Source: Brevundimonas vesicularis (GTDB taxonomy: Bacteria > Pseudomonadota > Alphaproteobacteria > Caulobacterales > Caulobacteraceae). From it: 64,000 nt of DNA. The stretch lies in the NCBI RefSeq assembly GCF_027105095.1, contig NZ_CP114278.1:2702501-2766500 (forward strand), in the 5' to 3' direction. Shown in pieces: positions 1 to 64,000 of this stretch; position 1 is the stretch's first letter, and every line of letters starts with the position of its first letter. The notes beneath the pieces were generated by a model, which ran no database searches, was not told the DNA's origin, and worked only from the letters and a program-made list of their open reading frames with translations. A program made the position numbers and the translations under genes.

Positions 1-718
<718 letters not shown>

Positions 719-1347
719 AGTTGACTTCTGACCTAAGCATCGGACCGACCGAAGTCGTCCTTGGCATTAGTTCTACGTATTTTATTGACGAGTTCCCACG
801 TCATCGATCCGAAGACCGACGCATGGTATCTTTTCAAAAAAGACCGCAGATAGTCAGTGTCGTATGATGACCTCTAGGGTCATCGCAAGAACACCGCCGC
901 CTGCGTTTCTCTTTCCAAATCAACAATGTCAAAGACCTGGAACCTCCGGAGAGGCCCGACCGTTTAACGCCGTGTCGTCGGCGGAGGCGGCGATTTAGAG
1001 AACCGCAAACCCCGTGTCAACCGCTCTTTTCAGAGATCTTTCGGAGAGAAGAGCGAACCCTTCAGACCGCAAGAAACCACCGGAGGAAAGCGAGGCTTAC
1101 CTCTAAAAACCCGTCGGCGATTCGATTGGAGCGCGGAACCTAGTTAAACCAACCGATGAAAGCAAGAAGTTTTTCAACTCTTTCTTTCGTGGGACCTTGG
1201 AGATTTTCATCCCCGCCGCCCCGCCGGCCGGCCCGTTTCCGAGCGAGGCGGCTCTATACGGAGACGTGGATTTGTCAGCAAGCGGATTCTGATGATGCGG
1301 GGGAAGTTTCTCGCAAAACCGGAATCGGCCAACAGCGCGCGCGCCTC
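719..1347 (-). other. rRNA leader and upstream intergenic region
   Basis: There is no convincing coding sequence in these 629 bases. The stretch 719-985 is the probable transcribed 16S leader. It is AT-richer than its surroundings and should contain the processing stem and antitermination elements, but I could not identify a clear boxA. The stretch 1021-1347 lies between the promoter and the end of the CBS-domain gene. The minus-strand open frame inside it has no recognisable protein character. Confidence 0.5.
992..1020 (-). promoter_or_regulatory. rRNA operon promoter
   Basis: On the minus strand a perfect -35 TTGACA (1015-1020) is followed by a 17-base spacer and a -10-like TAAATC (992-997). 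It lies about 270 bases upstream of the 16S 5' end and points into it. A consensus -35 with ideal spacing is what an rRNA promoter would show. Inferred from sequence only. Confidence 0.6.
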
Positions 1348-1773
1348 TCATCCTGCAATATAGGTCCGCAAGCTCTCGGCCTCATGGGCGTGTTCGGCGA
1401 TCTGACACTTCACCACGTCGCCGATGGAGATGACGCCGACCAGACGATCCGCCTGCATCACCGGCAGATGCCGGATGCGCCGATCAGTCATTCGGGTCAT
1501 CAAAGCCGACATCTCCTCGGCCGGTTCGGCATAGATCACCTTGGCCGTCATATAGTCGGCGACCGGGCGGTCCAGCGCATCGGCGCCATCGGCCGCCAAC
1601 GCCTTGACCACATCGCGTTCGGAAAACACCCCGACCACCTTGTCGCCGTCACAGACGACCAGCGCCCCGACCCGCTTCTGCTCCAATTCTGCGCACGCCT
1701 GCGTCACCGTCAGATCCGGCGCGATTGAGAAGACGGCGTTTCCCTTGGTCTTGAGGATTTCGGCGACGAACAT
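1348..1773 (-). CDS. CBS-domain protein
   Basis: A 141-residue protein made almost entirely of a tandem CBS pair (about residues 8-62 and 75-130). Typical CBS signatures are visible: VGALVVCDGDKVVGVFSERD in the first and IRHLPVMQADRLVGVISIGD in the second. Such stand-alone Bateman modules bind adenosine nucleotides and are usually regulatory; the partner is unknown. The ATG is preceded by a purine-rich GAGAGAAGGGA ribosome binding site. It lies downstream of, and on the same strand as, the rhomboid gene, with about 100 bases between them, and may be co-transcribed. No membrane segment or extra domain is present. Confidence 0.9.
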   Translation of the reverse strand: MFVAEILKTKGNAVFSIAPDLTVTQACAELEQKRVGALVVCDGDKVVGVFSERDVVKALAADGADALDRPVADYMTAKVIYAEPAEEMSALMTRMTDRRIRHLPVMQADRLVGVISIGDVVKCQIAEHAHEAESLRTYIAG

Positions 1774-1870
1774 CGCGGTCCCTTCTCTCTAATAAGAAGC
1801 GACCGCGGGGCCGGAATGGCGACAGGGCCGCTCAGGGAGCGATGATCGCTCAGCCCCCGTCCGGAATCAA

Positions 1871-1892
1871 CGCGCCTCACGGATGAGGCGCG
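1871..1892 (-). terminator. Hairpin at the 3' end of the rhomboid gene
   Basis: A 9-bp perfect stem (1871-1879 with 1884-1892, 4-base loop) overlaps the rhomboid stop codon and is followed on the minus strand by TTGATT. The T-tract is weak, so it may be only a partial terminator or an mRNA-stabilising hairpin. Confidence 0.35.
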
Positions 1893-2548
1893 CCCCCGTT
1901 TCCGAACATCCGCCCCAAGGGACCGATGGCCAGAAAGCCGATCACGAACCCGACCGCGTGAGCCTCCCAGGCGATCCGCGCACCCTCGGCCCCGGGCAGG
2001 CCGCCGATCATTCCTGTCACGGCGTTGACCGCCATCCAGGTGATGGCCGCGCCGATCACGCGGCGATCGGCGATCGGCAGCACCCCGCCCTGCCCTCCCA
2101 GCAGTCGCGTCGCGGCGCCGATCAGGCCGAAGACGGCGCCGGACGCGCCGACCATCGGCTCGCTGGATCCCCAATGGATCAGCCCGTAGCCCAGCGACGC
2201 CAAGACGCCGCAACCCAGATAGAAGAGCAGAAAGACCGTCGGACCAACCTTGGTCCCGAACAGCCGCGCCACCGGCGTCCCGAAGGCCAGCGCCGCCACC
2301 GCATTCATGATCGCGTGGGTCCAGCCGCCGTGCAGCAGCATGGCCGTCAGCAGGCCGCCCCATCGCCCCTGCTCCAGATCAATGGGCGCGAACGCCATGC
2401 TCACGCCCGTGTCCGGCAGGTCGCGCTGGAACAGATACAGCGTCGGCATCGACACGGCGACCAGCAGCACGACCAGCGGCACGTTGAACATCGGCTCTCG
2501 CGCCGGGCGGCTGTTCGGCGGATCGAATCGACCGGATGCATCTGACAT
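1877..2548 (-). CDS. Rhomboid-family intramembrane serine protease
   Basis: A 223-residue polytopic membrane protein with about six hydrophobic segments. The rhomboid catalytic dyad is present: Ser136 in GASGAVFG (GxSG motif) and His197 in the later EAHAVGF segment. The His73-x4-His78-x3-Asn82 cluster (HGGWTHAIMN) forms the usual oxyanion/substrate region. It should cleave transmembrane segments of other proteins in the inner membrane; the substrate is unknown. The frame stays open 26 codons further upstream, but the ATG at 2548 gives a normal cytoplasmic N-terminus. That start also leaves a true intergenic space for the divergent hfaA. Confidence 0.88.
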   Translation of the reverse strand: MSDASGRFDPPNSRPAREPMFNVPLVVLLVAVSMPTLYLFQRDLPDTGVSMAFAPIDLEQGRWGGLLTAMLLHGGWTHAIMNAVAALAFGTPVARLFGTKVGPTVFLLFYLGCGVLASLGYGLIHWGSSEPMVGASGAVFGLIGAATRLLGGQGGVLPIADRRVIGAAITWMAVNAVTGMIGGLPGAEGARIAWEAHAVGFVIGFLAIGPLGRMFGNGGAPHP

Positions 2549-2667
2549 GACGCCACAAATGCTCAGTGACCCGCGTCGCATCAAGCGCTTCTTAATAACC
2601 TTAATGCAGGTTGGGGTGCGGATCACGCTCGTGGTCCGGCGTTCGTTTGTGCGCGAGGAACCCCGGA

Positions 2668-3108
2668 ATGCCCGCCAAGAGGCTGTTTGTATCCACCGCC
2701 GTCATGGCTTTCGCCGCCGCTGCAAGCGTGCCGGCGACCGCGCAGTCGACGGGTTCGGGCGGCGCTTCGCGCTTCCAGCAAGGCTATGGCGGCGCGCGAA
2801 CGGCCGCCAATACGGCCGCGACCGGCTATACGCGTGACGCCAACGGCAATCGGCTGATCGTCAACGGCATCATCCAGTCCGGCGCCTCATCCTATTCCAG
2901 CCAGTCCGGCGGCGCGGCCTCGGCCTATGCCGGCGCGGGCGCGTCCAGCAACGGCGGCACGACGATCGGCGGCTCCACCGCCATCGGCAATCAGCTGAAC
3001 GTGGTGGTCCAGGGCAGCCGCAACACCGTCATCGTCAACTCGACCCAGACCAACACCGGCGCCATCAACGCCGGTACGGCACTGAACGGGAACATCAACC
3101 TGCCATGA
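2668..3108 (+). CDS. hfaA: Holdfast anchor protein HfaA
   Basis: A 146-residue secreted protein with a signal peptide (residues 1-25, cleavage near ATAQ). The middle is rich in Gly, Ser and Ala. The C-terminal part, rich in Asn, Thr and Gln, contains a curlin-like unit (LNVVVQGSRN) followed by STQTNTG. In Caulobacter crescentus HfaA is exported to the outer-membrane surface, where it anchors the holdfast polysaccharide to the cell pole. The order hfaA-hfaB-hfaD is conserved here. Its stop codon overlaps the hfaB start (ATGA at 3105), so translation is probably coupled. The start has no strong upstream alternative and begins a normal signal peptide. Confidence 0.87.
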   Translation: MPAKRLFVSTAVMAFAAAASVPATAQSTGSGGASRFQQGYGGARTAANTAATGYTRDANGNRLIVNGIIQSGASSYSSQSGGAASAYAGAGASSNGGTTIGGSTAIGNQLNVVVQGSRNTVIVNSTQTNTGAINAGTALNGNINLP

Positions 3109-4121
3109 GCCGACGTCATCTTATCAAGGGGTCCGCCGCCGTCTCGGCCGTCGCCCTTCTGCTCGCCGGCTGCGTCAGCCCAGTCGCGGGTCCATCGGGT
3201 CAATATGCGACGCCGATCGGCAATGCGCCGGTGACCGCAAACCCCACGCCCTATTCCGCCGCGCTCTATTGCCTGGCCGACTACGCGCGTCGCTACAACC
3301 TGCCCTCGCCACGCATGGCCGTGGGCAGGATCAGCGACTACACCGGCACAGTGTCGTCCGACGGCGGCCGCCAGATCACCGGCGGCGCCTCCCTGATGGC
3401 GAACTCGGCGCTGGCAAAGGCCGGCGCCCGCATCGTCGAACGCTACGACACCTCGGTGTCCGAGCTTGAGCTGCGCTACGCCAACAACAAGCTGATCGGC
3501 GACCAGGCCCCCGACGCCAAGGGGCCAGAGGACACCCAGTACCGCCGCATCCTGGCCGGTCAGGTGCCGGGTTCGGACTTCTATGTCGTCGGCGGCATCA
3601 CCGAGGTGAATTACAACATCCGCTCCGGCGGCTTCGACATCGCCGGCGGCGAGGTCGACAGCAACCGCCCCGGCTCGGGCATCGTCAACCACCGCGTCTA
3701 TGTGATGAACATCGCCATGGACCTGCGCCTGGTCCAGACGACCACGCTGGAGGTGGTCGATGTCGTCTCCTATCAGAAGCAGATCATCGGGCGCGAAATC
3801 TCGGCCGGCGTGTTCGACTTCCTGAACGGCAACGTCTTCGACATCTCGGCCGGCACGGGCGGGATGGAACCGACGCAGCTGGCCGTCCGCGCCTTGGTCG
3901 AACGGGCCACGGTCGAGTTCATGGCCAACCTCTATGGCGCGCCCGGCCCCGAAATCTGCCTGAACCCCGCCAACGATCCGCTCGGCGATTCCACGGTCGG
4001 CCCGACCGGCGGCTATTATCCGGCCTATCCCACTCAGGACACCAACAATGGCCAGACCCGCGCCGATCCGTCTCGTTGGCATGATGGCCGCGACGGCGAC
4101 GTTCGCCGCACTCGCCACTGA
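3105..4121 (+). CDS. hfaB: Holdfast anchor secretion lipoprotein HfaB (CsgG family)
   Basis: A 338-residue lipoprotein with an N-terminal lipobox (LLAGC, Cys23) and a CsgG-type domain (about residues 60-290). CsgG forms the outer-membrane pore that secretes curli subunits. HfaB plays the equivalent part for HfaA and HfaD in Caulobacter and is needed for their stability and export. Features typical of the family are the AVGRISDYTG strand and the VVGGITEVNY segment. The gene overlaps hfaA by 4 bases and hfaD by 74 bases, which indicates one tightly coupled operon. Confidence 0.9.
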   Translation: MSRRHLIKGSAAVSAVALLLAGCVSPVAGPSGQYATPIGNAPVTANPTPYSAALYCLADYARRYNLPSPRMAVGRISDYTGTVSSDGGRQITGGASLMANSALAKAGARIVERYDTSVSELELRYANNKLIGDQAPDAKGPEDTQYRRILAGQVPGSDFYVVGGITEVNYNIRSGGFDIAGGEVDSNRPGSGIVNHRVYVMNIAMDLRLVQTTTLEVVDVVSYQKQIIGREISAGVFDFLNGNVFDISAGTGGMEPTQLAVRALVERATVEFMANLYGAPGPEICLNPANDPLGDSTVGPTGGYYPAYPTQDTNNGQTRADPSRWHDGRDGDVRRTRH

Positions 4122-5307
4122 GGCGAGCGCCCAGCAAACGCCGACCTGCGACCCGCAAGCCGGCGAAACCTGCTCCAGCACCCAGACCCAGACCGGCGAC
4201 GTTACCGGCCTGGTGGACATCGACCTGTCCGTCGATCAGGTGACCGTCAGCACCAACGCCCAGGGCAATGCGCTCGCGGGCGGGGTCACGGCCGCCTCCG
4301 CCGGCCTGGTCTCGCGCCAGTCGATGACCGGCGCCACAGTGGCCCGCAGCAATGTGGTCGTGAACGGAGAGGCCGACGGCCAGCTCAGCGTCGATACGAC
4401 CGCGCGCGGCAACTACTTGGGCGTCACCACCGATCGCGCGACCTTCGCCGCCGACGCCAGCCAGTCCGCGACCGGCGACCGGGTCGAGGCCGGAACCTAT
4501 GTCCAGGCGCCGAACGGCCGCGTGCTGCAAGGCGGTTTCGCCACTAGCACCGCCGTCGCCAACACCCTCGCCCTGGGCGGCCCCTCCTCGTCCCTGACCG
4601 GCGTCATCGACCAGAGGGCCCAGACCACCGTCTTCGCCGAGACCGTCGCCGACGTTCAATACATCCCCGCGCCCGCGATCTTCTCGTCCCAGGCTGTCGC
4701 CAATGCGGTCCAGACCAACACCACGGGCGCCTCGCACCAGGATCTGGCTATCCGTCAGTCGAACGCCGCTTCGACGACCGAGGCGCGCACCGACGTCTAT
4801 GTCGACAACGGCTGGGACCTGACGGTCGGCGCCAACGCCGGGGCCAACCAGGCAATCACCGCCAACGCCGGCGGCTCCATGCTGATCCAGACGGACCAGG
4901 CCAACGCCGGCCGCGTCCGCGCCGACGCCCGCGTCCAGACCAACCTCCAGGGCCAGACGGTTCTGGCGGCCCGCAGCGTCGCCAACGAGACGGTCGCCGG
5001 CAACAACGACATCTATCTGAAGCTGGACAACACTCAGCTGAATACCGGCGGGGTCGAGGCCAACGCGACCTATGTCGGCGTCAACGGCTATGACGCCTAC
5101 GTCGGCTCCGACGCGGTCGGCAATGTGGTGACGGGCTATGCCTGTTCCCAGTGCGGCGGCGACGTCAACGTCAACAACACCCAGACCAACAGCGGCAATG
5201 TCACCGCAACCACCAACGCCACGGTCTCGTCCGGACGCACCGCCGTGGTCGGCGCCAACGCCGTCGGCAACAGCGCTAGCTTCTACATCAGCCGCCCCGG
5301 CGGCTGA
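4048..5307 (+). CDS. hfaD: Holdfast anchor protein HfaD
   Basis: A 419-residue secreted protein. The start at 4048 gives a complete signal peptide (basic n-region MARPAPIR, hydrophobic core, cleavage near ASAQ). The next ATG, at 4081, would remove the basic residues. The rest is a low-complexity, beta-rich sequence of Ala, Asn, Thr, Gln and Val with recurrent QTN/NTQTNSG-type units, which suggests a repetitive beta-solenoid or amyloid-like fold. In Caulobacter HfaD is a surface-exposed anchor that works with HfaA to fix the holdfast. The 74-base overlap with hfaB is unusually long. Confidence 0.85.
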   Translation: MARPAPIRLVGMMAATATFAALATEASAQQTPTCDPQAGETCSSTQTQTGDVTGLVDIDLSVDQVTVSTNAQGNALAGGVTAASAGLVSRQSMTGATVARSNVVVNGEADGQLSVDTTARGNYLGVTTDRATFAADASQSATGDRVEAGTYVQAPNGRVLQGGFATSTAVANTLALGGPSSSLTGVIDQRAQTTVFAETVADVQYIPAPAIFSSQAVANAVQTNTTGASHQDLAIRQSNAASTTEARTDVYVDNGWDLTVGANAGANQAITANAGGSMLIQTDQANAGRVRADARVQTNLQGQTVLAARSVANETVAGNNDIYLKLDNTQLNTGGVEANATYVGVNGYDAYVGSDAVGNVVTGYACSQCGGDVNVNNTQTNSGNVTATTNATVSSGRTAVVGANAVGNSASFYISRPGG

Positions 5308-5417
5308 TCCGAACATGACAAGTCGGTAAGGTTCGCCAGCGCCGCTTGTGGCGAAGGCAAGCACACTTTACACATCCGGCATCGCGCCATCGGGGGTTGC
5401 GGTTTCGGAGTGATCTT

Positions 5418-8303
5418 ATGCGTTCTGCGCGTCATCTGCTGCTTGTCGCCGTCTCGGGACTGGCCCTGACCACCGGGGCGTTCGCCGCTCCTGCTCTTGC
5501 CCAAACCACGCCGCCCTCTGCGGCCGCCGCCGGTCAGGTCGCGCCGTCAGCCCCCTGGGCCCAGGCCGCCAGCGACATTCCAGCCGATCCGGCCGTCCGT
5601 TACGGCCTGCTGCCCAACGGCATGCGCTACGCCCTTCTGCACAATGCGACGCCTCCGGGTCAGGCCTCGTTCCGCCTGCGCATCGACGCCGGCTCGCTGA
5701 TGGAGCGCGACGACCAGAAGGGTCTGGCCCACTTCATGGAGCATATGGCCTTCAACGGCACCAAGGACGTGCCGGAGAACGAGATGCTTCGCATCCTCGA
5801 GCGCCTGGGCCTGGCCTTCGGCGCCGACACCAACGCCTTCACCAGCTTCGACCAGACCGCCTATATGCTGGAGTTGCCCAACACCAAGGACGAGACGGTC
5901 GATCCCAGCCTGCACATCCTGCGCGAGATGATGTCGGCGGCCCTAATGGCGCCGGACGCCATCGATTCCGAGCGCGGCGTCATCGTCGGCGAGGAGCGGA
6001 CCCGCGACACGCCGCAACTGCGCGTGCTGAAGACCCAGCTCGGCCTCCTGGCGCCCGGCCAGCGTCTGTCGGAACGCCTGCCGATCGGCGACCTCGACAT
6101 CATCCGCACCGCACCGCGCCAGCGCTTCGTCGACTTCTACGACGCCTACTATCGCCCCTCGCGCGCCACCTTCATCGCCGTGGGCGACTTCGACGTGGAT
6201 GCGATGGAGGCCAAGGTCCGCGCGGCCTTTGGCGACTGGAAGCCGACCGCCGCCGATGGTCCCGAGCCCGACCTGGGAACCGTCGCCCCGCGTCAACCGC
6301 AGACCAGCATCCTGGTCGAGCCGGGCATCCAGTCCTCAATCCAGATTAACTGGATCAAGGCCCCGGACCTCAGCCCCGACACGGCCGCCGAGCGCGCCGC
6401 CGACGTCCGTCGCGGCCTGGGCCTGGCCGTGCTGAACCGTCGCCTGGGCGAGATCGCCCGCGCCGACAACCCGCCCTTCATCGGCGCCGGCGCCGGATAT
6501 CAGTCGCTGTTCGACAGCCTGGACGCCGGCACCCTGTCGGTCGCCTTCAATCCCGGCGGCTGGCAGCGTGCGCTGGAAAGCGTCGAGCAGGAAAGCCGTC
6601 GTCTGGCTGAATACGGCGTCAGCGACGCCGAGCTTCAGCGCGAAATCGTCAACACCCGCACCGCGCTTCAGAACGCCGTCGCCTCGGCCGCGACCCGTTC
6701 GACCTCAACCTTGGCGAACGGTCTCTTGGGCGCCATCAACGACGATCAGGTCTTCAGCTCGCCCCAGACCAACCTCGATCTCTTCAACGAGGCCGTCGAA
6801 GGCCTGACCGTCGATCAGGTCAATCAGGCGACCAAGGCGGTGTTCGAGGGCCAGGGCCCGCTGCTGCTGTTCAGCTCGCCCGTCCCGGTCGAGGGCGGCG
6901 AGGCCGCCGTCACCGCTGCGCTGGAGGCCTCGCGCAATACGCCGGTTCAGGCCCGCGCCGCCGAGGCCGAGCTGAAGTGGCCCTATGCTGACTTCGGCGC
7001 CCCGGCGGTCCCCGCCGCCCGTTCGGAAGTCGCAGATCTGGGCGCGACCCTGGTTCGCTTCCCGAACGGCACCTTGCTGAACATCAAGAAGACCGACTTC
7101 CGCGCCGATCAGATCCTGGTCAGCGCCCGCACCGGTCTTGGCGAACTGGGCCTGCCTGCCGACACCCTGTCGCCGCTGTCGATGGCCAGCACCGTCCTGG
7201 CCCCCGGCGGTCTAGGCAAGCTCAGCCTGGACGAAATGAACCGCGTCCTCAGCGGACGCACCTATAGCGCCGCCGTCAATCAGGCCGGCGACGCCTACAT
7301 CTTCGCCGGCGCCACCAAGCCCGCCGATCTCCAGTTGGAGCTTCAGGTTCTGGCCGCCTACCTGACCGATCCGGGTCTGCGCGGCGCCTCGTTCGAACAG
7401 ACCAAGGCCATGTTCCCGCAAATCCTGGCCCAGCTGGGCGCCACGCCGCGCGGCGTCTTCCAACGCGACGCCTCGGGCCTGCTGGCCAGCGGCGACGCGC
7501 GTGAGACGACCCCGACCGCGGAACAGATCGCCGCGATCCAGATCGATGACATTCGTTCCGGCGTTCGCTCAGCCCTGGCCCAAGGTCCGGTCGAGATCAC
7601 CGTCGTCGGCGACGTCGACGTCGACGCGGTCATCGCCGCCGTCGGCTCGACCTTCGGCGCCCTGCCCTCGCGCGGTCAGGCGCCCACGCCGCCCGCCGGA
7701 TCGACGGTGCGCAAGTTCCCGGCCCCGACCGCCACGCCGGTCCAGCTGTATCACACCGGACCCGCCGAACAGGCTCTGGGCTTCGTCGCCTGGCCGACCA
7801 CCGACCAGGTCGAAGATCGCAAGACCGCGCGTCAGCTGTCGATCCTGTCGGACGTGCTTCAACTGCGCCTGAACGACGAGATCCGCGAGAAGCAGGGCCT
7901 GGCCTATTCGCCTAGCGCCGGCTCGACCGCCTCGGACACCTATCCGGGCTACGGCTTCATCTCGGTGACGGCGGAAACCCCGCCGGCCGCCCTGCCCAAG
8001 CTGTTCGAGACGGTGGACGCCATCGCCGCCGACCTGCGCGACAATCCGATCAGCGAGGACGAACTGAACCGCGCCCGTCGCCCCGCCGTCGAGCGCATCC
8101 GTCGCAGCATGGCCGACAACGGCTATTGGCTGACCCAGCTGTCGCAGGCCCAGAGCGATCCGGCGACGCTGGATCAGACCCGCAACCAGATCGCCACCCT
8201 GGAAGCCGTCACCGCCGCCGACCTTCAGGCCTTGGCTCGCCAGTATCTGAAGTCCGACAGCGCCTGGCGCGCCACCGTCACCGCTCAACCGGCGGCCCAG
8301 TAA
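5418..8303 (+). CDS. M16 family zinc metallopeptidase (insulinase/PqqL-like), secreted
   Basis: A 961-residue protein with a signal peptide (cleavage near ALAQ, about residue 29) and two tandem M16 halves. The inverted zinc motif HxxEH is present as HFMEH (His105, Glu108, His109), with the third ligand Glu at about 193 in the VGEER segment. The C-terminal half carries the usual inactive M16C domains. Such periplasmic peptidases degrade peptides that enter the periplasm; the precise substrate here is unknown. The frame extends upstream, but the ATG at 5418 begins the signal peptide. The gene follows hfaD by 110 bases with no clear terminator, so read-through from the hfa operon is possible. 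Confidence 0.9.
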   Translation: MRSARHLLLVAVSGLALTTGAFAAPALAQTTPPSAAAAGQVAPSAPWAQAASDIPADPAVRYGLLPNGMRYALLHNATPPGQASFRLRIDAGSLMERDDQKGLAHFMEHMAFNGTKDVPENEMLRILERLGLAFGADTNAFTSFDQTAYMLELPNTKDETVDPSLHILREMMSAALMAPDAIDSERGVIVGEERTRDTPQLRVLKTQLGLLAPGQRLSERLPIGDLDIIRTAPRQRFVDFYDAYYRPSRATFIAVGDFDVDAMEAKVRAAFGDWKPTAADGPEPDLGTVAPRQPQTSILVEPGIQSSIQINWIKAPDLSPDTAAERAADVRRGLGLAVLNRRLGEIARADNPPFIGAGAGYQSLFDSLDAGTLSVAFNPGGWQRALESVEQESRRLAEYGVSDAELQREIVNTRTALQNAVASAATRSTSTLANGLLGAINDDQVFSSPQTNLDLFNEAVEGLTVDQVNQATKAVFEGQGPLLLFSSPVPVEGGEAAVTAALEASRNTPVQARAAEAELKWPYADFGAPAVPAARSEVADLGATLVRFPNGTLLNIKKTDFRADQILVSARTGLGELGLPADTLSPLSMASTVLAPGGLGKLSLDEMNRVLSGRTYSAAVNQAGDAYIFAGATKPADLQLELQVLAAYLTDPGLRGASFEQTKAMFPQILAQLGATPRGVFQRDASGLLASGDARETTPTAEQIAAIQIDDIRSGVRSALAQGPVEITVVGDVDVDAVIAAVGSTFGALPSRGQAPTPPAGSTVRKFPAPTATPVQLYHTGPAEQALGFVAWPTTDQVEDRKTARQLSILSDVLQLRLNDEIREKQGLAYSPSAGSTASDTYPGYGFISVTAETPPAALPKLFETVDAIAADLRDNPISEDELNRARRPAVERIRRSMADNGYWLTQLSQAQSDPATLDQTRNQIATLEAVTAADLQALARQYLKSDSAWRATVTAQPAAQ

Positions 8304-8311
8304 CGCCAACG

Positions 8312-8342
8312 AAAAAGGCCCCGGTTCTCGCGAACCGGGGCC
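8312..8342 (-). terminator. Intrinsic terminator for the minus-strand gene ending at 8432
   Basis: A perfect 11-bp GC-rich stem (8317-8327 with 8332-8342, loop TCGC) is followed on the minus strand by five T residues (8312-8316). It sits just after the convergent M16 stop. It is therefore a Rho-independent terminator for the leftward gene and may also slow rightward transcription. Confidence 0.75.
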
Positions 8343-8431
8343 AGTCGTCAGGATCGTCGACGGAGAGCCGACGGTCGCCTTATCTCATGTCCCGCCTGAG
8401 CGGCGGCTGAACGGGCGTGTTTAGGTCCGGT

Positions 8432-9337
8432 TCAGAAGACCCGGCCGCCGACGCCGCCGTCCAGGGTGATCACCCCGGTCAGCACGGTCGCGCTCTCGAC
8501 CTGTTCCTCGCGGTATTCGGTGTATTCCTCTTCGCGATACATCGTCAGGATCTTGATCCCGGCGCCGTAGCGACGCAGCAGCGAACGCTCGTTGCAATCC
8601 CGCTCGGGCTTCTCGGGCCGGCATTCCAGCTTGCCGCCCGTTCCGTACCACAGCGCCTCATGCTTGCGGCAGGTCAGGGTCGTGCCGTGATCGAAGCTGA
8701 CGTCGCCGTTGTAATCGGCGATGGTCGCCTGCAGCCAGGTGCCCGACAGGCAGCGATACAGCTCGCCCTCGAACCCTTCGGCGATCTCGCGATCCGGCCG
8801 CACCTGCGAGGCGGGGTGGGGCACCTGGCGGTCGTCGATGCAGACGGCCTGGATGACGACCCGCTTCATCATGCTGCGAAAGGCGCTGTAGGGGGTGCGC
8901 ACCGTCTGGGCGATCACGCCCTCGACGGCCAGGCCCTGGATGGTGGTCGGATAGGGCTGATCGACGCTGACATAGGCCGCGCCGCCGCCTCCGCCGAAGC
9001 TGCCCGAGAACCCGCCGGCGCGCGCGTTGACGTAGGACCGCGCGCCCGAGTTGGCGTTGGCCCCGGCGCCCGCGTTCGCATTGGCGCTCGCGCCAAGGTT
9101 CACGTTCACATTGACGTTGGTGTTGATATTGCCGTTCCAGTTGCCGTTGTTGCCGCCAGGACCGCAGTTTCCACCGCCGTTGCAGGGCGGCGGCTCGGGC
9201 GGCGGCGGCGGCTCGCACGAGGTGCACGGCGGCGGCTCGCAGCCGGAGTTGCATTGCGCCAGCGCGGCTCCGGCGCCCGCCGAGACGGCGAGACCGGCCG
9301 CCAGGCCCAGCATCCATTTCGTGATCCGCAGCCGCAT
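8432..9337 (-). CDS. Unrecognised secreted Cys/Pro- and Asn-rich protein
   Basis: A 301-residue protein I do not recognise. It has a clear signal peptide (cleavage near ALAQ, residue 28). A Cys/Pro segment with CEPPPCTSCEPPP spacing follows. Next come an Asn/Gly stretch and alternating-residue runs (NTNVNVNVN, ANANAGAGANAN) up to about residue 110. The C-terminal globular half contains several cysteines that may form disulphides. The alternating Asn/Val pattern is typical of exposed, beta-structured surface proteins. The start has a GGGAG ribosome binding site and the gene has its own terminator, so it is monocistronic. Its nearness to hfaABD hints at the cell surface, but no function can be assigned. 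Confidence 0.75.
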   Translation of the reverse strand: MRLRITKWMLGLAAGLAVSAGAGAALAQCNSGCEPPPCTSCEPPPPPEPPPCNGGGNCGPGGNNGNWNGNINTNVNVNVNLGASANANAGAGANANSGARSYVNARAGGFSGSFGGGGGAAYVSVDQPYPTTIQGLAVEGVIAQTVRTPYSAFRSMMKRVVIQAVCIDDRQVPHPASQVRPDREIAEGFEGELYRCLSGTWLQATIADYNGDVSFDHGTTLTCRKHEALWYGTGGKLECRPEKPERDCNERSLLRRYGAGIKILTMYREEEYTEYREEQVESATVLTGVITLDGGVGGRVF

Positions 9338-9639
9338 CGGCGGGAACTCCCAAGCGAATATCGTGTCGGCCGAACAAGATTCCGGCCGATCCTCCCGTCA
9401 CAAAACCGCAAAAGCCTTTCGTTTCCGTTGATGACGCCTGCGCTTCGGGATGGCGCAATGCCGCATCCGTCTGCTAGACCGCCCGCACAATGACCGTCCG
9501 CGTCTCCATTCGCCTGATTTCGATTAGCCGCCCGGCGTAGCGCTTCTGGGCCGCATGGCCCCGTGCACGCCGGGATCGACAGCCCACGATACGGGCGAGT
9601 GAAATAGCGAACGCTCAACCTTCGACGCCGAGACTTTAC
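9338..9639. other. Divergent intergenic region upstream of ileS
   Basis: These 302 bases separate the divergent starts of the secreted protein and ileS and should hold both promoters. I see no tRNA, repeat or convincing riboswitch in it. Positions 9540-9600 are GC-rich and could form short hairpins, but I cannot name an element. Confidence 0.4.
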
Positions 9640-12636
9640 ATGGCCGACGCCACCGACACCCCTTGCGGCCGCGACTATCGCGACACCGTCTTCCTGCCCG
9701 AGACGCCCTTTCCCATGCGCGGCGGCCTGCCCCAGAAGGAGCCGGTCATCCTGGAACAGTGGGGCGATCTCTACGGCACCCTGCGCGCCGAGCGTCAGGC
9801 GCAGAACGCCCCCCTCTATGTCCTTCACGACGGCCCGCCCTACGCCAACGGCGACATCCACATCGGTCATGCGCTGAACAAGACGCTGAAGGACTTCGTG
9901 GTCCGCAGCCGGTTCCTCCTGGGCTACGATGTCGATTACGTCCCCGGCTGGGACTGCCACGGCCTGCCGATCGAGTGGAAGATCGAGGAGCAGTTCCGCG
10001 CCAAGGGCCGCCGCAAGGACGAGGTGTCCAAGGACGAGTTCCGCCGCGCCTGCCGCGAATACGCCGGCAAATACATCGACCTGCAAAAGGACCAGTTCCA
10101 CCGGCTGGGCATCGTCGGCGACTTCGCCAACCGCTACGCCACCATGGACTTCACCTCCGAGGCGGCCATCGTCGCCGAGTTCCACAAGTTCAAGAACTCG
10201 GGCCAGCTGTATCGCGGCTCCAAGCCGGTCATGTGGTCGCCGGTGGAGCGCACCGCCTTGGCCGACGCCGAGATCGAGTACCACGACCACGTCAGCCCGA
10301 CGATCTGGGTCAAGTTCCCGGTCACGGCCATGTCGGACGACCATCCCGACGACCTCTTGGCCTTCCGCTCCAGCACGCCCTCTATCGTCATCTGGACCAC
10401 CACGCCCTGGACCATCCCGGCCAACCGCGCCATCAGCTACGGCCCCGAAATCGCCTATGGCCTGTATGAGGTCACGGCCATGGAGGAAGGCCTTGAGTTC
10501 GCGCCCTGGGCCAAGCCCGGCGACCGCCTGATCCTGGCCGACAAGCTGGCCGAGGACGTGTTCAAGGCCGCCAAGATCGCCGCCTGGACCCGCGTCTACG
10601 ACATCAATCCGTCGGGCCTTGAGACCGCCCACCCGCTGGCCGCGCTCGACAGCGGCTACGGCTTCTCCGTGCCCCTGCTGGCCGGCGATCACGTCACCGA
10701 CGACGCCGGCACCGGCTTCGTCCACACCGCGCCCGGCCACGGCGCCGACGACTTCGAGGTGTGGAAGGCCCACGGTCATCACGAGGTGCCCGACACCGTC
10801 GATCCCGACGGGGCCTATTACCCTCACGTCCCCCTGTTCGCGGGCCTGAAGGTGCTGGAGACCGAGGGCAAGAAGACCGGCAAGTTCGGTCCCGCCAATG
10901 GCGCGGTGATGGAGAAGCTGATCGAGGCCGGCAACCTCTTGGCGCGCGGGCGACTGGAGCATTCCTATCCGCACAGCTGGCGCTCCAAGGCGCCGATCAT
11001 CTTCCGCAACACCCCTCAGTGGTTCATCCGCATGGATCAACCCTTGAAGAGCGGCGACACCCTGCGCGAGACGGCGCTGAACGCGATCGACGCCACCGCC
11101 TTCCATCCCGTCGCCGGCAAGAACCGCATCCGCTCGATGGTCGAGGGCCGTCCCGACTGGCTGGTCAGCCGCCAGCGCGCCTGGGGCACGCCTCTGGCGA
11201 TGTTCATCGAAAAACAGACGGGCCAGCCCCTGCATGACCCCGAGGTCGACGCCCGCATCGTCGCGGCCGTCGCCGAACATGGCGCCGACATCTGGTTCAC
11301 CGCGCCCGACAGCGATTTCCTGGGCGCCCACGACCCGGCTCGCTACGAAAAGGTCGAGGACATTCTGGACGTCTGGTTCGATTCCGGCTCGACCCATGCC
11401 TTCACGCTGGACCCGCGCCTGCCGGAAAACGGCTACACCGGCGACCGTCCCGCCCACTGGCCCGCCGACCTCTATCTGGAAGGCTCCGACCAGCACCGTG
11501 GCTGGTTCCAGTCGTCCCTGCTGGAAGGCTGCGGCACGCGCGGCCGCGCCCCGTTCAAGGCGGTCCTGACCCACGGCTTCACCCTCGACGAGAAGGGGGA
11601 GAAGATGTCCAAGTCCAAGGGCAATACGACCGACCCCCTGACAATCATCAAGGAATCCGGCGCCGACATCCTGCGTCTGTGGGTGGCCCTGGTCGACTAT
11701 TCGGACGACCAGCGGATCGGCAAACAGATCCTGCAGACCACGGTCGACGCCTATCGCAAGCTCAGGAACACCGTCCGCTATCTGCTGGGCGCCCTGGCCG
11801 ATTTCGATGAGGCCGAACGCCTGCCGCTGGACCAGATGCCGCCGCTGGAGCGGTTCATCCTGCACCGCCTGCATGAGCTCGACGCTCAGGTCCGCGCCGC
11901 CTACGCCGAATACCGCTTCCAGGACGTCGTCCGCCCGGTGCTGGAGTTCTGCGCCGGCGACCTGTCGGCCCTGTATTTCGACATCCGCAAGGACGCCCTG
12001 TACTGCGACCGCCCCGACAGCCTGCGCCGTCGCGCCGCCCGCACGGTGATGGACGAGGTCTTCATGCGCCTCACCGCCTGGCTGGCCCCGCTGACGCCCT
12101 TCACGATGGAAGAGGCCTGGACCACGCGCTTCCCGGACGCGGGCTCCAACTGCGCGCGGGTCATCCCCGACACCCCGGCCGAATGGCGTAATCCGGCCGA
12201 GGCCGAGCGTTGGGCAGAGATCGCCAAGATCAAGAGCATGGTCAACTTGGCGCTTGAACAAGCTAGAAACCTGAAGCGCATCGGTGGTTCTCTAGACGCG
12301 CATCCCCTGATTTTCCTTGATCCGAAACTTGGAAAACGTGCTGACGGGAAACCCGCCTATATCGGCGACTTTGAAGCAGAGGGTCTTTCCATCGAGGATT
12401 TCGCGGCGGAAGTTTTCGTGACAAGCCTCGCCAGTTTCAAACACGCGCCCGTTCCTGAAGGGGCTGTTCTGCACGAAAACACTCCTCTGGTAGGCGTAGT
12501 CATCGGATTGGCCGACCACCCGAAATGCGCCCGCTCGTGGCGCCGCGTCCCCGACGTCGGCTCCGACCCCGTCTACCCCGACCTCTCGGCCCGCGACGCC
12601 GATGCGGTTCGGTACTGGGACCAGACGCACGCCTGA
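9640..12636 (+). CDS. ileS: Isoleucine--tRNA ligase
   Basis: A 998-residue class I aminoacyl-tRNA synthetase. The HIGH signature is at 74-77 (in PYANGDIHIGH), the KMSKS loop is at 655-659, and the CP1 editing domain lies between them, with the WTTTPWT segment near residue 250. It charges tRNA-Ile and edits Val-tRNA. The C-terminus has KCARSWRR where many bacterial IleRS have a Cys4 zinc knuckle, and the other cysteines are absent; I believe this is common in alphaproteobacteria. The last quarter (about 12240-12530) uses visibly different codons and has lower GC than the rest of the gene. Confidence 0.97.
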   Translation: MADATDTPCGRDYRDTVFLPETPFPMRGGLPQKEPVILEQWGDLYGTLRAERQAQNAPLYVLHDGPPYANGDIHIGHALNKTLKDFVVRSRFLLGYDVDYVPGWDCHGLPIEWKIEEQFRAKGRRKDEVSKDEFRRACREYAGKYIDLQKDQFHRLGIVGDFANRYATMDFTSEAAIVAEFHKFKNSGQLYRGSKPVMWSPVERTALADAEIEYHDHVSPTIWVKFPVTAMSDDHPDDLLAFRSSTPSIVIWTTTPWTIPANRAISYGPEIAYGLYEVTAMEEGLEFAPWAKPGDRLILADKLAEDVFKAAKIAAWTRVYDINPSGLETAHPLAALDSGYGFSVPLLAGDHVTDDAGTGFVHTAPGHGADDFEVWKAHGHHEVPDTVDPDGAYYPHVPLFAGLKVLETEGKKTGKFGPANGAVMEKLIEAGNLLARGRLEHSYPHSWRSKAPIIFRNTPQWFIRMDQPLKSGDTLRETALNAIDATAFHPVAGKNRIRSMVEGRPDWLVSRQRAWGTPLAMFIEKQTGQPLHDPEVDARIVAAVAEHGADIWFTAPDSDFLGAHDPARYEKVEDILDVWFDSGSTHAFTLDPRLPENGYTGDRPAHWPADLYLEGSDQHRGWFQSSLLEGCGTRGRAPFKAVLTHGFTLDEKGEKMSKSKGNTTDPLTIIKESGADILRLWVALVDYSDDQRIGKQILQTTVDAYRKLRNTVRYLLGALADFDEAERLPLDQMPPLERFILHRLHELDAQVRAAYAEYRFQDVVRPVLEFCAGDLSALYFDIRKDALYCDRPDSLRRRAARTVMDEVFMRLTAWLAPLTPFTMEEAWTTRFPDAGSNCARVIPDTPAEWRNPAEAERWAEIAKIKSMVNLALEQARNLKRIGGSLDAHPLIFLDPKLGKRADGKPAYIGDFEAEGLSIEDFAAEVFVTSLASFKHAPVPEGAVLHENTPLVGVVIGLADHPKCARSWRRVPDVGSDPVYPDLSARDADAVRYWDQTHA

Positions 12637-12648
12637 TCGCACCAAACC

Positions 12649-12790
12649 GTCTCCTCCCCATGCAAGGGGGAGGGGGACCGCGAAGCGGTGGAGGGGCTCT
12701 TGACGTCCCACAGAGGTCGGGGATGCGCGAAGAGCCCCTCCGTCTCTCCGCTGCGCTTCGAGCCACCTCCCCATGACATGGGGAGGAGAC
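12649..12790 (-). repeat. Interspersed palindromic repeat, family A, copy 1 (inverted)
   Basis: A 142-base element bounded by 12-base perfect inverted ends (GTCTCCTCCCCA and TGGGGAGGAGAC). It contains an internal ACCGCGAAGCGGT-type palindrome and two GAGGGG/CCCCTC arms. Its reverse complement aligns over most of its length with the copy at 19372-19515, so the two copies lie in opposite orientations. It directly follows ileS. No coding potential is apparent. It resembles the non-autonomous REP/MITE-like elements found between genes in Caulobacteraceae. Confidence 0.8.
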
Positions 12791-13392
12791 GATGCTCAGC
12801 CAGCGCAATGACGCTGGTCCATCCGCAGCGATTTCAATCGCTTGCCGATTTATGTCCCCCTTTTCCCGTCCGCGGGGTCAAACGGCCCCATAATGCACCT
12901 GTCTCGTCGCATGGAGGGCTCGCCTGGCCTGCGACCTTGCGGCGGCGAGAGCGGAGGGAACGGGGGCGATGGTGAGATCCCATCGCGGCGCCGGGGCTGA
13001 TCGGTCGGGGAATCGCCCCGGCGTCCGCAGTCGCGTCGCAGGGTCGAGGGGGATACTCGGCCGCACCGGGGATCGGGGATCGCTGCTCCGACCCGCCCGT
13101 CGCAGGCTGATGGGGTTAGGCGACAAGACCGCCACCGCTCGGCGCCCCGAGCTTGCAGGCCAACCTTCCGCGCGGAGCGTCACACCCTTCGTCGAAACGG
13201 TAATCACATCACAGAACTCCGGGCGAAGGCCCGACGCTCCGCCCAGCCCTCCATCCCCTTCGCAGGCCGAAAGCCGCGAAGACGAAGCCGTTTTCCGTCC
13301 CGCGCGACACTGCGTCATCTTGTCAAACCGCGCCTCGCGCCCCAACTGCAAAGCCTACCCAAATCACACCTTCGCTCGCGACAGGAGCCCTG
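12791..13392. other. Intergenic region between ileS and the Kef-type antiporter
   Basis: About 600 bases without a credible gene. A long plus-strand open frame that starts here has the Arg/Pro/Gly-rich composition of a shadow frame in GC-rich DNA. The main structure seen is the nested inverted-repeat block at 12928-13042, listed separately. The last 60 bases before 13393 are probably the antiporter leader. Confidence 0.5.
12928..13042 (+). ncRNA. Possible structured RNA (strand uncertain)
   Basis: Three nested inverted repeats occur together: an outer 8-bp stem (12928-12935 with 13035-13042), a 7-bp hairpin (12966-12972 with 12980-12986) and a 9-bp GC-rich hairpin (12989-12997 with 13015-13023). 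All are perfect. The arrangement of a closing stem over two internal hairpins is typical of a small structured RNA. I found no SRP, RNase P, tmRNA or other known signature. The region is GC-rich, so chance pairing is a real alternative. Confidence 0.3.
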
Positions 13393-14646
13393 ATGCCGCA
13401 TGCCGACAGCCTGATTCTCACCCTGGTCGGGGGCTTTGTCCTCGCCTTCGTGTTCGGCATGCTGGCGCATCGGCTGAAACTGTCGCCCCTGGTGGGCTAT
13501 CTCGTCGCGGGCGTGATCGTCGGCCCCTATACCGGCGGTTTCGTCGCCGACACCGAACTGGCGCCGCAACTGGCCGAGATCGGCGTCATCCTGCTGATGT
13601 TCGGCGTCGGCCTGCACTTCTCGCCCAAGGATCTGATGCAGGTCCGCAAGGTCGCCATTCCCGGCGCCCTGGTTCAGATCGGCGTCGCCACCGTGCTGGG
13701 CTGGGGGCTCGGCCGGTTCGTGCTGGGCCTGGGCGATGTCGAGGCCCTGCTGATGGGCTTCGCCCTGTCCGTCGCCTCGACCGTCGTCCTGCTGCGGGCG
13801 CTGGAGGAGCGCAAACAGGTCAAGGGCGAGATCGGCCGCATCGCCGTGGGCTGGCTGATCGTCGAGGATCTGGTCATCGTCATCGCCCTGGTCATGCTGC
13901 CCATGGTGCTTGTCCCGGCTGGAACCCAGACGGACTTTGCGGCCCTGGGGGCAGACGTCGGCCTGACCCTGCTCAAGGTCGTGCTGTTCGTCGTCGGCAT
14001 GCTGGTCGTCGGCGGCAAGGTCATCCCCTGGCTGCTGATCCGCATCGCCCACACCAAGTCGCGCGAACTCTTCACCCTGGGCGTCCTCGCCATCGCCCTG
14101 GGCATCGCCTGGCTGGCCTATTTCCTGTTCCATTCCTTCGCGCTGGGAGCCTTCCTGGCCGGCCTGGTGATGAACGCCTCGCCCCTGGGTCACAATGCGG
14201 CAGAGCGATCCCTGCCCCTGCGCGACGCCTTCGCCGTGCTGTTCTTCGTTTCGGTCGGCATGCTGTTTGATCCGATGATCGTGGTGCGCCAGCCGTGGGC
14301 GGTTCTGGGCGTTTTGGGCATCGTCATCGTCGGCAAGTCGGTCGCTGCCCTGGTCATCGCCAAGACCTTCAAGCTGGATCGCCCGACCGGCTTCACCGTC
14401 GCGGCGTCCCTGGCCCAGATCGGCGAGTTCTCCTTCATCCTGGCCGCGCTCGGCGTGTCCCTGGGCGCCATGAGCCGCGAGACCCACGACCTGATCCTGG
14501 CCGCCGCCCTGCTGTCCATCTCGCTCAACCCCTTCGTCTTCCTGTTCACCGACCGGATGGGCGGAAAGCCGAAGCCGCCTGCGGCCGGCGCGATCCGCCC
14601 CGCAGCGGCGGACGGCCCGATCACGGATGCGGTCGCGGCGCCCTGA
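13393..14646 (+). CDS. Kef-type cation:proton antiporter (CPA2 family), membrane domain only
   Basis: A 417-residue polytopic membrane protein with about 12 hydrophobic segments. It shows CPA2 features such as SPLVGYLVAGVIVGP near residue 35, LFGVGL-type helices and FFVSVGM near residue 282. It should exchange K+ (or another monovalent cation) for protons at the inner membrane. KefB/KefC/YbaL relatives carry a cytosolic TrkA-N (RCK) domain after residue 400. Here the protein ends after a short Pro/Ala tail, so that regulatory domain is missing. There is no neighbouring KefF/KefG-like ancillary gene. Confidence 0.87.
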   Translation: MPHADSLILTLVGGFVLAFVFGMLAHRLKLSPLVGYLVAGVIVGPYTGGFVADTELAPQLAEIGVILLMFGVGLHFSPKDLMQVRKVAIPGALVQIGVATVLGWGLGRFVLGLGDVEALLMGFALSVASTVVLLRALEERKQVKGEIGRIAVGWLIVEDLVIVIALVMLPMVLVPAGTQTDFAALGADVGLTLLKVVLFVVGMLVVGGKVIPWLLIRIAHTKSRELFTLGVLAIALGIAWLAYFLFHSFALGAFLAGLVMNASPLGHNAAERSLPLRDAFAVLFFVSVGMLFDPMIVVRQPWAVLGVLGIVIVGKSVAALVIAKTFKLDRPTGFTVAASLAQIGEFSFILAALGVSLGAMSRETHDLILAAALLSISLNPFVFLFTDRMGGKPKPPAAGAIRPAAADGPITDAVAAP

Positions 14647-14686
14647 GCCCCTTTCCGCGCCGTCCGCCGCCCGCTATCGTCCGCTC

Positions 14687-14887
14687 ATGGACAAAATCGC
14701 CGCAGATCAGGCCGTCCTTCACTATGGCGACGGCGAGTTCGCCGTCTTGAAGCCCGGCCGCTTCGTGCGCTGCGCCGTCACGGACAAACCGATCCCGCTG
14801 GAAGTCCTCCGCTACTGGAGCCCCAGCCGCCAGCAGCCCTATTTCGGGCCCGCCGAATTCCTCGCGGCCCAGCAGGGCGCAAAATGA
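14687..14887 (+). CDS. DUF2093 domain protein
   Basis: A 66-residue protein matching the small alphaproteobacterial DUF2093 family. The signature is CAVTDKPIPLEVLRYWS followed by a Gln-rich/Tyr segment, with Cys and Arg in the family positions. Function is unknown. The ATG at 14687 is chosen because it begins the conserved region at the family's usual length. Its stop overlaps the start of the M23 peptidase gene (ATGA at 14884), so the two are translationally coupled. Confidence 0.8.
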   Translation: MDKIAADQAVLHYGDGEFAVLKPGRFVRCAVTDKPIPLEVLRYWSPSRQQPYFGPAEFLAAQQGAK

Positions 14888-15741
14888 TCTTGTCGCGCCG
14901 CGCCCTTCTGACCGGCGCGGGCGCCAGCCTGATCGCCGCCCCGCTGATGGCTGAGGACAGCAACGTCCTGCCGCTGGCCTTGAACGGCGCCTGGCGTCAG
15001 GGCGGCTACGCCTTCGGTCGCACCGCGCCGCGCGCCCTGATCTTCGTCGACGGCGAGGCTCTGACGACCGCCTCGGCCGCCGGCCTCTTCGTGATCGGCT
15101 TCGACCGCGACGCCGGTCCAACCACCCAGGTCGAAGCCCGGTCCGGCGACCGGTCCGCCCGACGCACGCTCGCCATCGCCCCCTACGCCTTCCCGTCAAC
15201 CAGCGTGAACGGCCTGCCGCCCTCGACCGTCGAGCCCAGCGATCCCGCCCTCCTGGCCCGCATCCAGCAGGAGATCGCGCTGAAGACCGAGGGCTTCGCC
15301 AGCCGCATCGACACCGACGACTTCAAGGACGGCTTCGTCTGGCCGCTGGAGAGCTACCGGGTCTCCAGCGCCTGGGGCGCTCAGCGCGTCCTGAACGGCA
15401 CGCCCGCCCGGCCCCATTACGGCATCGATCTCGCCGCGCCGCAGGGCAGCGTCATCCGCGCCCCCGCCAACGGCCGCATCGCCTTCGTGCGCCCCGATAT
15501 GCATTTCGAGGGCGGCCTGACCCTGGTCGACCACGGTCAGGGCCTGAACAGCTGCTATCTGCACCAGTCGCGGCTGGATGTGGCGCTGGGTCAGCGCGTC
15601 CGGCGCGGCGATCCGCTGGGCCGCGTCGGAATGACCGGCCGCGCCACCGGCCCGCACCTGTGCTGGCGCATGAAATGGCGCGATCGCAACCTTGACCCGT
15701 CGCTGATGGTCGGCGCGCAGGCTCCAGAAACCCTCGCCTGA
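14884..15741 (+). CDS. M23 family metallopeptidase (LytM-like), exported
   Basis: A 285-residue protein with a Tat-like N-terminus (SRRALL followed by a hydrophobic stretch) and a C-terminal LytM/M23 domain (about residues 165-275). The zinc motif HxxxD is present (His178, Asp182 in HYGIDLAAP). The second motif, normally HxH, reads His258-Leu-Cys260, so the usual zinc-ligand His is replaced by Cys. The family cleaves peptidoglycan cross-links or acts as an amidase activator in the periplasm. Cys can ligand zinc, so activity is not excluded. It forms an operon with the DUF2093 gene. Confidence 0.87.
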   Translation: MILSRRALLTGAGASLIAAPLMAEDSNVLPLALNGAWRQGGYAFGRTAPRALIFVDGEALTTASAAGLFVIGFDRDAGPTTQVEARSGDRSARRTLAIAPYAFPSTSVNGLPPSTVEPSDPALLARIQQEIALKTEGFASRIDTDDFKDGFVWPLESYRVSSAWGAQRVLNGTPARPHYGIDLAAPQGSVIRAPANGRIAFVRPDMHFEGGLTLVDHGQGLNSCYLHQSRLDVALGQRVRRGDPLGRVGMTGRATGPHLCWRMKWRDRNLDPSLMVGAQAPETLA

Positions 15742-15807
15742 TCAAGGGCTCCTCTTGCGAGACTACGCATATCCCCTTAGCCTCGCGCCAATCTCTGGCA
15801 GGCCCCG

Positions 15808-16314
15808 ATGATCTCACTGAAATCGCTGAACGTCCTGCTCGTGGACGACAATCAGAACATGCGCGCGATCGCTGCCGCCGTGTTGCACTCGGCCGACATC
15901 CGCAACGTCTATGAGGCGGCCGAGGGCGCGACCGCCTTCGACCTGCTGCGTCGCCACGCGATCGATCTGGCCATCGTCGATTTCAACATGTTCCCGCTGG
16001 ACGGCGTCGAGTTCACCCGCCTGGTCCGCACCAGCCCCGACAGCCCCAATCCGCATCTGCCGATCATCATGATGACCGGCCATTCCGAACGCAGCCGCGT
16101 CTACGAGGCCCGCGACGCCGGGGTGACCGAGTTCATCGTCAAGCCGATCACCGCCAAGGCCGTGCTGGATCGGCTGAACGCCGTCATCATGAAGCCGCGC
16201 CCCTTCATCAAGGCCGATGGCTATATCGGCCCCTGCCGTCGGCGCCGCGATACGCCCGACTACGCTGGGCCTTACCGTCGAGGGTCGGACGCCTCGCGGT
16301 CCAACGCCGCATAG
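15808..16314 (+). CDS. Stand-alone CheY-like response regulator with basic C-terminal tail
   Basis: A 168-residue protein with a receiver domain at about residues 5-125. Acidic residues occur in LLVDDN, the phosphoacceptor Asp in LAIVDFNM, Thr in MMTGH and Lys in FIVKP. A family-specific tail of about 40 residues, rich in Arg, Tyr and Pro (CRRRRDTPDY), follows; there is no DNA-binding or enzymatic output domain. It is therefore probably a protein-protein signalling regulator. No cognate kinase is adjacent. Its 3' end overlaps the convergent acyltransferase gene by 43 bases. Confidence 0.87.
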   Translation: MISLKSLNVLLVDDNQNMRAIAAAVLHSADIRNVYEAAEGATAFDLLRRHAIDLAIVDFNMFPLDGVEFTRLVRTSPDSPNPHLPIIMMTGHSERSRVYEARDAGVTEFIVKPITAKAVLDRLNAVIMKPRPFIKADGYIGPCRRRRDTPDYAGPYRRGSDASRSNAA

Positions 16315-17207
16315 ACCTTGTCCGGCCAACGCTTGTGGACCCAGAACCAGTCCACGGGATGCTCTCTGACCCGGTCCTCGACGAAGCGATTGGCGGCCTG
16401 GATGCCGGCCAGCGTATCGGCCGCCTTGTCATCGCTTTGATTGACCACGATCGGCTCGTGCGCCGTCACTCGAAACCGCACGCCCGGCAGCCGCACCACC
16501 GACAGCGGCAGCATGACGGTATCGAACTTCAACGCCAGTCTCGCCGCTCCAGGCGAGGCGTTCACCGGCTGACCAAAGAACTCCACCTCCGGCCCCTGAT
16601 TGTATTTCTGATCGACCAGCAGGGCGATGGAATCGCCGCGCTTCATCCCCGCCATCAGCTCGCGTGTCCCATCGCCCTTGGGCGCGAACAGGCGGATGCC
16701 GTATCGCTCCCGGCTCTGGCGGATCAGGGCGTCGACGTACGGATTATTGGCGGCGCGATAGGTCACCTGACACGGCACGCCCGCCGCCATGATCACCGCC
16801 GCCATCACCTCGAAGTTGGCCAGATGGCCCGAGATCAAAACGGCCGGCTTGCCGCTGTCGCGCAGGGCGTGCAGCCGCTCCATCCCGACCACCTCGACCC
16901 GCCCGCCTTCGGGCGTCAGATGATCCATGACCGCCAGCTCCGCGAAGGTCCGGCCCGTCTGATCCCACTGCGCCAGGGTGAGGGCCTCGCGCTCATCGCT
17001 CGGCATGTCGGGAAAGGCGATGCGGAGGTTTCGCATCACCGTCTTCTGCGTGCCGGTCAGCGGCCCCAGGGTGCGCAGCAGCCAGCCGCCCAACCCCGAC
17101 GCCCGCTCGACACCCAACAGGCGCAGAAAACCGAACAGCGCCTGAAAGCCGAAGGCCTCCAGGCGCCATGCGAAATCCTGTCGCCAATCGCTACTCTTAC
17201 CAGGCAA
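16272..17207 (-). CDS. LpxL/HtrB-type lysophospholipid acyltransferase (lipid A secondary acylation)
   Basis: A 311-residue inner-membrane acyltransferase. It has the HxxxxE catalytic motif (HLANFE), the NPYVD segment and the [15 protein letters not shown] block of the LpxL/LpxM family, and an N-terminal hydrophobic region near residues 20-40. It should add a secondary fatty acyl chain to the lipid A precursor. The specific acyl donor cannot be deduced. The 5' end overlaps the upstream SDR gene by 11 bases on the same strand, so the two form an operon. The 3' end overlaps the convergent response regulator. Confidence 0.88.
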
Positions 17208-17979
17208 TCGTCAATCCACCGTCCACCACGAGGGTCTGGCCGGTCACATAGGCCGACGCAGGGCTGCACAGATAGACCGCCGTCCCTGCGATTTCATCGG
17301 GCTGACCGATCCTTTTCAGCGGCGCCGGCTCGGTGACCTGTTTCAGCAGCTCGGGATTCTCCCACAGATATTTGGCGAAATCGGTCTGGACCAATCCAGG
17401 CGCGATGCAGTTGACCCGCACGTTCGACGGCCCCCACTCCACCGCCAGGTTGCGCACCAGCTGCATGTCCGCCGCCTTGGAGATGTTGTAGGCGCCGATC
17501 AGGGCGTTGCCGCGAAGCCCGCCGATGGACGAGATCACCAGGATCGCCCCGTCCTTGCGCTCCACCATCTGCGGCGCGACCATCTGGATAAGCCAGTGGT
17601 TCGAGATGACGTTATTCTGCAGGATCTTTTCGAACTGGTCGTCGGCGATGCCCGCCATCGGCCCGGCGTAGGGATTGGTCGCGGCGTTACAGACCAGAAT
17701 GTCGATCTGGCCGAAGGCGGCGTTGGTCTCATCGACCAACCGCTGCAAATCTTCCTTCGAGGCGATGTTGGCCGGCACCGCGATGGCGCGCGGTTCATCG
17801 GCCTTGGCGCCGTACTTGCCGTTGATCTCGGCGGCGACCTCGTCGCACGGCCCGGCCTTGCGCGACGAGATGACGACCTTGGCGCCGTGTTCGGCCAGCC
17901 GTTCGGCGATGGCCTTGCCGATTCCCCGCGACGAGCCGGTGATGATTGCGACCTTGCCGGTCAGATCGAACAGTTCCAT
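17197..17979 (-). CDS. Short-chain dehydrogenase/reductase (FabG-like)
   Basis: A 260-residue classical SDR. The Rossmann motif TGSSRGIG lies near residue 14, the CNAAT stretch replaces the usual NNAG, and the active-site Ser lies in VISSIGG with YNISK (YxxxK) about 15 residues later. The protein ends in the typical VDGGLTIAW. It should reduce or oxidise a carbonyl/hydroxyl substrate with NAD(P)H. The substrate is unknown; linkage with an acyltransferase suggests a lipid or hydroxyacyl substrate. Confidence 0.9.
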
Positions 17980-18070
17980 TGCGTTTCCCGTAGGTTTGGC
18001 GGGGATATTTGCAGCCCCGCTCTAGCCGAATGACATTGATAGCCTGATACTCAGGCGATTCCATCCGGGA

Positions 18071-19363
18071 GTGGCCGACCGCCAGCCGATGCGCAACGTA
18101 ACAACGGGCTTTCTCTACTTCGCCTATCTGTTCCTCGGCATGACCGTGGGCGCCTTCCTGTGGCGCGCGGGCTTAGGGATCGGCGCAGGCGTTGCCGGAA
18201 CGCTCGGCGCACTCGGGCTGCTGGGCGCCTTCCACGGCATCGTCACCGGCATCACCGAGCGCCGCGTCCTGAAGAAGGAAATAGGTCAGGTCCGCGAGGC
18301 CCACCGCCTGCTCGCCGATGCGATGGAATCGACCCAGGGCGCCCTGACCGAACTGGCGCACGCCATCGAGACCGGCGTCCTGTCCGACACCGACGCCCTG
18401 ACCGGCGAGGTCCGCATGCTGGAATCCCTCGTCCAGCAGATGAGCGAAAGCATCGACGAACGCCTGGCCGCCGCGCCCCATATCGGCGTCGAGACCTTCG
18501 AGGGCCGTCGCATGGCGCAGTCGAATGTCCTGCTGCGCACCATTCACGAGGCGCTCAGCGAAGGCCGCGTCGATCTGTATCTGCAGCCGGTCGTCTCCCT
18601 GCCCCAGCGCCGGACGATCTTTTACGAGAGCTTCACCCGGCTGCGCGACGCCACCGACCGCGTCATGATGCCGGCGGAATACCTGTCCCTGGCCGAGGGC
18701 GAGGGCCTGGTGCCGGCGATCGACAATCTGCTGCTGTTCCGCTGCGCCCAGATCGTGCGGCGGCTGGCGCGTCAGGATCGCAAGGTCGGCGTCTTCTGCA
18801 ACGTAGCCCTGACCTCGCTGGGCGACGAGACCTTCTTCCCGCAGTTCCTGGACTTCCTCAGCGAGAACCGCGACCTGAACCAGGCGCTGATCTTCGAACT
18901 GGGTCAGGCGACTTTCGACGCGCGCGGCGCCATCGAGGCGCGCAACATGGCCAAGCTGGCCGACCTGGGCTTCCGCTTCTCGCTGGACAAGGTGCAGACG
19001 CTGGACCTCGACTTCGCCGATCTGCAACGCTCGGACGTCAAATTCATCAAGGTCGCGGCCGACCTCATGATCGAGCAACTGCTGGACCTGGACGGCGGCG
19101 CCCCCTTACGCTCCATGCCCGACATCCAGGCGGCCGACTTCGCCGCCCTGACCCGCCGCTATGGCGTCGAGGTCATCGCCGAAAAGGTCGAGAACGAACG
19201 CCAGGTCGTCGACATTCTCGAACTGGACGTCGGCATGGGCCAGGGTCACCTGTTCGGCGAACCCCGCGCCATCAAGGAACAGGTGCTGGCCGAGACCGAC
19301 CCCCCGGCCGAGTTCCTGCGCTCCACCCTGCGCAGCGCCGAGCAGCGTCGCCGGTTCAGCTAA
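18071..19363 (+). CDS. tipF: TipF-like EAL-domain flagellar positioning regulator
   Basis: A 430-residue protein with two N-terminal membrane segments (about residues 12-30 and 36-58), a coiled coil to about residue 150 and an EAL domain (about 165-410). This matches TipF of Caulobacter, a c-di-GMP receptor that places the flagellum at the new pole. The EAL signature is Glu186-Ser-Phe, DDFG is replaced by LDKV, and the late motif is EVIAEKVEN. It is therefore probably a c-di-GMP binder without phosphodiesterase activity. The start is GTG at 18071; ATG at 18089 is an alternative, and neither has a strong ribosome binding site. Confidence 0.8.
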   Translation: MADRQPMRNVTTGFLYFAYLFLGMTVGAFLWRAGLGIGAGVAGTLGALGLLGAFHGIVTGITERRVLKKEIGQVREAHRLLADAMESTQGALTELAHAIETGVLSDTDALTGEVRMLESLVQQMSESIDERLAAAPHIGVETFEGRRMAQSNVLLRTIHEALSEGRVDLYLQPVVSLPQRRTIFYESFTRLRDATDRVMMPAEYLSLAEGEGLVPAIDNLLLFRCAQIVRRLARQDRKVGVFCNVALTSLGDETFFPQFLDFLSENRDLNQALIFELGQATFDARGAIEARNMAKLADLGFRFSLDKVQTLDLDFADLQRSDVKFIKVAADLMIEQLLDLDGGAPLRSMPDIQAADFAALTRRYGVEVIAEKVENERQVVDILELDVGMGQGHLFGEPRAIKEQVLAETDPPAEFLRSTLRSAEQRRRFS

Positions 19364-19371
19364 AACAGTCC

Positions 19372-19515
19372 GTCTCCTCCCCACTCCGTGGGGAGGTGGC
19401 ACGGCGCGCCTTTGCGCCGTGACGGAGGGGCTTCTCCCCATCGCAGGCGCCGAGCCCGCTTCAAGAACCCCTCCACCGCTTCGCGGTCCCCCTCCCCATT
19501 TCATGGGGAGGAGAC
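19372..19515 (+). repeat. Interspersed palindromic repeat, family A, copy 2
   Basis: A 144-base element that begins GTCTCCTCCCCA and ends with TGGGGAGGAGAC. It shares with the copy at 12649-12790 the GGGGAGGTGGC block, GACGGAGGGGCT, and the long CCCCTCCACCGCTTCGCGGT segment. It starts 8 bases after the tipF stop and may act as a transcript 3' end. Confidence 0.8.
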
Positions 19516-19550
19516 TTTCGCCTCTGCGTCCTAGCCGCTACCAACGTCCC

Positions 19551-20420
19551 ATGACCCTCCCCCACGCCCTGCCCCACCTCGACGCCGTCGCCGGCGATTA
19601 CGACATCCTGCTCTGCGACGTCTGGGGCGTGATCCATAATGGCCGCGAAAGCTGGCCTGGGCCTTGCGAGGCGCTGACCCGGTTCAACCGCGAGGGCGGC
19701 CACGTCGTGCTGATCTCCAACTCGCCCCGCCCGGCCTCGGACGTGATCGCTCAGCTGGACGGGCTGGGCGTGCCGCGCGAGGCATGGAAGGCCTTCGTCA
19801 CCTCCGGCGACGCGACCCGCGCCGAACTGGCCAAGCGCGCGCCGGGTCCGGCCTGGATCGTCGGCCCCGAACGTGACGCGCCGCTGTACGCGGGTCTTGG
19901 CCTCGAGCGCGCCGCGTCGCCTGAGGACGCCGCGTTCATCTCCGTCACCGGCCCGGTGGACGACACGGTCGAGACGCCCGAAGACTACCGTGAGCGGTTC
20001 GCCGTCGGTGCCGCACGCGACATCGAACTGATCTGCGCCAATCCCGATCGCGTCGTGCAGCGCGGCGACCAGCTGATCTACTGCGGCGGATCGCTGGCCG
20101 ACCTCTATGAATCGCAGGGCGGCCGGGTCGTGATGGCGGGCAAGCCCTTTGCCCCGATCTACGATCTGGCGATCAAGGAGGCGGAAGGCTTGCTGGGCCG
20201 CTCCGTCGATCGCTCGCGCGTCCTGTGCATCGGCGACGGCGTCGTCACCGACGTGATGGGCGCAAACGTGCAAGGGCTCGACTGCCTGTTCATCGCCCAG
20301 GGCATCCACGGCGACCAAGCCAAGGGCGAAGACGGCGCGCTTGACCCTGCCCGCGCCGCAGCCCTGCTGAAGGCGGAAACGACCTATGCGCGATACGCCG
20401 CGCTCGAACTGAACTGGTAA
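19551..20420 (+). CDS. HAD-superfamily hydrolase (TIGR01459-like)
   Basis: A 289-residue class IIA HAD protein. Motif I is DVWGVIHNG (residues 20-28), where the second Asp of DxD is replaced by the DxWG form used in this subfamily. Motif II Ser lies in LISNSPRP, and motifs III/IV are in GKPFAPIYDLA and CIGDGVVTD. A phosphatase for a small sugar or nucleotide phosphate is expected; the substrate is unknown. The ATG at 19551 is the first start that gives a normal N-terminus. The frame upstream runs through the repeat and is not coding. Confidence 0.85.
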   Translation: MTLPHALPHLDAVAGDYDILLCDVWGVIHNGRESWPGPCEALTRFNREGGHVVLISNSPRPASDVIAQLDGLGVPREAWKAFVTSGDATRAELAKRAPGPAWIVGPERDAPLYAGLGLERAASPEDAAFISVTGPVDDTVETPEDYRERFAVGAARDIELICANPDRVVQRGDQLIYCGGSLADLYESQGGRVVMAGKPFAPIYDLAIKEAEGLLGRSVDRSRVLCIGDGVVTDVMGANVQGLDCLFIAQGIHGDQAKGEDGALDPARAAALLKAETTYARYAALELNW

Positions 20421-20459
20421 GGCTCGCCATTTTGTCGCACCGCCGCTAAAGCCTCATCC

Positions 20460-20921
20460 ATGGTCGAATTGGTTCAGCAGCATCCGTCCGGTGGTTACAT
20501 CCTGGACGAACTTCACATCGGCATGGCGGCCGAGAAAATCGTCGTCGCGACGGAGGACCGCATTCGGCTGTTCGCCGAGGCCTCCGACGACTTCAACCCG
20601 GTGCATCTGGACGAGGCCTTCGCCTCCAAGACCGCCTATCGCGGCCGGATCGCCCACGGCCTGCTCAGCGCCTCGTTCGGATCGGCCGTGGTCGGCACCA
20701 TCCTGCCGGGCGCCGGCTCGATCTACATCTCCCAGACCCTGGCCTTCCATCAGCCGGTGCGGATCGACGACGTCGTGCGCATCCTGATCACCGTGATCGA
20801 GGTCGAGCCCGAGAGCGCGCGGGTCAAACTCAGCTGCGAAGGCTTCGTCGGCGAGTCCATGATCATGGACGGCGTCGCGGTCGTCCGCGTCCCCCGCCGG
20901 CGCAAACCGTCCCAGCGTTGA
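20460..20921 (+). CDS. MaoC-family (R)-specific enoyl-CoA hydratase-like protein
   Basis: A 153-residue single hot-dog domain with the hydratase-2 signature DDFNPVHLDE (catalytic Asp and His) followed by RIAHGLLSASF. The family hydrates trans-2-enoyl-CoA to (R)-3-hydroxyacyl-CoA for polyhydroxyalkanoate or fatty acid metabolism. The stop overlaps the ribF start (TGATG), so the genes are coupled, though no functional link is obvious. Confidence 0.88.
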   Translation: MVELVQQHPSGGYILDELHIGMAAEKIVVATEDRIRLFAEASDDFNPVHLDEAFASKTAYRGRIAHGLLSASFGSAVVGTILPGAGSIYISQTLAFHQPVRIDDVVRILITVIEVEPESARVKLSCEGFVGESMIMDGVAVVRVPRRRKPSQR

Positions 20922-21862
20922 TGCAGATTGCGCGTATTTGGCGCGACTGGCGCGAGGTGCCGGACGCGCTGAAGGGCGCGGCGGTCGCCGTCGGCGCCTT
21001 CGACGGCGTGCATCGCGGGCATCAGGCCGTCATCGCCGGCGCACGTGACGCAGCAGAACGGCTGGGCGCGCCGCTGGGCGTCGTCAGCTTCGACCCCCAT
21101 CCCCGCCGCTGGTTCCAGAAGGACGCTGCGCCCTTTCGACTGATGACGGCCGACCAGATGGCCGAGGCCCTGGCGCCGCTGGGCGTCGACATCCTGTATC
21201 TTCTGCCCTTTGACGCCGAGATGGCCGGCATGACCGACGCCGCCTTCGCCGAACGAGTGCTGGCCGAGGGTCTGGGCATCCGCCACGCCGCCGTCGGCTT
21301 CGACTTCACCTTCGGCAAGGGCCGATCCGGCTCGCCCGAGGCCTTGCGCGCCTACGGCGAGAGGCTGGGCTTCACTGTCTCGGTCGCCGAACGGCTGGAT
21401 GACGCGGACGGGCTGAAACTGTCGTCAAGCGCCGTGCGCGAGGCCCTGAAGGCCGGCGACATGGCCCGCGCCGCCGCCATCCTGGGCCGCCCCTTCGCTA
21501 TTCGGGGCGAGGTGATCCATGGCGACAAGCGCGGCCGCACCATCGGCGTGCCGACGGCCAATATCGCGCTCGGCGACTACATGCGCCCCGCCTACGGCGT
21601 CTATGCGACCCGCAGCCGATTGCCGGACGGACGGGTGATCGACGGCGTGGCCAGCCTGGGCGTGCGTCCTATGTATGCGCTGGAAACTCCGCTGATGGAG
21701 GTCTGGCTGTTCGACTTCGACGGCGACCTCTACGGCCAGACGCTGGACACGGAGTTGGTCGCCTGGCTGCGTGGCGAGGAAACCTTCGACGGTCTCGACG
21801 CCCTGAAGGCCCAGATCGACGCCGATGCCGCCGCGGCGCGGGCCGTCCTCAGCCACTCATAG
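20921..21862 (+). CDS. ribF: Bifunctional riboflavin kinase/FAD synthetase
   Basis: A 313-residue protein with an N-terminal nucleotidyltransferase domain ([13 protein letters not shown] near residue 25) and a C-terminal flavokinase domain ([15 protein letters not shown] near residue 205). It converts riboflavin to FMN and FMN to FAD in the cytoplasm. The ATG at 20921 overlaps the MaoC stop by one base; a TTG one codon earlier is an unlikely start. The 3' end overlaps the convergent carbonic anhydrase-like gene by 6 bases. Confidence 0.95.
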
Positions 21863-22384
21863 AGGCCGAAGCTCCGCCGCAAACCGCTTCCAGTTCTGCA
21901 CATAATGTTCGGCCGACATCTGCAGCACGGCGATGTGCGCCGGGTCACGTTCCCGCACCACCTTGCCGGGCTGGCCCACGACCAGACTGTTGTCCGGGAT
22001 GATCTTGCCTTCTGTGATCAGCGCATTGGCCCCGATGATGCAGTTCCGGCCGATCTTGACGCCGTTCAGCACCACCGCCCCGATGCCGATCAGGCTGTAG
22101 TCCCCGACGTCGCAGCCATGCAGCATGGCCTTGTGTCCCACCGTCACGCCGCGCCCCAGCGTCAGCGGCGACCCCATGTCGGTGTGCAGCACGCTGCCGT
22201 CCTGGATGTTGCTGTCAGGCCCCACTGTGATCGGATCGTTGTCCCCGCGCAGCACGGCGCCGAACCAGACACTGGCGTTGGGGTGGAGAATCACATTTCC
22301 TATCACCGATGCGCTTGGCGCCACCCAGTATTCGCCCTGCGGCGGAAGCTGCGGTTTGCTGTCGCCCAAAGCGTAAATGGTCAT
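21857..22384 (-). CDS. Gamma-carbonic anhydrase-like hexapeptide protein
   Basis: A 175-residue left-handed beta-helix protein with hexapeptide repeats throughout and a C-terminal helix. Metal-ligand histidines are visible in SVLHTD, TVGHKA and MLHGCDVG, as in the gamma-class carbonic anhydrase/YrdA/PaaY group. It binds zinc or a similar metal as a trimer. Carbonic anhydrase activity is possible but not certain, because many homologues are thioesterase-like or uncharacterised. Confidence 0.88.
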
Positions 22385-22418
22385 CTGTACACCGCCTAAT
22401 CTTTGAAAAACGAGGGCT

Positions 22419-22434
22419 TTAACGGATCGCTAAC
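22419..22434 (+). promoter_or_regulatory. Possible CtrA-like box
   Basis: TTAA-N7-CTAAC, one mismatch from the CtrA consensus TTAA-N7-TTAAC, lies in the region between the divergent carbonic anhydrase-like gene and phoH. Isolated matches occur by chance, so support is weak. Confidence 0.25.
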
Positions 22435-22706
22435 CACGATAGCATCATTCTGTTGATGCGATTCGTGGGTCGCCATTTCGGCCCCGGATCCGAAACCGGA
22501 TCAAGCCCGATCCGGTCATCTACTCGGGGCTTTCGCGTGGCGCGTTGGGATCCTGGTTCGGTTGTTCGGCGGCGGGCGCACCCCGTTGCAGACGGCCCTG
22601 CTGTCGATCCGGGCCGCTCCTCTGCAGGCCGCGACCTCTTCCTCCCCAAGACCATCCAAGGCGGTGCCCGTTCGGGTCCGCCTTTTTTCATGCCCTGGAG
22701 GCGTCC
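22435..22706 (+). promoter_or_regulatory. Long leader region upstream of phoH
   Basis: These 272 bases contain no credible gene. They hold several GC-rich palindromes, such as GATCCG-AAAC-CGGATC near 22488-22503, and end with the terminator-like hairpin listed at 22658. Either a small RNA is made here or phoH is preceded by an attenuated leader. No known riboswitch or SRP/6S signature was recognised. Confidence 0.35.
22658..22688 (+). terminator. Terminator/attenuator just upstream of phoH
   Basis: A 7-bp stem (22658-22664 with 22678-22684) is extended by a CCC/GGG inner helix with a GTTC loop and followed by six T residues (22683-22688). It ends only 18 bases before the phoH start, so it would stop transcripts that enter from upstream. 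Confidence 0.65.
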
Positions 22707-23486
22707 ATGACCAAGCGTGCTGCAACCAAGCGTCAAACGCGTGAACACGGAATCCTGGATTCGCGTGATTTCATGGAGGAGTCGAAAGTTCGTCGGCTTC
22801 ACGCGCCCCACAATGAACGATCGGGTTGGTCGCCCTATCCCTCGAATGACGACCGTGACCAAGGCTATCTGAAGACGCTGAAGCCCAAGTCTGAGGGCCA
22901 GGGCGAACTGATGGAGGCTATCGACCACCACAACCTGGTCATGGCGCTGGGTCCCGCAGGCACCGGCAAGACCTACCTCGCCGTCGCCAAGGCGGTCGAG
23001 GCGCTGGAGGCGGGCAAGGTCGGCCGCATCGTCCTGAGCCGCCCTGCGGTCGAGGCCGGCGAATCCATCGGCTTCCTGCCCGGCGACATGGAGGACAAGC
23101 TGGCCCCCTATCTGCGCCCGCTCTACGACGCCCTGTCCGATCGTCTGTCGATGAAGCGGGTCAAGGCGCTGATGGCTGAGGGCCTGATCGAGATCGCCCC
23201 GGTCGGCTATATGCGCGGCCGCACGCTGAACAACGCCTTCATCGTCGTGGACGAGGCGCAGAACTGCACCTACGTCCAGCTCAAGATGTTGCTGACCCGC
23301 CTGGGCTGGCATTCGACCATGGTGGTGACCGGCGATCCGCAGCAGTCGGACCTGCTGCCCGGCATCTCGGGCCTGTCGGACATCTCGGCGCGACTGGAGG
23401 CCGTACCCGACATCGCCGTGGTGCGTCTGGCCGAGCGCGACATCGTCCGTCACCCGCTGGTCGCCTCGATGATCGGCGTGCTCTGA
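22707..23486 (+). CDS. phoH: PhoH-family ATPase
   Basis: A 259-residue P-loop protein with Walker A GPAGTGKT (residues 82-89), Walker B FIVVDEAQN and the PhoH core segment SRPAVEAGESIGFLPGD. The family is a cytoplasmic ATPase/putative RNA helicase, often linked to ybeY. The ybeY gene is not visible here, so this may be a second PhoH paralogue, which is an inference. The ATG at 22707 has a GGAGGCGT ribosome binding site and follows a terminator-like leader. Confidence 0.88.
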   Translation: MTKRAATKRQTREHGILDSRDFMEESKVRRLHAPHNERSGWSPYPSNDDRDQGYLKTLKPKSEGQGELMEAIDHHNLVMALGPAGTGKTYLAVAKAVEALEAGKVGRIVLSRPAVEAGESIGFLPGDMEDKLAPYLRPLYDALSDRLSMKRVKALMAEGLIEIAPVGYMRGRTLNNAFIVVDEAQNCTYVQLKMLLTRLGWHSTMVVTGDPQQSDLLPGISGLSDISARLEAVPDIAVVRLAERDIVRHPLVASMIGVL

Positions 23487-23500
23487 AGACTTGGCTTAGT

Positions 23501-23627
23501 CGTCATTCCGGGGCTGAGCGTAGCGAAGAACCCGGAACCCAGGGCCGCACGCTCGACTCTATGCGTTCAACGCTGGGTGCGAACCACCTGGGTTCCGGGT
23601 TCATCCTGCGGACGCCCCGGAATGACG
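23501..23627. repeat. Interspersed palindromic repeat, family B
   Basis: A 127-base element with perfect 14-base outer inverted ends (23501-23514 with 23614-23627) and perfect 16-base inner inverted arms (23528-23543 with 23587-23602). It has no coding potential and is unrelated to family A. It follows phoH by 14 bases and could fold into a long double hairpin in the transcript. Confidence 0.8.
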
Positions 23628-23720
23628 GCGAGGGACGATCTGACGGCTTGGACCAAACGCCCATTGTCCCCCGCCGCGCTCACCCGCTAAAGGTCGGCTC
23701 GCGGCTGATGAGGGATTTCG

Positions 23721-25043
23721 ATGCGCGTAGCGATGATTGGGACGGGCTATGTGGGCCTGGTGTCCGGCGCCTGTTTCGCCGACTTCGGCCATGTCGTCAC
23801 CTGCATCGACAAGGACCCGTCCAAGATCGAGCGGCTGGAGCGGGGCGAAATCCCGATCTATGAGCCGGGGCTGGATGATCTGGTCGCCGCCAATGTACGC
23901 GAAGGCCGGCTGTTCTTCACACTGGACGGTGCCGAGGCCATTCGCCGGGCCGACGCCGTCTTCATCGCCGTGGGCACGCCGACACGCCGGGGCGACGGCC
24001 ATGCCGACCTGTCTTACGTCCACGCCGCCGCCGAGGAGATCGCCGGCCTGATCGAAGGCTTCACGGTCGTCGTCACCAAGTCGACCGTCCCTGTCGGCAC
24101 GGGCGACGAAGTCGAGGCGATCATCCGCAAGACCAATCCGAAGGCCGACTTCGCCGTCGTCTCCAACCCCGAATTTCTGCGTGAAGGCGCCGCGATCGGC
24201 GACTTCAAACGTCCCGACCGCGTCGTCATCGGCATCGACGACATGACCGGCGACACCGGCGGCCGAGCGCAGAAGGTCATGAGCGAACTCTATCGTCCGC
24301 TGAACCTGAACGAGAGCCCACTGCTGTTTGTGGGCCGTCGCACGTCCGAGCTGATCAAATACGCCGCCAACGCCTTCCTGGCGATGAAGATCACCTTCAT
24401 CAACGAGATGGCCGACCTGTGCGAAGCCGTCGGCGCCGACGTCCAGCAGGTCGCGCGCGGCATCGGCCTGGACAAGCGTATCGGCTCGAAATTCCTGCAC
24501 GCCGGCCCCGGCTACGGCGGCTCGTGCTTCCCCAAGGACACTATCGCCCTGGTCCGCACCGCCCAGCAATACGGCGCGCCGACAAAGCTGATCGAGGCCA
24601 CGGTCGAGGTCAACGACGCCCGCAAGAAGGCCATGGCCGACCGCGTCGCCGCAACCCTGGGCACCAGCGTCCAGGGCAAGACGGTCGCCCTCCTGGGCCT
24701 GACGTTCAAGCCGAACACCGACGACATGCGTGACGCCCCGTCGCTGGACATTGCGCCTGCTCTGATCGCCGCCGGCGCGACCGTCCAGGCCTTCGATCCC
24801 GAAGGCATGCATGAGGCCGCCAAGCTGTTGCCGGACATCCAGATGAAGGACAGCGCCTATGACGCCGTCGTCGGCGCCGACGCCGTGGTCCTCGTCACCG
24901 AATGGGACCAGTTCCGCGCTCTGGATCTGGACCGCATCAAGCTGCTGATGAAACAGCCGGTCCTGGTCGATCTGCGCAACATCTATCGGCCCGAGGACAT
25001 GAAGAGCCGAGGCTTCCGCTACATGGGCATCGGGCGCGGCTGA
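23721..25043 (+). CDS. ugd: UDP-glucose 6-dehydrogenase
   Basis: A 440-residue enzyme with an N-terminal NAD-binding motif (GTGYVG, residues 8-13), the catalytic Cys at about residue 269 in GYGGSCFPKD, and the C-terminal UDP-binding domain (GLTFKPNTDDMRDAPS). It oxidises UDP-glucose to UDP-glucuronate for polysaccharide synthesis. Its stop overlaps the start of the epimerase gene by one base (TGATG), so both are translated from one message. Confidence 0.95.
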   Translation: MRVAMIGTGYVGLVSGACFADFGHVVTCIDKDPSKIERLERGEIPIYEPGLDDLVAANVREGRLFFTLDGAEAIRRADAVFIAVGTPTRRGDGHADLSYVHAAAEEIAGLIEGFTVVVTKSTVPVGTGDEVEAIIRKTNPKADFAVVSNPEFLREGAAIGDFKRPDRVVIGIDDMTGDTGGRAQKVMSELYRPLNLNESPLLFVGRRTSELIKYAANAFLAMKITFINEMADLCEAVGADVQQVARGIGLDKRIGSKFLHAGPGYGGSCFPKDTIALVRTAQQYGAPTKLIEATVEVNDARKKAMADRVAATLGTSVQGKTVALLGLTFKPNTDDMRDAPSLDIAPALIAAGATVQAFDPEGMHEAAKLLPDIQMKDSAYDAVVGADAVVLVTEWDQFRALDLDRIKLLMKQPVLVDLRNIYRPEDMKSRGFRYMGIGRG

Positions 25044-26017
25044 TGGGCGCGCCGATCCTCGTCACGGGCGCGGCCGGCTTCATCGGCATGCACGTCGCCG
25101 AGCGTCTGCTGGACCGTGGCGAGCAGGTAATCGGCGTCGATGTCTTCAACGACTACTACGATGCGCGCCTGAAGGCCGCCCGCGCCGCCCGGCTGGAAGG
25201 GCTAGACGGCTTCAAGATGGTCCGCGCCGACATCGCCGACCACGCGCAGATGCGCGCCCTCGTTTCAGACGCCGGGGTCAAGCGGATCGTCCACCTCGCG
25301 GCCCAGGCCGGGGTGCGCTATTCGCTTGAGAACCCCTTCGCCTATGAGCGGTCCAACCTGGCCGGCCATCTGTCGATGCTGGAGGCCGCGCGGCACAATG
25401 AGGTGACGCACCTGGTCTATGCCTCGTCCAGTTCGGTCTATGGCGACCGGCCGCTAGAAGGGTCGGGCTTCCGAGAGGACGATCCGACCGTCCACCCGGT
25501 GTCGCTCTACGCCGCGACCAAACGCTCGTGCGAACTGATGAGCCAGAGCTACGCCAGGCTTTATGGCTTTCCGCAGTCGGGCCTGCGGTTCTTCACCGTC
25601 TATGGCCCTTGGGGCCGGCCTGACATGGCCTATTTCAGCTTCACCCAGAAGATCGTGCGTGGCGAGCCGATCGAGGTCTATGGCGAAGGCAAGATGGCGC
25701 GCGACTTCACCTACATCGACGACATCGTCGACGGCGTGGTTGCCATTCTGGACCGTCCCCCGGCTCAGGGCGTGCATGAAATCTACAACATCGGCGACAG
25801 CCAGCCCGTCGGCCTGATGGAGATGATCTCCACCCTGGAAAACGCGCTGGGCGTCAGCGCGAACAAGATCATGCGGCCGATGCAGCCCGGAGACGTCACC
25901 GCCACCTATGCGGACATTTCCAAGCTGAACGCCCTGTGCGGTTATCAGCCCAAGGCCCCGTTGAAGATCGGACTGGAAAAGTTCGTCGCCTGGTGGCGTC
26001 AATACGAGAACGGTTGA
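25043..26017 (+). CDS. NAD-dependent UDP-sugar epimerase, probably UDP-glucuronate 4-epimerase
   Basis: A 324-residue extended SDR with GxxGxxG (GAAGFIG, residues 9-15), the catalytic Ser region YASSSSVYG, YxxxK (YAATK), and the GAE/LpsL signature VDVFNDYYD near residue 33. Coupled to ugd, it would convert UDP-glucuronate to UDP-galacturonate for an acidic exopolysaccharide. Function is inferred from family and linkage. The ATG at 25043 is the first residue of the Rossmann fold; the frame upstream overlaps ugd and is not used. Confidence 0.9.
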   Translation: MGAPILVTGAAGFIGMHVAERLLDRGEQVIGVDVFNDYYDARLKAARAARLEGLDGFKMVRADIADHAQMRALVSDAGVKRIVHLAAQAGVRYSLENPFAYERSNLAGHLSMLEAARHNEVTHLVYASSSSVYGDRPLEGSGFREDDPTVHPVSLYAATKRSCELMSQSYARLYGFPQSGLRFFTVYGPWGRPDMAYFSFTQKIVRGEPIEVYGEGKMARDFTYIDDIVDGVVAILDRPPAQGVHEIYNIGDSQPVGLMEMISTLENALGVSANKIMRPMQPGDVTATYADISKLNALCGYQPKAPLKIGLEKFVAWWRQYENG

Positions 26018-26038
26018 CGCAAGAAGGCTGGGGGGCCG

Positions 26039-27322
26039 ATGCGACGCGAAATCCTGCCGGCCGGCGTCGTCCTGATAATGTCCGGCGCAACCGACGCCTC
26101 GGCTCAGGCTTTGCGGTCGGCGCAAGACGCGCAAATCGACCTCTTCGTTCGCAACCGTGCGGTCGCCGTGCGTGATCGGTCGCAACCCGCCTACGACCCG
26201 CTCGGCATCCGGGCCGGCGGCTTCACGGCCTTTCCCCGGCTTCAGTGGGGCGTCGTCCATGACGACAACATCTTCGCGGCCGAGGACAACCGTCAGCCTG
26301 CAACGACCTTGCGCCTGACGCCTGAAGTCGTCGTCCGATCCAACTGGTCGCGCCACGCGTTTGAAACCCGCGCCCGCGCCGAGATCGACCGCAACCTCGA
26401 CTTCGACAGCGAGAACACGACCGACTGGAGCCTGGGCGGCGCCGGCCGTCTCGACATCGTTCGAGGCGTCGACATCACCTTGGCCGCCGACTACGCCCGC
26501 GATCACGAGGCCCGCACGGCCGCCGGGGCCGGCCCCGTCGCTCGACGCCCGATCGCCTTCGAGTTGGCCTCCGCCTCGCTCGCGGCGACGCGCACGCGGG
26601 GTCGATTGCGCCTCTCGGCCGACGCCGCCGTTCTTCGCTATGACTACCTCGATGGACTGAGCGACGCCGGCGCCGTCATCGAACAGGACGACCGGGATCG
26701 CACAGCCGTCCGCCTGACCGGCCGCGCCGACTACGCCCTCTCACCCGCCACGGCCCTGTTCTTTCAGCTCGCCCGCGACGACCGCCGCTATCACACGGTG
26801 GCAGGGTCGCCCGAACGATCCTCTTCCGGCCACGAAGCCTTGGCTGGCGTGGACTTCGAGCTGGGCGCGCTGATCCGGGGCCAGGTCGCCGCCGGATACA
26901 TCCGCCAGAATTTCCACGATCCAGCCTATGGCGATCTCGACGGCTTCGGCGGTCGTGCGCGCCTGTCGTGGTTCCCCACCCAACTGACGACTCTGACCGC
27001 CACCGCCACGCGCAGCGTCGAGGACACCGGCGTGATCGGCGCGGCCGGCGCTCTGCGCACCGACGTGTCGATCGGCGCGGACCACGAACTCCTGCGCAAC
27101 TTGGTCCTTACGGCGGAAACGGCGTGGAGTGAGGACGACTACAACGGCCTCGGCCGCACCGACACCCGCTTTACCGCTGGTTTCAGCGTCATCTATCGCC
27201 TCAACCGTCGCTATGGCCTGACCGCCGGTCTGACCTATCTCGACCAATCCTCGTCCGGCGCGGTTGCAGGACCGAGCTATCGCTCAACCCGCCTGTCCGC
27301 CGCGGTCGTCTCGCAATTCTGA
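26039..27322 (+). CDS. Outer-membrane beta-barrel protein of an exopolysaccharide locus
   Basis: A 427-residue protein with a short signal peptide (cleavage near ASAQ, residue 23). Alternating amphipathic strands follow, and the protein ends in a C-terminal Phe (VVSQF) as outer-membrane proteins do. It resembles the barrel family found next to exopolysaccharide export genes in sphingomonads and caulobacters. It may help pass polymer through the outer membrane, but it lacks the OPX/Wza domains. It lies 22 bases after the epimerase and 81 bases before the tyrosine autokinase, in one operon. Confidence 0.8.
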   Translation: MRREILPAGVVLIMSGATDASAQALRSAQDAQIDLFVRNRAVAVRDRSQPAYDPLGIRAGGFTAFPRLQWGVVHDDNIFAAEDNRQPATTLRLTPEVVVRSNWSRHAFETRARAEIDRNLDFDSENTTDWSLGGAGRLDIVRGVDITLAADYARDHEARTAAGAGPVARRPIAFELASASLAATRTRGRLRLSADAAVLRYDYLDGLSDAGAVIEQDDRDRTAVRLTGRADYALSPATALFFQLARDDRRYHTVAGSPERSSSGHEALAGVDFELGALIRGQVAAGYIRQNFHDPAYGDLDGFGGRARLSWFPTQLTTLTATATRSVEDTGVIGAAGALRTDVSIGADHELLRNLVLTAETAWSEDDYNGLGRTDTRFTAGFSVIYRLNRRYGLTAGLTYLDQSSSGAVAGPSYRSTRLSAAVVSQF

Positions 27323-27403
27323 CTGCACGGCCACAGCGCGAAGATTGACAACCTGAAGGCATCATCGCAGGACTGGACGGGACGACCACCGTTCGATGGC
27401 GCG

Positions 27404-29596
27404 ATGACCCACCACGACCCCGCGATCGGCGGTCCCGGCCAGCCGGCGGACGACGCCTTCGACCTCCACGCTTTGATCGCCGCCTTCCGCCGTCGTCTCG
27501 GCCTGTTCAGCGCCGTCGCAGCCGCTGTCTGCCTGATCGTGCTGGCGCTGATGCTGGGCCAGCCGCCGGTCTATACCGCCATCGCCAATCTTCAGATCAA
27601 TACCCGCAAGGCACAGGTCGTGGCGGGTCAGGCCGTGCTGTCGGCGCTCGACGCCGAGGCGGCCATCGTCGACACCGAGGTCGAGGTTCTGAAGTCACCC
27701 CAGCTCGCCGCTCAGGTCGTGGAGACGCTGGATCTGATCCGCGATCCCGAGTTCAACGCCCGCCTGCGATCCTCGCCACTCGCCAGGCGCCTGCCGCGCG
27801 CCACGCCTGCGCCGACCGATGCTGAGATCGAGCGGCAGCAGGTGATCGACGCCGTCCGGCGGCGCCTGACCGTGCGCCGCGTCGGCCTGACCTATTCGAT
27901 GGCGGTCGGCTTCACCTCCGAAAGTCCGACCAAGGCGGCCCGCATCGCCAACGCCTTCGCCGACGCCTATCTCCAGTCTCAACTCACCGCCAAGTTCGAC
28001 GCTAACGCCCAGGCCAACACCTTCCTGGGCGCTCGGCTGGAAGATCTGCGCCGCCAGGTCGAGGCCGCCGACGCGGCCGTCTCAGCCTACCGGATAGAAA
28101 ACGGCCTGCTCAGCGCCCAGGGCGCAACCCTGACGGAGCAGGAGATCTCGGCCTACAACCAGCAACTCGCCTTGGCCCGCGCGCAGCAGGCCGAACAGGA
28201 CGCCCGCCTGCGCACCGCCCGCGCCCAGATGGCGGCCGGCTCCAACGGCGACGATGTGGGCGAGGCCCTCACATCCCCCGTGGTTCAGAACCTGCGCGCC
28301 CAGCGTGCCGCGATCAGCACGCGCGTCGCGGACCTTTCTGTCCGCTACGGCCCTTTGCACCCCGACCTGATCCGCGCCCGTCAGGAGCTGTCCGACATCG
28401 ACGCCCAGATCCAGGCCGAGATCCGCCGTGTCGTCTCCAACCTGGACGCCCAAGCCCAGGTCGCCCGCCAACGCGCCGCCTCGGTGCAGTCCAGCCTGGA
28501 CGCCGCGCGCGGCGCGCTGGCCGACAACAACGCCGCCTCGGTGCGCCTGCGCGAACTGGAAGGCGAGGCCGAGGCCGCCAGCGCCATCTACCGCGCCTTC
28601 CTGGATCGCTATCGCGAGACCAGCGCCCAGACCGGGGTCGAGCAGGCGGACGCCCGCATCGTGTCGCGCGCCACGCCTCCGACCGAGCAAAGCGCACCGA
28701 ACCTGATGATCAGCCTTGCACTCGGCCTGATGCTCGGCGCGGCGGCGGGAACCGGCGCCGTCATCATCGCCAACGCCATGCAGACCGGCCTCAGCGGCCC
28801 CGACGATATCGAACGCAGGCTGGGCGTCGGGGCCATCGGCGCCGTTCCGCTGGCTTCATCGGTGGCGACGGCGGAGGATCAGACGCTGCATCCGATCGAT
28901 CTCGTCGTCCAACGCCCGCTGTCGGTCTTTGCCGAGGCTTTCCGAGCGCTGCGCACCTCGATCACCCCCATCGTCAGCGTCGTGGGCGAACCGTCCGCGC
29001 GCATCGTCGCCGTCACCTCCGCCCTGCCCGGCGAAGGCAAGACCACCACAGCCGTCTGTCTGGCCCGCGTCGCCGCGCGCTCCGGCGGACGCGTTCTCTT
29101 GATCGACGGCGACCCGCGTCGGCGCGGCGTGACGCGAATGCTGGGCCTGAACCCAGATCACGGCCTGGCCGAGGTCCTGCATGGCGCAGCGGCCTGGCGA
29201 AACGTCCTGGTGCTGGACCCGGCCTCTGGCGCGCAGGTTCTGCCCCTGTCGGGATCAGGCCTGTCGGCCGATGACCTGTTCGGCGTCCCGCCGATGACTG
29301 CCCTGCTCGACGAACTGCGTCAGGCCTTCGACCTGATCGTCATCGACACCGCGCCTGTCTTGGTCCTCGCCGACGCCCGTATCCTGGCGGCCAAGGCCGA
29401 CAGCGTCGTCCTGCTCGCCCGCTGGCGAAAGACCCCCCCACGCGCCGTCGCCGCCGCGATCCGCATCCTCAGCCAATCCGGCGTTCGCCTTTCCGGCGTC
29501 ACCCTCAGTCAGGTCGATGTCCGGGCGCAGGCCGGGCAGCACTACGGCCATCACGACTACGGCTATCGGGCCTATCGCAAATACTACGCCGCCTGA
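27404..29596 (+). CDS. Polysaccharide co-polymerase/tyrosine autokinase (Wzc-like)
   Basis: A 730-residue BY-kinase. Wzz-type domain with TM1 at about residues 33-52, periplasmic coiled coil to about 430, TM2 near 434-458, then a cytoplasmic CpsD/CapB kinase. Walker A is ALPGEGKTTTA (near 537), Walker A' is LLIDGDPRR (near 565) and Walker B is LIVIDTAP (near 643). The C-terminus holds a tyrosine cluster (YGHHDYGYRAYRKYY) that is the expected autophosphorylation site. It controls polymer length and export of an exopolysaccharide. No Wza or Wzy gene is adjacent. Confidence 0.9.
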   Translation: MTHHDPAIGGPGQPADDAFDLHALIAAFRRRLGLFSAVAAAVCLIVLALMLGQPPVYTAIANLQINTRKAQVVAGQAVLSALDAEAAIVDTEVEVLKSPQLAAQVVETLDLIRDPEFNARLRSSPLARRLPRATPAPTDAEIERQQVIDAVRRRLTVRRVGLTYSMAVGFTSESPTKAARIANAFADAYLQSQLTAKFDANAQANTFLGARLEDLRRQVEAADAAVSAYRIENGLLSAQGATLTEQEISAYNQQLALARAQQAEQDARLRTARAQMAAGSNGDDVGEALTSPVVQNLRAQRAAISTRVADLSVRYGPLHPDLIRARQELSDIDAQIQAEIRRVVSNLDAQAQVARQRAASVQSSLDAARGALADNNAASVRLRELEGEAEAASAIYRAFLDRYRETSAQTGVEQADARIVSRATPPTEQSAPNLMISLALGLMLGAAAGTGAVIIANAMQTGLSGPDDIERRLGVGAIGAVPLASSVATAEDQTLHPIDLVVQRPLSVFAEAFRALRTSITPIVSVVGEPSARIVAVTSALPGEGKTTTAVCLARVAARSGGRVLLIDGDPRRRGVTRMLGLNPDHGLAEVLHGAAAWRNVLVLDPASGAQVLPLSGSGLSADDLFGVPPMTALLDELRQAFDLIVIDTAPVLVLADARILAAKADSVVLLARWRKTPPRAVAAAIRILSQSGVRLSGVTLSQVDVRAQAGQHYGHHDYGYRAYRKYYAA

Positions 29597-29618
29597 TGTG
29601 GACGGAAAGTCAGCGCCC

Positions 29619-30434
29619 TCAGCCTTCTCGCCATTCGCTCAACGTCTTGCCCTCGGCGTCCTCGAAGGCGACGCGGTCGAGTTGAACGGCGCCGATGCAG
29701 ACCGGCCTTTGATCCGCGTCCACGGCGCGGCAGCGAATGGCGCGACCGTCCGCGAACGCGGTCATTCGTCCCTCAAGCACCAGGCGATAGCCTTTCGCGG
29801 ACGGCATCAAAGGCTGGTCGCCTTCGGCGCGCAGCGTCGCCTCATAGGCCCGGCCGTTGCGCCGGACAGTCCTGGACCCGCCTTCTTTGAAAACAGCCGC
29901 CAAGCCCATGGTCTGGGCCGCCGATGGGGCTTCAGGCGAGGCGCCCCCCTGGATCGCCGGACAGGTGTCGACGCGCAGCCAGGGGCGGGCCAACCAGAAG
30001 CCCTCGGCCGCTTCCCAGGTTTCAGCGTCACCCGCGATCAACGCCGATTGCGACCAGTCGCCGGGCGTCAGCGCCAGTTTCGCGCTCTCTCGATCCTCGC
30101 TCCATGTCACTGTCGCCAAACCGGCTTGCGACGGTCCATTCACGGCGGGACCACCACAGCCGAAGGCCTGGCGCACGACGAAACGTCGGCCGGCCAGAGA
30201 CGCGCCTGCGACCTCCTGCCCGGCGGCGAATGCAGAGGCGGCGATGTCCATGGCCTGAAGCAGGCTTGCGCGGTCCAGGATTGGCGCGGGTGCCACGGTC
30301 ACGACCGGCGTCTGCGCCGGCTCCGCAACAGGCGCGCTTGCTGCGGTCGGCTCACGCTGGCAGGCGCTTAGAAAAATGAGGGACGCCGCAAGCGCGACGA
30401 CCCATGAACGAGGCGATGCAATCGGTTCGAGCAT
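29619..30434 (-). CDS. Lipoprotein of unknown function
   Basis: A 271-residue protein with an N-terminal hydrophobic segment and lipobox (LSAC, Cys25). A Pro/Ala linker follows, then a globular domain with four further cysteines. No known domain is recognised. It is convergent with the Wzc-like gene (22 bases apart) and divergent from the SLC13 gene. The composition fits a periplasmic or outer-membrane-anchored protein. Confidence 0.72.
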   Translation of the reverse strand: MLEPIASPRSWVVALAASLIFLSACQREPTAASAPVAEPAQTPVVTVAPAPILDRASLLQAMDIAASAFAAGQEVAGASLAGRRFVVRQAFGCGGPAVNGPSQAGLATVTWSEDRESAKLALTPGDWSQSALIAGDAETWEAAEGFWLARPWLRVDTCPAIQGGASPEAPSAAQTMGLAAVFKEGGSRTVRRNGRAYEATLRAEGDQPLMPSAKGYRLVLEGRMTAFADGRAIRCRAVDADQRPVCIGAVQLDRVAFEDAEGKTLSEWREG

Positions 30435-30523
30435 GGAACCACCCTAGCACGTGAACCGCTGACAGGGAGCCGATCTTACGAAATTGGTTGACGCGAGAGA
30501 CGGGGGACGGTCTGCACGGCATC

Positions 30524-31933
30524 ATGACTTTCGATCAGATCGCGGCGCTCGCCGTTCTTGTCGGCGTTGTCGGCGTCCTCATTCATGGCAAGGTCCGAGC
30601 CGATGTCGTCGCCCTGACCGGTGCGGCGGTGCTGCTGTTGCTGGGTGTCGTTCGGCCCGTCGAGGTCCAGGGCGCCTTCGCCAGCCCCGCAGTCATCGCT
30701 CTCGCCGGTCTTTTCGTCATCGCCTACGCCATCGAGCTGTCGGGCCTGCTTGGCTGGTTGATCCGCCAGGCCACGCAGCTCGCCTCGAGGATCGGCGCCA
30801 GGGGCATCTGGATCGTCATCGGCCTTTTTGGATCGGTCGGCGGCTTCTTGAACAATACGCCGGTCGTGGTGCTGGCTGCGCCGGTGATCCGCGACGTGGC
30901 CCAGTCGCTTCGGCTGTCTCCCAAACGTTTTCTGATGCCTTTGAGCCATGTCACCGTCATGGGCGGGCTGCTGACCCTGATCGGCACCTCGACCAACCTC
31001 TTGGTCAATGACATGGCGCGCAACGCGGGACAGCCCGTCTTCGGTCTGTTTGAGATCACCCCCGTGGGTCTGGCGATCGCCGTCGTCGGCGGCCTGTGGC
31101 TGTATTTCGTCGGTGCGCGTCAACTCGGCCGGTCCGTCGCCATGGATGAGGCGGAAGCCGCGCGACTGGCGGAGATGGAGGAGGCGCGGCAACGCGCCGA
31201 AGCCGAAGCAATTTCAAAACGCCGGCGACGCCTGCCGTTCGGCCTTCCCCGTCTTGGCGGATCCCGCAATCAGGCCGATGGCTCCGGCGACGCGCATCTG
31301 GGCGACATTGATCTGTACAGCGCGGCGGACCGGCCGTTCCGTCTTCGCCCGGCGATGATCGCCTTGGGGATCTTCGTTCTGGTGATCATCTCGGCTGCGC
31401 TCGGCTGGGCGCCCATCGCCGCCTCCGCCTTCGCCGGCGCTGTCGCCTTGATCCTGCTTCGGGTCATTACGCCCGAAGAAGCCTACGCCGGACTGAGGCC
31501 CGAAATCCTGCTGCTGATCGCGGGAATGGTGGTTGTCGGCACGGCGATCGAGGTGACCGGTCTGGCCTCCGCCGGCGCCGACCGTCTGATCGGGTTCATC
31601 CGTCCGCTCGGCCCGCTCGGGGCGTTGATCGTGCTGTACGGCGTGACCCTGTTCGCCACCGAACTGCTATCCAATGCGACCGTCGCGGTCCTGATCACGC
31701 CCATCGCCGTGGCCTTGGCCGAAAGCCTGGGCGTCGATCCCCGCCCCTTCCTGGTCTGCGTTATGATGGCGGCCTCGGCGGCCTTCGCCACCCCCTTCGG
31801 CTATCAGACCAATGTGCTGGTCTTCAACATGGGCGGCTACAGCTACATGGACTTCGTGCGCGTCGGCCTGCCTCTGAACCTGATCACCTGGGTCGCCGCC
31901 ATGGTGGCCATCCCGATCTTCTTCCCGTTCTGA
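30524..31933 (+). CDS. SLC13/DASS-family permease
   Basis: A 469-residue membrane protein with about 10-11 hydrophobic segments. It shows the paired family hairpin motifs GGFLNNTPVV (first repeat) and TELLSNATVAVLITP (second repeat), each with the Ser-Asn-Thr type substrate site. Such transporters carry sulfate, dicarboxylates or other anions, probably with Na+. The central part usually holds TrkA-C domains; here it is a charged linker of about 80 residues with no such domain. The ATG at 30524 is preferred over an upstream TTG in frame. Confidence 0.85.
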   Translation: MTFDQIAALAVLVGVVGVLIHGKVRADVVALTGAAVLLLLGVVRPVEVQGAFASPAVIALAGLFVIAYAIELSGLLGWLIRQATQLASRIGARGIWIVIGLFGSVGGFLNNTPVVVLAAPVIRDVAQSLRLSPKRFLMPLSHVTVMGGLLTLIGTSTNLLVNDMARNAGQPVFGLFEITPVGLAIAVVGGLWLYFVGARQLGRSVAMDEAEAARLAEMEEARQRAEAEAISKRRRRLPFGLPRLGGSRNQADGSGDAHLGDIDLYSAADRPFRLRPAMIALGIFVLVIISAALGWAPIAASAFAGAVALILLRVITPEEAYAGLRPEILLLIAGMVVVGTAIEVTGLASAGADRLIGFIRPLGPLGALIVLYGVTLFATELLSNATVAVLITPIAVALAESLGVDPRPFLVCVMMAASAAFATPFGYQTNVLVFNMGGYSYMDFVRVGLPLNLITWVAAMVAIPIFFPF

Positions 31934-32036
31934 ACACCCGCCCCGCTTTTTCGACAGGCTTAAAACGCCCTTGCGATGGTTGGCAGTCGATCCGCTGCTC
32001 GCTACCAACCTTACGGGGCAAGGCGAGGGGAAGCGC

Positions 32037-32627
32037 ATGGGTATGGGAACGGTCTTAAGGACGCTGATCTTCGGCAAGGACGCCGATTGCAAACGACGGT
32101 CCGCCAAGGCGGCGCGCATTCGCGCCCTCCCCGATCGGTGCGTGATGGCCGAAAGCTACGTCCCCGCCTTGGCCGCAGAGGGCGGCCGCATACTGTGGGT
32201 AGGGTGTCGCGAATATACGCTGGATGATTACGCCGCGCTGGAAGCCGACGGAGGAGAAGTCTGGACAACCGATATTGACGCCGCCGCCGAGCGCTGGGGC
32301 CGATGCGGCCGGCATCGCACCGGCGACGTCTGTGAGGCGGACGGGATTTTCTCCGATCTGAGCTTTGACGCTGCCGTCTGCAACGGCGTGCTGGGCTATG
32401 GCGTCGACAGTTCCGAACAGCAGCAAAGGGCGCTGAAGGCGTTGGCCGCCATCCTTCGGCCCAGCGGACGGCTGCTGCTCGGCTGGAACACAGACAAGAT
32501 CAGCGACCCCGTCGCGGCAGGCCTGACCGAGGCGCACTTCGATCCGGCGCCGCTGGGCGACCGACCGTCACGCGTCCGGTTCGACGCCGTGACCCACGTC
32601 TACGACAGCTTCATCCGCAAGGCCTGA
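32037..32627 (+). CDS. Class I methyltransferase-like protein
   Basis: A 196-residue protein. It has a glycine-containing SAM-like loop (ILWVGCREYT), an acidic residue after beta-2 (VWTTDID), a beta-4 segment (FDAAVCNGVLGYG), and a late ILRPSGRLLLGWN. These resemble a class I SAM-dependent methyltransferase, although the first loop lacks the usual GxGxG. The substrate is unknown. The ATG at 32037 gives the best start. It is convergent with the glycosyltransferase gene, 9 bases apart. Confidence 0.72.
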   Translation: MGMGTVLRTLIFGKDADCKRRSAKAARIRALPDRCVMAESYVPALAAEGGRILWVGCREYTLDDYAALEADGGEVWTTDIDAAAERWGRCGRHRTGDVCEADGIFSDLSFDAAVCNGVLGYGVDSSEQQQRALKALAAILRPSGRLLLGWNTDKISDPVAAGLTEAHFDPAPLGDRPSRVRFDAVTHVYDSFIRKA

Positions 32628-32636
32628 GCGGCCGGC

Positions 32637-33785
32637 TCAGGCGCCGGACTGCGTCCCATGCCGCATCTGGCGCAAAGGCTGGCGAGCGCTCGACGGCGAC
32701 CGGCCCGAGGATGACCGATCCGCCAAGGTCTCGCGAAGGGCGTCCAGTTCGGCGGCGCGGGCGGAGGGGGCATGCACACGTTCGACGAACGCCTGGCCCG
32801 CGCGCGCCAAAGCCAGCCGTTCCGCCGGATTTTCGACGAGGTGGTTCAGCGCCGCCGTGAGCGGCTCCGCGTTTTCCACATCGACGTAGATGGCGTGCTC
32901 GCCGCTCGCTTCTCGCAACCCCCCGCGTCCGGACGAAATCAGGGCCGCCCCCGCCGCATGCGCCTCCAGCGCCGTCAGCCCCATCGCCTCACGAACGCGA
33001 GACGGTGTGACCGCGATGGCCGCGCGACGCGTCACGGCCCGGACCTCGTCCAGAGACGCGGATTTGTAGATTTCGACACGGTCGCCGAACCGATCCAGCG
33101 CGCCGATCAGCGGCGCGGCCCAGTCCTTATGCTTCTCCCAGTCGCCCAGCATCAGGGCGCCGCGCCAGTCGGGATGACGATCAAGCGTCTCGGCCAAGGC
33201 GACGCAGAACACGTCCAGACCCTTGTCGCGCATGGCGCGGCCGGAGAACAGGATCAGATTCTCGCGCGTGTCCGGCGAGGCGCGCCAGGCCTCGATCGCG
33301 ATCGGGTTGCAGACCGAGGCGACGCGGTCCGCCAGACGCGGATAGTCTTCCGCAAACTCCTGCCCCGCCGCCTGACTGACGAAAACCAGCCGGTCGAAGC
33401 GCGCCAGGCGACGACCATAGCGGAAGGCTTCGATGACGTTCTTGGCCGGCTTGATGCGCGTGTGGCGGTAAAGGACGTGGACGGCGGCCGGGACTTGGCG
33501 CACCAGTTCTGACGCCATCTTCAGTTGCTGATGATATTCGACGATGTCTGGCGACACTGCGCGCAGAATGGACGCCACCGCCGCATTGCGCGCCTTGCGT
33601 CCCAGGCCGGCCGGCACGGTCTGGATGTTGAGGTCAGGCTGCGGGGGAGCGCCGTCGTCGCAAATCAGCGTGACCGAACGGCTCAGCCGGCTATGCGCCG
33701 CCAGGGTGCGAACCACCGTCTCCATCGAGTTGCCCTTGTCGGGACAGAAGCTGCACCCACGGGGCAGAACGACGGCGATACGCAT
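32637..33785 (-). CDS. Glycosyltransferase family 4-like protein
   Basis: A 382-residue GT-B glycosyltransferase. The N-terminal domain has a FCPDKGNSMET loop. The C-terminal domain carries the nucleotide-sugar site: LFSGRAMRDKGLD, then VTPSRVREAMGLTALEAHAAG with the EAxG-type Glu pair. It would transfer a sugar from a nucleotide donor to a surface glycan; donor and acceptor are unknown. It is co-directional with, and 3 bases downstream of, the GINT1-like gene. Confidence 0.85.
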   Translation of the reverse strand: MRIAVVLPRGCSFCPDKGNSMETVVRTLAAHSRLSRSVTLICDDGAPPQPDLNIQTVPAGLGRKARNAAVASILRAVSPDIVEYHQQLKMASELVRQVPAAVHVLYRHTRIKPAKNVIEAFRYGRRLARFDRLVFVSQAAGQEFAEDYPRLADRVASVCNPIAIEAWRASPDTRENLILFSGRAMRDKGLDVFCVALAETLDRHPDWRGALMLGDWEKHKDWAAPLIGALDRFGDRVEIYKSASLDEVRAVTRRAAIAVTPSRVREAMGLTALEAHAAGAALISSGRGGLREASGEHAIYVDVENAEPLTAALNHLVENPAERLALARAGQAFVERVHAPSARAAELDALRETLADRSSSGRSPSSARQPLRQMRHGTQSGA

Positions 33786-33788
33786 GGT

Positions 33789-34754
33789 CTAGCCTTCCTT
33801 CCGAACGGAAGCTGTCTCGAAAATCTTGGGATGGACGGCGGCGCCGGTGGCGCGGCGACCGCGCGGACCGTTGAGGCCCAGCAGACGCCGAGCCTTGAAG
33901 CCGGCCTTCAGCCAAGGCTCGGCCGCCGACCGGCGGATGCCCTTCACATCGATGAAGGTGACGTCGCCGTGACCCGACAGGGTGTGAAAGCCGTCGCCGT
34001 ATCCGTCCAGCAGATGGCCTGGCTCGAACCGCTTCACGACTGCGGCCGAAAACGCGTCCGGGGTCAGCGTATCGATCCGCAACAGATTAATGGCCGCGCC
34101 ATAGGTCTGGGCGCAGTCCTGAACCGGCAGATGAAGCGCGCCGCCGTGGACGAAGGCCGAACCGCCCGGTCGGGACGTCTCGAATCCGCGCATGACAGGA
34201 TTGCCGACATGCGACGTCCAGGGACCGGTCAATGCATCCGCGCTGGCGATGTGCAACTCACGCATCGCGCGGTCGTCCGGTCCCGACAAGGCATGGAACA
34301 TCCACCACCGGCCGTCGTGCTTGACCACCGTCGCATCGATCGCAGCCGTCTGGCCGATCCGGGCCACCGCCTCCCAGCGATCCGGGAAACGCACGCAGCG
34401 ATAGAGGATCAGGCCGCCGCTCTTGTAGCCCTCCGGCAGCATGTAGAGTTCGCCGCCGTCCTCGATCAGCGTCGGATAGGACAGGTGCCAGGGCTCGGAC
34501 AGGGCCACGCCCTGCCCCACCAGTCGGTCGTCGGCGTCATACTGGCGATAGTGAATCTCGCCTCGACGCACATGATAGTCGAACGCCTCTACGAAGACGG
34601 TCAGCACGCCGTCGCGCATGATCCCGAACGGGTCCGCGACATAGGCATGCGGGCCGCAGTCCGGCAGCCACACGACCTCCTCGGCCCGGGGAGCTTGGTC
34701 AATGAAGCTGCTTAAGGGACGGCGGATGAAGCCCGAGCGCCAGAGATCGAACAC
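33789..34754 (-). CDS. Glucosamine inositolphosphorylceramide transferase N-domain-like (beta-propeller) protein
   Basis: A 321-residue protein that resembles the five-bladed-propeller domain found at the N-terminus of plant GINT1 and in bacterial glycan loci (ADPFGI, AFDYHVRRGEI, HLSYPTLIEDGGELYMLPE). Glycoside hydrolase family 43/32-like propellers have the same shape. No catalytic residues can be assigned with confidence. The pairing with a GT4 gene suggests a role in modifying a surface glycan or lipid. The assignment rests on recalled family features. Confidence 0.65.
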   Translation of the reverse strand: MFDLWRSGFIRRPLSSFIDQAPRAEEVVWLPDCGPHAYVADPFGIMRDGVLTVFVEAFDYHVRRGEIHYRQYDADDRLVGQGVALSEPWHLSYPTLIEDGGELYMLPEGYKSGGLILYRCVRFPDRWEAVARIGQTAAIDATVVKHDGRWWMFHALSGPDDRAMRELHIASADALTGPWTSHVGNPVMRGFETSRPGGSAFVHGGALHLPVQDCAQTYGAAINLLRIDTLTPDAFSAAVVKRFEPGHLLDGYGDGFHTLSGHGDVTFIDVKGIRRSAAEPWLKAGFKARRLLGLNGPRGRRATGAAVHPKIFETASVRKEG

Positions 34755-34952
34755 GACGACGCCCTAGCTGGCCGAGAAGACCGGAACCGTGGAGTCGTCG
34801 TGTCCAACCAGCCTGCGCATCTTGATCCTGCTCGTCGCCGTTGCACGGCGCCTTCATGGTCAAGACGGCTCCGGGCGACCCTTGCCTCACGAAAATCGTC
34901 ACGGCATTGAGGAGGCGAGCCCGGGATTGGCGCACGAGAGGACTTCATCTGC

Positions 34953-35480
34953 TTGACCGCGCCGTCCGCGCATCCCCTGATCGCCGCCTACCTCGAGCAG
35001 CGCGAGGATCTGGCCCGGTTCTGTCGCGCTCGGCTGGGCGGTGCATCGAGCGACATCGATGATGTGTTGCAGGACATCTATCTCAAGGTGGCCGCGCTTG
35101 ATCCGTCGATCCAGCCGGACAATCCCCGCGCCTTTCTGTTTCGCCTGACCTCCAATCTGTTGATGGACCGTTGGCGTTCCGGTCAGCGCGCAGTCCACCG
35201 CGACAGCGAGTGGAGGCGGCTCAACCATGAGGTCGGCGCAAGCGAGGATCTGGAAGGCGCTCCATCCGCTGAGGCGGTCGTCGCCGGTCGTGAAAGGCTG
35301 GCCTGTCTTGTCGCCGCCCTGGAAACCCTGCCATCCAAGACGCAGACGGTGTTTCGCCTGCACAAGTTCGAGGGCGTCAGCTACGCCGACGTCGCAGCCC
35401 AACTCGGCATTTCCCGCAGTTCCGTCGAGAAGCACATGATGGACGCCCTGCGCGTCCTGGCTCGCAAGGTTCAACCCTGA
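34953..35480 (+). CDS. FecI-like ECF sigma factor
   Basis: A 175-residue sigma-70 family protein with region 2 (DIDDVLQDIYLKVAAL and RAFLFRLTSNLLMDRWR) and region 4 (YADVAAQLGISRSSVEKHM). Sigma factors of this class direct transcription of TonB-dependent receptor genes when a receptor signals through FecR. The start is TTG at 34953 with GAGAGGA about 10 bases upstream. The FecR-like gene starts 109 bases after the stop, and the STN-domain receptor gene follows it, so a FecI-FecR-FecA trio is present. Confidence 0.87.
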   Translation: MTAPSAHPLIAAYLEQREDLARFCRARLGGASSDIDDVLQDIYLKVAALDPSIQPDNPRAFLFRLTSNLLMDRWRSGQRAVHRDSEWRRLNHEVGASEDLEGAPSAEAVVAGRERLACLVAALETLPSKTQTVFRLHKFEGVSYADVAAQLGISRSSVEKHMMDALRVLARKVQP

Positions 35481-35589
35481 TGCACGCAGTTTTCGCCCTA
35501 TTGGAGACTCTGTCTGAAGGTGGCGGCTTGGCGGCGGCGTCTTGTCATCAGGAGGCAGGTCGCTGGGCGGCCGGCCAGGCCGGGATCGG

Positions 35590-36540
35590 ATGAGCGCACA
35601 GACCGACATCGAGGAAGAGGCGCGGCATTGGTTCGTCACCCTGCGTGACGACGATGCGCCCGAATCCACCTGGTTCGATTTCCAGGTCTGGCTCGAAGCC
35701 TCGTCGGCGCATGTCGCCGCCTATGACGCCATCGAGAGCCTGTGGGTCGATTTGGACGCCGCGCCGCAGCCCTTGATCGCGCCCGTCGTGAACCTGGCCG
35801 AGGCTAGAGTTCGCCGCACGAAGGGCCGCACGTCCTGGCTCGCGGCTGGACTTGGCGTCGCCGCCAGCGTCGCGCTGGCGGTCGGTCTGTCGTTCTGGCT
35901 CATGCCTGACGGGCGAACCTATGCGACGACCGACGCGCCGCTCACCGTCGCGCTGGAGGACGGATCGCACGTCTATCTGAACCGCCACTCGTCGCTGGGC
36001 GTCCGTTTCGAACGCGGCAGGCGGTCGGTGGCCCTGACACAGGGCGAGGCCGCTTTCGATATCGTCCACGAACCGTCTCGTCCCTTCGTCGTCGCCGCAG
36101 GCGATCATCAGGTCGAAGTTCTCGGCACCGCCTTCAACGTGCTGAACGACGGCGATGACTTTGCAGTCGCCGTCGCACGCGGCGTGGTCGCCGTCTCACC
36201 GGTCAACGCGCCGAAAGTTCGGCTGACCGCAGGCCAGGCGCTGGAACAGCACGGCATGCAAATCCCTGCGCTATCGCGCGTCGCGCCAGATCAGGCGTCG
36301 CCCTGGCGGCAAGGCGTGTTGGTCTATCGCAATCGTCCGCTCGCGGATGTCACAGACGATCTTTCGCGTTATCTCGACAAACCTGTTGTGCTATCGAGGT
36401 CGGCCCAGGCGCTAAGGTTCACGGGCGCCCTGCATATTGGCGACGAGGCCGTGATGTTGAGACAGTTGCAGGATTTCGTTCCCGTCCGCGTGGATGTCTC
36501 GGCGCGTGAAGTCCGCGTCACCGCGCGTGAGGCCGGTTGA
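35590..36540 (+). CDS. FecR-family anti-sigma/signal transduction protein
   Basis: A 316-residue protein with a cytoplasmic N-terminal DUF4880-like segment (ARHWFVTLRDDDAPE), a single membrane segment near residues 84-103, and a periplasmic FecR domain (GEAAFDIVHEPSRPFVV). The C-terminal STN-like part should touch the receptor. It relays ligand binding from the receptor to the sigma factor. The ATG at 35590 begins the conserved N-domain. Confidence 0.88.
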   Translation: MSAQTDIEEEARHWFVTLRDDDAPESTWFDFQVWLEASSAHVAAYDAIESLWVDLDAAPQPLIAPVVNLAEARVRRTKGRTSWLAAGLGVAASVALAVGLSFWLMPDGRTYATTDAPLTVALEDGSHVYLNRHSSLGVRFERGRRSVALTQGEAAFDIVHEPSRPFVVAAGDHQVEVLGTAFNVLNDGDDFAVAVARGVVAVSPVNAPKVRLTAGQALEQHGMQIPALSRVAPDQASPWRQGVLVYRNRPLADVTDDLSRYLDKPVVLSRSAQALRFTGALHIGDEAVMLRQLQDFVPVRVDVSAREVRVTAREAG

Positions 36541-39001
36541 GACCTGGCGGCCCGGACTTCCCGGCCTCTCCAAGCCACACGCCGCCGCCCTCCTTCCCAG
36601 CCTGCTGCTGTTTGCGACGACCGCGCTGAGCACGCCGGCCTATGCCGATGCGCGCGCCTTGGATTTCTACATTCCACGCCAACCCATCGACGGCGCGCTG
36701 CTGGATCTGGCTTTACAGGCGCGCGTGTCTCTGGGAGGCAGCGTCACGGCGTGTTCAGGCTTCGGCCCCGCGATCAACGGCCGAATGTCGCTGGACGCGG
36801 CCCTGACGCGATTGCTGGCGGGCAGCGGCTGTCGCCACGACATTCGCCCAGACGGCGCTGTGATCATCAGCAGGCGACCAAGCACGGCGTCCGCTGCCGC
36901 TCGACCAATCGCCCCACGCCCCACTGCTCCTGTGGCGCTGCCCGAAGACGTGGCTCAGGTCAGCGAAGTCGTCGTGACCGCGCCGCGCCGACCCGAACTG
37001 ATCCAGTCCTCGTCATCGGCCATGACGGCGGTCGGCGCCGAACGCATCACCCGCGCGGGGGTCACAGGCATGCAGGGCCTGGACAGTCTCGTCTCCGGCA
37101 TGACGGTGACCAATCTCGGCCCCGGCCGGAACAAGATTCTGCTGCGCGGAGTCTCGGACGGGGTCTTCACCGGCCTGACCCAATCCACCGTCGGCCTCTA
37201 TCTTGATTTGACGCCGATCACCTATGCCGCGCCTGATCCGGATCTGAAGCTGATCGACATAGACCGGGTGGAGGTGCTGCGCGGTCCCCAAGGCACGCTG
37301 TACGGCACCGGCCCGATCGGCGGCGTCGTGCGCATCGTAACACGCGCCCCGGCCTTCGGGCAGGAAGCCTTGTCCCTCGCCGCGACCCGGTCGCGCACCG
37401 GGGGCGGCGGTTGGAACTCGGACTATTCCCTGATCGCGAACGTCCCGGTCGCCGGTGATCGGGCCGCGATCCGCGCGGCGATCTATGGCGAAACCTATAG
37501 CGGCTACATCAACGACGTCGAACTGAAGCTCAGGCGGGTCAACGACGGCATGCGACGCGGCGGTCGACTGTCGACGGCGCTGAAAATCTCGCCAGTCTGG
37601 ACCGCTCGCGCCGGTGTCGTGCATCAGTCGATCGTCACCGAAGACACCCACTACGTTTACCGGGGCCTCGGTCCCTTTCGACGCGCGAACCTGGTGCGCG
37701 AGCCGCATCAGAACCGCTTCGACCAGATCTCGGGCTCCCTGGAAGGTCAGGGCGGCTGGGGCCGAATGAATGCGTCGGTAGCCATGGTCGAACATGGCTT
37801 CAAGAGCCGTTACGACGCCTCCAGCGCCTTGCGACGTTTCGGTTCCGGCTGGCGGATCGGCGCGCTCGACGAGAGCAAAAACATCCGTCTTGTTGTCGGT
37901 GAAGCCAACTTCGCCTCACCGGACATCGGTCGCTGGCGCTGGCTCGCCGGCGCTCTGGCGTCGTCCAGCACCACGCACACCGCCCCCATTCTGTCCGCCC
38001 TGACGCCGACGCCGCGCCCGGTCTATTCCGAAGACAGACGCGACCGTCTCGACGAGGCCGCCGTGTACGGCGAAGCATCGCTGGACCTGCCCTATGACCT
38101 GACGCTAACGGCCGGCGCGCGCTACTATGTGCTGGAGTACGATACGACGTCCTCGGTCATCCAAGGCCGGCGGTCGCGGTTTTTCGACGGACACGGCGAG
38201 TCCGCAGGCCTGACCCCCAAGATCGCTCTGGCGTGGACGCCTAGCGACCAGCTGAACCTGTCGGCGCAGATCAGCCAGGGACACCGCGCCGGCGGCTTCA
38301 ACACGGCCGGCGTTATTGGTCAGGATTTTAGCGGGGCAGCCGATTCCCCCGCTCGCGAATATCAGCCCGATGCGCTGTGGAACGTCGAGATCGGCGCGAA
38401 ATACCGCTCGCCGGACGGACGCGCCCGCGTCCGTGCCGCCGCTTACGCCGCGCGCTGGCGCAATGTGCAGAGCGACCAGTTTCTGCCCAGCGGTCTGGCC
38501 TATGTCGTCAATGTCGGCGACGGCGCCGACAAGGGCGTGCAGGTCGAGGCGAACTGGCGTCCGTTCGAGGCTTTGGAGGTTTTCGCCAACGGCCTGATCG
38601 CCGATCCGCGCATCACCGATCCAAACGTCCAGTTCGATTCGCGAAGGAACGCGGGACTGCCCGGCGTGCCCAGAACGTCCGCCAACCTGGGCTTCACATG
38701 GCGTCAGCCGCTCGGCGACAAGCTGCACCTGCTCGCAGACGGCGGCCTGTCCTACGTCGGCGCCTCCCGCCTGACCTTTGACGGACGCCAGAAGCATCGG
38801 ATGGGCGACTATGCGACGGGGCGGTTGTCGCTGGGCGTCGAGGCCTCGGCCTGGACCGCACGGTTGTTCGTGGACAACCTGTTCGACACCAAGGCCAACA
38901 CCTTCGCCTATAGCGACCCGTTCCGCCTGCCGGACGCCCAGGCCATAACGCCTCTCCGACCTCGAACGATCGGTCTGACGCTGACGTGGACGGCGCATTA
39001 G
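36494..39001 (+). CDS. TonB-dependent receptor with STN signalling domain (FecA-like)
   Basis: An 835-residue outer-membrane receptor with a signal peptide (core near residues 30-50), an STN secretin/TonB N-domain (about 55-130), a plug domain from about 160 (VSEVVVTAPRR TonB-box-like segment; VEVLRGPQGTLYG) and a C-terminal barrel. The STN domain fits FecR-mediated transcription control, so it probably imports a siderophore or similar iron chelate. The ATG at 36494 overlaps fecR by 47 bases; GTG at 36527 (overlap 14) is a plausible alternative. Confidence 0.88.
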   Translation: MSRRVKSASPRVRPVETWRPGLPGLSKPHAAALLPSLLLFATTALSTPAYADARALDFYIPRQPIDGALLDLALQARVSLGGSVTACSGFGPAINGRMSLDAALTRLLAGSGCRHDIRPDGAVIISRRPSTASAAARPIAPRPTAPVALPEDVAQVSEVVVTAPRRPELIQSSSSAMTAVGAERITRAGVTGMQGLDSLVSGMTVTNLGPGRNKILLRGVSDGVFTGLTQSTVGLYLDLTPITYAAPDPDLKLIDIDRVEVLRGPQGTLYGTGPIGGVVRIVTRAPAFGQEALSLAATRSRTGGGGWNSDYSLIANVPVAGDRAAIRAAIYGETYSGYINDVELKLRRVNDGMRRGGRLSTALKISPVWTARAGVVHQSIVTEDTHYVYRGLGPFRRANLVREPHQNRFDQISGSLEGQGGWGRMNASVAMVEHGFKSRYDASSALRRFGSGWRIGALDESKNIRLVVGEANFASPDIGRWRWLAGALASSSTTHTAPILSALTPTPRPVYSEDRRDRLDEAAVYGEASLDLPYDLTLTAGARYYVLEYDTTSSVIQGRRSRFFDGHGESAGLTPKIALAWTPSDQLNLSAQISQGHRAGGFNTAGVIGQDFSGAADSPAREYQPDALWNVEIGAKYRSPDGRARVRAAAYAARWRNVQSDQFLPSGLAYVVNVGDGADKGVQVEANWRPFEALEVFANGLIADPRITDPNVQFDSRRNAGLPGVPRTSANLGFTWRQPLGDKLHLLADGGLSYVGASRLTFDGRQKHRMGDYATGRLSLGVEASAWTARLFVDNLFDTKANTFAYSDPFRLPDAQAITPLRPRTIGLTLTWTAH

Positions 39002-39359
39002 CCACGGCGCTTGCAACACAATTTCATAGGGGTGCGGCTTCCGCCAACGACGGCCCTGTTGGTGCAGCCGCTTCATTTGACATGGATGGGACCGCAATCA
39101 TCCGGGACTTCTTCCAGCAACATCCAAGACGGGAATAAGAACGCGGCCTGGCCGCCCACAAGTTCTCAGGCTATCGCAAAAGGAAACTGCTCGGAAACTA
39201 ATCGTCGGCATCACGCTTATCGCAAGTTGATTGCTCCGCGTGAGAACCCAAACACCACATCCGCGTCATCAAGACTTCTCCTAAGCGACTCCCAACGGTG
39301 CCCCGCACGTCATCGGCCCGCCCTAGTGCGCGGACGTCGGATCGACATCGGGGGATGCC
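39002..39359. other. Intergenic region before the frameshifted TonB receptor
   Basis: These 358 bases are AT-richer than the flanking genes and contain no frame with protein-like composition. They probably contain the promoter of the receptor gene at 39360, but no clear -35/-10 pair or operator is evident. Confidence 0.4.
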
Positions 39360-41966
39360 ATGACCATCAAGATCACACGTCGGGCCTATGGGCCGCTGCT
39401 ACTCGCCACCACTGCACTGGCTACAGCCGCCTTCGCCGTCTCGGCGCGGGCCCAGGAAGCCGCACAGGCCGCAGAGGTGGACGAAATCGTCGTGACCGGC
39501 CAGCGCGAGGCCCAGCGCGCGGCCATCGCCGTCAAACGCGCAGAGTTTGAGGTCATGGACGCGGTGTCGGCGGACGACATCGGCAAACTGCCCGACCACA
39601 ACACCGCCGCAGCCCTGCGTCGTATTCCCGGCGTGTCGGTCATGGAAGACCAGGGCGAGCCGCGCGGCCGATCCTGCGGGGCCTGGCCTCGACCTATAAC
39701 CGCACGACCATCGACGGCGCCTTCGTCGGTTCGGTGGACGAGAGCGCGCGCACCGTGCCGATGGATATCGTGCCCTCGGTCATGGCCGGCCGGGTGGAGG
39801 TCATCAAGACGGTGACGCCCGAGAATGACGGCAACGCCATCGGCGGCGTCATCAACATCGCCACCCGCAGCGCCTTCGACGCCTCCAAACCCTTCTTCAA
39901 CGGCATGGCGTCGTATGGGGTCTACGAACAGCACGGAGACGTGCGCAACGACGATCCCTCCTATCGCCTGTCCTTCGCCGCCGGTCGCCGTTTCGGCGCG
40001 GCCGATGAATGGGGCGTGGTGATCGGCGCCTCGCACGAACAGCTCGACTACGACATCCCGCAGGCCGAGGCCGCCGCCCCCTCGATCCGCGAGTATACGA
40101 CAGCGGGCGCGCCCGTGAACTCGGGTTCGGCGACTGGCAACGGCATCCAGGTGCCGACCCAGTTGCGCCTGTTCTGGTACAACAACACCAAGCAGCGCTC
40201 GGGCGTGAACGGCAAGCTGGAGTGGCGGCCGACCGTGGACTTCCGCTGGGAAGCCCTCGGCGCTCTACGCCCGCATGGAGGACGATGAGGAGCGCACCGA
40301 GTTCCGCACCGAGCCGACCGGCAACGTGACCAACCAGACCCGCACCTCCGGAACCTTCGCAACGGGTCGCAACATCGTCGGTCTGAACCAGCCGATCACG
40401 CGCCGCGAGATCGGCCTGGGCCGCACCGCCTTCCGTTGGGACGCCACGCCGCAATGGCGGCTGGACGGCGATCTGGTCTATTCTCAGGCCGGGCTGGAGA
40501 CGCCGAACACCTCGATGGAGTTTCGCACGGCGTCGAACGCCAACTTCGGCTTCAGCTATGATACCTCGGACTTCTTCCCGGTTTTCACGCGGACCAATCC
40601 GACGGCCTTCCGTAATCCGGCCCTCTTCAATCTACAGCAGCGACGCGTGTCGCTGGTCGAAACGGACGAGAAGACGACGCAGGCCCGCTTCAACATCGCC
40701 TTCGACGAGGGCGGCGACACACGAAACCTGAAGGCGAAGTTCGGCGCCGTGCTGCGCTCCAGTGATCGCAGCTATACCTCCAGCCGCACCGACTATACCG
40801 CCAGGATCGGCTTCATCTACACGCTGGACCAAGTGGACCGCCCGGGGCCGGACAAGCTGATCGAGGGACAGTATCGTCTGACGCCACGCATCGACGTGGC
40901 GACGGCGGAAGACTTCTACGCCGCCAATGCCGCCAACTTCGTTGCGACGACGGCACTGCCGACGGGCAATTACGACGTCACCGAGGACGTCTCCGCCGGC
41001 TACGCCCACGCCAGCTATCGGTGGGGCGATCTGACCGTGTTGGGCGGGCTGCGTTACGAACAGACCGAGGTCAGTTCGGACGCCGCGCGCGCGACGAGCG
41101 GGGTGCTGACGCCGGTGTCGAATAGCGGCGACTATGACAACTGGCTGCCCAGCCTGCACCTGCGTTGGGACGTGCGTGACGACGTGGTGGTGCGTGCGGC
41201 CTGGACTAACACCATCGGCCGGCCGGACTTCGGCTCTCTGGCCGCCAGCGAGAACGTTAGCTTCGACGGATCGCAAGCGACGCTGTCCCGCGGCAACCCT
41301 GGCCTGAAGGCGCGCGAAAGCGAAGGGTTCGACCTGTCGTTCGAATACTATCCGACCGACGGCCTGATGTCGGTCGCCCTGTTCAGCAAGAGCATCGACA
41401 ACGAAATCTTCACACTCAGCTCGGTCCAGAACCTGGACGTGGGCCGAGGTGTGGAGGCAGTGATCGTCTCGACCCCGACGAACGCCGAGACGGCCAAAAT
41501 CCGCGGCGTCGAGGTCGCCTTCCAGCAGGCCCTGACAATGTTGCCGGCCCCGTTTGACGGGTTCGGCGTCAGCGCCAACGGCACCTTCCTGGACACCGAG
41601 TTCACCTTCCTGACCACGGCGGGCAAGCGTCACACGGGCCTGTTCCAGCAGCCTTCGACCACGACGAACGAGTCGATCTGGTATCAGCGCGGGCCGATCG
41701 AGGCGCGGGTGTCGCACAATTATATCGGCGGCTTCCTGGAGACGATCAACGACACCATCCCTAACGCCGACCAATACTGGAAGGGCCGTCACTCCTATGA
41801 CGCCTCGATCAGCTGGCGGTTCGACAACGGGATCACCGTCTTCGCCGAGGGTCAGAACCTGTCGAACTCGGGCCGTCGCGAAGTGACGGGTCCGGGCCGG
41901 ACCTATCTGCAGGAATCGGCGAACTACGGCCGAACCTATTGGGTCGGTCTGTCGGCTAGCTTCTGA
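39360..41966 (+). pseudogene. TonB-dependent receptor with two compensating frameshifts
   Basis: The reading frame for a receptor of about 868 residues is split into three pieces. The N-terminus (39360 on) holds the signal peptide (ending SARAQ), the TonB box EIVVTGQRE and the plug start. The frame shifts by -1 near 39660-39668, after GEPR. The middle (to about 40260) has RGLASTYNRTTIDGAF and the rest of the plug. The frame shifts by +1 near 40255-40262, and the third piece runs through the barrel to 41966, ending with Phe. Both lesions are one-base changes, not long homopolymer errors. Either the gene is newly inactive or the assembly has errors. Confidence 0.85.
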
Positions 41967-41987
41967 TCCGGATCTGAAAGGTCCCCC

Positions 41988-42821
41988 ATGTCCGTCTCGA
42001 TCCTGTCCGCCCTGGTTCTGTCGGCCGTTCAGGCGGTGCCGGCGGCTGCGGCACACGCCGCACCTCCCCCGATCGTTCTGGCGGGGCGGGCCGAGACAGT
42101 CCGACGCTATGCATCAGATGCGCGCCAAGGCGTGGCTGTGGGACCGAACGCCGTCTATGCCGTCTCCAACTGGTCCATCGTCCGCTATGATAAGGCCAGC
42201 GGCGAGAAACAGGCGGAATGGACCGGCGACCGCGCGCGGTTCCCGCACATCAACTCGTGCAGTCTGATCGACGCCGACCTGGTTTGCGCCAGTTCCAACT
42301 TTCCCGCCACGCCCCAGCTCAGCACGGTCGAGGTGTTCGATCCGGTCGATCTGCATCACAAGCGCAGCGTCGCGCTGGGCATGGGAACCGGCTCGATCAC
42401 CTGGGTCGATCGTCACGACGGATCATGGTGGGCCCTGTTCGCCAATTATGACGGTCGCGGCGGCGAGGCGCAGCGCGATCACCGCCACACCACCTTGGTG
42501 CGTTTCGACGACCAGTGGCACCGGCTGGAGGCCTGGCCCCTGCCGCCTTCGATCCTGGAGCGGATCGCGCCGATGAGCATCTCCGGCGGCGGTTGGGGGC
42601 CGGATGGGCGGTTGTATCTGACCGGGCACGACCTGCCAGAGCTATACGTCGTGGCCCTTCCGATGGGTGGTGGCGTTCTGGATCACGTCGAGACGCTAGG
42701 GATCGAGGCTGAAGGTCAGGCCATCGACTGGGACGAAAGCGAACCTGGGATGTTGTACGGCATCACCCGACGCACCCGTGAGATCGTGGCGATGAAGGTT
42801 CCGACACCGCTTGATCAGTAG
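41988..42821 (+). CDS. Secreted protein of unknown function, propeller-like
   Basis: A 277-residue protein with a signal peptide (cleavage near AHAAP). It has repeated segments such as AVYAVSNWSIVRYDK and LYVVALPM that fit a WD/NHL-like beta-propeller. No enzymatic motif is recognised. It starts 21 bases after the damaged TonB receptor, so they were probably one operon and it may handle the receptor's ligand. Confidence 0.7.
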   Translation: MSVSILSALVLSAVQAVPAAAAHAAPPPIVLAGRAETVRRYASDARQGVAVGPNAVYAVSNWSIVRYDKASGEKQAEWTGDRARFPHINSCSLIDADLVCASSNFPATPQLSTVEVFDPVDLHHKRSVALGMGTGSITWVDRHDGSWWALFANYDGRGGEAQRDHRHTTLVRFDDQWHRLEAWPLPPSILERIAPMSISGGGWGPDGRLYLTGHDLPELYVVALPMGGGVLDHVETLGIEAEGQAIDWDESEPGMLYGITRRTREIVAMKVPTPLDQ

Positions 42822-43229
42822 GTCTCCAGCGTCTGAATTGGCCCGGTAAGGCTGACAGCGTTTGAGACGTCGTTCCGTGGCGTCCCGCCAATATGACGGC
42901 TCAGTCTGCTCGCAGATCGCCAAGGGGCCGACGGCGTCACATCAGTCACCCACCACGTCATCGCATACCGAAGACCTAGCCTGCATCGGCCGCGACGCAC
43001 GTCGTGCTAGAGGTAAGGTCGGTTTCCGAAACGCCTGATGTGACGCCGACCCTGCAGCCCGGACAGGGAGTGACTCTCAACGGCCCTCCCTTCAAGCAAG
43101 CATTGGATGATAGCTCAGATGCTTGGCGTATTCGAGATAAAGTCCTGCATCGGGCCTTCGTTGCTGGGAGGCGGCCGCCGAAGGCATCGCGGCTTCAAGA
43201 CACATCGCTGCCTCAGAACATGGCCGACT
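42822..43229. other. Intergenic region between the secreted protein and the MFS gene
   Basis: About 408 bases. Open frames here are short and have no protein-like signature. GC content is lower and the sequence looks non-coding; a decayed gene cannot be ruled out. No hairpin with a T-tract is visible for either convergent gene. Confidence 0.4.
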
Positions 43230-44468
43230 TCAAACCTTGCGCGCCAAAGGGATCAAGAAAGCCGCTGCAACGAGAACCCCCACCCCCGCCAAACCGAAGA
43301 CTCTAGCGAGCGGCAGACCAGCGGCCAACACGGTTGCCGCCAGCGCCGGCGCCAGGCCTTGAGGTAGGGCGATCGCGAGATTCATAAGCCCCAGATCCCG
43401 TCCGGCATGGGCCGGATCTGGCAATATCTCGGCGTTCATCGCGGAAACGGACCCGGCGTGAACACCGTGCGCCAGACCGAACACGGTCTGAGCAATCAAC
43501 AGGCTAGACCAGTCTGAACTACAGGCCAGCAAGACCAGCGCAATCGCCATGCCGACGCCGCCCGTGATGACGAAAGGCGCCCGTCGCCCTGCCCGGTCGG
43601 ACAACAGACCGGCCGACAATCCCCCCAACGTCGAGGTGATGGTCGACACCAGCAAAAGGGCTGAAAACAACTCAAGGTCCGACCACGCCCATGGCCGGGG
43701 GCCTGCAGTTTGTCCTTGAATCAGGAACAGCAAAAACAGAGTGTTGATGGCCACACCGCTTTCGGTCAACAACCGAGAGAGGAAGGCCAAGGCGAACTTC
43801 ATGTCCCGGAAGGCGGCCAAGGACAGACGCCATCTCGTATCCCTGGCGACGCTCACGGCCGGCTCCTGCAGCTGTAGGGCGAACGGCACGATCAGGACGG
43901 AAGCTGCCGCGATGACCGCCAAAATCTGCGCCCGAAGCGATGCCGCAAGAGCGACGACGACCACGGCGGTGAAGACATTGGCGATCGGCAAGGCCAGGCT
44001 GGCGAGGGCGACCACCGCGCCCTTTTGGCGGTTGAGCACCATGTCGGGCACCACGGCCGTAAGCGGGGCGTAAAGCGCATTGATGGCGAACTGAAATGCG
44101 ACCACCGCCAGGATCAGCGCTGTCGCCGTCGTCGCGGCCCCGATCAGGCCCAAGGCTGCAGCTGAGGCCGCCAGGCCAGCCATGATCCAGGGACGGCGAC
44201 GACCGAACCGACCGCTCCCTCTGTCGCTCAAGGCGCCGAACGCAATATTGGCGAAGGCCGCAGCCACCCCCCCGATCATGGCGACCTGACTGAGCAGCAG
44301 CGCCTTGTCCGCACCCGCGATCACCTCCGCCTGCATTGGCAGCAACAGCGTCAGCAAAGGGATGAAGGCGATGAAAGCGCCGGCCTGAGCGGCGCCGTAA
44401 CCGACGAGGAACCACCGTGAGCGCGGCGGGGGGCCTTGCCCGATCAGCGGTTCAGCCTGAAGCGTCAT
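43230..44468 (-). CDS. MFS transporter, probably for a saccharide
   Basis: A 412-residue protein with about 12 membrane segments. It shows MFS loop motifs between TM2 and TM3 (GALSDRGSGRFGRRRPWI) and between TM8 and TM9 (LSAGLLSDRAGRR). The motif pattern resembles the glycoside-pentoside-hexuronide/sugar porters. The ATG at 44468 is preferred over upstream in-frame starts because it begins just before TM1. It is divergent from the LacI gene by 94 bases, which suggests import of the glucan products controlled by the same regulator. Confidence 0.85.
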   Translation of the reverse strand: MTLQAEPLIGQGPPPRSRWFLVGYGAAQAGAFIAFIPLLTLLLPMQAEVIAGADKALLLSQVAMIGGVAAAFANIAFGALSDRGSGRFGRRRPWIMAGLAASAAALGLIGAATTATALILAVVAFQFAINALYAPLTAVVPDMVLNRQKGAVVALASLALPIANVFTAVVVVALAASLRAQILAVIAAASVLIVPFALQLQEPAVSVARDTRWRLSLAAFRDMKFALAFLSRLLTESGVAINTLFLLFLIQGQTAGPRPWAWSDLELFSALLLVSTITSTLGGLSAGLLSDRAGRRAPFVITGGVGMAIALVLLACSSDWSSLLIAQTVFGLAHGVHAGSVSAMNAEILPDPAHAGRDLGLMNLAIALPQGLAPALAATVLAAGLPLARVFGLAGVGVLVAAAFLIPLARKV

Positions 44469-44562
44469 CTGCGCATATGACGGGCCAACACACGCGGCGT
44501 CGAGGTCTTGCAAATCACACCTCGGCAAGCCCATCGTCCATCGACGCAGAGGAAGTCGAAAC

Positions 44563-45624
44563 TTGACCATTAAGAAGCCCACGATCGACGACGTCGCCCG
44601 GCATTCGAACGTCGGGCGCACCACCGTGTCGCGGGTTCTGAACGGTGGCCCCAATGTGCGCGATGAGGTGCGTAAACGGGTTCTGGCGTCTGTCGAGGCT
44701 CTGAATTACCGGGTGAACCCCCAGGCGCGGTCGTTAGCGGGCGGCGGCGGCGGCATCCTTGCTCTGATCCTTGCATCCGATCTGGAGGCCGAACCCAACT
44801 CCTTCTACGCCTCGGCGCTGGAACTAGGCGCGCTTCGCGAGTGTCTCTCGCTCGGCTATCAACTTGTCACCCGCCATGTGCCCCAGCACAGTCCGGATCG
44901 GCGGCGTCAGGTTCTTGACCTCGTCGCGACGCAAGGCTGTCAGGGCCTGATCCTGACCCCGCCCTTCGCCGACGATGCGGAACTGATTCAGGACATTCGC
45001 AAGCGCGCATGCCAAGTGGTGACCATCTCGCCAGGCGGGCCGGGTCTCGCCGTTGCAGACGGGGTTGGCATCGACGACGAGGCGGGCGGGCATGACATTG
45101 CGCGCCATCTTTTGGAGCTCGGGCACCGCCGGTTCGCCTTCATCAACGGCATCGCCGGACACCTTTCGGCCGAGCGACGCTTTGACGGATTGAAAAGGGC
45201 TCTGCAGGAAGCGGGCTTAGGGTCTCAGACGGTCCAGGTCGTCCGTGGCGACTTCACCTTTCGTTCTGGAGGCCTGCTGACGACGCAACTTCTGGATCAG
45301 CCTGAACCGCCTACGGCCCTGATCTGCGCCAATGACGACATGGCGGCGGGCGCGCTGTCGGTCGCGCACGGGCGCGGCCTGGACGTGCCCAGCCAGCTTT
45401 CGATCACCGGCTTCGACGACACCCCGGTCTCCCAGATTGTCTGGCCTCCGCTCAGCACCGTTCACCAGCCGCTGAAGGAGATGGCGCGTCAGGCCGTGGC
45501 GACCTTGGTGAGACGATTGGTCGCCGGCGGCGATGACTGGGGCTTTCTGACACTGCCGCATGCTGTGGTCGCTAGAGGATCGGCAGGTCAGCTATCGTCC
45601 GCGCTCGACCTCGAGAAGGCTTGA
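44563..45624 (+). CDS. LacI-family transcriptional regulator
   Basis: A 353-residue regulator with an N-terminal HTH (TIDDVARHSNVGRTTVSRVLNG, given here as residues 7-28), the hinge helix NPQARSLAGG near 52-61, and a periplasmic-binding-protein-like sugar domain to the end. It most likely represses the adjacent MFS, GH30, receptor and GH3 genes until a glucan-derived sugar binds. The start is TTG at 44563 with AGAGGA 10 bases upstream. The palindromic operators at 45649 and 47211 fit LacI-type binding. Confidence 0.9.
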   Translation: MTIKKPTIDDVARHSNVGRTTVSRVLNGGPNVRDEVRKRVLASVEALNYRVNPQARSLAGGGGGILALILASDLEAEPNSFYASALELGALRECLSLGYQLVTRHVPQHSPDRRRQVLDLVATQGCQGLILTPPFADDAELIQDIRKRACQVVTISPGGPGLAVADGVGIDDEAGGHDIARHLLELGHRRFAFINGIAGHLSAERRFDGLKRALQEAGLGSQTVQVVRGDFTFRSGGLLTTQLLDQPEPPTALICANDDMAAGALSVAHGRGLDVPSQLSITGFDDTPVSQIVWPPLSTVHQPLKEMARQAVATLVRRLVAGGDDWGFLTLPHAVVARGSAGQLSSALDLEKA

Positions 45625-45648
45625 CAGCCACAGCCGGATTGCCGCTTT

Positions 45649-45664
45649 TTGGAAGCGCTCCCAA
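45649..45664. promoter_or_regulatory. LacI-type operator upstream of the GH30 gene
   Basis: TTGGAAGCGCTCCCAA, a near-perfect 16-base palindrome differing by one base from the site at 47211. It lies 24 bases after the LacI stop and 69 bases before the GH30 start. The central GCGC with flanking GGAA/TTCC is typical of LacI/GalR-family sites. Confidence 0.7.
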
Positions 45665-45732
45665 CAAGAACTCATCGGCAACCTCGATCAACGGCGGCGT
45701 CGACTCTGACTTGGGGCATGGGAGGTGTCGCG

Positions 45733-47160
45733 ATGAATGTCTGGTCACTCGGTCGTGTTGCGATCGCAAGCGCGGTCGGCGCCCTTCTGCTGGCAGCCTG
45801 CTCCACCGCTCCGAATACCGCTGCCCAGGTATGGATGACATCGGGCGATCGCACCCGAGTGCTGAGCGAGCAGCCAGGCCTCACCTTTTCTAACGGGTCA
45901 TCGAGGCCATACCGACCGACCGTCACCGTTGATCCGAGCCAGCGCTATCAGACGATGGTCGGCTTCGGCGCCTCGATCACCGATGCATCCGCTTGGCTGA
46001 TCCAGACCCGTCTTACGCCCTCGGCGCGCGATGCCTTGCTGCAGGAATTGTTCGGTCGGCGCGCGGGCGGCCTCGGCTTCAGCCTTACGCGAGTCACCGT
46101 CGGTGCCTCCGACTTTTCGCTGGATCACTATAGCCTTGCGGACAAGCCCGATCCCACCCTCGCGAACTTCTCCTCCGCGCGTATGCAGGAGTTTGTTTTT
46201 CCCACGGTTAGACGGGCCTTGGCCCTAAACCCCGATCTCAAGGTCATGGCCTCGCCCTGGAGCGCACCTGCCTGGATGAAGACGAGCGGTTCTCTGATCC
46301 AGGGCCAGCTGAAGCCGGAGTTTTATTCGACCTATGCCGAATACTGGCTGCGCTACATCCGCTCTGCGGCGGAGCACGGCGTGCCGACCGACTATCTGAG
46401 TATTCAGAACGAGCCCGATTTCGAACCTGACAGCTATCCCGGCATGCGCTGGGGACCTGAAGGGCGCGCGGCCTTCATCGGCGGTCATCTCGGCCCGGCG
46501 CTGGCTGACGCGAAACTGGACGCAGAAATTCTCGACTGGGATCACAACTGGGACAAGCCCGAACAGCCCTTGGGCGTCTTGGCCGACACCGTTGCAGCAC
46601 CCTACATCAGCGGCGTCGCCTGGCATTGCTACGCGGGCGATGTTTCGACTCAGGGGCTGGTTCGAGCGGCCCATCCGGACAAGGATGTTTTCTTCACCGA
46701 ATGCTCGGGTGGTGAATGGTCAGCCGACTTCTCGGAAAGCTTCCGCTGGATGATGAAGAATCTGATCATCGGCTCGACCGAGCAATGGGCGCGCGGCGTC
46801 CTGATGTGGAACCTGGCGCTTGATGAAACCCACGGCCCCCATTCGGGCGGATGCGGCGACTGTCGAGGGGTCGTGACCATCAACACGCAGACGGGGGAGA
46901 TCGAGCGAAACCAGGAATACTACGCGTTCGGTCACGCCAGTCGCTTCGTAATGCCCGGCGCCGTGCGGATCGCCTCGGTGGAACCCAAGGGTCTTCACGG
47001 CGTGGCCTTCGTCAACCCCGACGGGCAGCGCGTTTTGATTCTTCTGAACGACGGCGGAGAGCCCGTCGTCTTCAACATCGTCGACGGAGATCGACAAGCC
47101 CCCGCCGAACTGCCCGCCTTCACGGCCGCCACGTACGTCTGGTCGCCTCCCCCGAAATAG
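45733..47160 (+). CDS. GH30-family glucosidase lipoprotein
   Basis: A 475-residue lipoprotein (lipobox LLAAC, Cys20) with a GH30 TIM barrel. The acid/base Glu227 lies in SIQNEPDFEP and the nucleophile Glu323 in FFTECSGGEW, both as in glucosylceramidase/endo-beta-1,6-glucanase relatives. It would hydrolyse beta-glucans at the cell surface or in the periplasm. The ATG at 45733 has GGAGGTGT 8 bases upstream and gives a proper lipoprotein signal. Confidence 0.9.
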   Translation: MNVWSLGRVAIASAVGALLLAACSTAPNTAAQVWMTSGDRTRVLSEQPGLTFSNGSSRPYRPTVTVDPSQRYQTMVGFGASITDASAWLIQTRLTPSARDALLQELFGRRAGGLGFSLTRVTVGASDFSLDHYSLADKPDPTLANFSSARMQEFVFPTVRRALALNPDLKVMASPWSAPAWMKTSGSLIQGQLKPEFYSTYAEYWLRYIRSAAEHGVPTDYLSIQNEPDFEPDSYPGMRWGPEGRAAFIGGHLGPALADAKLDAEILDWDHNWDKPEQPLGVLADTVAAPYISGVAWHCYAGDVSTQGLVRAAHPDKDVFFTECSGGEWSADFSESFRWMMKNLIIGSTEQWARGVLMWNLALDETHGPHSGGCGDCRGVVTINTQTGEIERNQEYYAFGHASRFVMPGAVRIASVEPKGLHGVAFVNPDGQRVLILLNDGGEPVVFNIVDGDRQAPAELPAFTAATYVWSPPPK

Positions 47161-47210
47161 CCAAGCCCAAGTTCAGGGATTGCGACAACGAGAGTTTTGG
47201 ACTAGTTTTT

Positions 47211-47226
47211 TTGGAAGCGCTTCCAA
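47211..47226. promoter_or_regulatory. LacI-type operator upstream of the TonB receptor
   Basis: A perfect 16-base palindrome, TTGGAAGCGCTTCCAA, preceded by a T-rich tract. It lies 82 bases before the receptor start at 47308 and matches the site at 45649 except for one base. The same regulator probably controls both transcripts. Confidence 0.75.
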
Positions 47227-47307
47227 TTTTGACTATCCAGTTTGGCGGCGCGTGGATAAGGATGCGGGCCTGAGAGTCTGCACCAGGGGAAAACGCGAGG
47301 GGACTTC

Positions 47308-50166
47308 ATGCGCAACGATCACGCACCAATTCGACTTGTCCGCAGGAAAAGCCGCCTTCGGCTGATGGCGTCGGTCGCCACCCTAGCGATCGTCCTGCCC
47401 GGCGTCGCCCTGGCCCAGACGCAAACACCGCAGACCCAGAACGACGGCCCCACCGAGGTCGACGAGGTTGTGGTCACCGGCCTCCGCCGCGGCCTGGCGG
47501 ACGCCATTTCGATCAAGCGCAACCAGACCTCCATTGTCGAGGCGGTTTCCGCCGAAGACATCGGCAAGCTGCCGGACGTCTCCATCGCCGAATCCATCGC
47601 CCGCCTGCCTGGCCTAGCCGCCCAGCGGGTCAACGGCCGCGCCCAAGTCATCTCGATCCGGGGCTTGGCTCCAGACTTCACCACCACCCTTCTGAACGGT
47701 CGCCAGCAGGCCAGTTCCGGCGACAACCGCGCCGTCGAGTTCGACCAGTATCCTTCCGAGCTTCTGTCCGGGGTGGTCATCTACAAGACCCCCGACGCCG
47801 AGGTTTCCGGCATGGGCTTGTCGGGCACCGCCGATCTGCGCACCGTGCGCCCGCTGGAGTTCGGCGACCGCGCCATCGCCATGAACCTGCGCGGCGAGGC
47901 GCTGGAGAACGGCGGACTGAACGACGATGTCCGCAGCTACGGCGGCCGTTTCTCCATCAGCTATATCGATCAGTTCATGGATGACACGCTGGGCGTAGCC
48001 TTGGGCTACGCGCACCTGGATTCGCCGTCCCAGAACCGACACTTCAAGGCCTATGGCTACGAGAGCTTCCCGGGCGACCGCACGTCGCCCGACTCCGCCG
48101 ACGGCGCCTTCATGATCAATGGCCAGGAAATCTTCGCCACCTCGCGCCTGAACACACGAGATGCGGTGATCGGCATACTGGAATGGCGCCCCAACAACCG
48201 CCTGCATTCGGTGCTGGACGTCTACTATTCCAAGTTTGACCAAGAAGAGACGATGCGCGGCGCACAGTGGTTTTCCAACTACTACGCCGACGACGCCGCC
48301 TATTCCAATGTCGTCGCGGTCGATCGTGGCGGCACGCTCTTCGCAGACAGCGCTACGGTCGAAAACGTTGTCCCGATCATCCGCAACGACTTCAACACTC
48401 GTCAGGACGAGCTCTTCTCCGTCGGCCTGAACACCGAATACGACATCAGCGATCGGATGCGCGTGTCAGCCGATCTCGCCTATTCCAGCAACAAGAGACG
48501 CGAAGTCGTCGCTGAGACCTACGCGGGTTATGGCCGCGGAACAGGCGGCGTCACCGGAGCGACCCCGAACGTCGGCCGCACCCTGGACGACATCCGCTTC
48601 GATCTGAACGATGACAAGTATCCGACCTACACTGAGGGCCTCGATTATGCTGACGCCTCGCAGGTTTCGCTGGGCGACCGGGCGCCGTGGGGCGGTTGGG
48701 GCCACGACGGCTCGATCCGCTTCCCTGATGTCGAGGAGTCGGTCTATTCGATTGATCTGAAGGGTCAGCGCGATTTCGACGGCGTGATCAACACCGTGAC
48801 CGTCGGCGTCAACCTGGCCAATCGCCAGAAGACCAAGCGCGTCGACGACTTCGACCTGTTCCTGAAGAACGGCCGTCAGCAGGTGCTAGTCGCCAGCGAG
48901 TATCTGGTTTCGCCGACCTCTCTAGACTTCGCCGGCTTCGGCAATGTGCTCAGCTATGACCTCTCGCGGGCGCTGGACGTTTACTGGGATCGCGCCCCGA
49001 TCCTGGACGCCAACTTCTTCGACAAGAACTGGGATATCGAAGAAGAGGTCGTCACCTATTACGCCAAGGCCGATTTCGAGTGGAACAACTTCCGAGGCAA
49101 CTTCGGTCTTCAGGTTGTCGATCAGTCCCAGGAATCGACCGGCGTCATCATCAACGGCTTGAACCCCGGAACGCCCATCGTTCCGATCTCGGTCACGAGA
49201 GGCGACGACTACATCGACGTCCTGCCCAGCTTGAACCTGATCTACGATCTGGGCGATGGCCACCGTCTCCGCTTCGCCGCATCCAAAACGATGGCGCGGC
49301 CCCGTATGGACGACCTGCGCGCCAATGTGACGCCTGGCTTCAACGCCCTGGTCTGCACCGGCCAGGTCTGTGGTCCCGGCACGACGGTCAATCCGTGGTC
49401 GGCCTCGGGCGGCAACCCAAATCTGGAACCCTGGCGCGCGACCGCCTACGACCTGGCCTATGAATGGTATGTGGATTCGACGACCTACCTGTCGGTCGCA
49501 GCCTTCTATAAGGATCTCGAAACCTACATCTACTCCCAGACGCAGGAGTTCGACTTCACCGGGATTCCCCTGCCCTTGTCGGCCAGTTCGATCCCGGCCG
49601 GCACGACGATCAGCCCCATCGGCCAGATCACCCTGCCCGCCAACGGCACGGGCGGATCGGTCCAGGGCATCGAACTGTCCGGCGCCGTCGGCTTCGGCAG
49701 GGTATGGGAACCGCTGTCCGGTTTCGGCTTCGTCGGCTCGGTTTCCTTCACCGAATCCGATCTGAATGCGGGAGGCAATCCGCAAGCCCCCACGCGGATC
49801 CCCGGCCTGTCTGGGATGGTCTACAACGCCACCGCCTATTATGAGCGCAACGGCTTCCAGGCCCGCATCTCCAAGCGCTTCCGTGAAGCGTTCAAGGGCG
49901 AGGTAGTCCAGTTGTTCACCAACCGCGGCTTCACCGAAATCCAGGACGATGAGCAGATCGACGCCCAGATCGGCTACACCTTCGAACAGGGTCCGCTCGA
50001 AGGTCTGGGAGTGCTGTTCCAGGTCAACAATCTGACCAACTCCCCCTACCGCACGCGGCTGGGGCTGGATGCGGGCGGCACGACCACGGCCGACGGCGCC
50101 GTCCTGCCGGAGACCTACGAAGAGTACGGCCGCCAGTTCCTGTTCGGCGTCAACTACCGCTTCTGA
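47308..50166 (+). CDS. TonB-dependent receptor, probably for glucan oligosaccharides
   Basis: A 952-residue outer-membrane receptor with a signal peptide (ending VALAQ), a TonB-box-like EVDEVVVTGLRR segment, a plug domain (AEDIGKLPDVSIAESI, ISIRGLAPD) and a barrel ending in Phe (FGVNYRF). The plug sequence is of the large-receptor type that caulobacters and xanthomonads use for sugars. The upstream LacI operator and the neighbouring GH30 and GH3 genes support a saccharide ligand. Confidence 0.9.
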   Translation: MRNDHAPIRLVRRKSRLRLMASVATLAIVLPGVALAQTQTPQTQNDGPTEVDEVVVTGLRRGLADAISIKRNQTSIVEAVSAEDIGKLPDVSIAESIARLPGLAAQRVNGRAQVISIRGLAPDFTTTLLNGRQQASSGDNRAVEFDQYPSELLSGVVIYKTPDAEVSGMGLSGTADLRTVRPLEFGDRAIAMNLRGEALENGGLNDDVRSYGGRFSISYIDQFMDDTLGVALGYAHLDSPSQNRHFKAYGYESFPGDRTSPDSADGAFMINGQEIFATSRLNTRDAVIGILEWRPNNRLHSVLDVYYSKFDQEETMRGAQWFSNYYADDAAYSNVVAVDRGGTLFADSATVENVVPIIRNDFNTRQDELFSVGLNTEYDISDRMRVSADLAYSSNKRREVVAETYAGYGRGTGGVTGATPNVGRTLDDIRFDLNDDKYPTYTEGLDYADASQVSLGDRAPWGGWGHDGSIRFPDVEESVYSIDLKGQRDFDGVINTVTVGVNLANRQKTKRVDDFDLFLKNGRQQVLVASEYLVSPTSLDFAGFGNVLSYDLSRALDVYWDRAPILDANFFDKNWDIEEEVVTYYAKADFEWNNFRGNFGLQVVDQSQESTGVIINGLNPGTPIVPISVTRGDDYIDVLPSLNLIYDLGDGHRLRFAASKTMARPRMDDLRANVTPGFNALVCTGQVCGPGTTVNPWSASGGNPNLEPWRATAYDLAYEWYVDSTTYLSVAAFYKDLETYIYSQTQEFDFTGIPLPLSASSIPAGTTISPIGQITLPANGTGGSVQGIELSGAVGFGRVWEPLSGFGFVGSVSFTESDLNAGGNPQAPTRIPGLSGMVYNATAYYERNGFQARISKRFREAFKGEVVQLFTNRGFTEIQDDEQIDAQIGYTFEQGPLEGLGVLFQVNNLTNSPYRTRLGLDAGGTTTADGAVLPETYEEYGRQFLFGVNYRF

Positions 50167-50197
50167 TGCTCCGGGCCTTGGCCTGACCAACGTACGG

Positions 50198-50230
50198 GAT
50201 GGATCGGTTCTGCCGATCCATCTTCCCTTG
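50198..50230 (+). terminator. Intrinsic terminator between the TonB receptor and the GH3 gene
   Basis: A perfect 10-bp stem (50198-50207 with 50213-50222, loop TTCTG) is followed by TTCCCTT. It lies 32 bases after the receptor stop and 31 bases before the GH3 start. It should reduce GH3 expression relative to the receptor. Confidence 0.65.
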
Positions 50231-50260
50231 TCCTTGTTCGCCATCTGTGATGAGTTCGCC

Positions 50261-52222
50261 ATGAAACGCCTGCTGAACACGACGCTCTGCTTGTCCGCGC
50301 TCGCGCTGGCGTCCTGCGCGAGCACGGCCGCCACGCCGACGCGCGTGCTGGACGGTTCCGCCTGGCCTGTCATGACCTCGCCGACGCGTCTGGATGCGGC
50401 GATGGAACGACGCATCAGCCGCATCGTCGCCGGTATGACGCTGGAGCAGAAGGTCGGTCAGATGACGCAGCCCGACGTTCGCAACATCACGCCGGACGAG
50501 GTCACGCGCTACTACATCGGCTCGGTCCTGAATGGCGGCGGCGCTTGGCCAAACATGAAGAAGGACGCTTCAGTCGCCGATTGGGCGGCCTACTCGGCCC
50601 AGTTCCACGACGCCGCCCTGCGCACAGACATGGCGGTCAAAATTCCTCTGATCTGGGGCACGGACGCCGTTCACGGCCACAACAATGTGCGTGGCGCGAC
50701 CCTGTTTCCCCACAATATCGGCCTGGGCGCCGCCAACGACCCGGAGTTGGTGCGCCGCATCGGGCGGGCGACCGCACGTCAGGTTCGCGCCACGGGCATC
50801 AGTTGGGTCTTCGCCCCCACCGTTGCGATCGGCGAGGACCGGCGCTGGGGCCGCACCTATGAATCCTACTCCAGCGATCCCCAGCTTGTGGCCCGCTATG
50901 CCGAGGCCATGGTCGAGGGTCTGCAGGGCGACCTGACCGGCGACGGCGACGTGGTCGCCACGGCCAAGCATTTCCTGGGCGACGGCGGCACCTATCAGGG
51001 CGTCGATCAGGGCGAGAACCGCAACACACGCGCCCAGATCATCACCCGCCACGCCGCCGGCTACTACACCGCCCTGGACGCCGGCGTTCAGACCGTCATG
51101 GCGACCTACAACAGCTGGAACGACGTCGAGGCCGGCAAGAACTACGGCAAGGTCCATGGCAATCGCGAACTGCTGACCGATGTGTTGAAGGGTAGCTTGG
51201 GCTTCGACGGCCTCGTGGTGTCCGACTGGAACGGCATCGAACAGGTAGATGGCTGCACCAAGTCCCACTGCGCCCAGGCGATCAACGCCGGCCTGGACAT
51301 CGTCATGGTTCCGGAGGATTGGCGCGACTTCATTGCCAACACCGTGGCCGATGTGAACAGCGGCGCCATTCCCATGTCGCGGATCGACGACGCGGTGACC
51401 CGCATCCTGCGCGTCAAGATGCGGGCCGGCCTGTTCGACCGTCCCGTCGCCGCCAGCCGATTGACCGGCCATGCCGAGGCGCTAAACGCCGAGGATCTGG
51501 CGCGTGAGGCGGTGCGCAAGTCCATCGTCCTCCTCAAGAACGAGAACGACGTCCTGCCCTTGGCGCGCGGTCGAAAGGTTCTGGTGATCGGCGCCAGCGC
51601 CGACAGCCTGTCCAACCAGACCGGCGGCTGGTCGCTGACCTGGCAGGGCACGGAGAACGTCAACGCCGATTTCGGCGGGGGCGAGACCCTGCTGACAGCC
51701 CTGCGCACCGCCCTGGGCGACGCCAATGTGACCTATTCCGCAGATGGATCGGGCGTCAGGGTCGCGGACTTCGACGCCGTGGTCGCGGTGCTGGGCGAGA
51801 CGCCCTATGCGGAATACAACGGCGATGTCCGCTTCCCGAAGCCGGTCCAGCACAGCGCCCTATACCCTGCCGATCTCGCCGCCTTGCGCGCCGTCGCCAG
51901 CAAGGGCGTGCCGGTGATCTCGGTGCTCTATTCGGGCCGCCCGACCTACGCCAACGACCTGATCAACCTGTCCGACGCCTTCGTGGCCGCCTTCCTGCCG
52001 GGCACCGAGGGTGACGGCATCGCCGATGTCCTGGTCGGCGGGGCGAACGACTTCACCGCACATCTGTCCTTCGCCTGGCCCGGCTCTGCCTGCAGCACGG
52101 GCGAACATCCCGGCGACGTCGTCCAGTTCGCGCGCGGTTTCGGCCTCAGCTACAGCCGCCCTGCCCTGACCGGCCCTCTCCCCTTGCCCCTAACGCCAGC
52201 AGCCTGCACCGTCGCTCCGTAA
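50261..52222 (+). CDS. GH3-family beta-glucosidase lipoprotein
   Basis: A 653-residue lipoprotein (lipobox-like LASC near residue 19) with an N-terminal GH3 barrel and a C-terminal alpha/beta sandwich. The catalytic nucleophile is Asp322 in VVSDWNG, and substrate-site residues lie in KHFLGDGGT. It would split glucan oligosaccharides to glucose. It ends after the FGLSYSRP segment and lacks the C-terminal extension of about 170 residues that many ExoP-like GH3 enzymes have. The ATG at 50261 gives the lipoprotein signal. Confidence 0.9.
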   Translation: MKRLLNTTLCLSALALASCASTAATPTRVLDGSAWPVMTSPTRLDAAMERRISRIVAGMTLEQKVGQMTQPDVRNITPDEVTRYYIGSVLNGGGAWPNMKKDASVADWAAYSAQFHDAALRTDMAVKIPLIWGTDAVHGHNNVRGATLFPHNIGLGAANDPELVRRIGRATARQVRATGISWVFAPTVAIGEDRRWGRTYESYSSDPQLVARYAEAMVEGLQGDLTGDGDVVATAKHFLGDGGTYQGVDQGENRNTRAQIITRHAAGYYTALDAGVQTVMATYNSWNDVEAGKNYGKVHGNRELLTDVLKGSLGFDGLVVSDWNGIEQVDGCTKSHCAQAINAGLDIVMVPEDWRDFIANTVADVNSGAIPMSRIDDAVTRILRVKMRAGLFDRPVAASRLTGHAEALNAEDLAREAVRKSIVLLKNENDVLPLARGRKVLVIGASADSLSNQTGGWSLTWQGTENVNADFGGGETLLTALRTALGDANVTYSADGSGVRVADFDAVVAVLGETPYAEYNGDVRFPKPVQHSALYPADLAALRAVASKGVPVISVLYSGRPTYANDLINLSDAFVAAFLPGTEGDGIADVLVGGANDFTAHLSFAWPGSACSTGEHPGDVVQFARGFGLSYSRPALTGPLPLPLTPAACTVAP

Positions 52223-52240
52223 CCACGGAGCGGCTGAGGC

Positions 52241-53740
52241 GTGAAACAGCTCAAACACATCCTGATCGTCGGCGGCGGCACGGCCGGCTGGATGACGGCG
52301 GCCCTTCTGTCGAAACTGTTCGGCGACCTTTACCGGATCACCCTGATCGAGTCCGAGGCCATCGGCATCGTCGGGGTCGGCGAAGCCACCATCCCGGCGA
52401 TCAAGAAGTACAACGAGCTCCTGGGGCTGGACGAAACCGACTTCATGCGCCGCACCCAGGGCAGCTTCAAACTGGGCATCCAGTTCGTCGATTGGGGCCG
52501 ATTGGGCGAAAGCTACATCCACGGCTTCGGCGTCATCGGCCAGAATCTGGCGTTCCTCAGGCTGCATCACTACTGGCTGAAGATGCAGGCCGCGGGTCAG
52601 ACCTCGAACCTGGCGGACTATTCGATAAACACCGTCGCCGCGCCCGAAAACCGCTTCATGCGGGCGGATCCGAAAATGCCGCAGTCGCCGCTGGGCCATA
52701 TCGCGCACGCCTTCCACTTCGACGCCGCCCTTTACGCCCGCTACCTTCGCGGTCTCGCCGAAGCCTCCGGCGTCGCGCGGCGCGAGGGCAAGGTCGCGGA
52801 CGTCACGCTGCGACCCGACGACGGCTGGGTCGAGTCCGTCATGATGGACGACGGCGAGGTCATCGCCGCCGACCTGTTCATCGACTGCTCCGGCTTCCGG
52901 GGCCTGATCATCGAACACGCTTTGAAGACCGGCTATGAGGACTGGAGCCATTGGCTGCCGTGCGACCGCGCCATGGCCGTGCCCTGCGCCCGCGGCGAAC
53001 CTTTCACGCCCTACACCCGCGCGACCGCCCGCACGGCGGGCTGGCAATGGCGCATCCCGTTGCAGCACCGCACGGGCAACGGCCACGTCTACTCCAGCCA
53101 GTACATCGACGACGACGAGGCCGAGCGGATGCTGCTGTCCAATCTGGACGGCGAGCAACTGGCCGAACCGAACCGGCTGCGGTTCACTACCGGCAAGCGC
53201 AAGAAAATCTGGAACAAGAACTGCGTCGCCGTCGGCCTGGCGTCCGGCTTCCTCGAACCGCTGGAGTCCACCTCGATCCACCTGATCCAGTCGGCCGTGA
53301 TCCGTCTGGTGCGACTTCTGCCTGACGCCGGGTTCGATCAGGCGACCATCGCCGAGTTCAATCGCCAGACCGACTTCGAATACGAGCGCATCCGCGACTT
53401 TGTCATCCTGCATTACAAGGCGACCACGCGGGACGACACGCCCTTCTGGCGCTATGTCCGAGACATGGATATCCCGGCTACGCTTCAACGCAAGATCGAC
53501 CTGTGGATGGCCAACGGCCGCATCTTCCGCGAGGATGAGGAGTTGTTCGCCGAGGAAAGCTGGATCCAGGTCTTCTTGGGCCAGGGCTTTGTGCCGCGCG
53601 GGTACGATCCGCTGGCCGATCTCAAGTCCCACGAGGAAGTGGCGCGCTATCTTCACGACGTTCGCAACGTGATCCGCAAATGCGCAGACCTGATGCCGGC
53701 CCACTCGGACTACATCGCGAGGGTCTGCCCCGCCGCCTAG
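52241..53740 (+). CDS. Flavin-dependent tryptophan-halogenase-family protein
   Basis: A 499-residue FAD protein of the tryptophan 7-halogenase family. It has the FAD site VGGGTAGWM (residues 10-18), GEATIPAIKK with Lys56 aligned to the catalytic Lys of PrnA, and the WxWxIP halogenase motif (Trp268, Trp270, Pro273). Homologues next to TonB receptors and glycosidases are common in Caulobacterales and their substrates are unknown. The start is GTG at 52241, 18 bases after the GH3 stop, so the genes are co-transcribed. Confidence 0.85.
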   Translation: MKQLKHILIVGGGTAGWMTAALLSKLFGDLYRITLIESEAIGIVGVGEATIPAIKKYNELLGLDETDFMRRTQGSFKLGIQFVDWGRLGESYIHGFGVIGQNLAFLRLHHYWLKMQAAGQTSNLADYSINTVAAPENRFMRADPKMPQSPLGHIAHAFHFDAALYARYLRGLAEASGVARREGKVADVTLRPDDGWVESVMMDDGEVIAADLFIDCSGFRGLIIEHALKTGYEDWSHWLPCDRAMAVPCARGEPFTPYTRATARTAGWQWRIPLQHRTGNGHVYSSQYIDDDEAERMLLSNLDGEQLAEPNRLRFTTGKRKKIWNKNCVAVGLASGFLEPLESTSIHLIQSAVIRLVRLLPDAGFDQATIAEFNRQTDFEYERIRDFVILHYKATTRDDTPFWRYVRDMDIPATLQRKIDLWMANGRIFREDEELFAEESWIQVFLGQGFVPRGYDPLADLKSHEEVARYLHDVRNVIRKCADLMPAHSDYIARVCPAA

Positions 53741-53948
53741 CTCAGTCCTTAAGCATCCAGGCAATTCAGCCGACGTCGTCGCCGCGTATGCAGCAGCGAC
53801 GATCCGAGCGATTTTCAGCTTGGGGAAGCCTTGCCCAAGCGGCCTAGACTGACGGCGCTTTCGTCACATTGGCGCTGCCGCCGCGTCGGTGTTTACCGGC
53901 GGTTGGTAAGTTTCGAATAGGATCTGCAGATCAACGTTCGGAACGAGA

Positions 53949-55715
53949 ATGTTAGTGAGCGTCCCAAGCCAAGCCTTCGCCTTCACAGCGGCGCCGCCCA
54001 TGCAGGCGGCCAGCGTCATCGATCATCTGGAAACGGCGCGGGCTTTGATCGAGAGGCGGTTTTCCGACGCCGGAGAGCGGCTGGCGGGATCGCTGGACAT
54101 GGTGGGGCGACTGATCGAGTCCCTGGATCGCTTGGAGGTCACACTCGACGCCAAGTCGGTTTCGAACACGACTCAGGAGCTTCTGTCCACGGCCGACGGC
54201 CTGAATGCTCTACCCCAGGCGCAACATGAGCGGGTCGCCTACTTCGCCAACATCAAGACCGCCGGTGAGCAGCTCGGGTCCAACATCGAGTCGATGCGGA
54301 CCACGCTTCGCTATCTTCGGGCCTTCGCACTCAATGTGAAGATCACGGCCGGCTCGACGATCCGCGCCTCGGATGAGTTCGCCGGTTTTGCCGAACGGAT
54401 GTGCAGCCAGCTGGATCTCGGCGTGGGCCAGTTGGACGAGCTGGCCGATCAACTGAAAGATCTGTCGGCGCGCCTGCAGCAGGCGCTTGAATTCGAACAG
54501 AGCCTCGGCGGCAAATACAACGCCCTGATCCCCGTCGTGCCCGACCGACTGGCGATCGACGCCCGCGACATTCAGCAACAGCATACCCGTATCGCCAATG
54601 TGGCCCGAGCGACTGCGGCGATCGCCCGGAGTATCCAGACGAAGGTCAGCAAGGCTCTGATGGCCTTGCAAATCGGCGACATCACGCGTCAGCGCGTGGA
54701 ACACGTTCAACTGGGTTTGCGCGTGACCAGCCGACTTGTGGCCGAGACCGACTTGCCCGAAGAGGCGCGCGACCGCGCCGAGCGGCGGCTGCTGCATATG
54801 CTGGCCGCCCAGATGTCGGACATCGCCGCTGATTTCGAAGCCGAGGCCGGCAAGGTCACCCAGAGCCTGAGCGACATGGCGGCCGACACCGCCCAGATCA
54901 TCGCCGTGAACGATCTGTCCGAGCAGAACGGCAAGGGCGGCTTGCGAGAGTTGGAGGAGAGCCTGGGTCATGCCGGCCTTCTGGTCGGCGACGTGACGGC
55001 CGCCATGGTCAACGCCGACAAGATCAGCCGCGAGACCGTCTCTGCGGTCGAGGCATTGTCGCATCGCGTCGGCGCCATTCAGGGGGTCAAGCGCGACATC
55101 CAGCAGATGGCGATCAACAGCAGCCTGCGCTCCAATCGTCTGGGCGATATCGGCAAGCCTTTGAGCGTTATCGCCATCGAATTGAGCAGTCACGCCGGGC
55201 TGTTGGAGGAAGAGGCCGACCTGACGCTCAATTCGCTGAACGCCCTTGCCGGCGTGGCGGATCATATGTCTGCCGGGGGCGCCCAGGATGAGCGCATCGA
55301 CGCCAATCGCCTCGTCGGGGTTCGCGCCCGACTGCGCCAGGCGGCGGATGTGGTCGACAACGATCTGGGCGGCCTCAGCGATCAGGGCGTGGCGACGGCC
55401 CAGTCGCTGACCGTGGCGGCCGAACAACTGGGTCTAAAGGCGGACATGGGCGACGCCCTGCACGACGCCGCAGCAGCCCTGGCCGAAGCGGCGGGACCGG
55501 AGGTCGATGACCTGTCCGGGATCGAAGCCGCCCTTGATGACGCCATGAGTGAGATCGGGCGCTGCTACACGATGGCGCGCGAACGGCTGATACACGCGCA
55601 ATACGCCGTGGCGCGAGAGGACGCCCACGAAGCTGAAGGTTCCGAGACTGCGGCGGCAGCCGTCGAAACCGCCCCTGCCGAAGAGGAAGACGAGTTCGCC
55701 GACCTGCTGTTCTGA
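53949..55715 (+). CDS. Soluble coiled-coil protein with MCP-like tip and CheZ-like DxxxQ motif
   Basis: A 588-residue, mainly helical protein with no signal or membrane segment. Three parts stand out. First, LQIGDITRQRVEHV near residues 240-253 has Asp244-x3-Gln248, the spacing of the CheZ catalytic DxxxQ. Second, residues 386-416 (MAINSSLRSNRLGD and PLSVIAIELSSHA) look like a degenerate MCP hairpin tip. Third, an acidic tail ends in DEFADLLF, much like the CheY-binding tail of CheZ. It converges on the che operon, 56 bases from cheB. A role as a CheY-P phosphatase or adaptor is inference. Confidence 0.75.
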   Translation: MLVSVPSQAFAFTAAPPMQAASVIDHLETARALIERRFSDAGERLAGSLDMVGRLIESLDRLEVTLDAKSVSNTTQELLSTADGLNALPQAQHERVAYFANIKTAGEQLGSNIESMRTTLRYLRAFALNVKITAGSTIRASDEFAGFAERMCSQLDLGVGQLDELADQLKDLSARLQQALEFEQSLGGKYNALIPVVPDRLAIDARDIQQQHTRIANVARATAAIARSIQTKVSKALMALQIGDITRQRVEHVQLGLRVTSRLVAETDLPEEARDRAERRLLHMLAAQMSDIAADFEAEAGKVTQSLSDMAADTAQIIAVNDLSEQNGKGGLRELEESLGHAGLLVGDVTAAMVNADKISRETVSAVEALSHRVGAIQGVKRDIQQMAINSSLRSNRLGDIGKPLSVIAIELSSHAGLLEEEADLTLNSLNALAGVADHMSAGGAQDERIDANRLVGVRARLRQAADVVDNDLGGLSDQGVATAQSLTVAAEQLGLKADMGDALHDAAAALAEAAGPEVDDLSGIEAALDDAMSEIGRCYTMARERLIHAQYAVAREDAHEAEGSETAAAAVETAPAEEEDEFADLLF

Positions 55716-55771
55716 GGTGCGGGCGCACCGCATCCGATAGGCAGGTTGGCTACACCGAGCGCGGATCGCCG

Positions 55772-56848
55772 TCAGCGCGAGCGGTCGACCGCCATGATCT
55801 CGCGGGCGATATGCTCCAGCCCCATGATCTTCTGCGCCGCCTCGCGGGCGATGGCTTCCTTTGGCATGCCGAAAACGATGGAGCTGGCTTCGTCCTGAGC
55901 CACGGTCACGCCGCCGGCGTCCTTAAGTTCGAGCAGACCGCGCGCCCCGTCGTCGCCCATGCCGGTCATGATGACCCCCATGGCGTTGCGGCCGGCCGCG
56001 CGCGCGGCGGAGCGGAACAGGACATCCACCGAGGGGCGGTGACGCGAGACAGGAGGGCCGTCCTTGATCGCCACCTGATAGCGGGCGCCCTGACGTTCCA
56101 GCAGCATGTGCTTGTCGCCCGGCGCGATCAGCACATGGCCGCGCAGGACCGGATCGCCGTGGCTCGCTTCCTTGACGGCCACCTCGCACAGACTGTTCAG
56201 GCGCTTGGCGAAGGCGGCGGTGAAGCCGGCCGGCATGTGTTGAACGATGATGATGCCGGGTGCATTGGCCGGCAGGGCCTGCAGGACTTCACGCAGGGCT
56301 TCGGTGCCGCCGGTGGAGGCGCCCAGGCAGGCGACCATTTCGGTAGTGCGGGCCATGGCCGCCCCGCTGGGCGGCGGCAGCATGGCGTCGGCCGTCAGCT
56401 TCGTACCGGGATCCAGGGTCCGGGCGGTCGGGCGTCGGGCGCCGACGCGGGCGCGGGCGGCGGCCTTGACCACATCGCGGATGCGGTCTCCGCTCTCGGC
56501 CAGATGGTCCGCCGCCCCGATGCGCGGCTTCAGAATGATATCGACCGCGCCGGCCTCCAGCGCCTGCATCAGGGTTTCCGACCCGGCCTCGGTCAGGGAC
56601 GAACACATGACGACCGGGATCGGCCGTTGGGACATGAGTTTGCGCAGAAAGGTGATGCCGTCCATGCGCGGCATTTCGACGTCCAGGGTGATGACGTCAG
56701 GCACGTCTTCGGCGATGCGCCGGGCGGCGACGAAGGGATCGGAGGCCACGCCCATGACCTCGATGCCGGGGTCCGCCGACAGCACGTCCACCAAGGTCTG
56801 GCGAACGCTGGCGGAATCGTCGATCACCAAAACGCGAACCTTTGGCAT
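55772..56848 (-). CDS. cheB: Chemotaxis protein-glutamate methylesterase CheB
   Basis: A 358-residue protein with a receiver domain (Asp56 in [12 protein letters not shown]) and a C-terminal methylesterase. The catalytic triad is visible: Ser178 in GASTGG, His204 in QHMP and Asp300 in MTGMGDDG. It removes methyl groups from the chemoreceptors when phosphorylated by CheA. It lies 4 bases after cheR and is the last gene of the operon. Confidence 0.95.
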
Positions 56849-56852
56849 GACG

Positions 56853-57707
56853 TCAGGTCTTCCGGAAAATGGTGTTGGCGACTGTGACCAGCGGCAGATC
56901 GATGCCCGTGATGCTTTCGGAATGGCCGATGAACAGATAGCCGCCGGGCCTCAGACGGGCGCATAGGCGGTTCAGCACCTTGGACTGGGTCGGCTTGTCG
57001 AAATAGATCATGACGTTGCGGCACATGATGATGTCGAAGGGGTCGCCCACGGCGTACGTGTCGTCCATCAGGTTCAGACGCGCCAGGGACAGCTTGGCCC
57101 GTAGCGACGGATGAATGCGGCTCTCGCGCCGCCGCGCGTCGCGCGCCTTCATCACCCAACGCCGCATGTCGGCAGGCACGGGGTTGAGCATCTCGTCGGG
57201 ATAAATCCCGCGCAGCGCCGTCTCCAACACCTCCGTCGACAGGTCGGTGCCCAGGATCTGAAAATCGGGCCCACCCGCCTGTTCGGCGAAAGTCTGCATG
57301 ACCATGGCCATGGTGTAGGGTTCGGCGCCCGTCGAACAGGCCGCGCTCCAGGCCCGGATCCGGCGTTGTCCCGCCGCCCTGAAGTCAGGCAGCACATGGC
57401 TGGCCATGTAGTCGAAATGTCGCGGCTCGCGGAAGAAGTCGGTCTTGTTCGTCGTCACCGCGTCGATCAGAAACACGGACTCGGTCTCCAGCCCGTCGTC
57501 CTTGAACAGATAGTCGCAATAGCCGTCGAACGTCTCGTGACCCGTGACGCGAAGTCGACGACGCAACCGCCCCTCAAGCATGGTGCGCTTCGACGAGGGC
57601 ATCTTGATGCCGCTGTAATCGTAGATGTAGCGCGCCAGCCGTTCGAAGTTTCGGGCGCTGATCTGATCGGGTGCGGGGGCGGACCGTTCTAGCGCCGCTT
57701 GGGACAA
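56853..57707 (-). CDS. cheR: Chemotaxis protein methyltransferase CheR
   Basis: A 284-residue SAM-dependent methyltransferase with the N-terminal helical domain (residues 18-80) and a catalytic domain carrying [20 protein letters not shown] and CRNVMIYFD. It methylates receptor glutamates. No C-terminal TPR is present. The receptor in this operon has no NWETF-type tether, so CheR should bind it directly. Confidence 0.95.
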
Positions 57708-57741
57708 GGGTTCTCTCTCTATTCTAAGAGGCGGGCGCCGA

Positions 57742-58254
57742 TCAGGCGGCTTGGTCGACGGCGGCCATGTCGGCCAGGGTTGCGGCTTCGCCGGTCGTGG
57801 ACAGCAGGCGGGGCAGATTGATCAGGACGACGAAACCATCATCCCGCCGCACAACGCCGGAGATGTAGTCCGATCGCCACTTGATCCCGAAATCAGGCGC
57901 GGGCTCGATCTGGTCGGCGGCGAAGGCGGTGACCTCAAACACGCGGTCGGCGACCAGACCCAGGCTCAGCATTCGGTCTTCCAGCGCAATGTCCAGCACC
58001 AGGATGCGGGTGTTCAACGTCGGCTCGACCGGGGCCATTCCCAGGCGGATCCGAAGATCCGCCGTGGGAACGCCCTGACCGCGGACATCCGTCAGACCCA
58101 GCAGATAGGCGGGGCTGTTGGGGATCCGCGAGGGGGTCTGATAGGTCAGGATTTCCCTGACCAGACCGACCGGCGTGGCGAACACCTCTGCGCCGAGGCC
58201 GAAAGTGACATACTGCCCTTCGGCTGCGGCTCGTTTTTCGCCAGGCGCGGACAT
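57742..58254 (-). CDS. cheW: Chemotaxis coupling protein CheW (copy 1)
   Basis: A 170-residue CheW domain protein. YVTFGLGAEVFATPV opens the fold, GLTDVRGQGVPTADLRIRLG is the second subdomain, and the C-terminal helix follows FVVLINLPRLLS. It links the receptor tip to CheA. The start overlaps the mcp stop by 4 bases (ATGA), so its dosage is coupled to the receptor. Confidence 0.92.
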   Translation of the reverse strand: MSAPGEKRAAAEGQYVTFGLGAEVFATPVGLVREILTYQTPSRIPNSPAYLLGLTDVRGQGVPTADLRIRLGMAPVEPTLNTRILVLDIALEDRMLSLGLVADRVFEVTAFAADQIEPAPDFGIKWRSDYISGVVRRDDGFVVLINLPRLLSTTGEAATLADMAAVDQAA

Positions 58255-60065
58255 CAGGCGCTCTCCCGGAAGTCCATGTCCTCGGCATCGGCGCCGCCGC
58301 TGGTCAGGTCAAGAGCGAAGCCTTTCACCCGCGCCTGCTGGGCGTGGACCGGAGACTTGGCAGGGCTCGACTTGGCGACGGGGCGGCCGGCGGGTCTGGC
58401 GGACGCTTTGAAGGTCGAGGCGCGGGCGGGGGCGCGGGCGGCAGGCCGGCCGCCGGCGGCGTCCGTGCGGAAGAAGGCGATCGACGTCTGAAGCTCTTCG
58501 GCCTGGGCCGCCAATTCCTCGGAGGTCGCCGACATCTGCTCGGACGCGCCGGCGTTCTGTTGGGTCACCTTGTCCAGTTGCTGGATGGCCTCGTTGATCT
58601 GATTGGCGCCCACGTCCTGTTCACGGCAGGCTGCGGAGATTTCCGAGACCAGTTCGGCGGTCTTGCGGATGTCTGGCACCAGGCGTTGCAGCATGTCGCC
58701 GGCTTCCTGGGCCGCCTTGACCGTGTCGCCCGAGACCGAGCTGATTTCGGCGGCGGCGGTCTGGCTGCGCTCGGCCAGTTTGCGGACTTCGGACGCCACC
58801 ACCGCAAAGCCCTTGCCGTGTTCGCCGGCGCGGGCCGCCTCGACCGCCGCATTCAGCGCCAGCAGGTCGGTCTGGCGGGCGATCTCCTGCACGATGCCGA
58901 TCTTTTCGGCGATGGTGCGCATGGCGTCCACCGCGCGGGTCACGGCCTCGCCGCTCAGTTCGGCGTCCTTGGCCGACTGACGCGAGATCTTCTCGGTCTG
59001 GGCTGCATTGTCGGCATTCTGTTTGATGTTGGCGGCCATCTCCTCCATCGAGGCGGAGGCCTGTTCAGCGGCGGCGGCCTGTTCGGTCGCGCCCTGGCTC
59101 ATCTGCTCCGAGGTGGCAGACAGTTCCTGGCTGCCCGAGGAGACGTTGTCGGCGGCCGACAGGGCGTCGGAGACGACGCCGCGCAGACGCTCCACCATCG
59201 ACTGCAGCGACAGGCCCAGGGTGTCCTTGTCCGACAAAGGCTTGGGCTGGACCGTCAGATCACCTTGAGCGATCTCGTCGGCCATGGCGGCCGTCGCCTT
59301 CAGATTGTCGGTCATCCGGTTCACCGTATCGACCAGATCCTTGATCTCGTCATTGGTCGTGACCTTGATGTCCTGATCCAGGTCGCCGATGGCGACGGCC
59401 TCGATGGCCGTCGAGACCTTGCGAAGGCCCAGGGTGACGGTGCGGGAAATCCAAAGGGCGGCGATCACGCCGATGACCAGACCGGCGACGACAAGGGCGA
59501 TGAACAGGGCGCGGGACTCGGCGAAGACCTTGTCGCCCTCGACGCTGGCGGCCTTTCCGCCGTCGACGTTGAGATTGACCAGCTTCAGCAGATCGGCCGA
59601 CATGTCGTCATAGAGCGGCTTGCTGGACAGCATGGTCTGGGCGGCGGCCTCGTTCTGGTTGGCGCGCGAGAGGCTCAGCATCCGCTCGCCGTCCCTCAGA
59701 TAATTGTCGAACTTGCCGGCGAACTGATTGTAGAGCGCGCGCTCCTCGTTCGAGGAGATCAGGGCCTCATAGCTTGTCCGTTCGTTTTTGATCGTATCGA
59801 GCGTGGCGGCGATGTCTTTCTCGACGGCGGCCATGCGCGCCGGATCGGTCGAGGTGATGTGGGTGTACTGCTGGGCCCGCAGATCCGAGGTCGCCGTGTT
59901 GATGCTGTGGATGGCGTCGATGCTCGGCATCCAGTTTTCAGTGATCACGGTCGACTGGTCGTTGACCGCGCTCATCTTCATGACGCCGACCCCCCCCAGA
60001 ATCATGGAGATCGCTAGGACGGCGGCGAAGGCCCCGGCTAGTTTTGCTTTAATCGTTAAGCGCAT
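58254..60065 (-). CDS. Methyl-accepting chemotaxis protein (4HB sensor, HAMP)
   Basis: A 603-residue transmembrane chemoreceptor with TM1 at about residues 10-30, a periplasmic four-helix-bundle sensor (about 31-186), TM2 at 187-207, HAMP to about 262 and a signalling domain with the hairpin tip [20 protein letters not shown] near residue 405. The tail is rich in Ala, Arg and Pro with no CheR-tether pentapeptide. The ligand is unknown. Methylation helices carry several EE/QE pairs. It is followed immediately by cheW. Confidence 0.93.
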
Positions 60066-60152
60066 TTCAGAGCCCCCTTTGTTGATGTCAGGCCGGTGAA
60101 TTTTCGAGATCGGAGCGCTCGGACAGAAGCCGTCCTGACGCGGTTGGATTGG

Positions 60153-60665
60153 CTAGTGGCGGGTCGCGGACGCGATTGAATGACGCGGCTCCCGCTGCTG
60201 ATTGAAGAGGGTCTGGAGAGCTGGAACGACGATGAACTCGCCGTCTCGCTTGACCAGACATTGGACGAACTCAGGCCGCCAGCGCATGCCGACGCTTGGC
60301 GGCGCCTCCGCGTCGGCCCGCGCCAGGGTCGTGACCTCGTGAACCTTGTCGGTACGCAGCCCGACCAGGGTCGGCTCACCGTCCAGATCGATCTCGATCA
60401 CGACGATGCGGCTATCGATGGTGGGCTCGCCGCGCTCCATGGCGAAGGCGACCCGCAGGTCCGACAGAGGAATGACCTTGCCGCGGAAGTTAATGACCGC
60501 CCCGACGAAGGCGCTGGCTCCCGGAACCGCCGTCTCCGGCGCCAGATCGATGATCTCCTGCACCGCCACGGCTTCAAGGGCGAACATTTCCCCGTTCAGT
60601 TCGAAGGTGAGAACCTCGATCTGCTCGGCTCCGGTCCAGCCTGGCGTACCGGCCACGCCGCTCAT
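60153..60665 (-). CDS. cheW: Chemotaxis coupling protein CheW (copy 2)
   Basis: A 170-residue CheW protein with QIEVLTFELNGEMFALEAVAV at the start and AVINFRGKVIPLSDLR in the second subdomain. It is only distantly similar to the first CheW of this operon. The start overlaps the cheA stop by 4 bases (ATGA). Two CheW paralogues could couple different receptors to CheA. Confidence 0.92.
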   Translation of the reverse strand: MSGVAGTPGWTGAEQIEVLTFELNGEMFALEAVAVQEIIDLAPETAVPGASAFVGAVINFRGKVIPLSDLRVAFAMERGEPTIDSRIVVIEIDLDGEPTLVGLRTDKVHEVTTLARADAEAPPSVGMRWRPEFVQCLVKRDGEFIVVPALQTLFNQQREPRHSIASATRH

Positions 60666-62674
60666 ACCGCTTCGCGCATCTGCGCCTCCTGCTGCTGGCC
60701 CTTGGCGACCAGGTGACCGACGTCCAGGATCAGCGCGACGGCGCCGTCACCCAGGATCGTGGCGCCCGAGAAGGTCGGCAGGCCGGAATGAAGCTTGGAC
60801 ATCGACTTAATCACCGTCTGGTGGTCGCCGATGATTTGATCGACGACCAGGCCGATGCGCTCGGCGCCGGTCGAGACCACGACCACCTTCTGGTGCAGTT
60901 CGGGCGGCGTGCCGGTGTCGAACATCTCGCGCAGACGCAGGAACGGCACCAGGCTGTTGCGCAGCGAGATGAAGCTGCGGCCGCGCGAGCGCAGATCCTC
61001 GTCCAGCGACAGCTCCAGACACTCCTCGACCGCGTCCAGCGGGATGACGTAGCGGCCATGGCCGACCCGCACCAACAGGCCGTCGATGATGGCCAGGGTC
61101 AGCGGGATGCGCAGCGACACCTCCGACCCCTCTCCGGGGCGGCTGGCGATGTCGATGGAGCCGCGCAGGCCCTCGATGGTGCGCTTCACCACGTCCATAC
61201 CGACGCCGCGGCCCGACAGGTTGGTGACGGCCGCCGCCGTCGAGAAGCCGGGATGGAAGATCATCTGCAGCAGGTCATGATCGCTGATCGCCGCGCCGGG
61301 CTCGATCAACCCCTGGCTCTCAGCCTTGGCGCGGACGCGGTCGCGGTCGATGCCCCGGCCGTCGTCGCGGATGGTGATGACCACCTCGCCGCCCGACTGA
61401 TGGGCCGACAGACGGATGCGCCCCGTGGCGGGCTTGCCTGCGGCGGTCCGGTCCTCGGCCATCTCCAGTCCATGGTCGGCGGCGTTGCGGATCAGGTGGA
61501 CCAAGGGGTCGGCCAGACGTTCGATGACCGTCTTATCGATCTCGGTGCTCTCGCCGTCGGTCGACAGCTCAATGGCCTTGCCGGTTTCGCGCGCCAGATC
61601 GTGAACCAGACGGCGGAACCGACCGAACAGGGTCGAGACCGGCACCATCCGCAGCACCATCATCGTATCGCGCAGTTCGCCCGACAGGCGTTCGATCTCC
61701 TCGGAGACCGCGCGCAGAGCCATATCGGTTCCGGCGTTGGAAAGCTGGCTCAGTCGCGACTGGGCGATCACGAGCTCCCCGACCCGGTCCATCAGTTCAT
61801 CGAGACGATCGGCGGGAACGCGAACGCTTTCCGTCACCTTGGTGGATTTTGCGGCGCCGGCGTCAACGGGGTCGGCGCCGGATGCCACCGGGACCTTGGC
61901 GGCTTCGACCGGCTCTATCTGCGGGGCTGCCGTTTTCTCAGCGACCGAAGCCGGCGCGTCCGGGTGCGCATTTTCAACGGCGTCGCACAGTTCGGCGTCC
62001 ACGGCTTCGATGCTCAAGGTCATCTCGTCCATGACGAAGATGAAGACGTCCTCGATCGCCGCCCGCCCCTGATCCGTCGTCAGGGTGACCGTCCAGCCGA
62101 GGTAGAGGTCAGTCGGCTCCATCCGGCCCAGAGCCGGAACACGCGACGCATCGACGACGACATGAGCGTCACCCAAATCCCGCAGCTCATTCAGCAGAGC
62201 CAAAGGGTTGGAGCCGTTGCGAAAGGCGTCGGCAGGAAGCTCGAACTTCACTCGCCAGGTCGTCGCCTTAGGAGGCGGCGCCTCAGCGGGCGCCCCGGCG
62301 TCGTCGGCGTCGCGCACCGCACGCTCCAGATCAGCCAGCAGGGCATCGCCCGCTGCCCCGTGCGCGCCCGAGGGGTCCTCCAGCAGACGACGCATATGAT
62401 CGCGGGCGGCGAGAACCGCCGAGACCAGATCCTTGGTCGCCGCCACCTCACCCTTGCGGACGCGGTCGAAGGCGGTTTCGCAATGGTGGGTGAAGCCGGC
62501 CAGGGCGTCGAAGCCGAACATGGCCCCCGATCCCTTCAGCGTGTGCAGCCCCCGAAACACCGCATCCACCAGATCCCGATCTTCAGGCCGGTCCAGCAGA
62601 TCCAGCAGGCCCTGTTCGATCAGTTCGAGGTTCTCGCGCGCCTCAACCTGAAAGATGGCGATGGCTTCGTTCAT
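60662..62674 (-). CDS. cheA: Chemotaxis histidine kinase CheA
   Basis: A 670-residue kinase. The P1 HPt domain has the phosphoacceptor His44 in FRGLHTLKGSGAM. A long linker region without a clear P2 domain follows. The dimerisation helix begins at VRVPADRLDELMDRVGE, then comes the HATPase (LIRNAADHGLE, DDGRGID, GRGVGMDVV), and a CheW-like C-terminal domain (PLDAVEECLEL) ends the protein. The ATG at 62674 is the real start; an upstream open frame in the same phase is not coding. The ATG overlaps the cheY stop by 4 bases. Confidence 0.95.
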   Translation of the reverse strand: MNEAIAIFQVEARENLELIEQGLLDLLDRPEDRDLVDAVFRGLHTLKGSGAMFGFDALAGFTHHCETAFDRVRKGEVAATKDLVSAVLAARDHMRRLLEDPSGAHGAAGDALLADLERAVRDADDAGAPAEAPPPKATTWRVKFELPADAFRNGSNPLALLNELRDLGDAHVVVDASRVPALGRMEPTDLYLGWTVTLTTDQGRAAIEDVFIFVMDEMTLSIEAVDAELCDAVENAHPDAPASVAEKTAAPQIEPVEAAKVPVASGADPVDAGAAKSTKVTESVRVPADRLDELMDRVGELVIAQSRLSQLSNAGTDMALRAVSEEIERLSGELRDTMMVLRMVPVSTLFGRFRRLVHDLARETGKAIELSTDGESTEIDKTVIERLADPLVHLIRNAADHGLEMAEDRTAAGKPATGRIRLSAHQSGGEVVITIRDDGRGIDRDRVRAKAESQGLIEPGAAISDHDLLQMIFHPGFSTAAAVTNLSGRGVGMDVVKRTIEGLRGSIDIASRPGEGSEVSLRIPLTLAIIDGLLVRVGHGRYVIPLDAVEECLELSLDEDLRSRGRSFISLRNSLVPFLRLREMFDTGTPPELHQKVVVVSTGAERIGLVVDQIIGDHQTVIKSMSKLHSGLPTFSGATILGDGAVALILDVGHLVAKGQQQEAQMREAV

Positions 62675-62994
62675 CGCCCCAGCACCTTCTTGGCGATCCG
62701 CACCAGTTGGTCGGGATCGAAGGGTTTGGTCAGCCAGCCCGTGGCGCCCGCCGCCTTGGCCCGCGCCTTCATGCCCTCGTCGGACTCTGTGGTCAGGAAC
62801 ACGATCGGCACACCCATCTGCTCGGGCATACGGCGCATCTCCTCGATCATGGTTAGGCCGTCCATGACTGGCATGTTCAGATCGGTGATGATCAGGTCGA
62901 AGGCGCTGGCCTTGGCCTTGGCGATGCCCTCCGCGCCGTCGGCGGCCTCGGCCACCGAATAGCCCGCGCCGGTCAGGGCGATCTTCAGCGCCAT
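62671..62994 (-). CDS. cheY: Chemotaxis response regulator CheY, N-terminally truncated
   Basis: A 107-residue receiver remnant. The phosphoacceptor Asp in LIITDLNMPVMDG, the Thr in VFLTTES and the Lys in LTKPFD are present. The N-terminus is missing: homologues of about 121 residues begin with a VVDDS acidic pocket. Here only the codons for D-S-I-R-M remain before an in-frame TAG at 63010-63012. The first methionine (62994) is the internal one of SIRM, so without the acidic pair the product would not bind Mg2+ or be phosphorylated. The break coincides with the switch to phage-like sequence at about 63003. Confidence 0.88.
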   Translation of the reverse strand: MALKIALTGAGYSVAEAADGAEGIAKAKASAFDLIITDLNMPVMDGLTMIEEMRRMPEQMGVPIVFLTTESDEGMKARAKAAGATGWLTKPFDPDQLVRIAKKVLGR

Positions 62995-64000
62995 GCGAAT
63001 GCTGTCCCACTACATCGAGGACATCGACGGCACTCTCCTGCTGCGCGACGGTAACATGGGGCCGCGCCGGTCGCGCAAGGGTCTGCTGTCGTTCAATGGA
63101 CAGTGGAATCGAGCGGTCGCGCCGCGTGACCTGACGAACGCCGCCTGGGTCAAGGCGAACGCAACCGCCACCCTGAACCAGATCGGCCGCGAGGGATCGG
63201 CCAACACCGCTTCGCTCCTGACCTTCACGGCGGATAACGGCACGGTCACGCAGGCCATCACCAACGCCTCAATCCTGCGGCGTCTCTACTTCGACGTGAA
63301 GCGTGTGTCGGGAACTGACCCGCTGGAATTCAGCTTCGACAACGGAGTGACGTGGTATTCGATCACGCCCGCAGGAACGGGCTGGAACCGCGCCAAGTCG
63401 TCCCTTCAAACCGTAACCGACCCGGCGATTATCCTGCGGGGGAAGAACGGGAACAGCTTTGTGCTGGACTTCATCAACCTGATGGAGCCGCGCGAAGGCC
63501 TGTCCTCGACCATCCCTGACATCATCCGCTTGACCTCTGCGACAGGCGTTGGCCGAGACCGAATTCACCACACTGATACGTCGAACGGCGGCGGTCCCTC
63601 GGGCGAGCAGGGCATCAACATAGTTCGTTCGCGATACACGCACGGCCTGTTCGCTGAGCTTTGCTACATGAACACGGCATCGCTAGTGGCGACGCTGGGA
63701 GGCCTCACAGTAAATGTGCAGGCGACGCCTTCACCGACAATCGTGGTCGTAAACAGCACTGATGCCGTGGAGCAGGTCAGCGCTCCGCTAAACCTAGACG
63801 CTGGCAACTTCACGACGTTCAACAAGATCTTCTACTTCCGCACCCCAACCGAGCTTAGGCTGGCGGTTAATGGCGTGCTGTATCGGACTACGAGCGTCCG
63901 CGACTACACAGCCGCCGTAAGTCACGACTTCGCAACTAACGGAGGCGGCAGCGCTCTGGAAGGCCTCGTGAAGCGCCAGATCTGGTTCGACGATAGCCGA
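62993..64000 (+). CDS. Phage tail/spike-like protein, partial at the right edge
   Basis: An open frame of 336 codons without a stop runs to the last base of the window. The translated segment has a jelly-roll-like block common in phage tail and head-spike fibre proteins (NAAWVKANATATLNQIG, then LTFTADNGTVTQAIT, FSFDNGVTWYSIT). A more varied beta-rich region follows. Its codon usage is looser (CTA, GTA and AGG used often) and its GC is lower than that of the chemotaxis genes. Two in-frame ATGs (62993, 62999) lie in or next to cheY and lack a ribosome binding site, so the true N-terminus may be lost. It could be a prophage gene or an unrelated contig joined here. Confidence 0.75.
   Translation, partial: MRMLSHYIEDIDGTLLLRDGNMGPRRSRKGLLSFNGQWNRAVAPRDLTNAAWVKANATATLNQIGREGSANTASLLTFTADNGTVTQAITNASILRRLYFDVKRVSGTDPLEFSFDNGVTWYSITPAGTGWNRAKSSLQTVTDPAIILRGKNGNSFVLDFINLMEPREGLSSTIPDIIRLTSATGVGRDRIHHTDTSNGGGPSGEQGINIVRSRYTHGLFAELCYMNTASLVATLGGLTVNVQATPSPTIVVVNSTDAVEQVSAPLNLDAGNFTTFNKIFYFRTPTELRLAVNGVLYRTTSVRDYTAAVSHDFATNGGGSALEGLVKRQIWFDDSR

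Follow-up and report, generated by a model that had tools for sequence, protein, structure and literature searches.

Which protein ends the chemotaxis signal in a bacterium that lacks the classical phosphatase of CheY? In CheZ, an aspartate and a glutamine act on phosphorylated CheY (CheY-P) while the C-terminal tail holds CheY, and where CheZ, CheC and CheX are all missing, CheY-P removal is usually explained by phosphate sinks. The question is raised by a gene of Brevundimonas vesicularis, convergent with cheB, cheR, cheW, mcp, cheW, cheA and cheY in a window of 64,000 nucleotides (the whole stretch of DNA analysed; contig NZ_CP114278.1). The initial annotation took classical CheZ to be largely missing from alphaproteobacteria, a generalization that fails, since 144 of 385 alphaproteobacterial genomes pass the PF04344 (CheZ) cut-off. 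In the genome of the window, PF04344 has no match at E up to 0.001, and Caulobacter crescentus is described as also without CheZ (PMC10579534). The features of the locus are as follows.

53949..55715, + strand: gene for a 588-aa two-hairpin chemoreceptor-like protein (open reading frame)
54000..54746, + strand: predicted hairpin 1, residues 18-266 (AF2 helices, Foldseek, hhalign to the motif-bearing receptor class)
54318..54401, + strand: putative decayed tip 1, residues 124-151 (N129-D244 distance, structural superposition)
54666..54704, + strand: CheZ-like motif LQIGDITRQRVEH, residues 240-252, with D244 and Q248 (conservation, register with the CheZ D/Q)
54759..55604, + strand: predicted hairpin 2, residues 271-552 (AF2 helices with breaks, hhalign)
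55098..55196, + strand: charge-altered tip 2, residues 384-416 (alignments)
55428..55466, + strand: putative decayed second motif copy LGLKADMGDALHD, residues 494-506 (hhalign to the LQFQDxxxQ columns of the class)
55566..55595, + strand: YTMARERLIH, the YTMxxERxxH motif, residues 540-549 (conservation)
55689..55712, + strand: C-terminal tail DEFADLLF, residues 581-588 (conserved ending, after a disordered linker)
55772..56848, - strand: cheB, the convergent neighbour (Pfam CheB_methylest, Response_reg)
56853..57707, - strand: cheR (Pfam CheR)
57742..58254, - strand: cheW (Pfam CheW)
58254..60065, - strand: membrane chemoreceptor gene, mcp (Pfam 4HB_MCP_1, HAMP, MCPsignal)
60153..60665, - strand: second cheW (Pfam CheW)
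60665..62674, - strand: cheA (Pfam Hpt, H-kinase_dim, HATPase_c, CheW)
62671..62994, - strand: cheY, here without its first strand (Pfam Response_reg from profile position 13)

The gene for the 588-aa protein is present in a single copy in its own genome. Strong matches to the protein occur in six of 61 genomes (its own included), with two further weak ones (E about 5e-5). Relatives were found at nine named-genome loci, at two more reached through the receptor class described below, and in 14 plasmid records (Shinella, Rhizobium, Agrobacterium, Sphingomonas, Novosphingobium and Methylosinus), the closest named relative found being that of Brevundimonas aurantiaca (84%). Conservation was read from an alignment, A2, of the window protein and 13 relatives with 20-85% identity to it, i.e. 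14 of the 18 sequences then known (L004, L006, L007 and L010 lie outside it); with L056 and L057, found later, the full set comprises 20 sequences, 19 of them intact. L057, from genome G401, has two in-frame TGA codons and a histidine for G243, and looks broken. The protein was first described as devoid of a membrane segment, in agreement with its best 19-residue Kyte-Doolittle mean of 1.11 (1.64-1.69 in four of the 13 A2 relatives). Searches of Pfam and NCBIfam gave nothing significant with the window protein, Pfam shows no sensor domain, and a PDB sequence search likewise gave nothing significant, the only hit, to the chemoreceptor structure 3g6b, being weak (E 0.19, residues 307-414).

Profile comparisons and models portray the protein as two chemoreceptor hairpins in tandem, and this architecture is well supported. 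Hairpin 1 aligns by hhalign with a class of motif-bearing receptors (E 2e-15 over 191 columns, through the D-x3-Q motif), and hairpin 2 with the same class (E 3e-18, through YTMxxERxxH) and with 19 chemoreceptors (E 4.9e-9, probability 96%). Compared directly, the two hairpins match weakly (E 0.003) and out of tip register, so that their tandem origin rests on both halves matching one class profile. AF2 predicts hairpin 1 as helices 18-136 and 141-266, with breaks. Modelled alone, residues 24-270 reach a pLDDT of 80, and their 12 best Foldseek matches are all chemoreceptor entries; by VIA-align, residues 65-166 of the hairpin-1 model superpose on residues 340-441 of an E. coli receptor with an rmsd of 1.3. 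Confidence in the full-length model is low (pLDDT 69, pTM 0.44), its best structural matches by Z being unrelated helical bundles, e.g. pore-forming proteins. CheZ is not among the structural matches listed for the full-length or hairpin-1 model, which carries no weight.

Residues 386-416 had been taken for a tip of the methyl-accepting chemoreceptor (MCP) type with altered charges. This assignment stands, with the hhalign match of hairpin 2 to chemoreceptors and with R or K in 18 of 19 members at the position of Tsr E385. The initial proposal of a CheZ-like part fused to one degenerate tip survives in half: the degenerate tip is there, while the single-tip layout gives way to two tandem hairpins, the first of which also derives from a chemoreceptor tip, at N129. 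That residue occupies the place of Tsr N381. Family HMMs, proposed as a check on both assignments, returned neither PF04344 nor PF00015 (MCPsignal) for the window protein at E up to 10; PF00015 matches eight of the 14 A2 members at E up to 1 (best 8.4e-9).

The CheZ-type spacing noticed at D244-x3-Q248 proved to be a conserved feature. D-x3-Q occurs three times in the window protein (at 207, 244 and 322) against an average of 2.4 in composition shuffles, so its presence is at chance level; the conservation of D244/Q248 is not. This pair is the sole invariant one of the three in A2 (n=14), within an invariant block formed by Q241, G243, D244, R247, Q248, R249, E251 and H252, and both residues are kept in all 20 family sequences, the broken one included. 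The stretch is predicted to be helical in both models (full-length, and residues 24-270 alone). Other invariant residues in A2 are Y540, T541, M542, E545, R546 and H549, plus the C-terminus; YTMxxERxxH is present in all 19 intact members and also in receptors L130-L132 and L160 of the class described below. The C-terminus, whose DEFADLLF had been likened to the CheY-binding tail of CheZ, reads LF, FF or LFA in 19 of 19 intact members, with two to five acidic residues among the last nine. D585 is invariant in A2 only through gaps, D being fourth from the end in 14 of 19 members (A in L010, Q in L056), and it is the general character of the tail that is conserved, not each of its residues. AF2 places a helix at 578-587 with pLDDT <50, after a disordered linker. 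Loss of D244/Q248 or of the tail type, looked for across relatives, was not seen.

How close is this to CheZ? DXXXQ is named as the phosphatase motif of CheZ, and its C-terminal region as CheY-binding (PMC7750401). CheZ proteins, including the Azorhizobium caulinodans type, share with the window protein a D-x3-Q on a helix, the local sequence DITxQRI and an acidic-hydrophobic tail; the disordered linker before the tail in the window model is a further likeness. The local sequence GDITRQR(V/I)EHV resembles FQDITGQRIxKVV of 17 alphaproteobacterial CheZ proteins, and the window protein combines IGDITRQRVEHV with the tail EDEFADLLF, compared with CheZ tails such as QDDIDDIL and QEEIDALL. The differences are also plain, in that the window protein has 588 aa against 176-377 aa for the open frames of the CheZ proteins in alignment A3, has two long receptor hairpins and an added YTMxxERxxH, and reads ALQIG where the same source describes an AXXFQ motif beside the CheZ site (PMC7750401).

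By hhalign, the whole family aligns with CheZ (E 4.7e-4, probability 33%), with D opposite D and Q opposite Q, and hairpin 1 alone with a score of 38 (probability 51%, E 1.5e-4); permuting 14 CheZ motif columns lowers this score to 23 on average, with a maximum of 26.6 in 50 permutations. The motif-bearing class scores higher (47, probability 83%, E 9e-6; permuted maximum 33), and one class member, P0003, has a weak PF04344 match (E 0.13) over the motif-bearing stretch. Ordinary receptors without the motif score 39 (E 5e-4), no worse than the 38 of hairpin 1, so that the CheZ likeness lies in the motif alone. Scoring by a CheZ motif matrix does not separate the family cleanly from all other ORFs, since a few unrelated ones reach its level. 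Either convergence on a receptor-type bundle or common descent with CheZ may underlie the likeness. In at least five of the sampled genomes (G000, G103, G111, G418 and G401, the last with stops inside), a match covers most of the family model, in a search that scored up to three candidates per genome with A2, so that absences of the family are not firm. CheZ is present in four of these five, one of the four having the broken family copy; the family is thus no simple substitute for CheZ, and a replacement role was dropped.

The same module is found on single-hairpin receptors. A motif scan of loci gave L058, a 373-aa receptor (PF00015 match at 2.6e-28) that combines a canonical tip with LQFQDRIKQRLEHV, with YTMKEEREAH and with a QDDNIDLF tail. 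Within the window's taxonomic class, 37 of 385 genomes contain a DNA pattern for LQFQDxxxQ; of 30 loci read, eight have a long frame that includes the motif and codes for a receptor-like protein (the other 22 being short frames or other proteins), and seven of the eight have an acidic tail ending in LF, the exception being L132. Across the phylum, a QFQDRxxQ pattern was present in 27 of 299 genomes, and 14 of 30 loci encode receptors with a tip, all 14 ending in LF or FF. With one protein common to both sets, the receptor class comprises 21 loci, 20 single-hairpin and one (L114) tandem. The tip asparagine precedes the motif aspartate by 115 residues in 19 of the 20 single-hairpin receptors and by 116 in one. 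N129 and D244 of the window protein are likewise 115 residues apart, as are the equivalent positions in nine of 14 A2 rows (window included), the distance being 111 in the other five. The motif at this fixed distance ties the tandem family to the D-x3-Q receptor class.

Both searches selected on the motif, not on the tail. Among 79 closed ORFs with a canonical-type tip, D-x3-Q lies at +115 in 20, of which 19 have an LF or FF ending, against three of the 59 without it (Fisher 3e-14, a value not to be taken at face value because the receptor proteins are related); two of the three have the motif elsewhere, at +116 (L134) or after the first hairpin (L114). An HMM of the 20 class receptors matches all 14 A2 members, in each with a first stretch through the motif and a second over hairpin 2 (E 1.4e-5 for the window protein, database size set at 20,000), and none of 14 shuffled A2 sequences, 14 reversed A2 sequences or 19 reversed receptors. 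Of 19 ordinary receptors it also matches 18, with higher scores than for the window protein and with best stretches that stop before the motif region; what this HMM shows is therefore receptor descent. In hairpin 2 of the window protein, the hhalign columns place a second motif copy, reading LGLKADMGD, in which D and Q are lost. The class receptors beside cheY-cheA share with the window family D-x3-Q at +115 and mostly the LF/FF end; they differ in their canonical-type tips and in a hydrophobic stretch above 1.6 in 14 of 20, whereas the window protein is soluble, tandem and tip-decayed. VC1394 may be such a receptor, beside cheY-cheA and with the module, a guess from gene order. The parts of the window protein are known ones and their arrangement is unexpected, in that a tandem of receptor-derived hairpins carries a site and a tail like those of CheZ. 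No description of a D-x3-Q on a chemoreceptor was found in a search of part of the open-access literature.

Several members of the class deserve mention on their own. L114 (L114:685-2799) is a 705-aa protein with two tandem hairpins, near-canonical tips, the motif after the first hairpin, a decayed copy after the second and the tail EDDIELF; the tandem-hairpin design hence exists elsewhere. L126, L127 and L134 are D-x3-Q receptors without a hydrophobic stretch above 1.3, and L127 has a second EDDIELF stretch near its N-terminus. L141 has a small ORF between cheY and cheA, STAS-domain-like by eye. Searched against plasmids, the C-terminal module of L058 gave one record, itself a family member, and that of L131 none.

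Genomic context links both groups to chemosensory clusters. Che genes stand beside the family gene in all 15 loci read, most stretches ending before the whole cluster; cheB is adjacent in 12 of the 15, and in L018 and L019 cheY-cheA lie no more than 3 kb away. The six of 61 genomes with a strong match to the 588-aa protein are exactly those that have a CheA at least 85% identical, an overlap expected by chance about once in 5.6e7 (calculated by hand) if genomes were independent, which they are not. In the class, the next gene is cheY, followed by cheA, in 15 of 21 loci (all 12 outside the window's taxonomic class, from nine genomes, plus L130-L132). L114, L126, L127 and L134 adjoin cheB-like genes, and the short flanks of L106 and L123 contain no che gene. 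The cheY of the window itself starts past the first receiver strand and the conserved acidic pair, both kept in five of five relatives (L163-L167), and so looks damaged or shortened. With 61 receiver-domain matches in the genome, the 588-aa protein may act on another receiver, or this strain may be losing the system. Upstream of the gene lies a tryptophan-halogenase family gene (52241-53740, + strand; PF04820, E 3.9e-204), itself preceded by genes that look by eye like those of a TonB receptor and a beta-glucosidase.

It is tempting to propose that the protein is a CheZ-like phosphatase for the CheY of its cluster, docked by its tail, a reading to which a probability of roughly 0.58 is given. 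A soluble, single-chain relative of chemoreceptors would then switch off signalling by the chemosensory cluster to which it belongs. CheY would be bound by the C-terminal tail; D244 and Q248, which lie on the return helix in hairpin 1, would place a water molecule on the aspartyl phosphate like the D and Q of CheZ. The receptor-like tip of hairpin 2 may tether the protein to the array of receptors, CheW and CheA, in which case CheY-P would be removed at the site of its production. The evidence for a CheZ-like role on the neighbouring CheY, as suggested in the initial annotation, is circumstantial and consists of the D/Q pair, the tail, the che linkage and the occurrence of the module on cheY-adjacent receptors. 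R247, E251, H252 and the YTM motif, conserved like D and Q, have no evident counterpart in CheZ. A precedent for D-x3-Q proteins other than CheZ in alphaproteobacteria is CheT of Sinorhizobium meliloti (Agbekudzi 2024, as described in the review PMC12654446), which carries D-x3-Q and is reported to speed dephosphorylation of one CheY. In this account, CheT is without significant homology in sequence to known chemotaxis proteins, is predicted to fold like CheZ and forms a complex with CheR (PMC12654446). It resembles the window protein, by description only, as an alphaproteobacterial chemotaxis protein with D-x3-Q, and differs in that the part of the review available mentions no receptor hairpins (PMC12654446).

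A broader and more tentative reading, for which the odds fall somewhat short of even, is that Pseudomonadota have a class of receptors that carry a CheZ-like phosphatase site of their own and a tail for docking CheY, of which the window protein would be a soluble tandem offshoot. Within the hairpin, the site would be on the return helix, close to the adaptation region and well away from the tip. One receptor could thus control CheA and also remove CheY-P, with a phosphatase set by its conformation, and the window protein would have given up the canonical kinase-control tips and kept the off-switch.

Three other explanations compete with a phosphatase. The strongest of them, though unlikely, is an adaptor or sink for CheY without catalysis, in which the tail anchors CheY or CheY-P to the array, the D-x3-Q block serves as a surface for binding or packing and the protein concentrates or buffers CheY. 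Binding by the tail alone is possible and needs no catalysis, many residues other than D and Q are just as invariant, and the tip of hairpin 2 is receptor-like; the exact CheZ spacing of D and Q, in the tandem family as well as in the single-hairpin class, nevertheless exceeds what docking needs.

Less likely again is an array scaffold in the manner of DosM (VC1403) of Vibrio cholerae, a receptor with two signalling domains (PMC7534058), with two tips that link two baseplates or cap the receptor lattice and a phosphatase activity that is absent or minor. DosM and the window protein are alike, on description only, in having two signalling hairpins per chain, and the accessible description of DosM mentions no phosphatase motif (PMC7534058). 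Two receptor hairpins per chain and this precedent favour the scaffold, as does the plasmid locus of Agrobacterium leguminum, in which the relative and cheB are separated by a ParA-family gene (L020:8749-9450) that may position the array. ParA-type proteins position arrays. Against the scaffold, tip 1 is without its asparagine in four of 14 A2 rows and without four residues in five of 14 (the rows with the 111-residue distance), the short turn at 267-270 in the AF2 model would fold the two hairpins side by side (at low confidence), and the conserved motif is left unexplained.

Very improbable is a docking site for CheR, CheB or CheD, in adaptation, formed by the motif and the YTMxxERxxH region: the adjacency of cheB in most family loci (plus the one with a ParA-family gene between) and of cheB-like genes in four of 21 class loci, and the alignment of hairpin 1 with Tsr, which puts the motif near the second methylation helix, speak for it, but the next gene in most class loci is cheY, not cheB or cheR, and the family tail is unlike the NWETF pentapeptide.

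If the phosphatase reading is true, a phosphatase site on a receptor scaffold would bring signal termination inside the array, where it could be controlled by ligand. It would also suggest a function for the poorly understood receptors encoded beside cheY-cheA.
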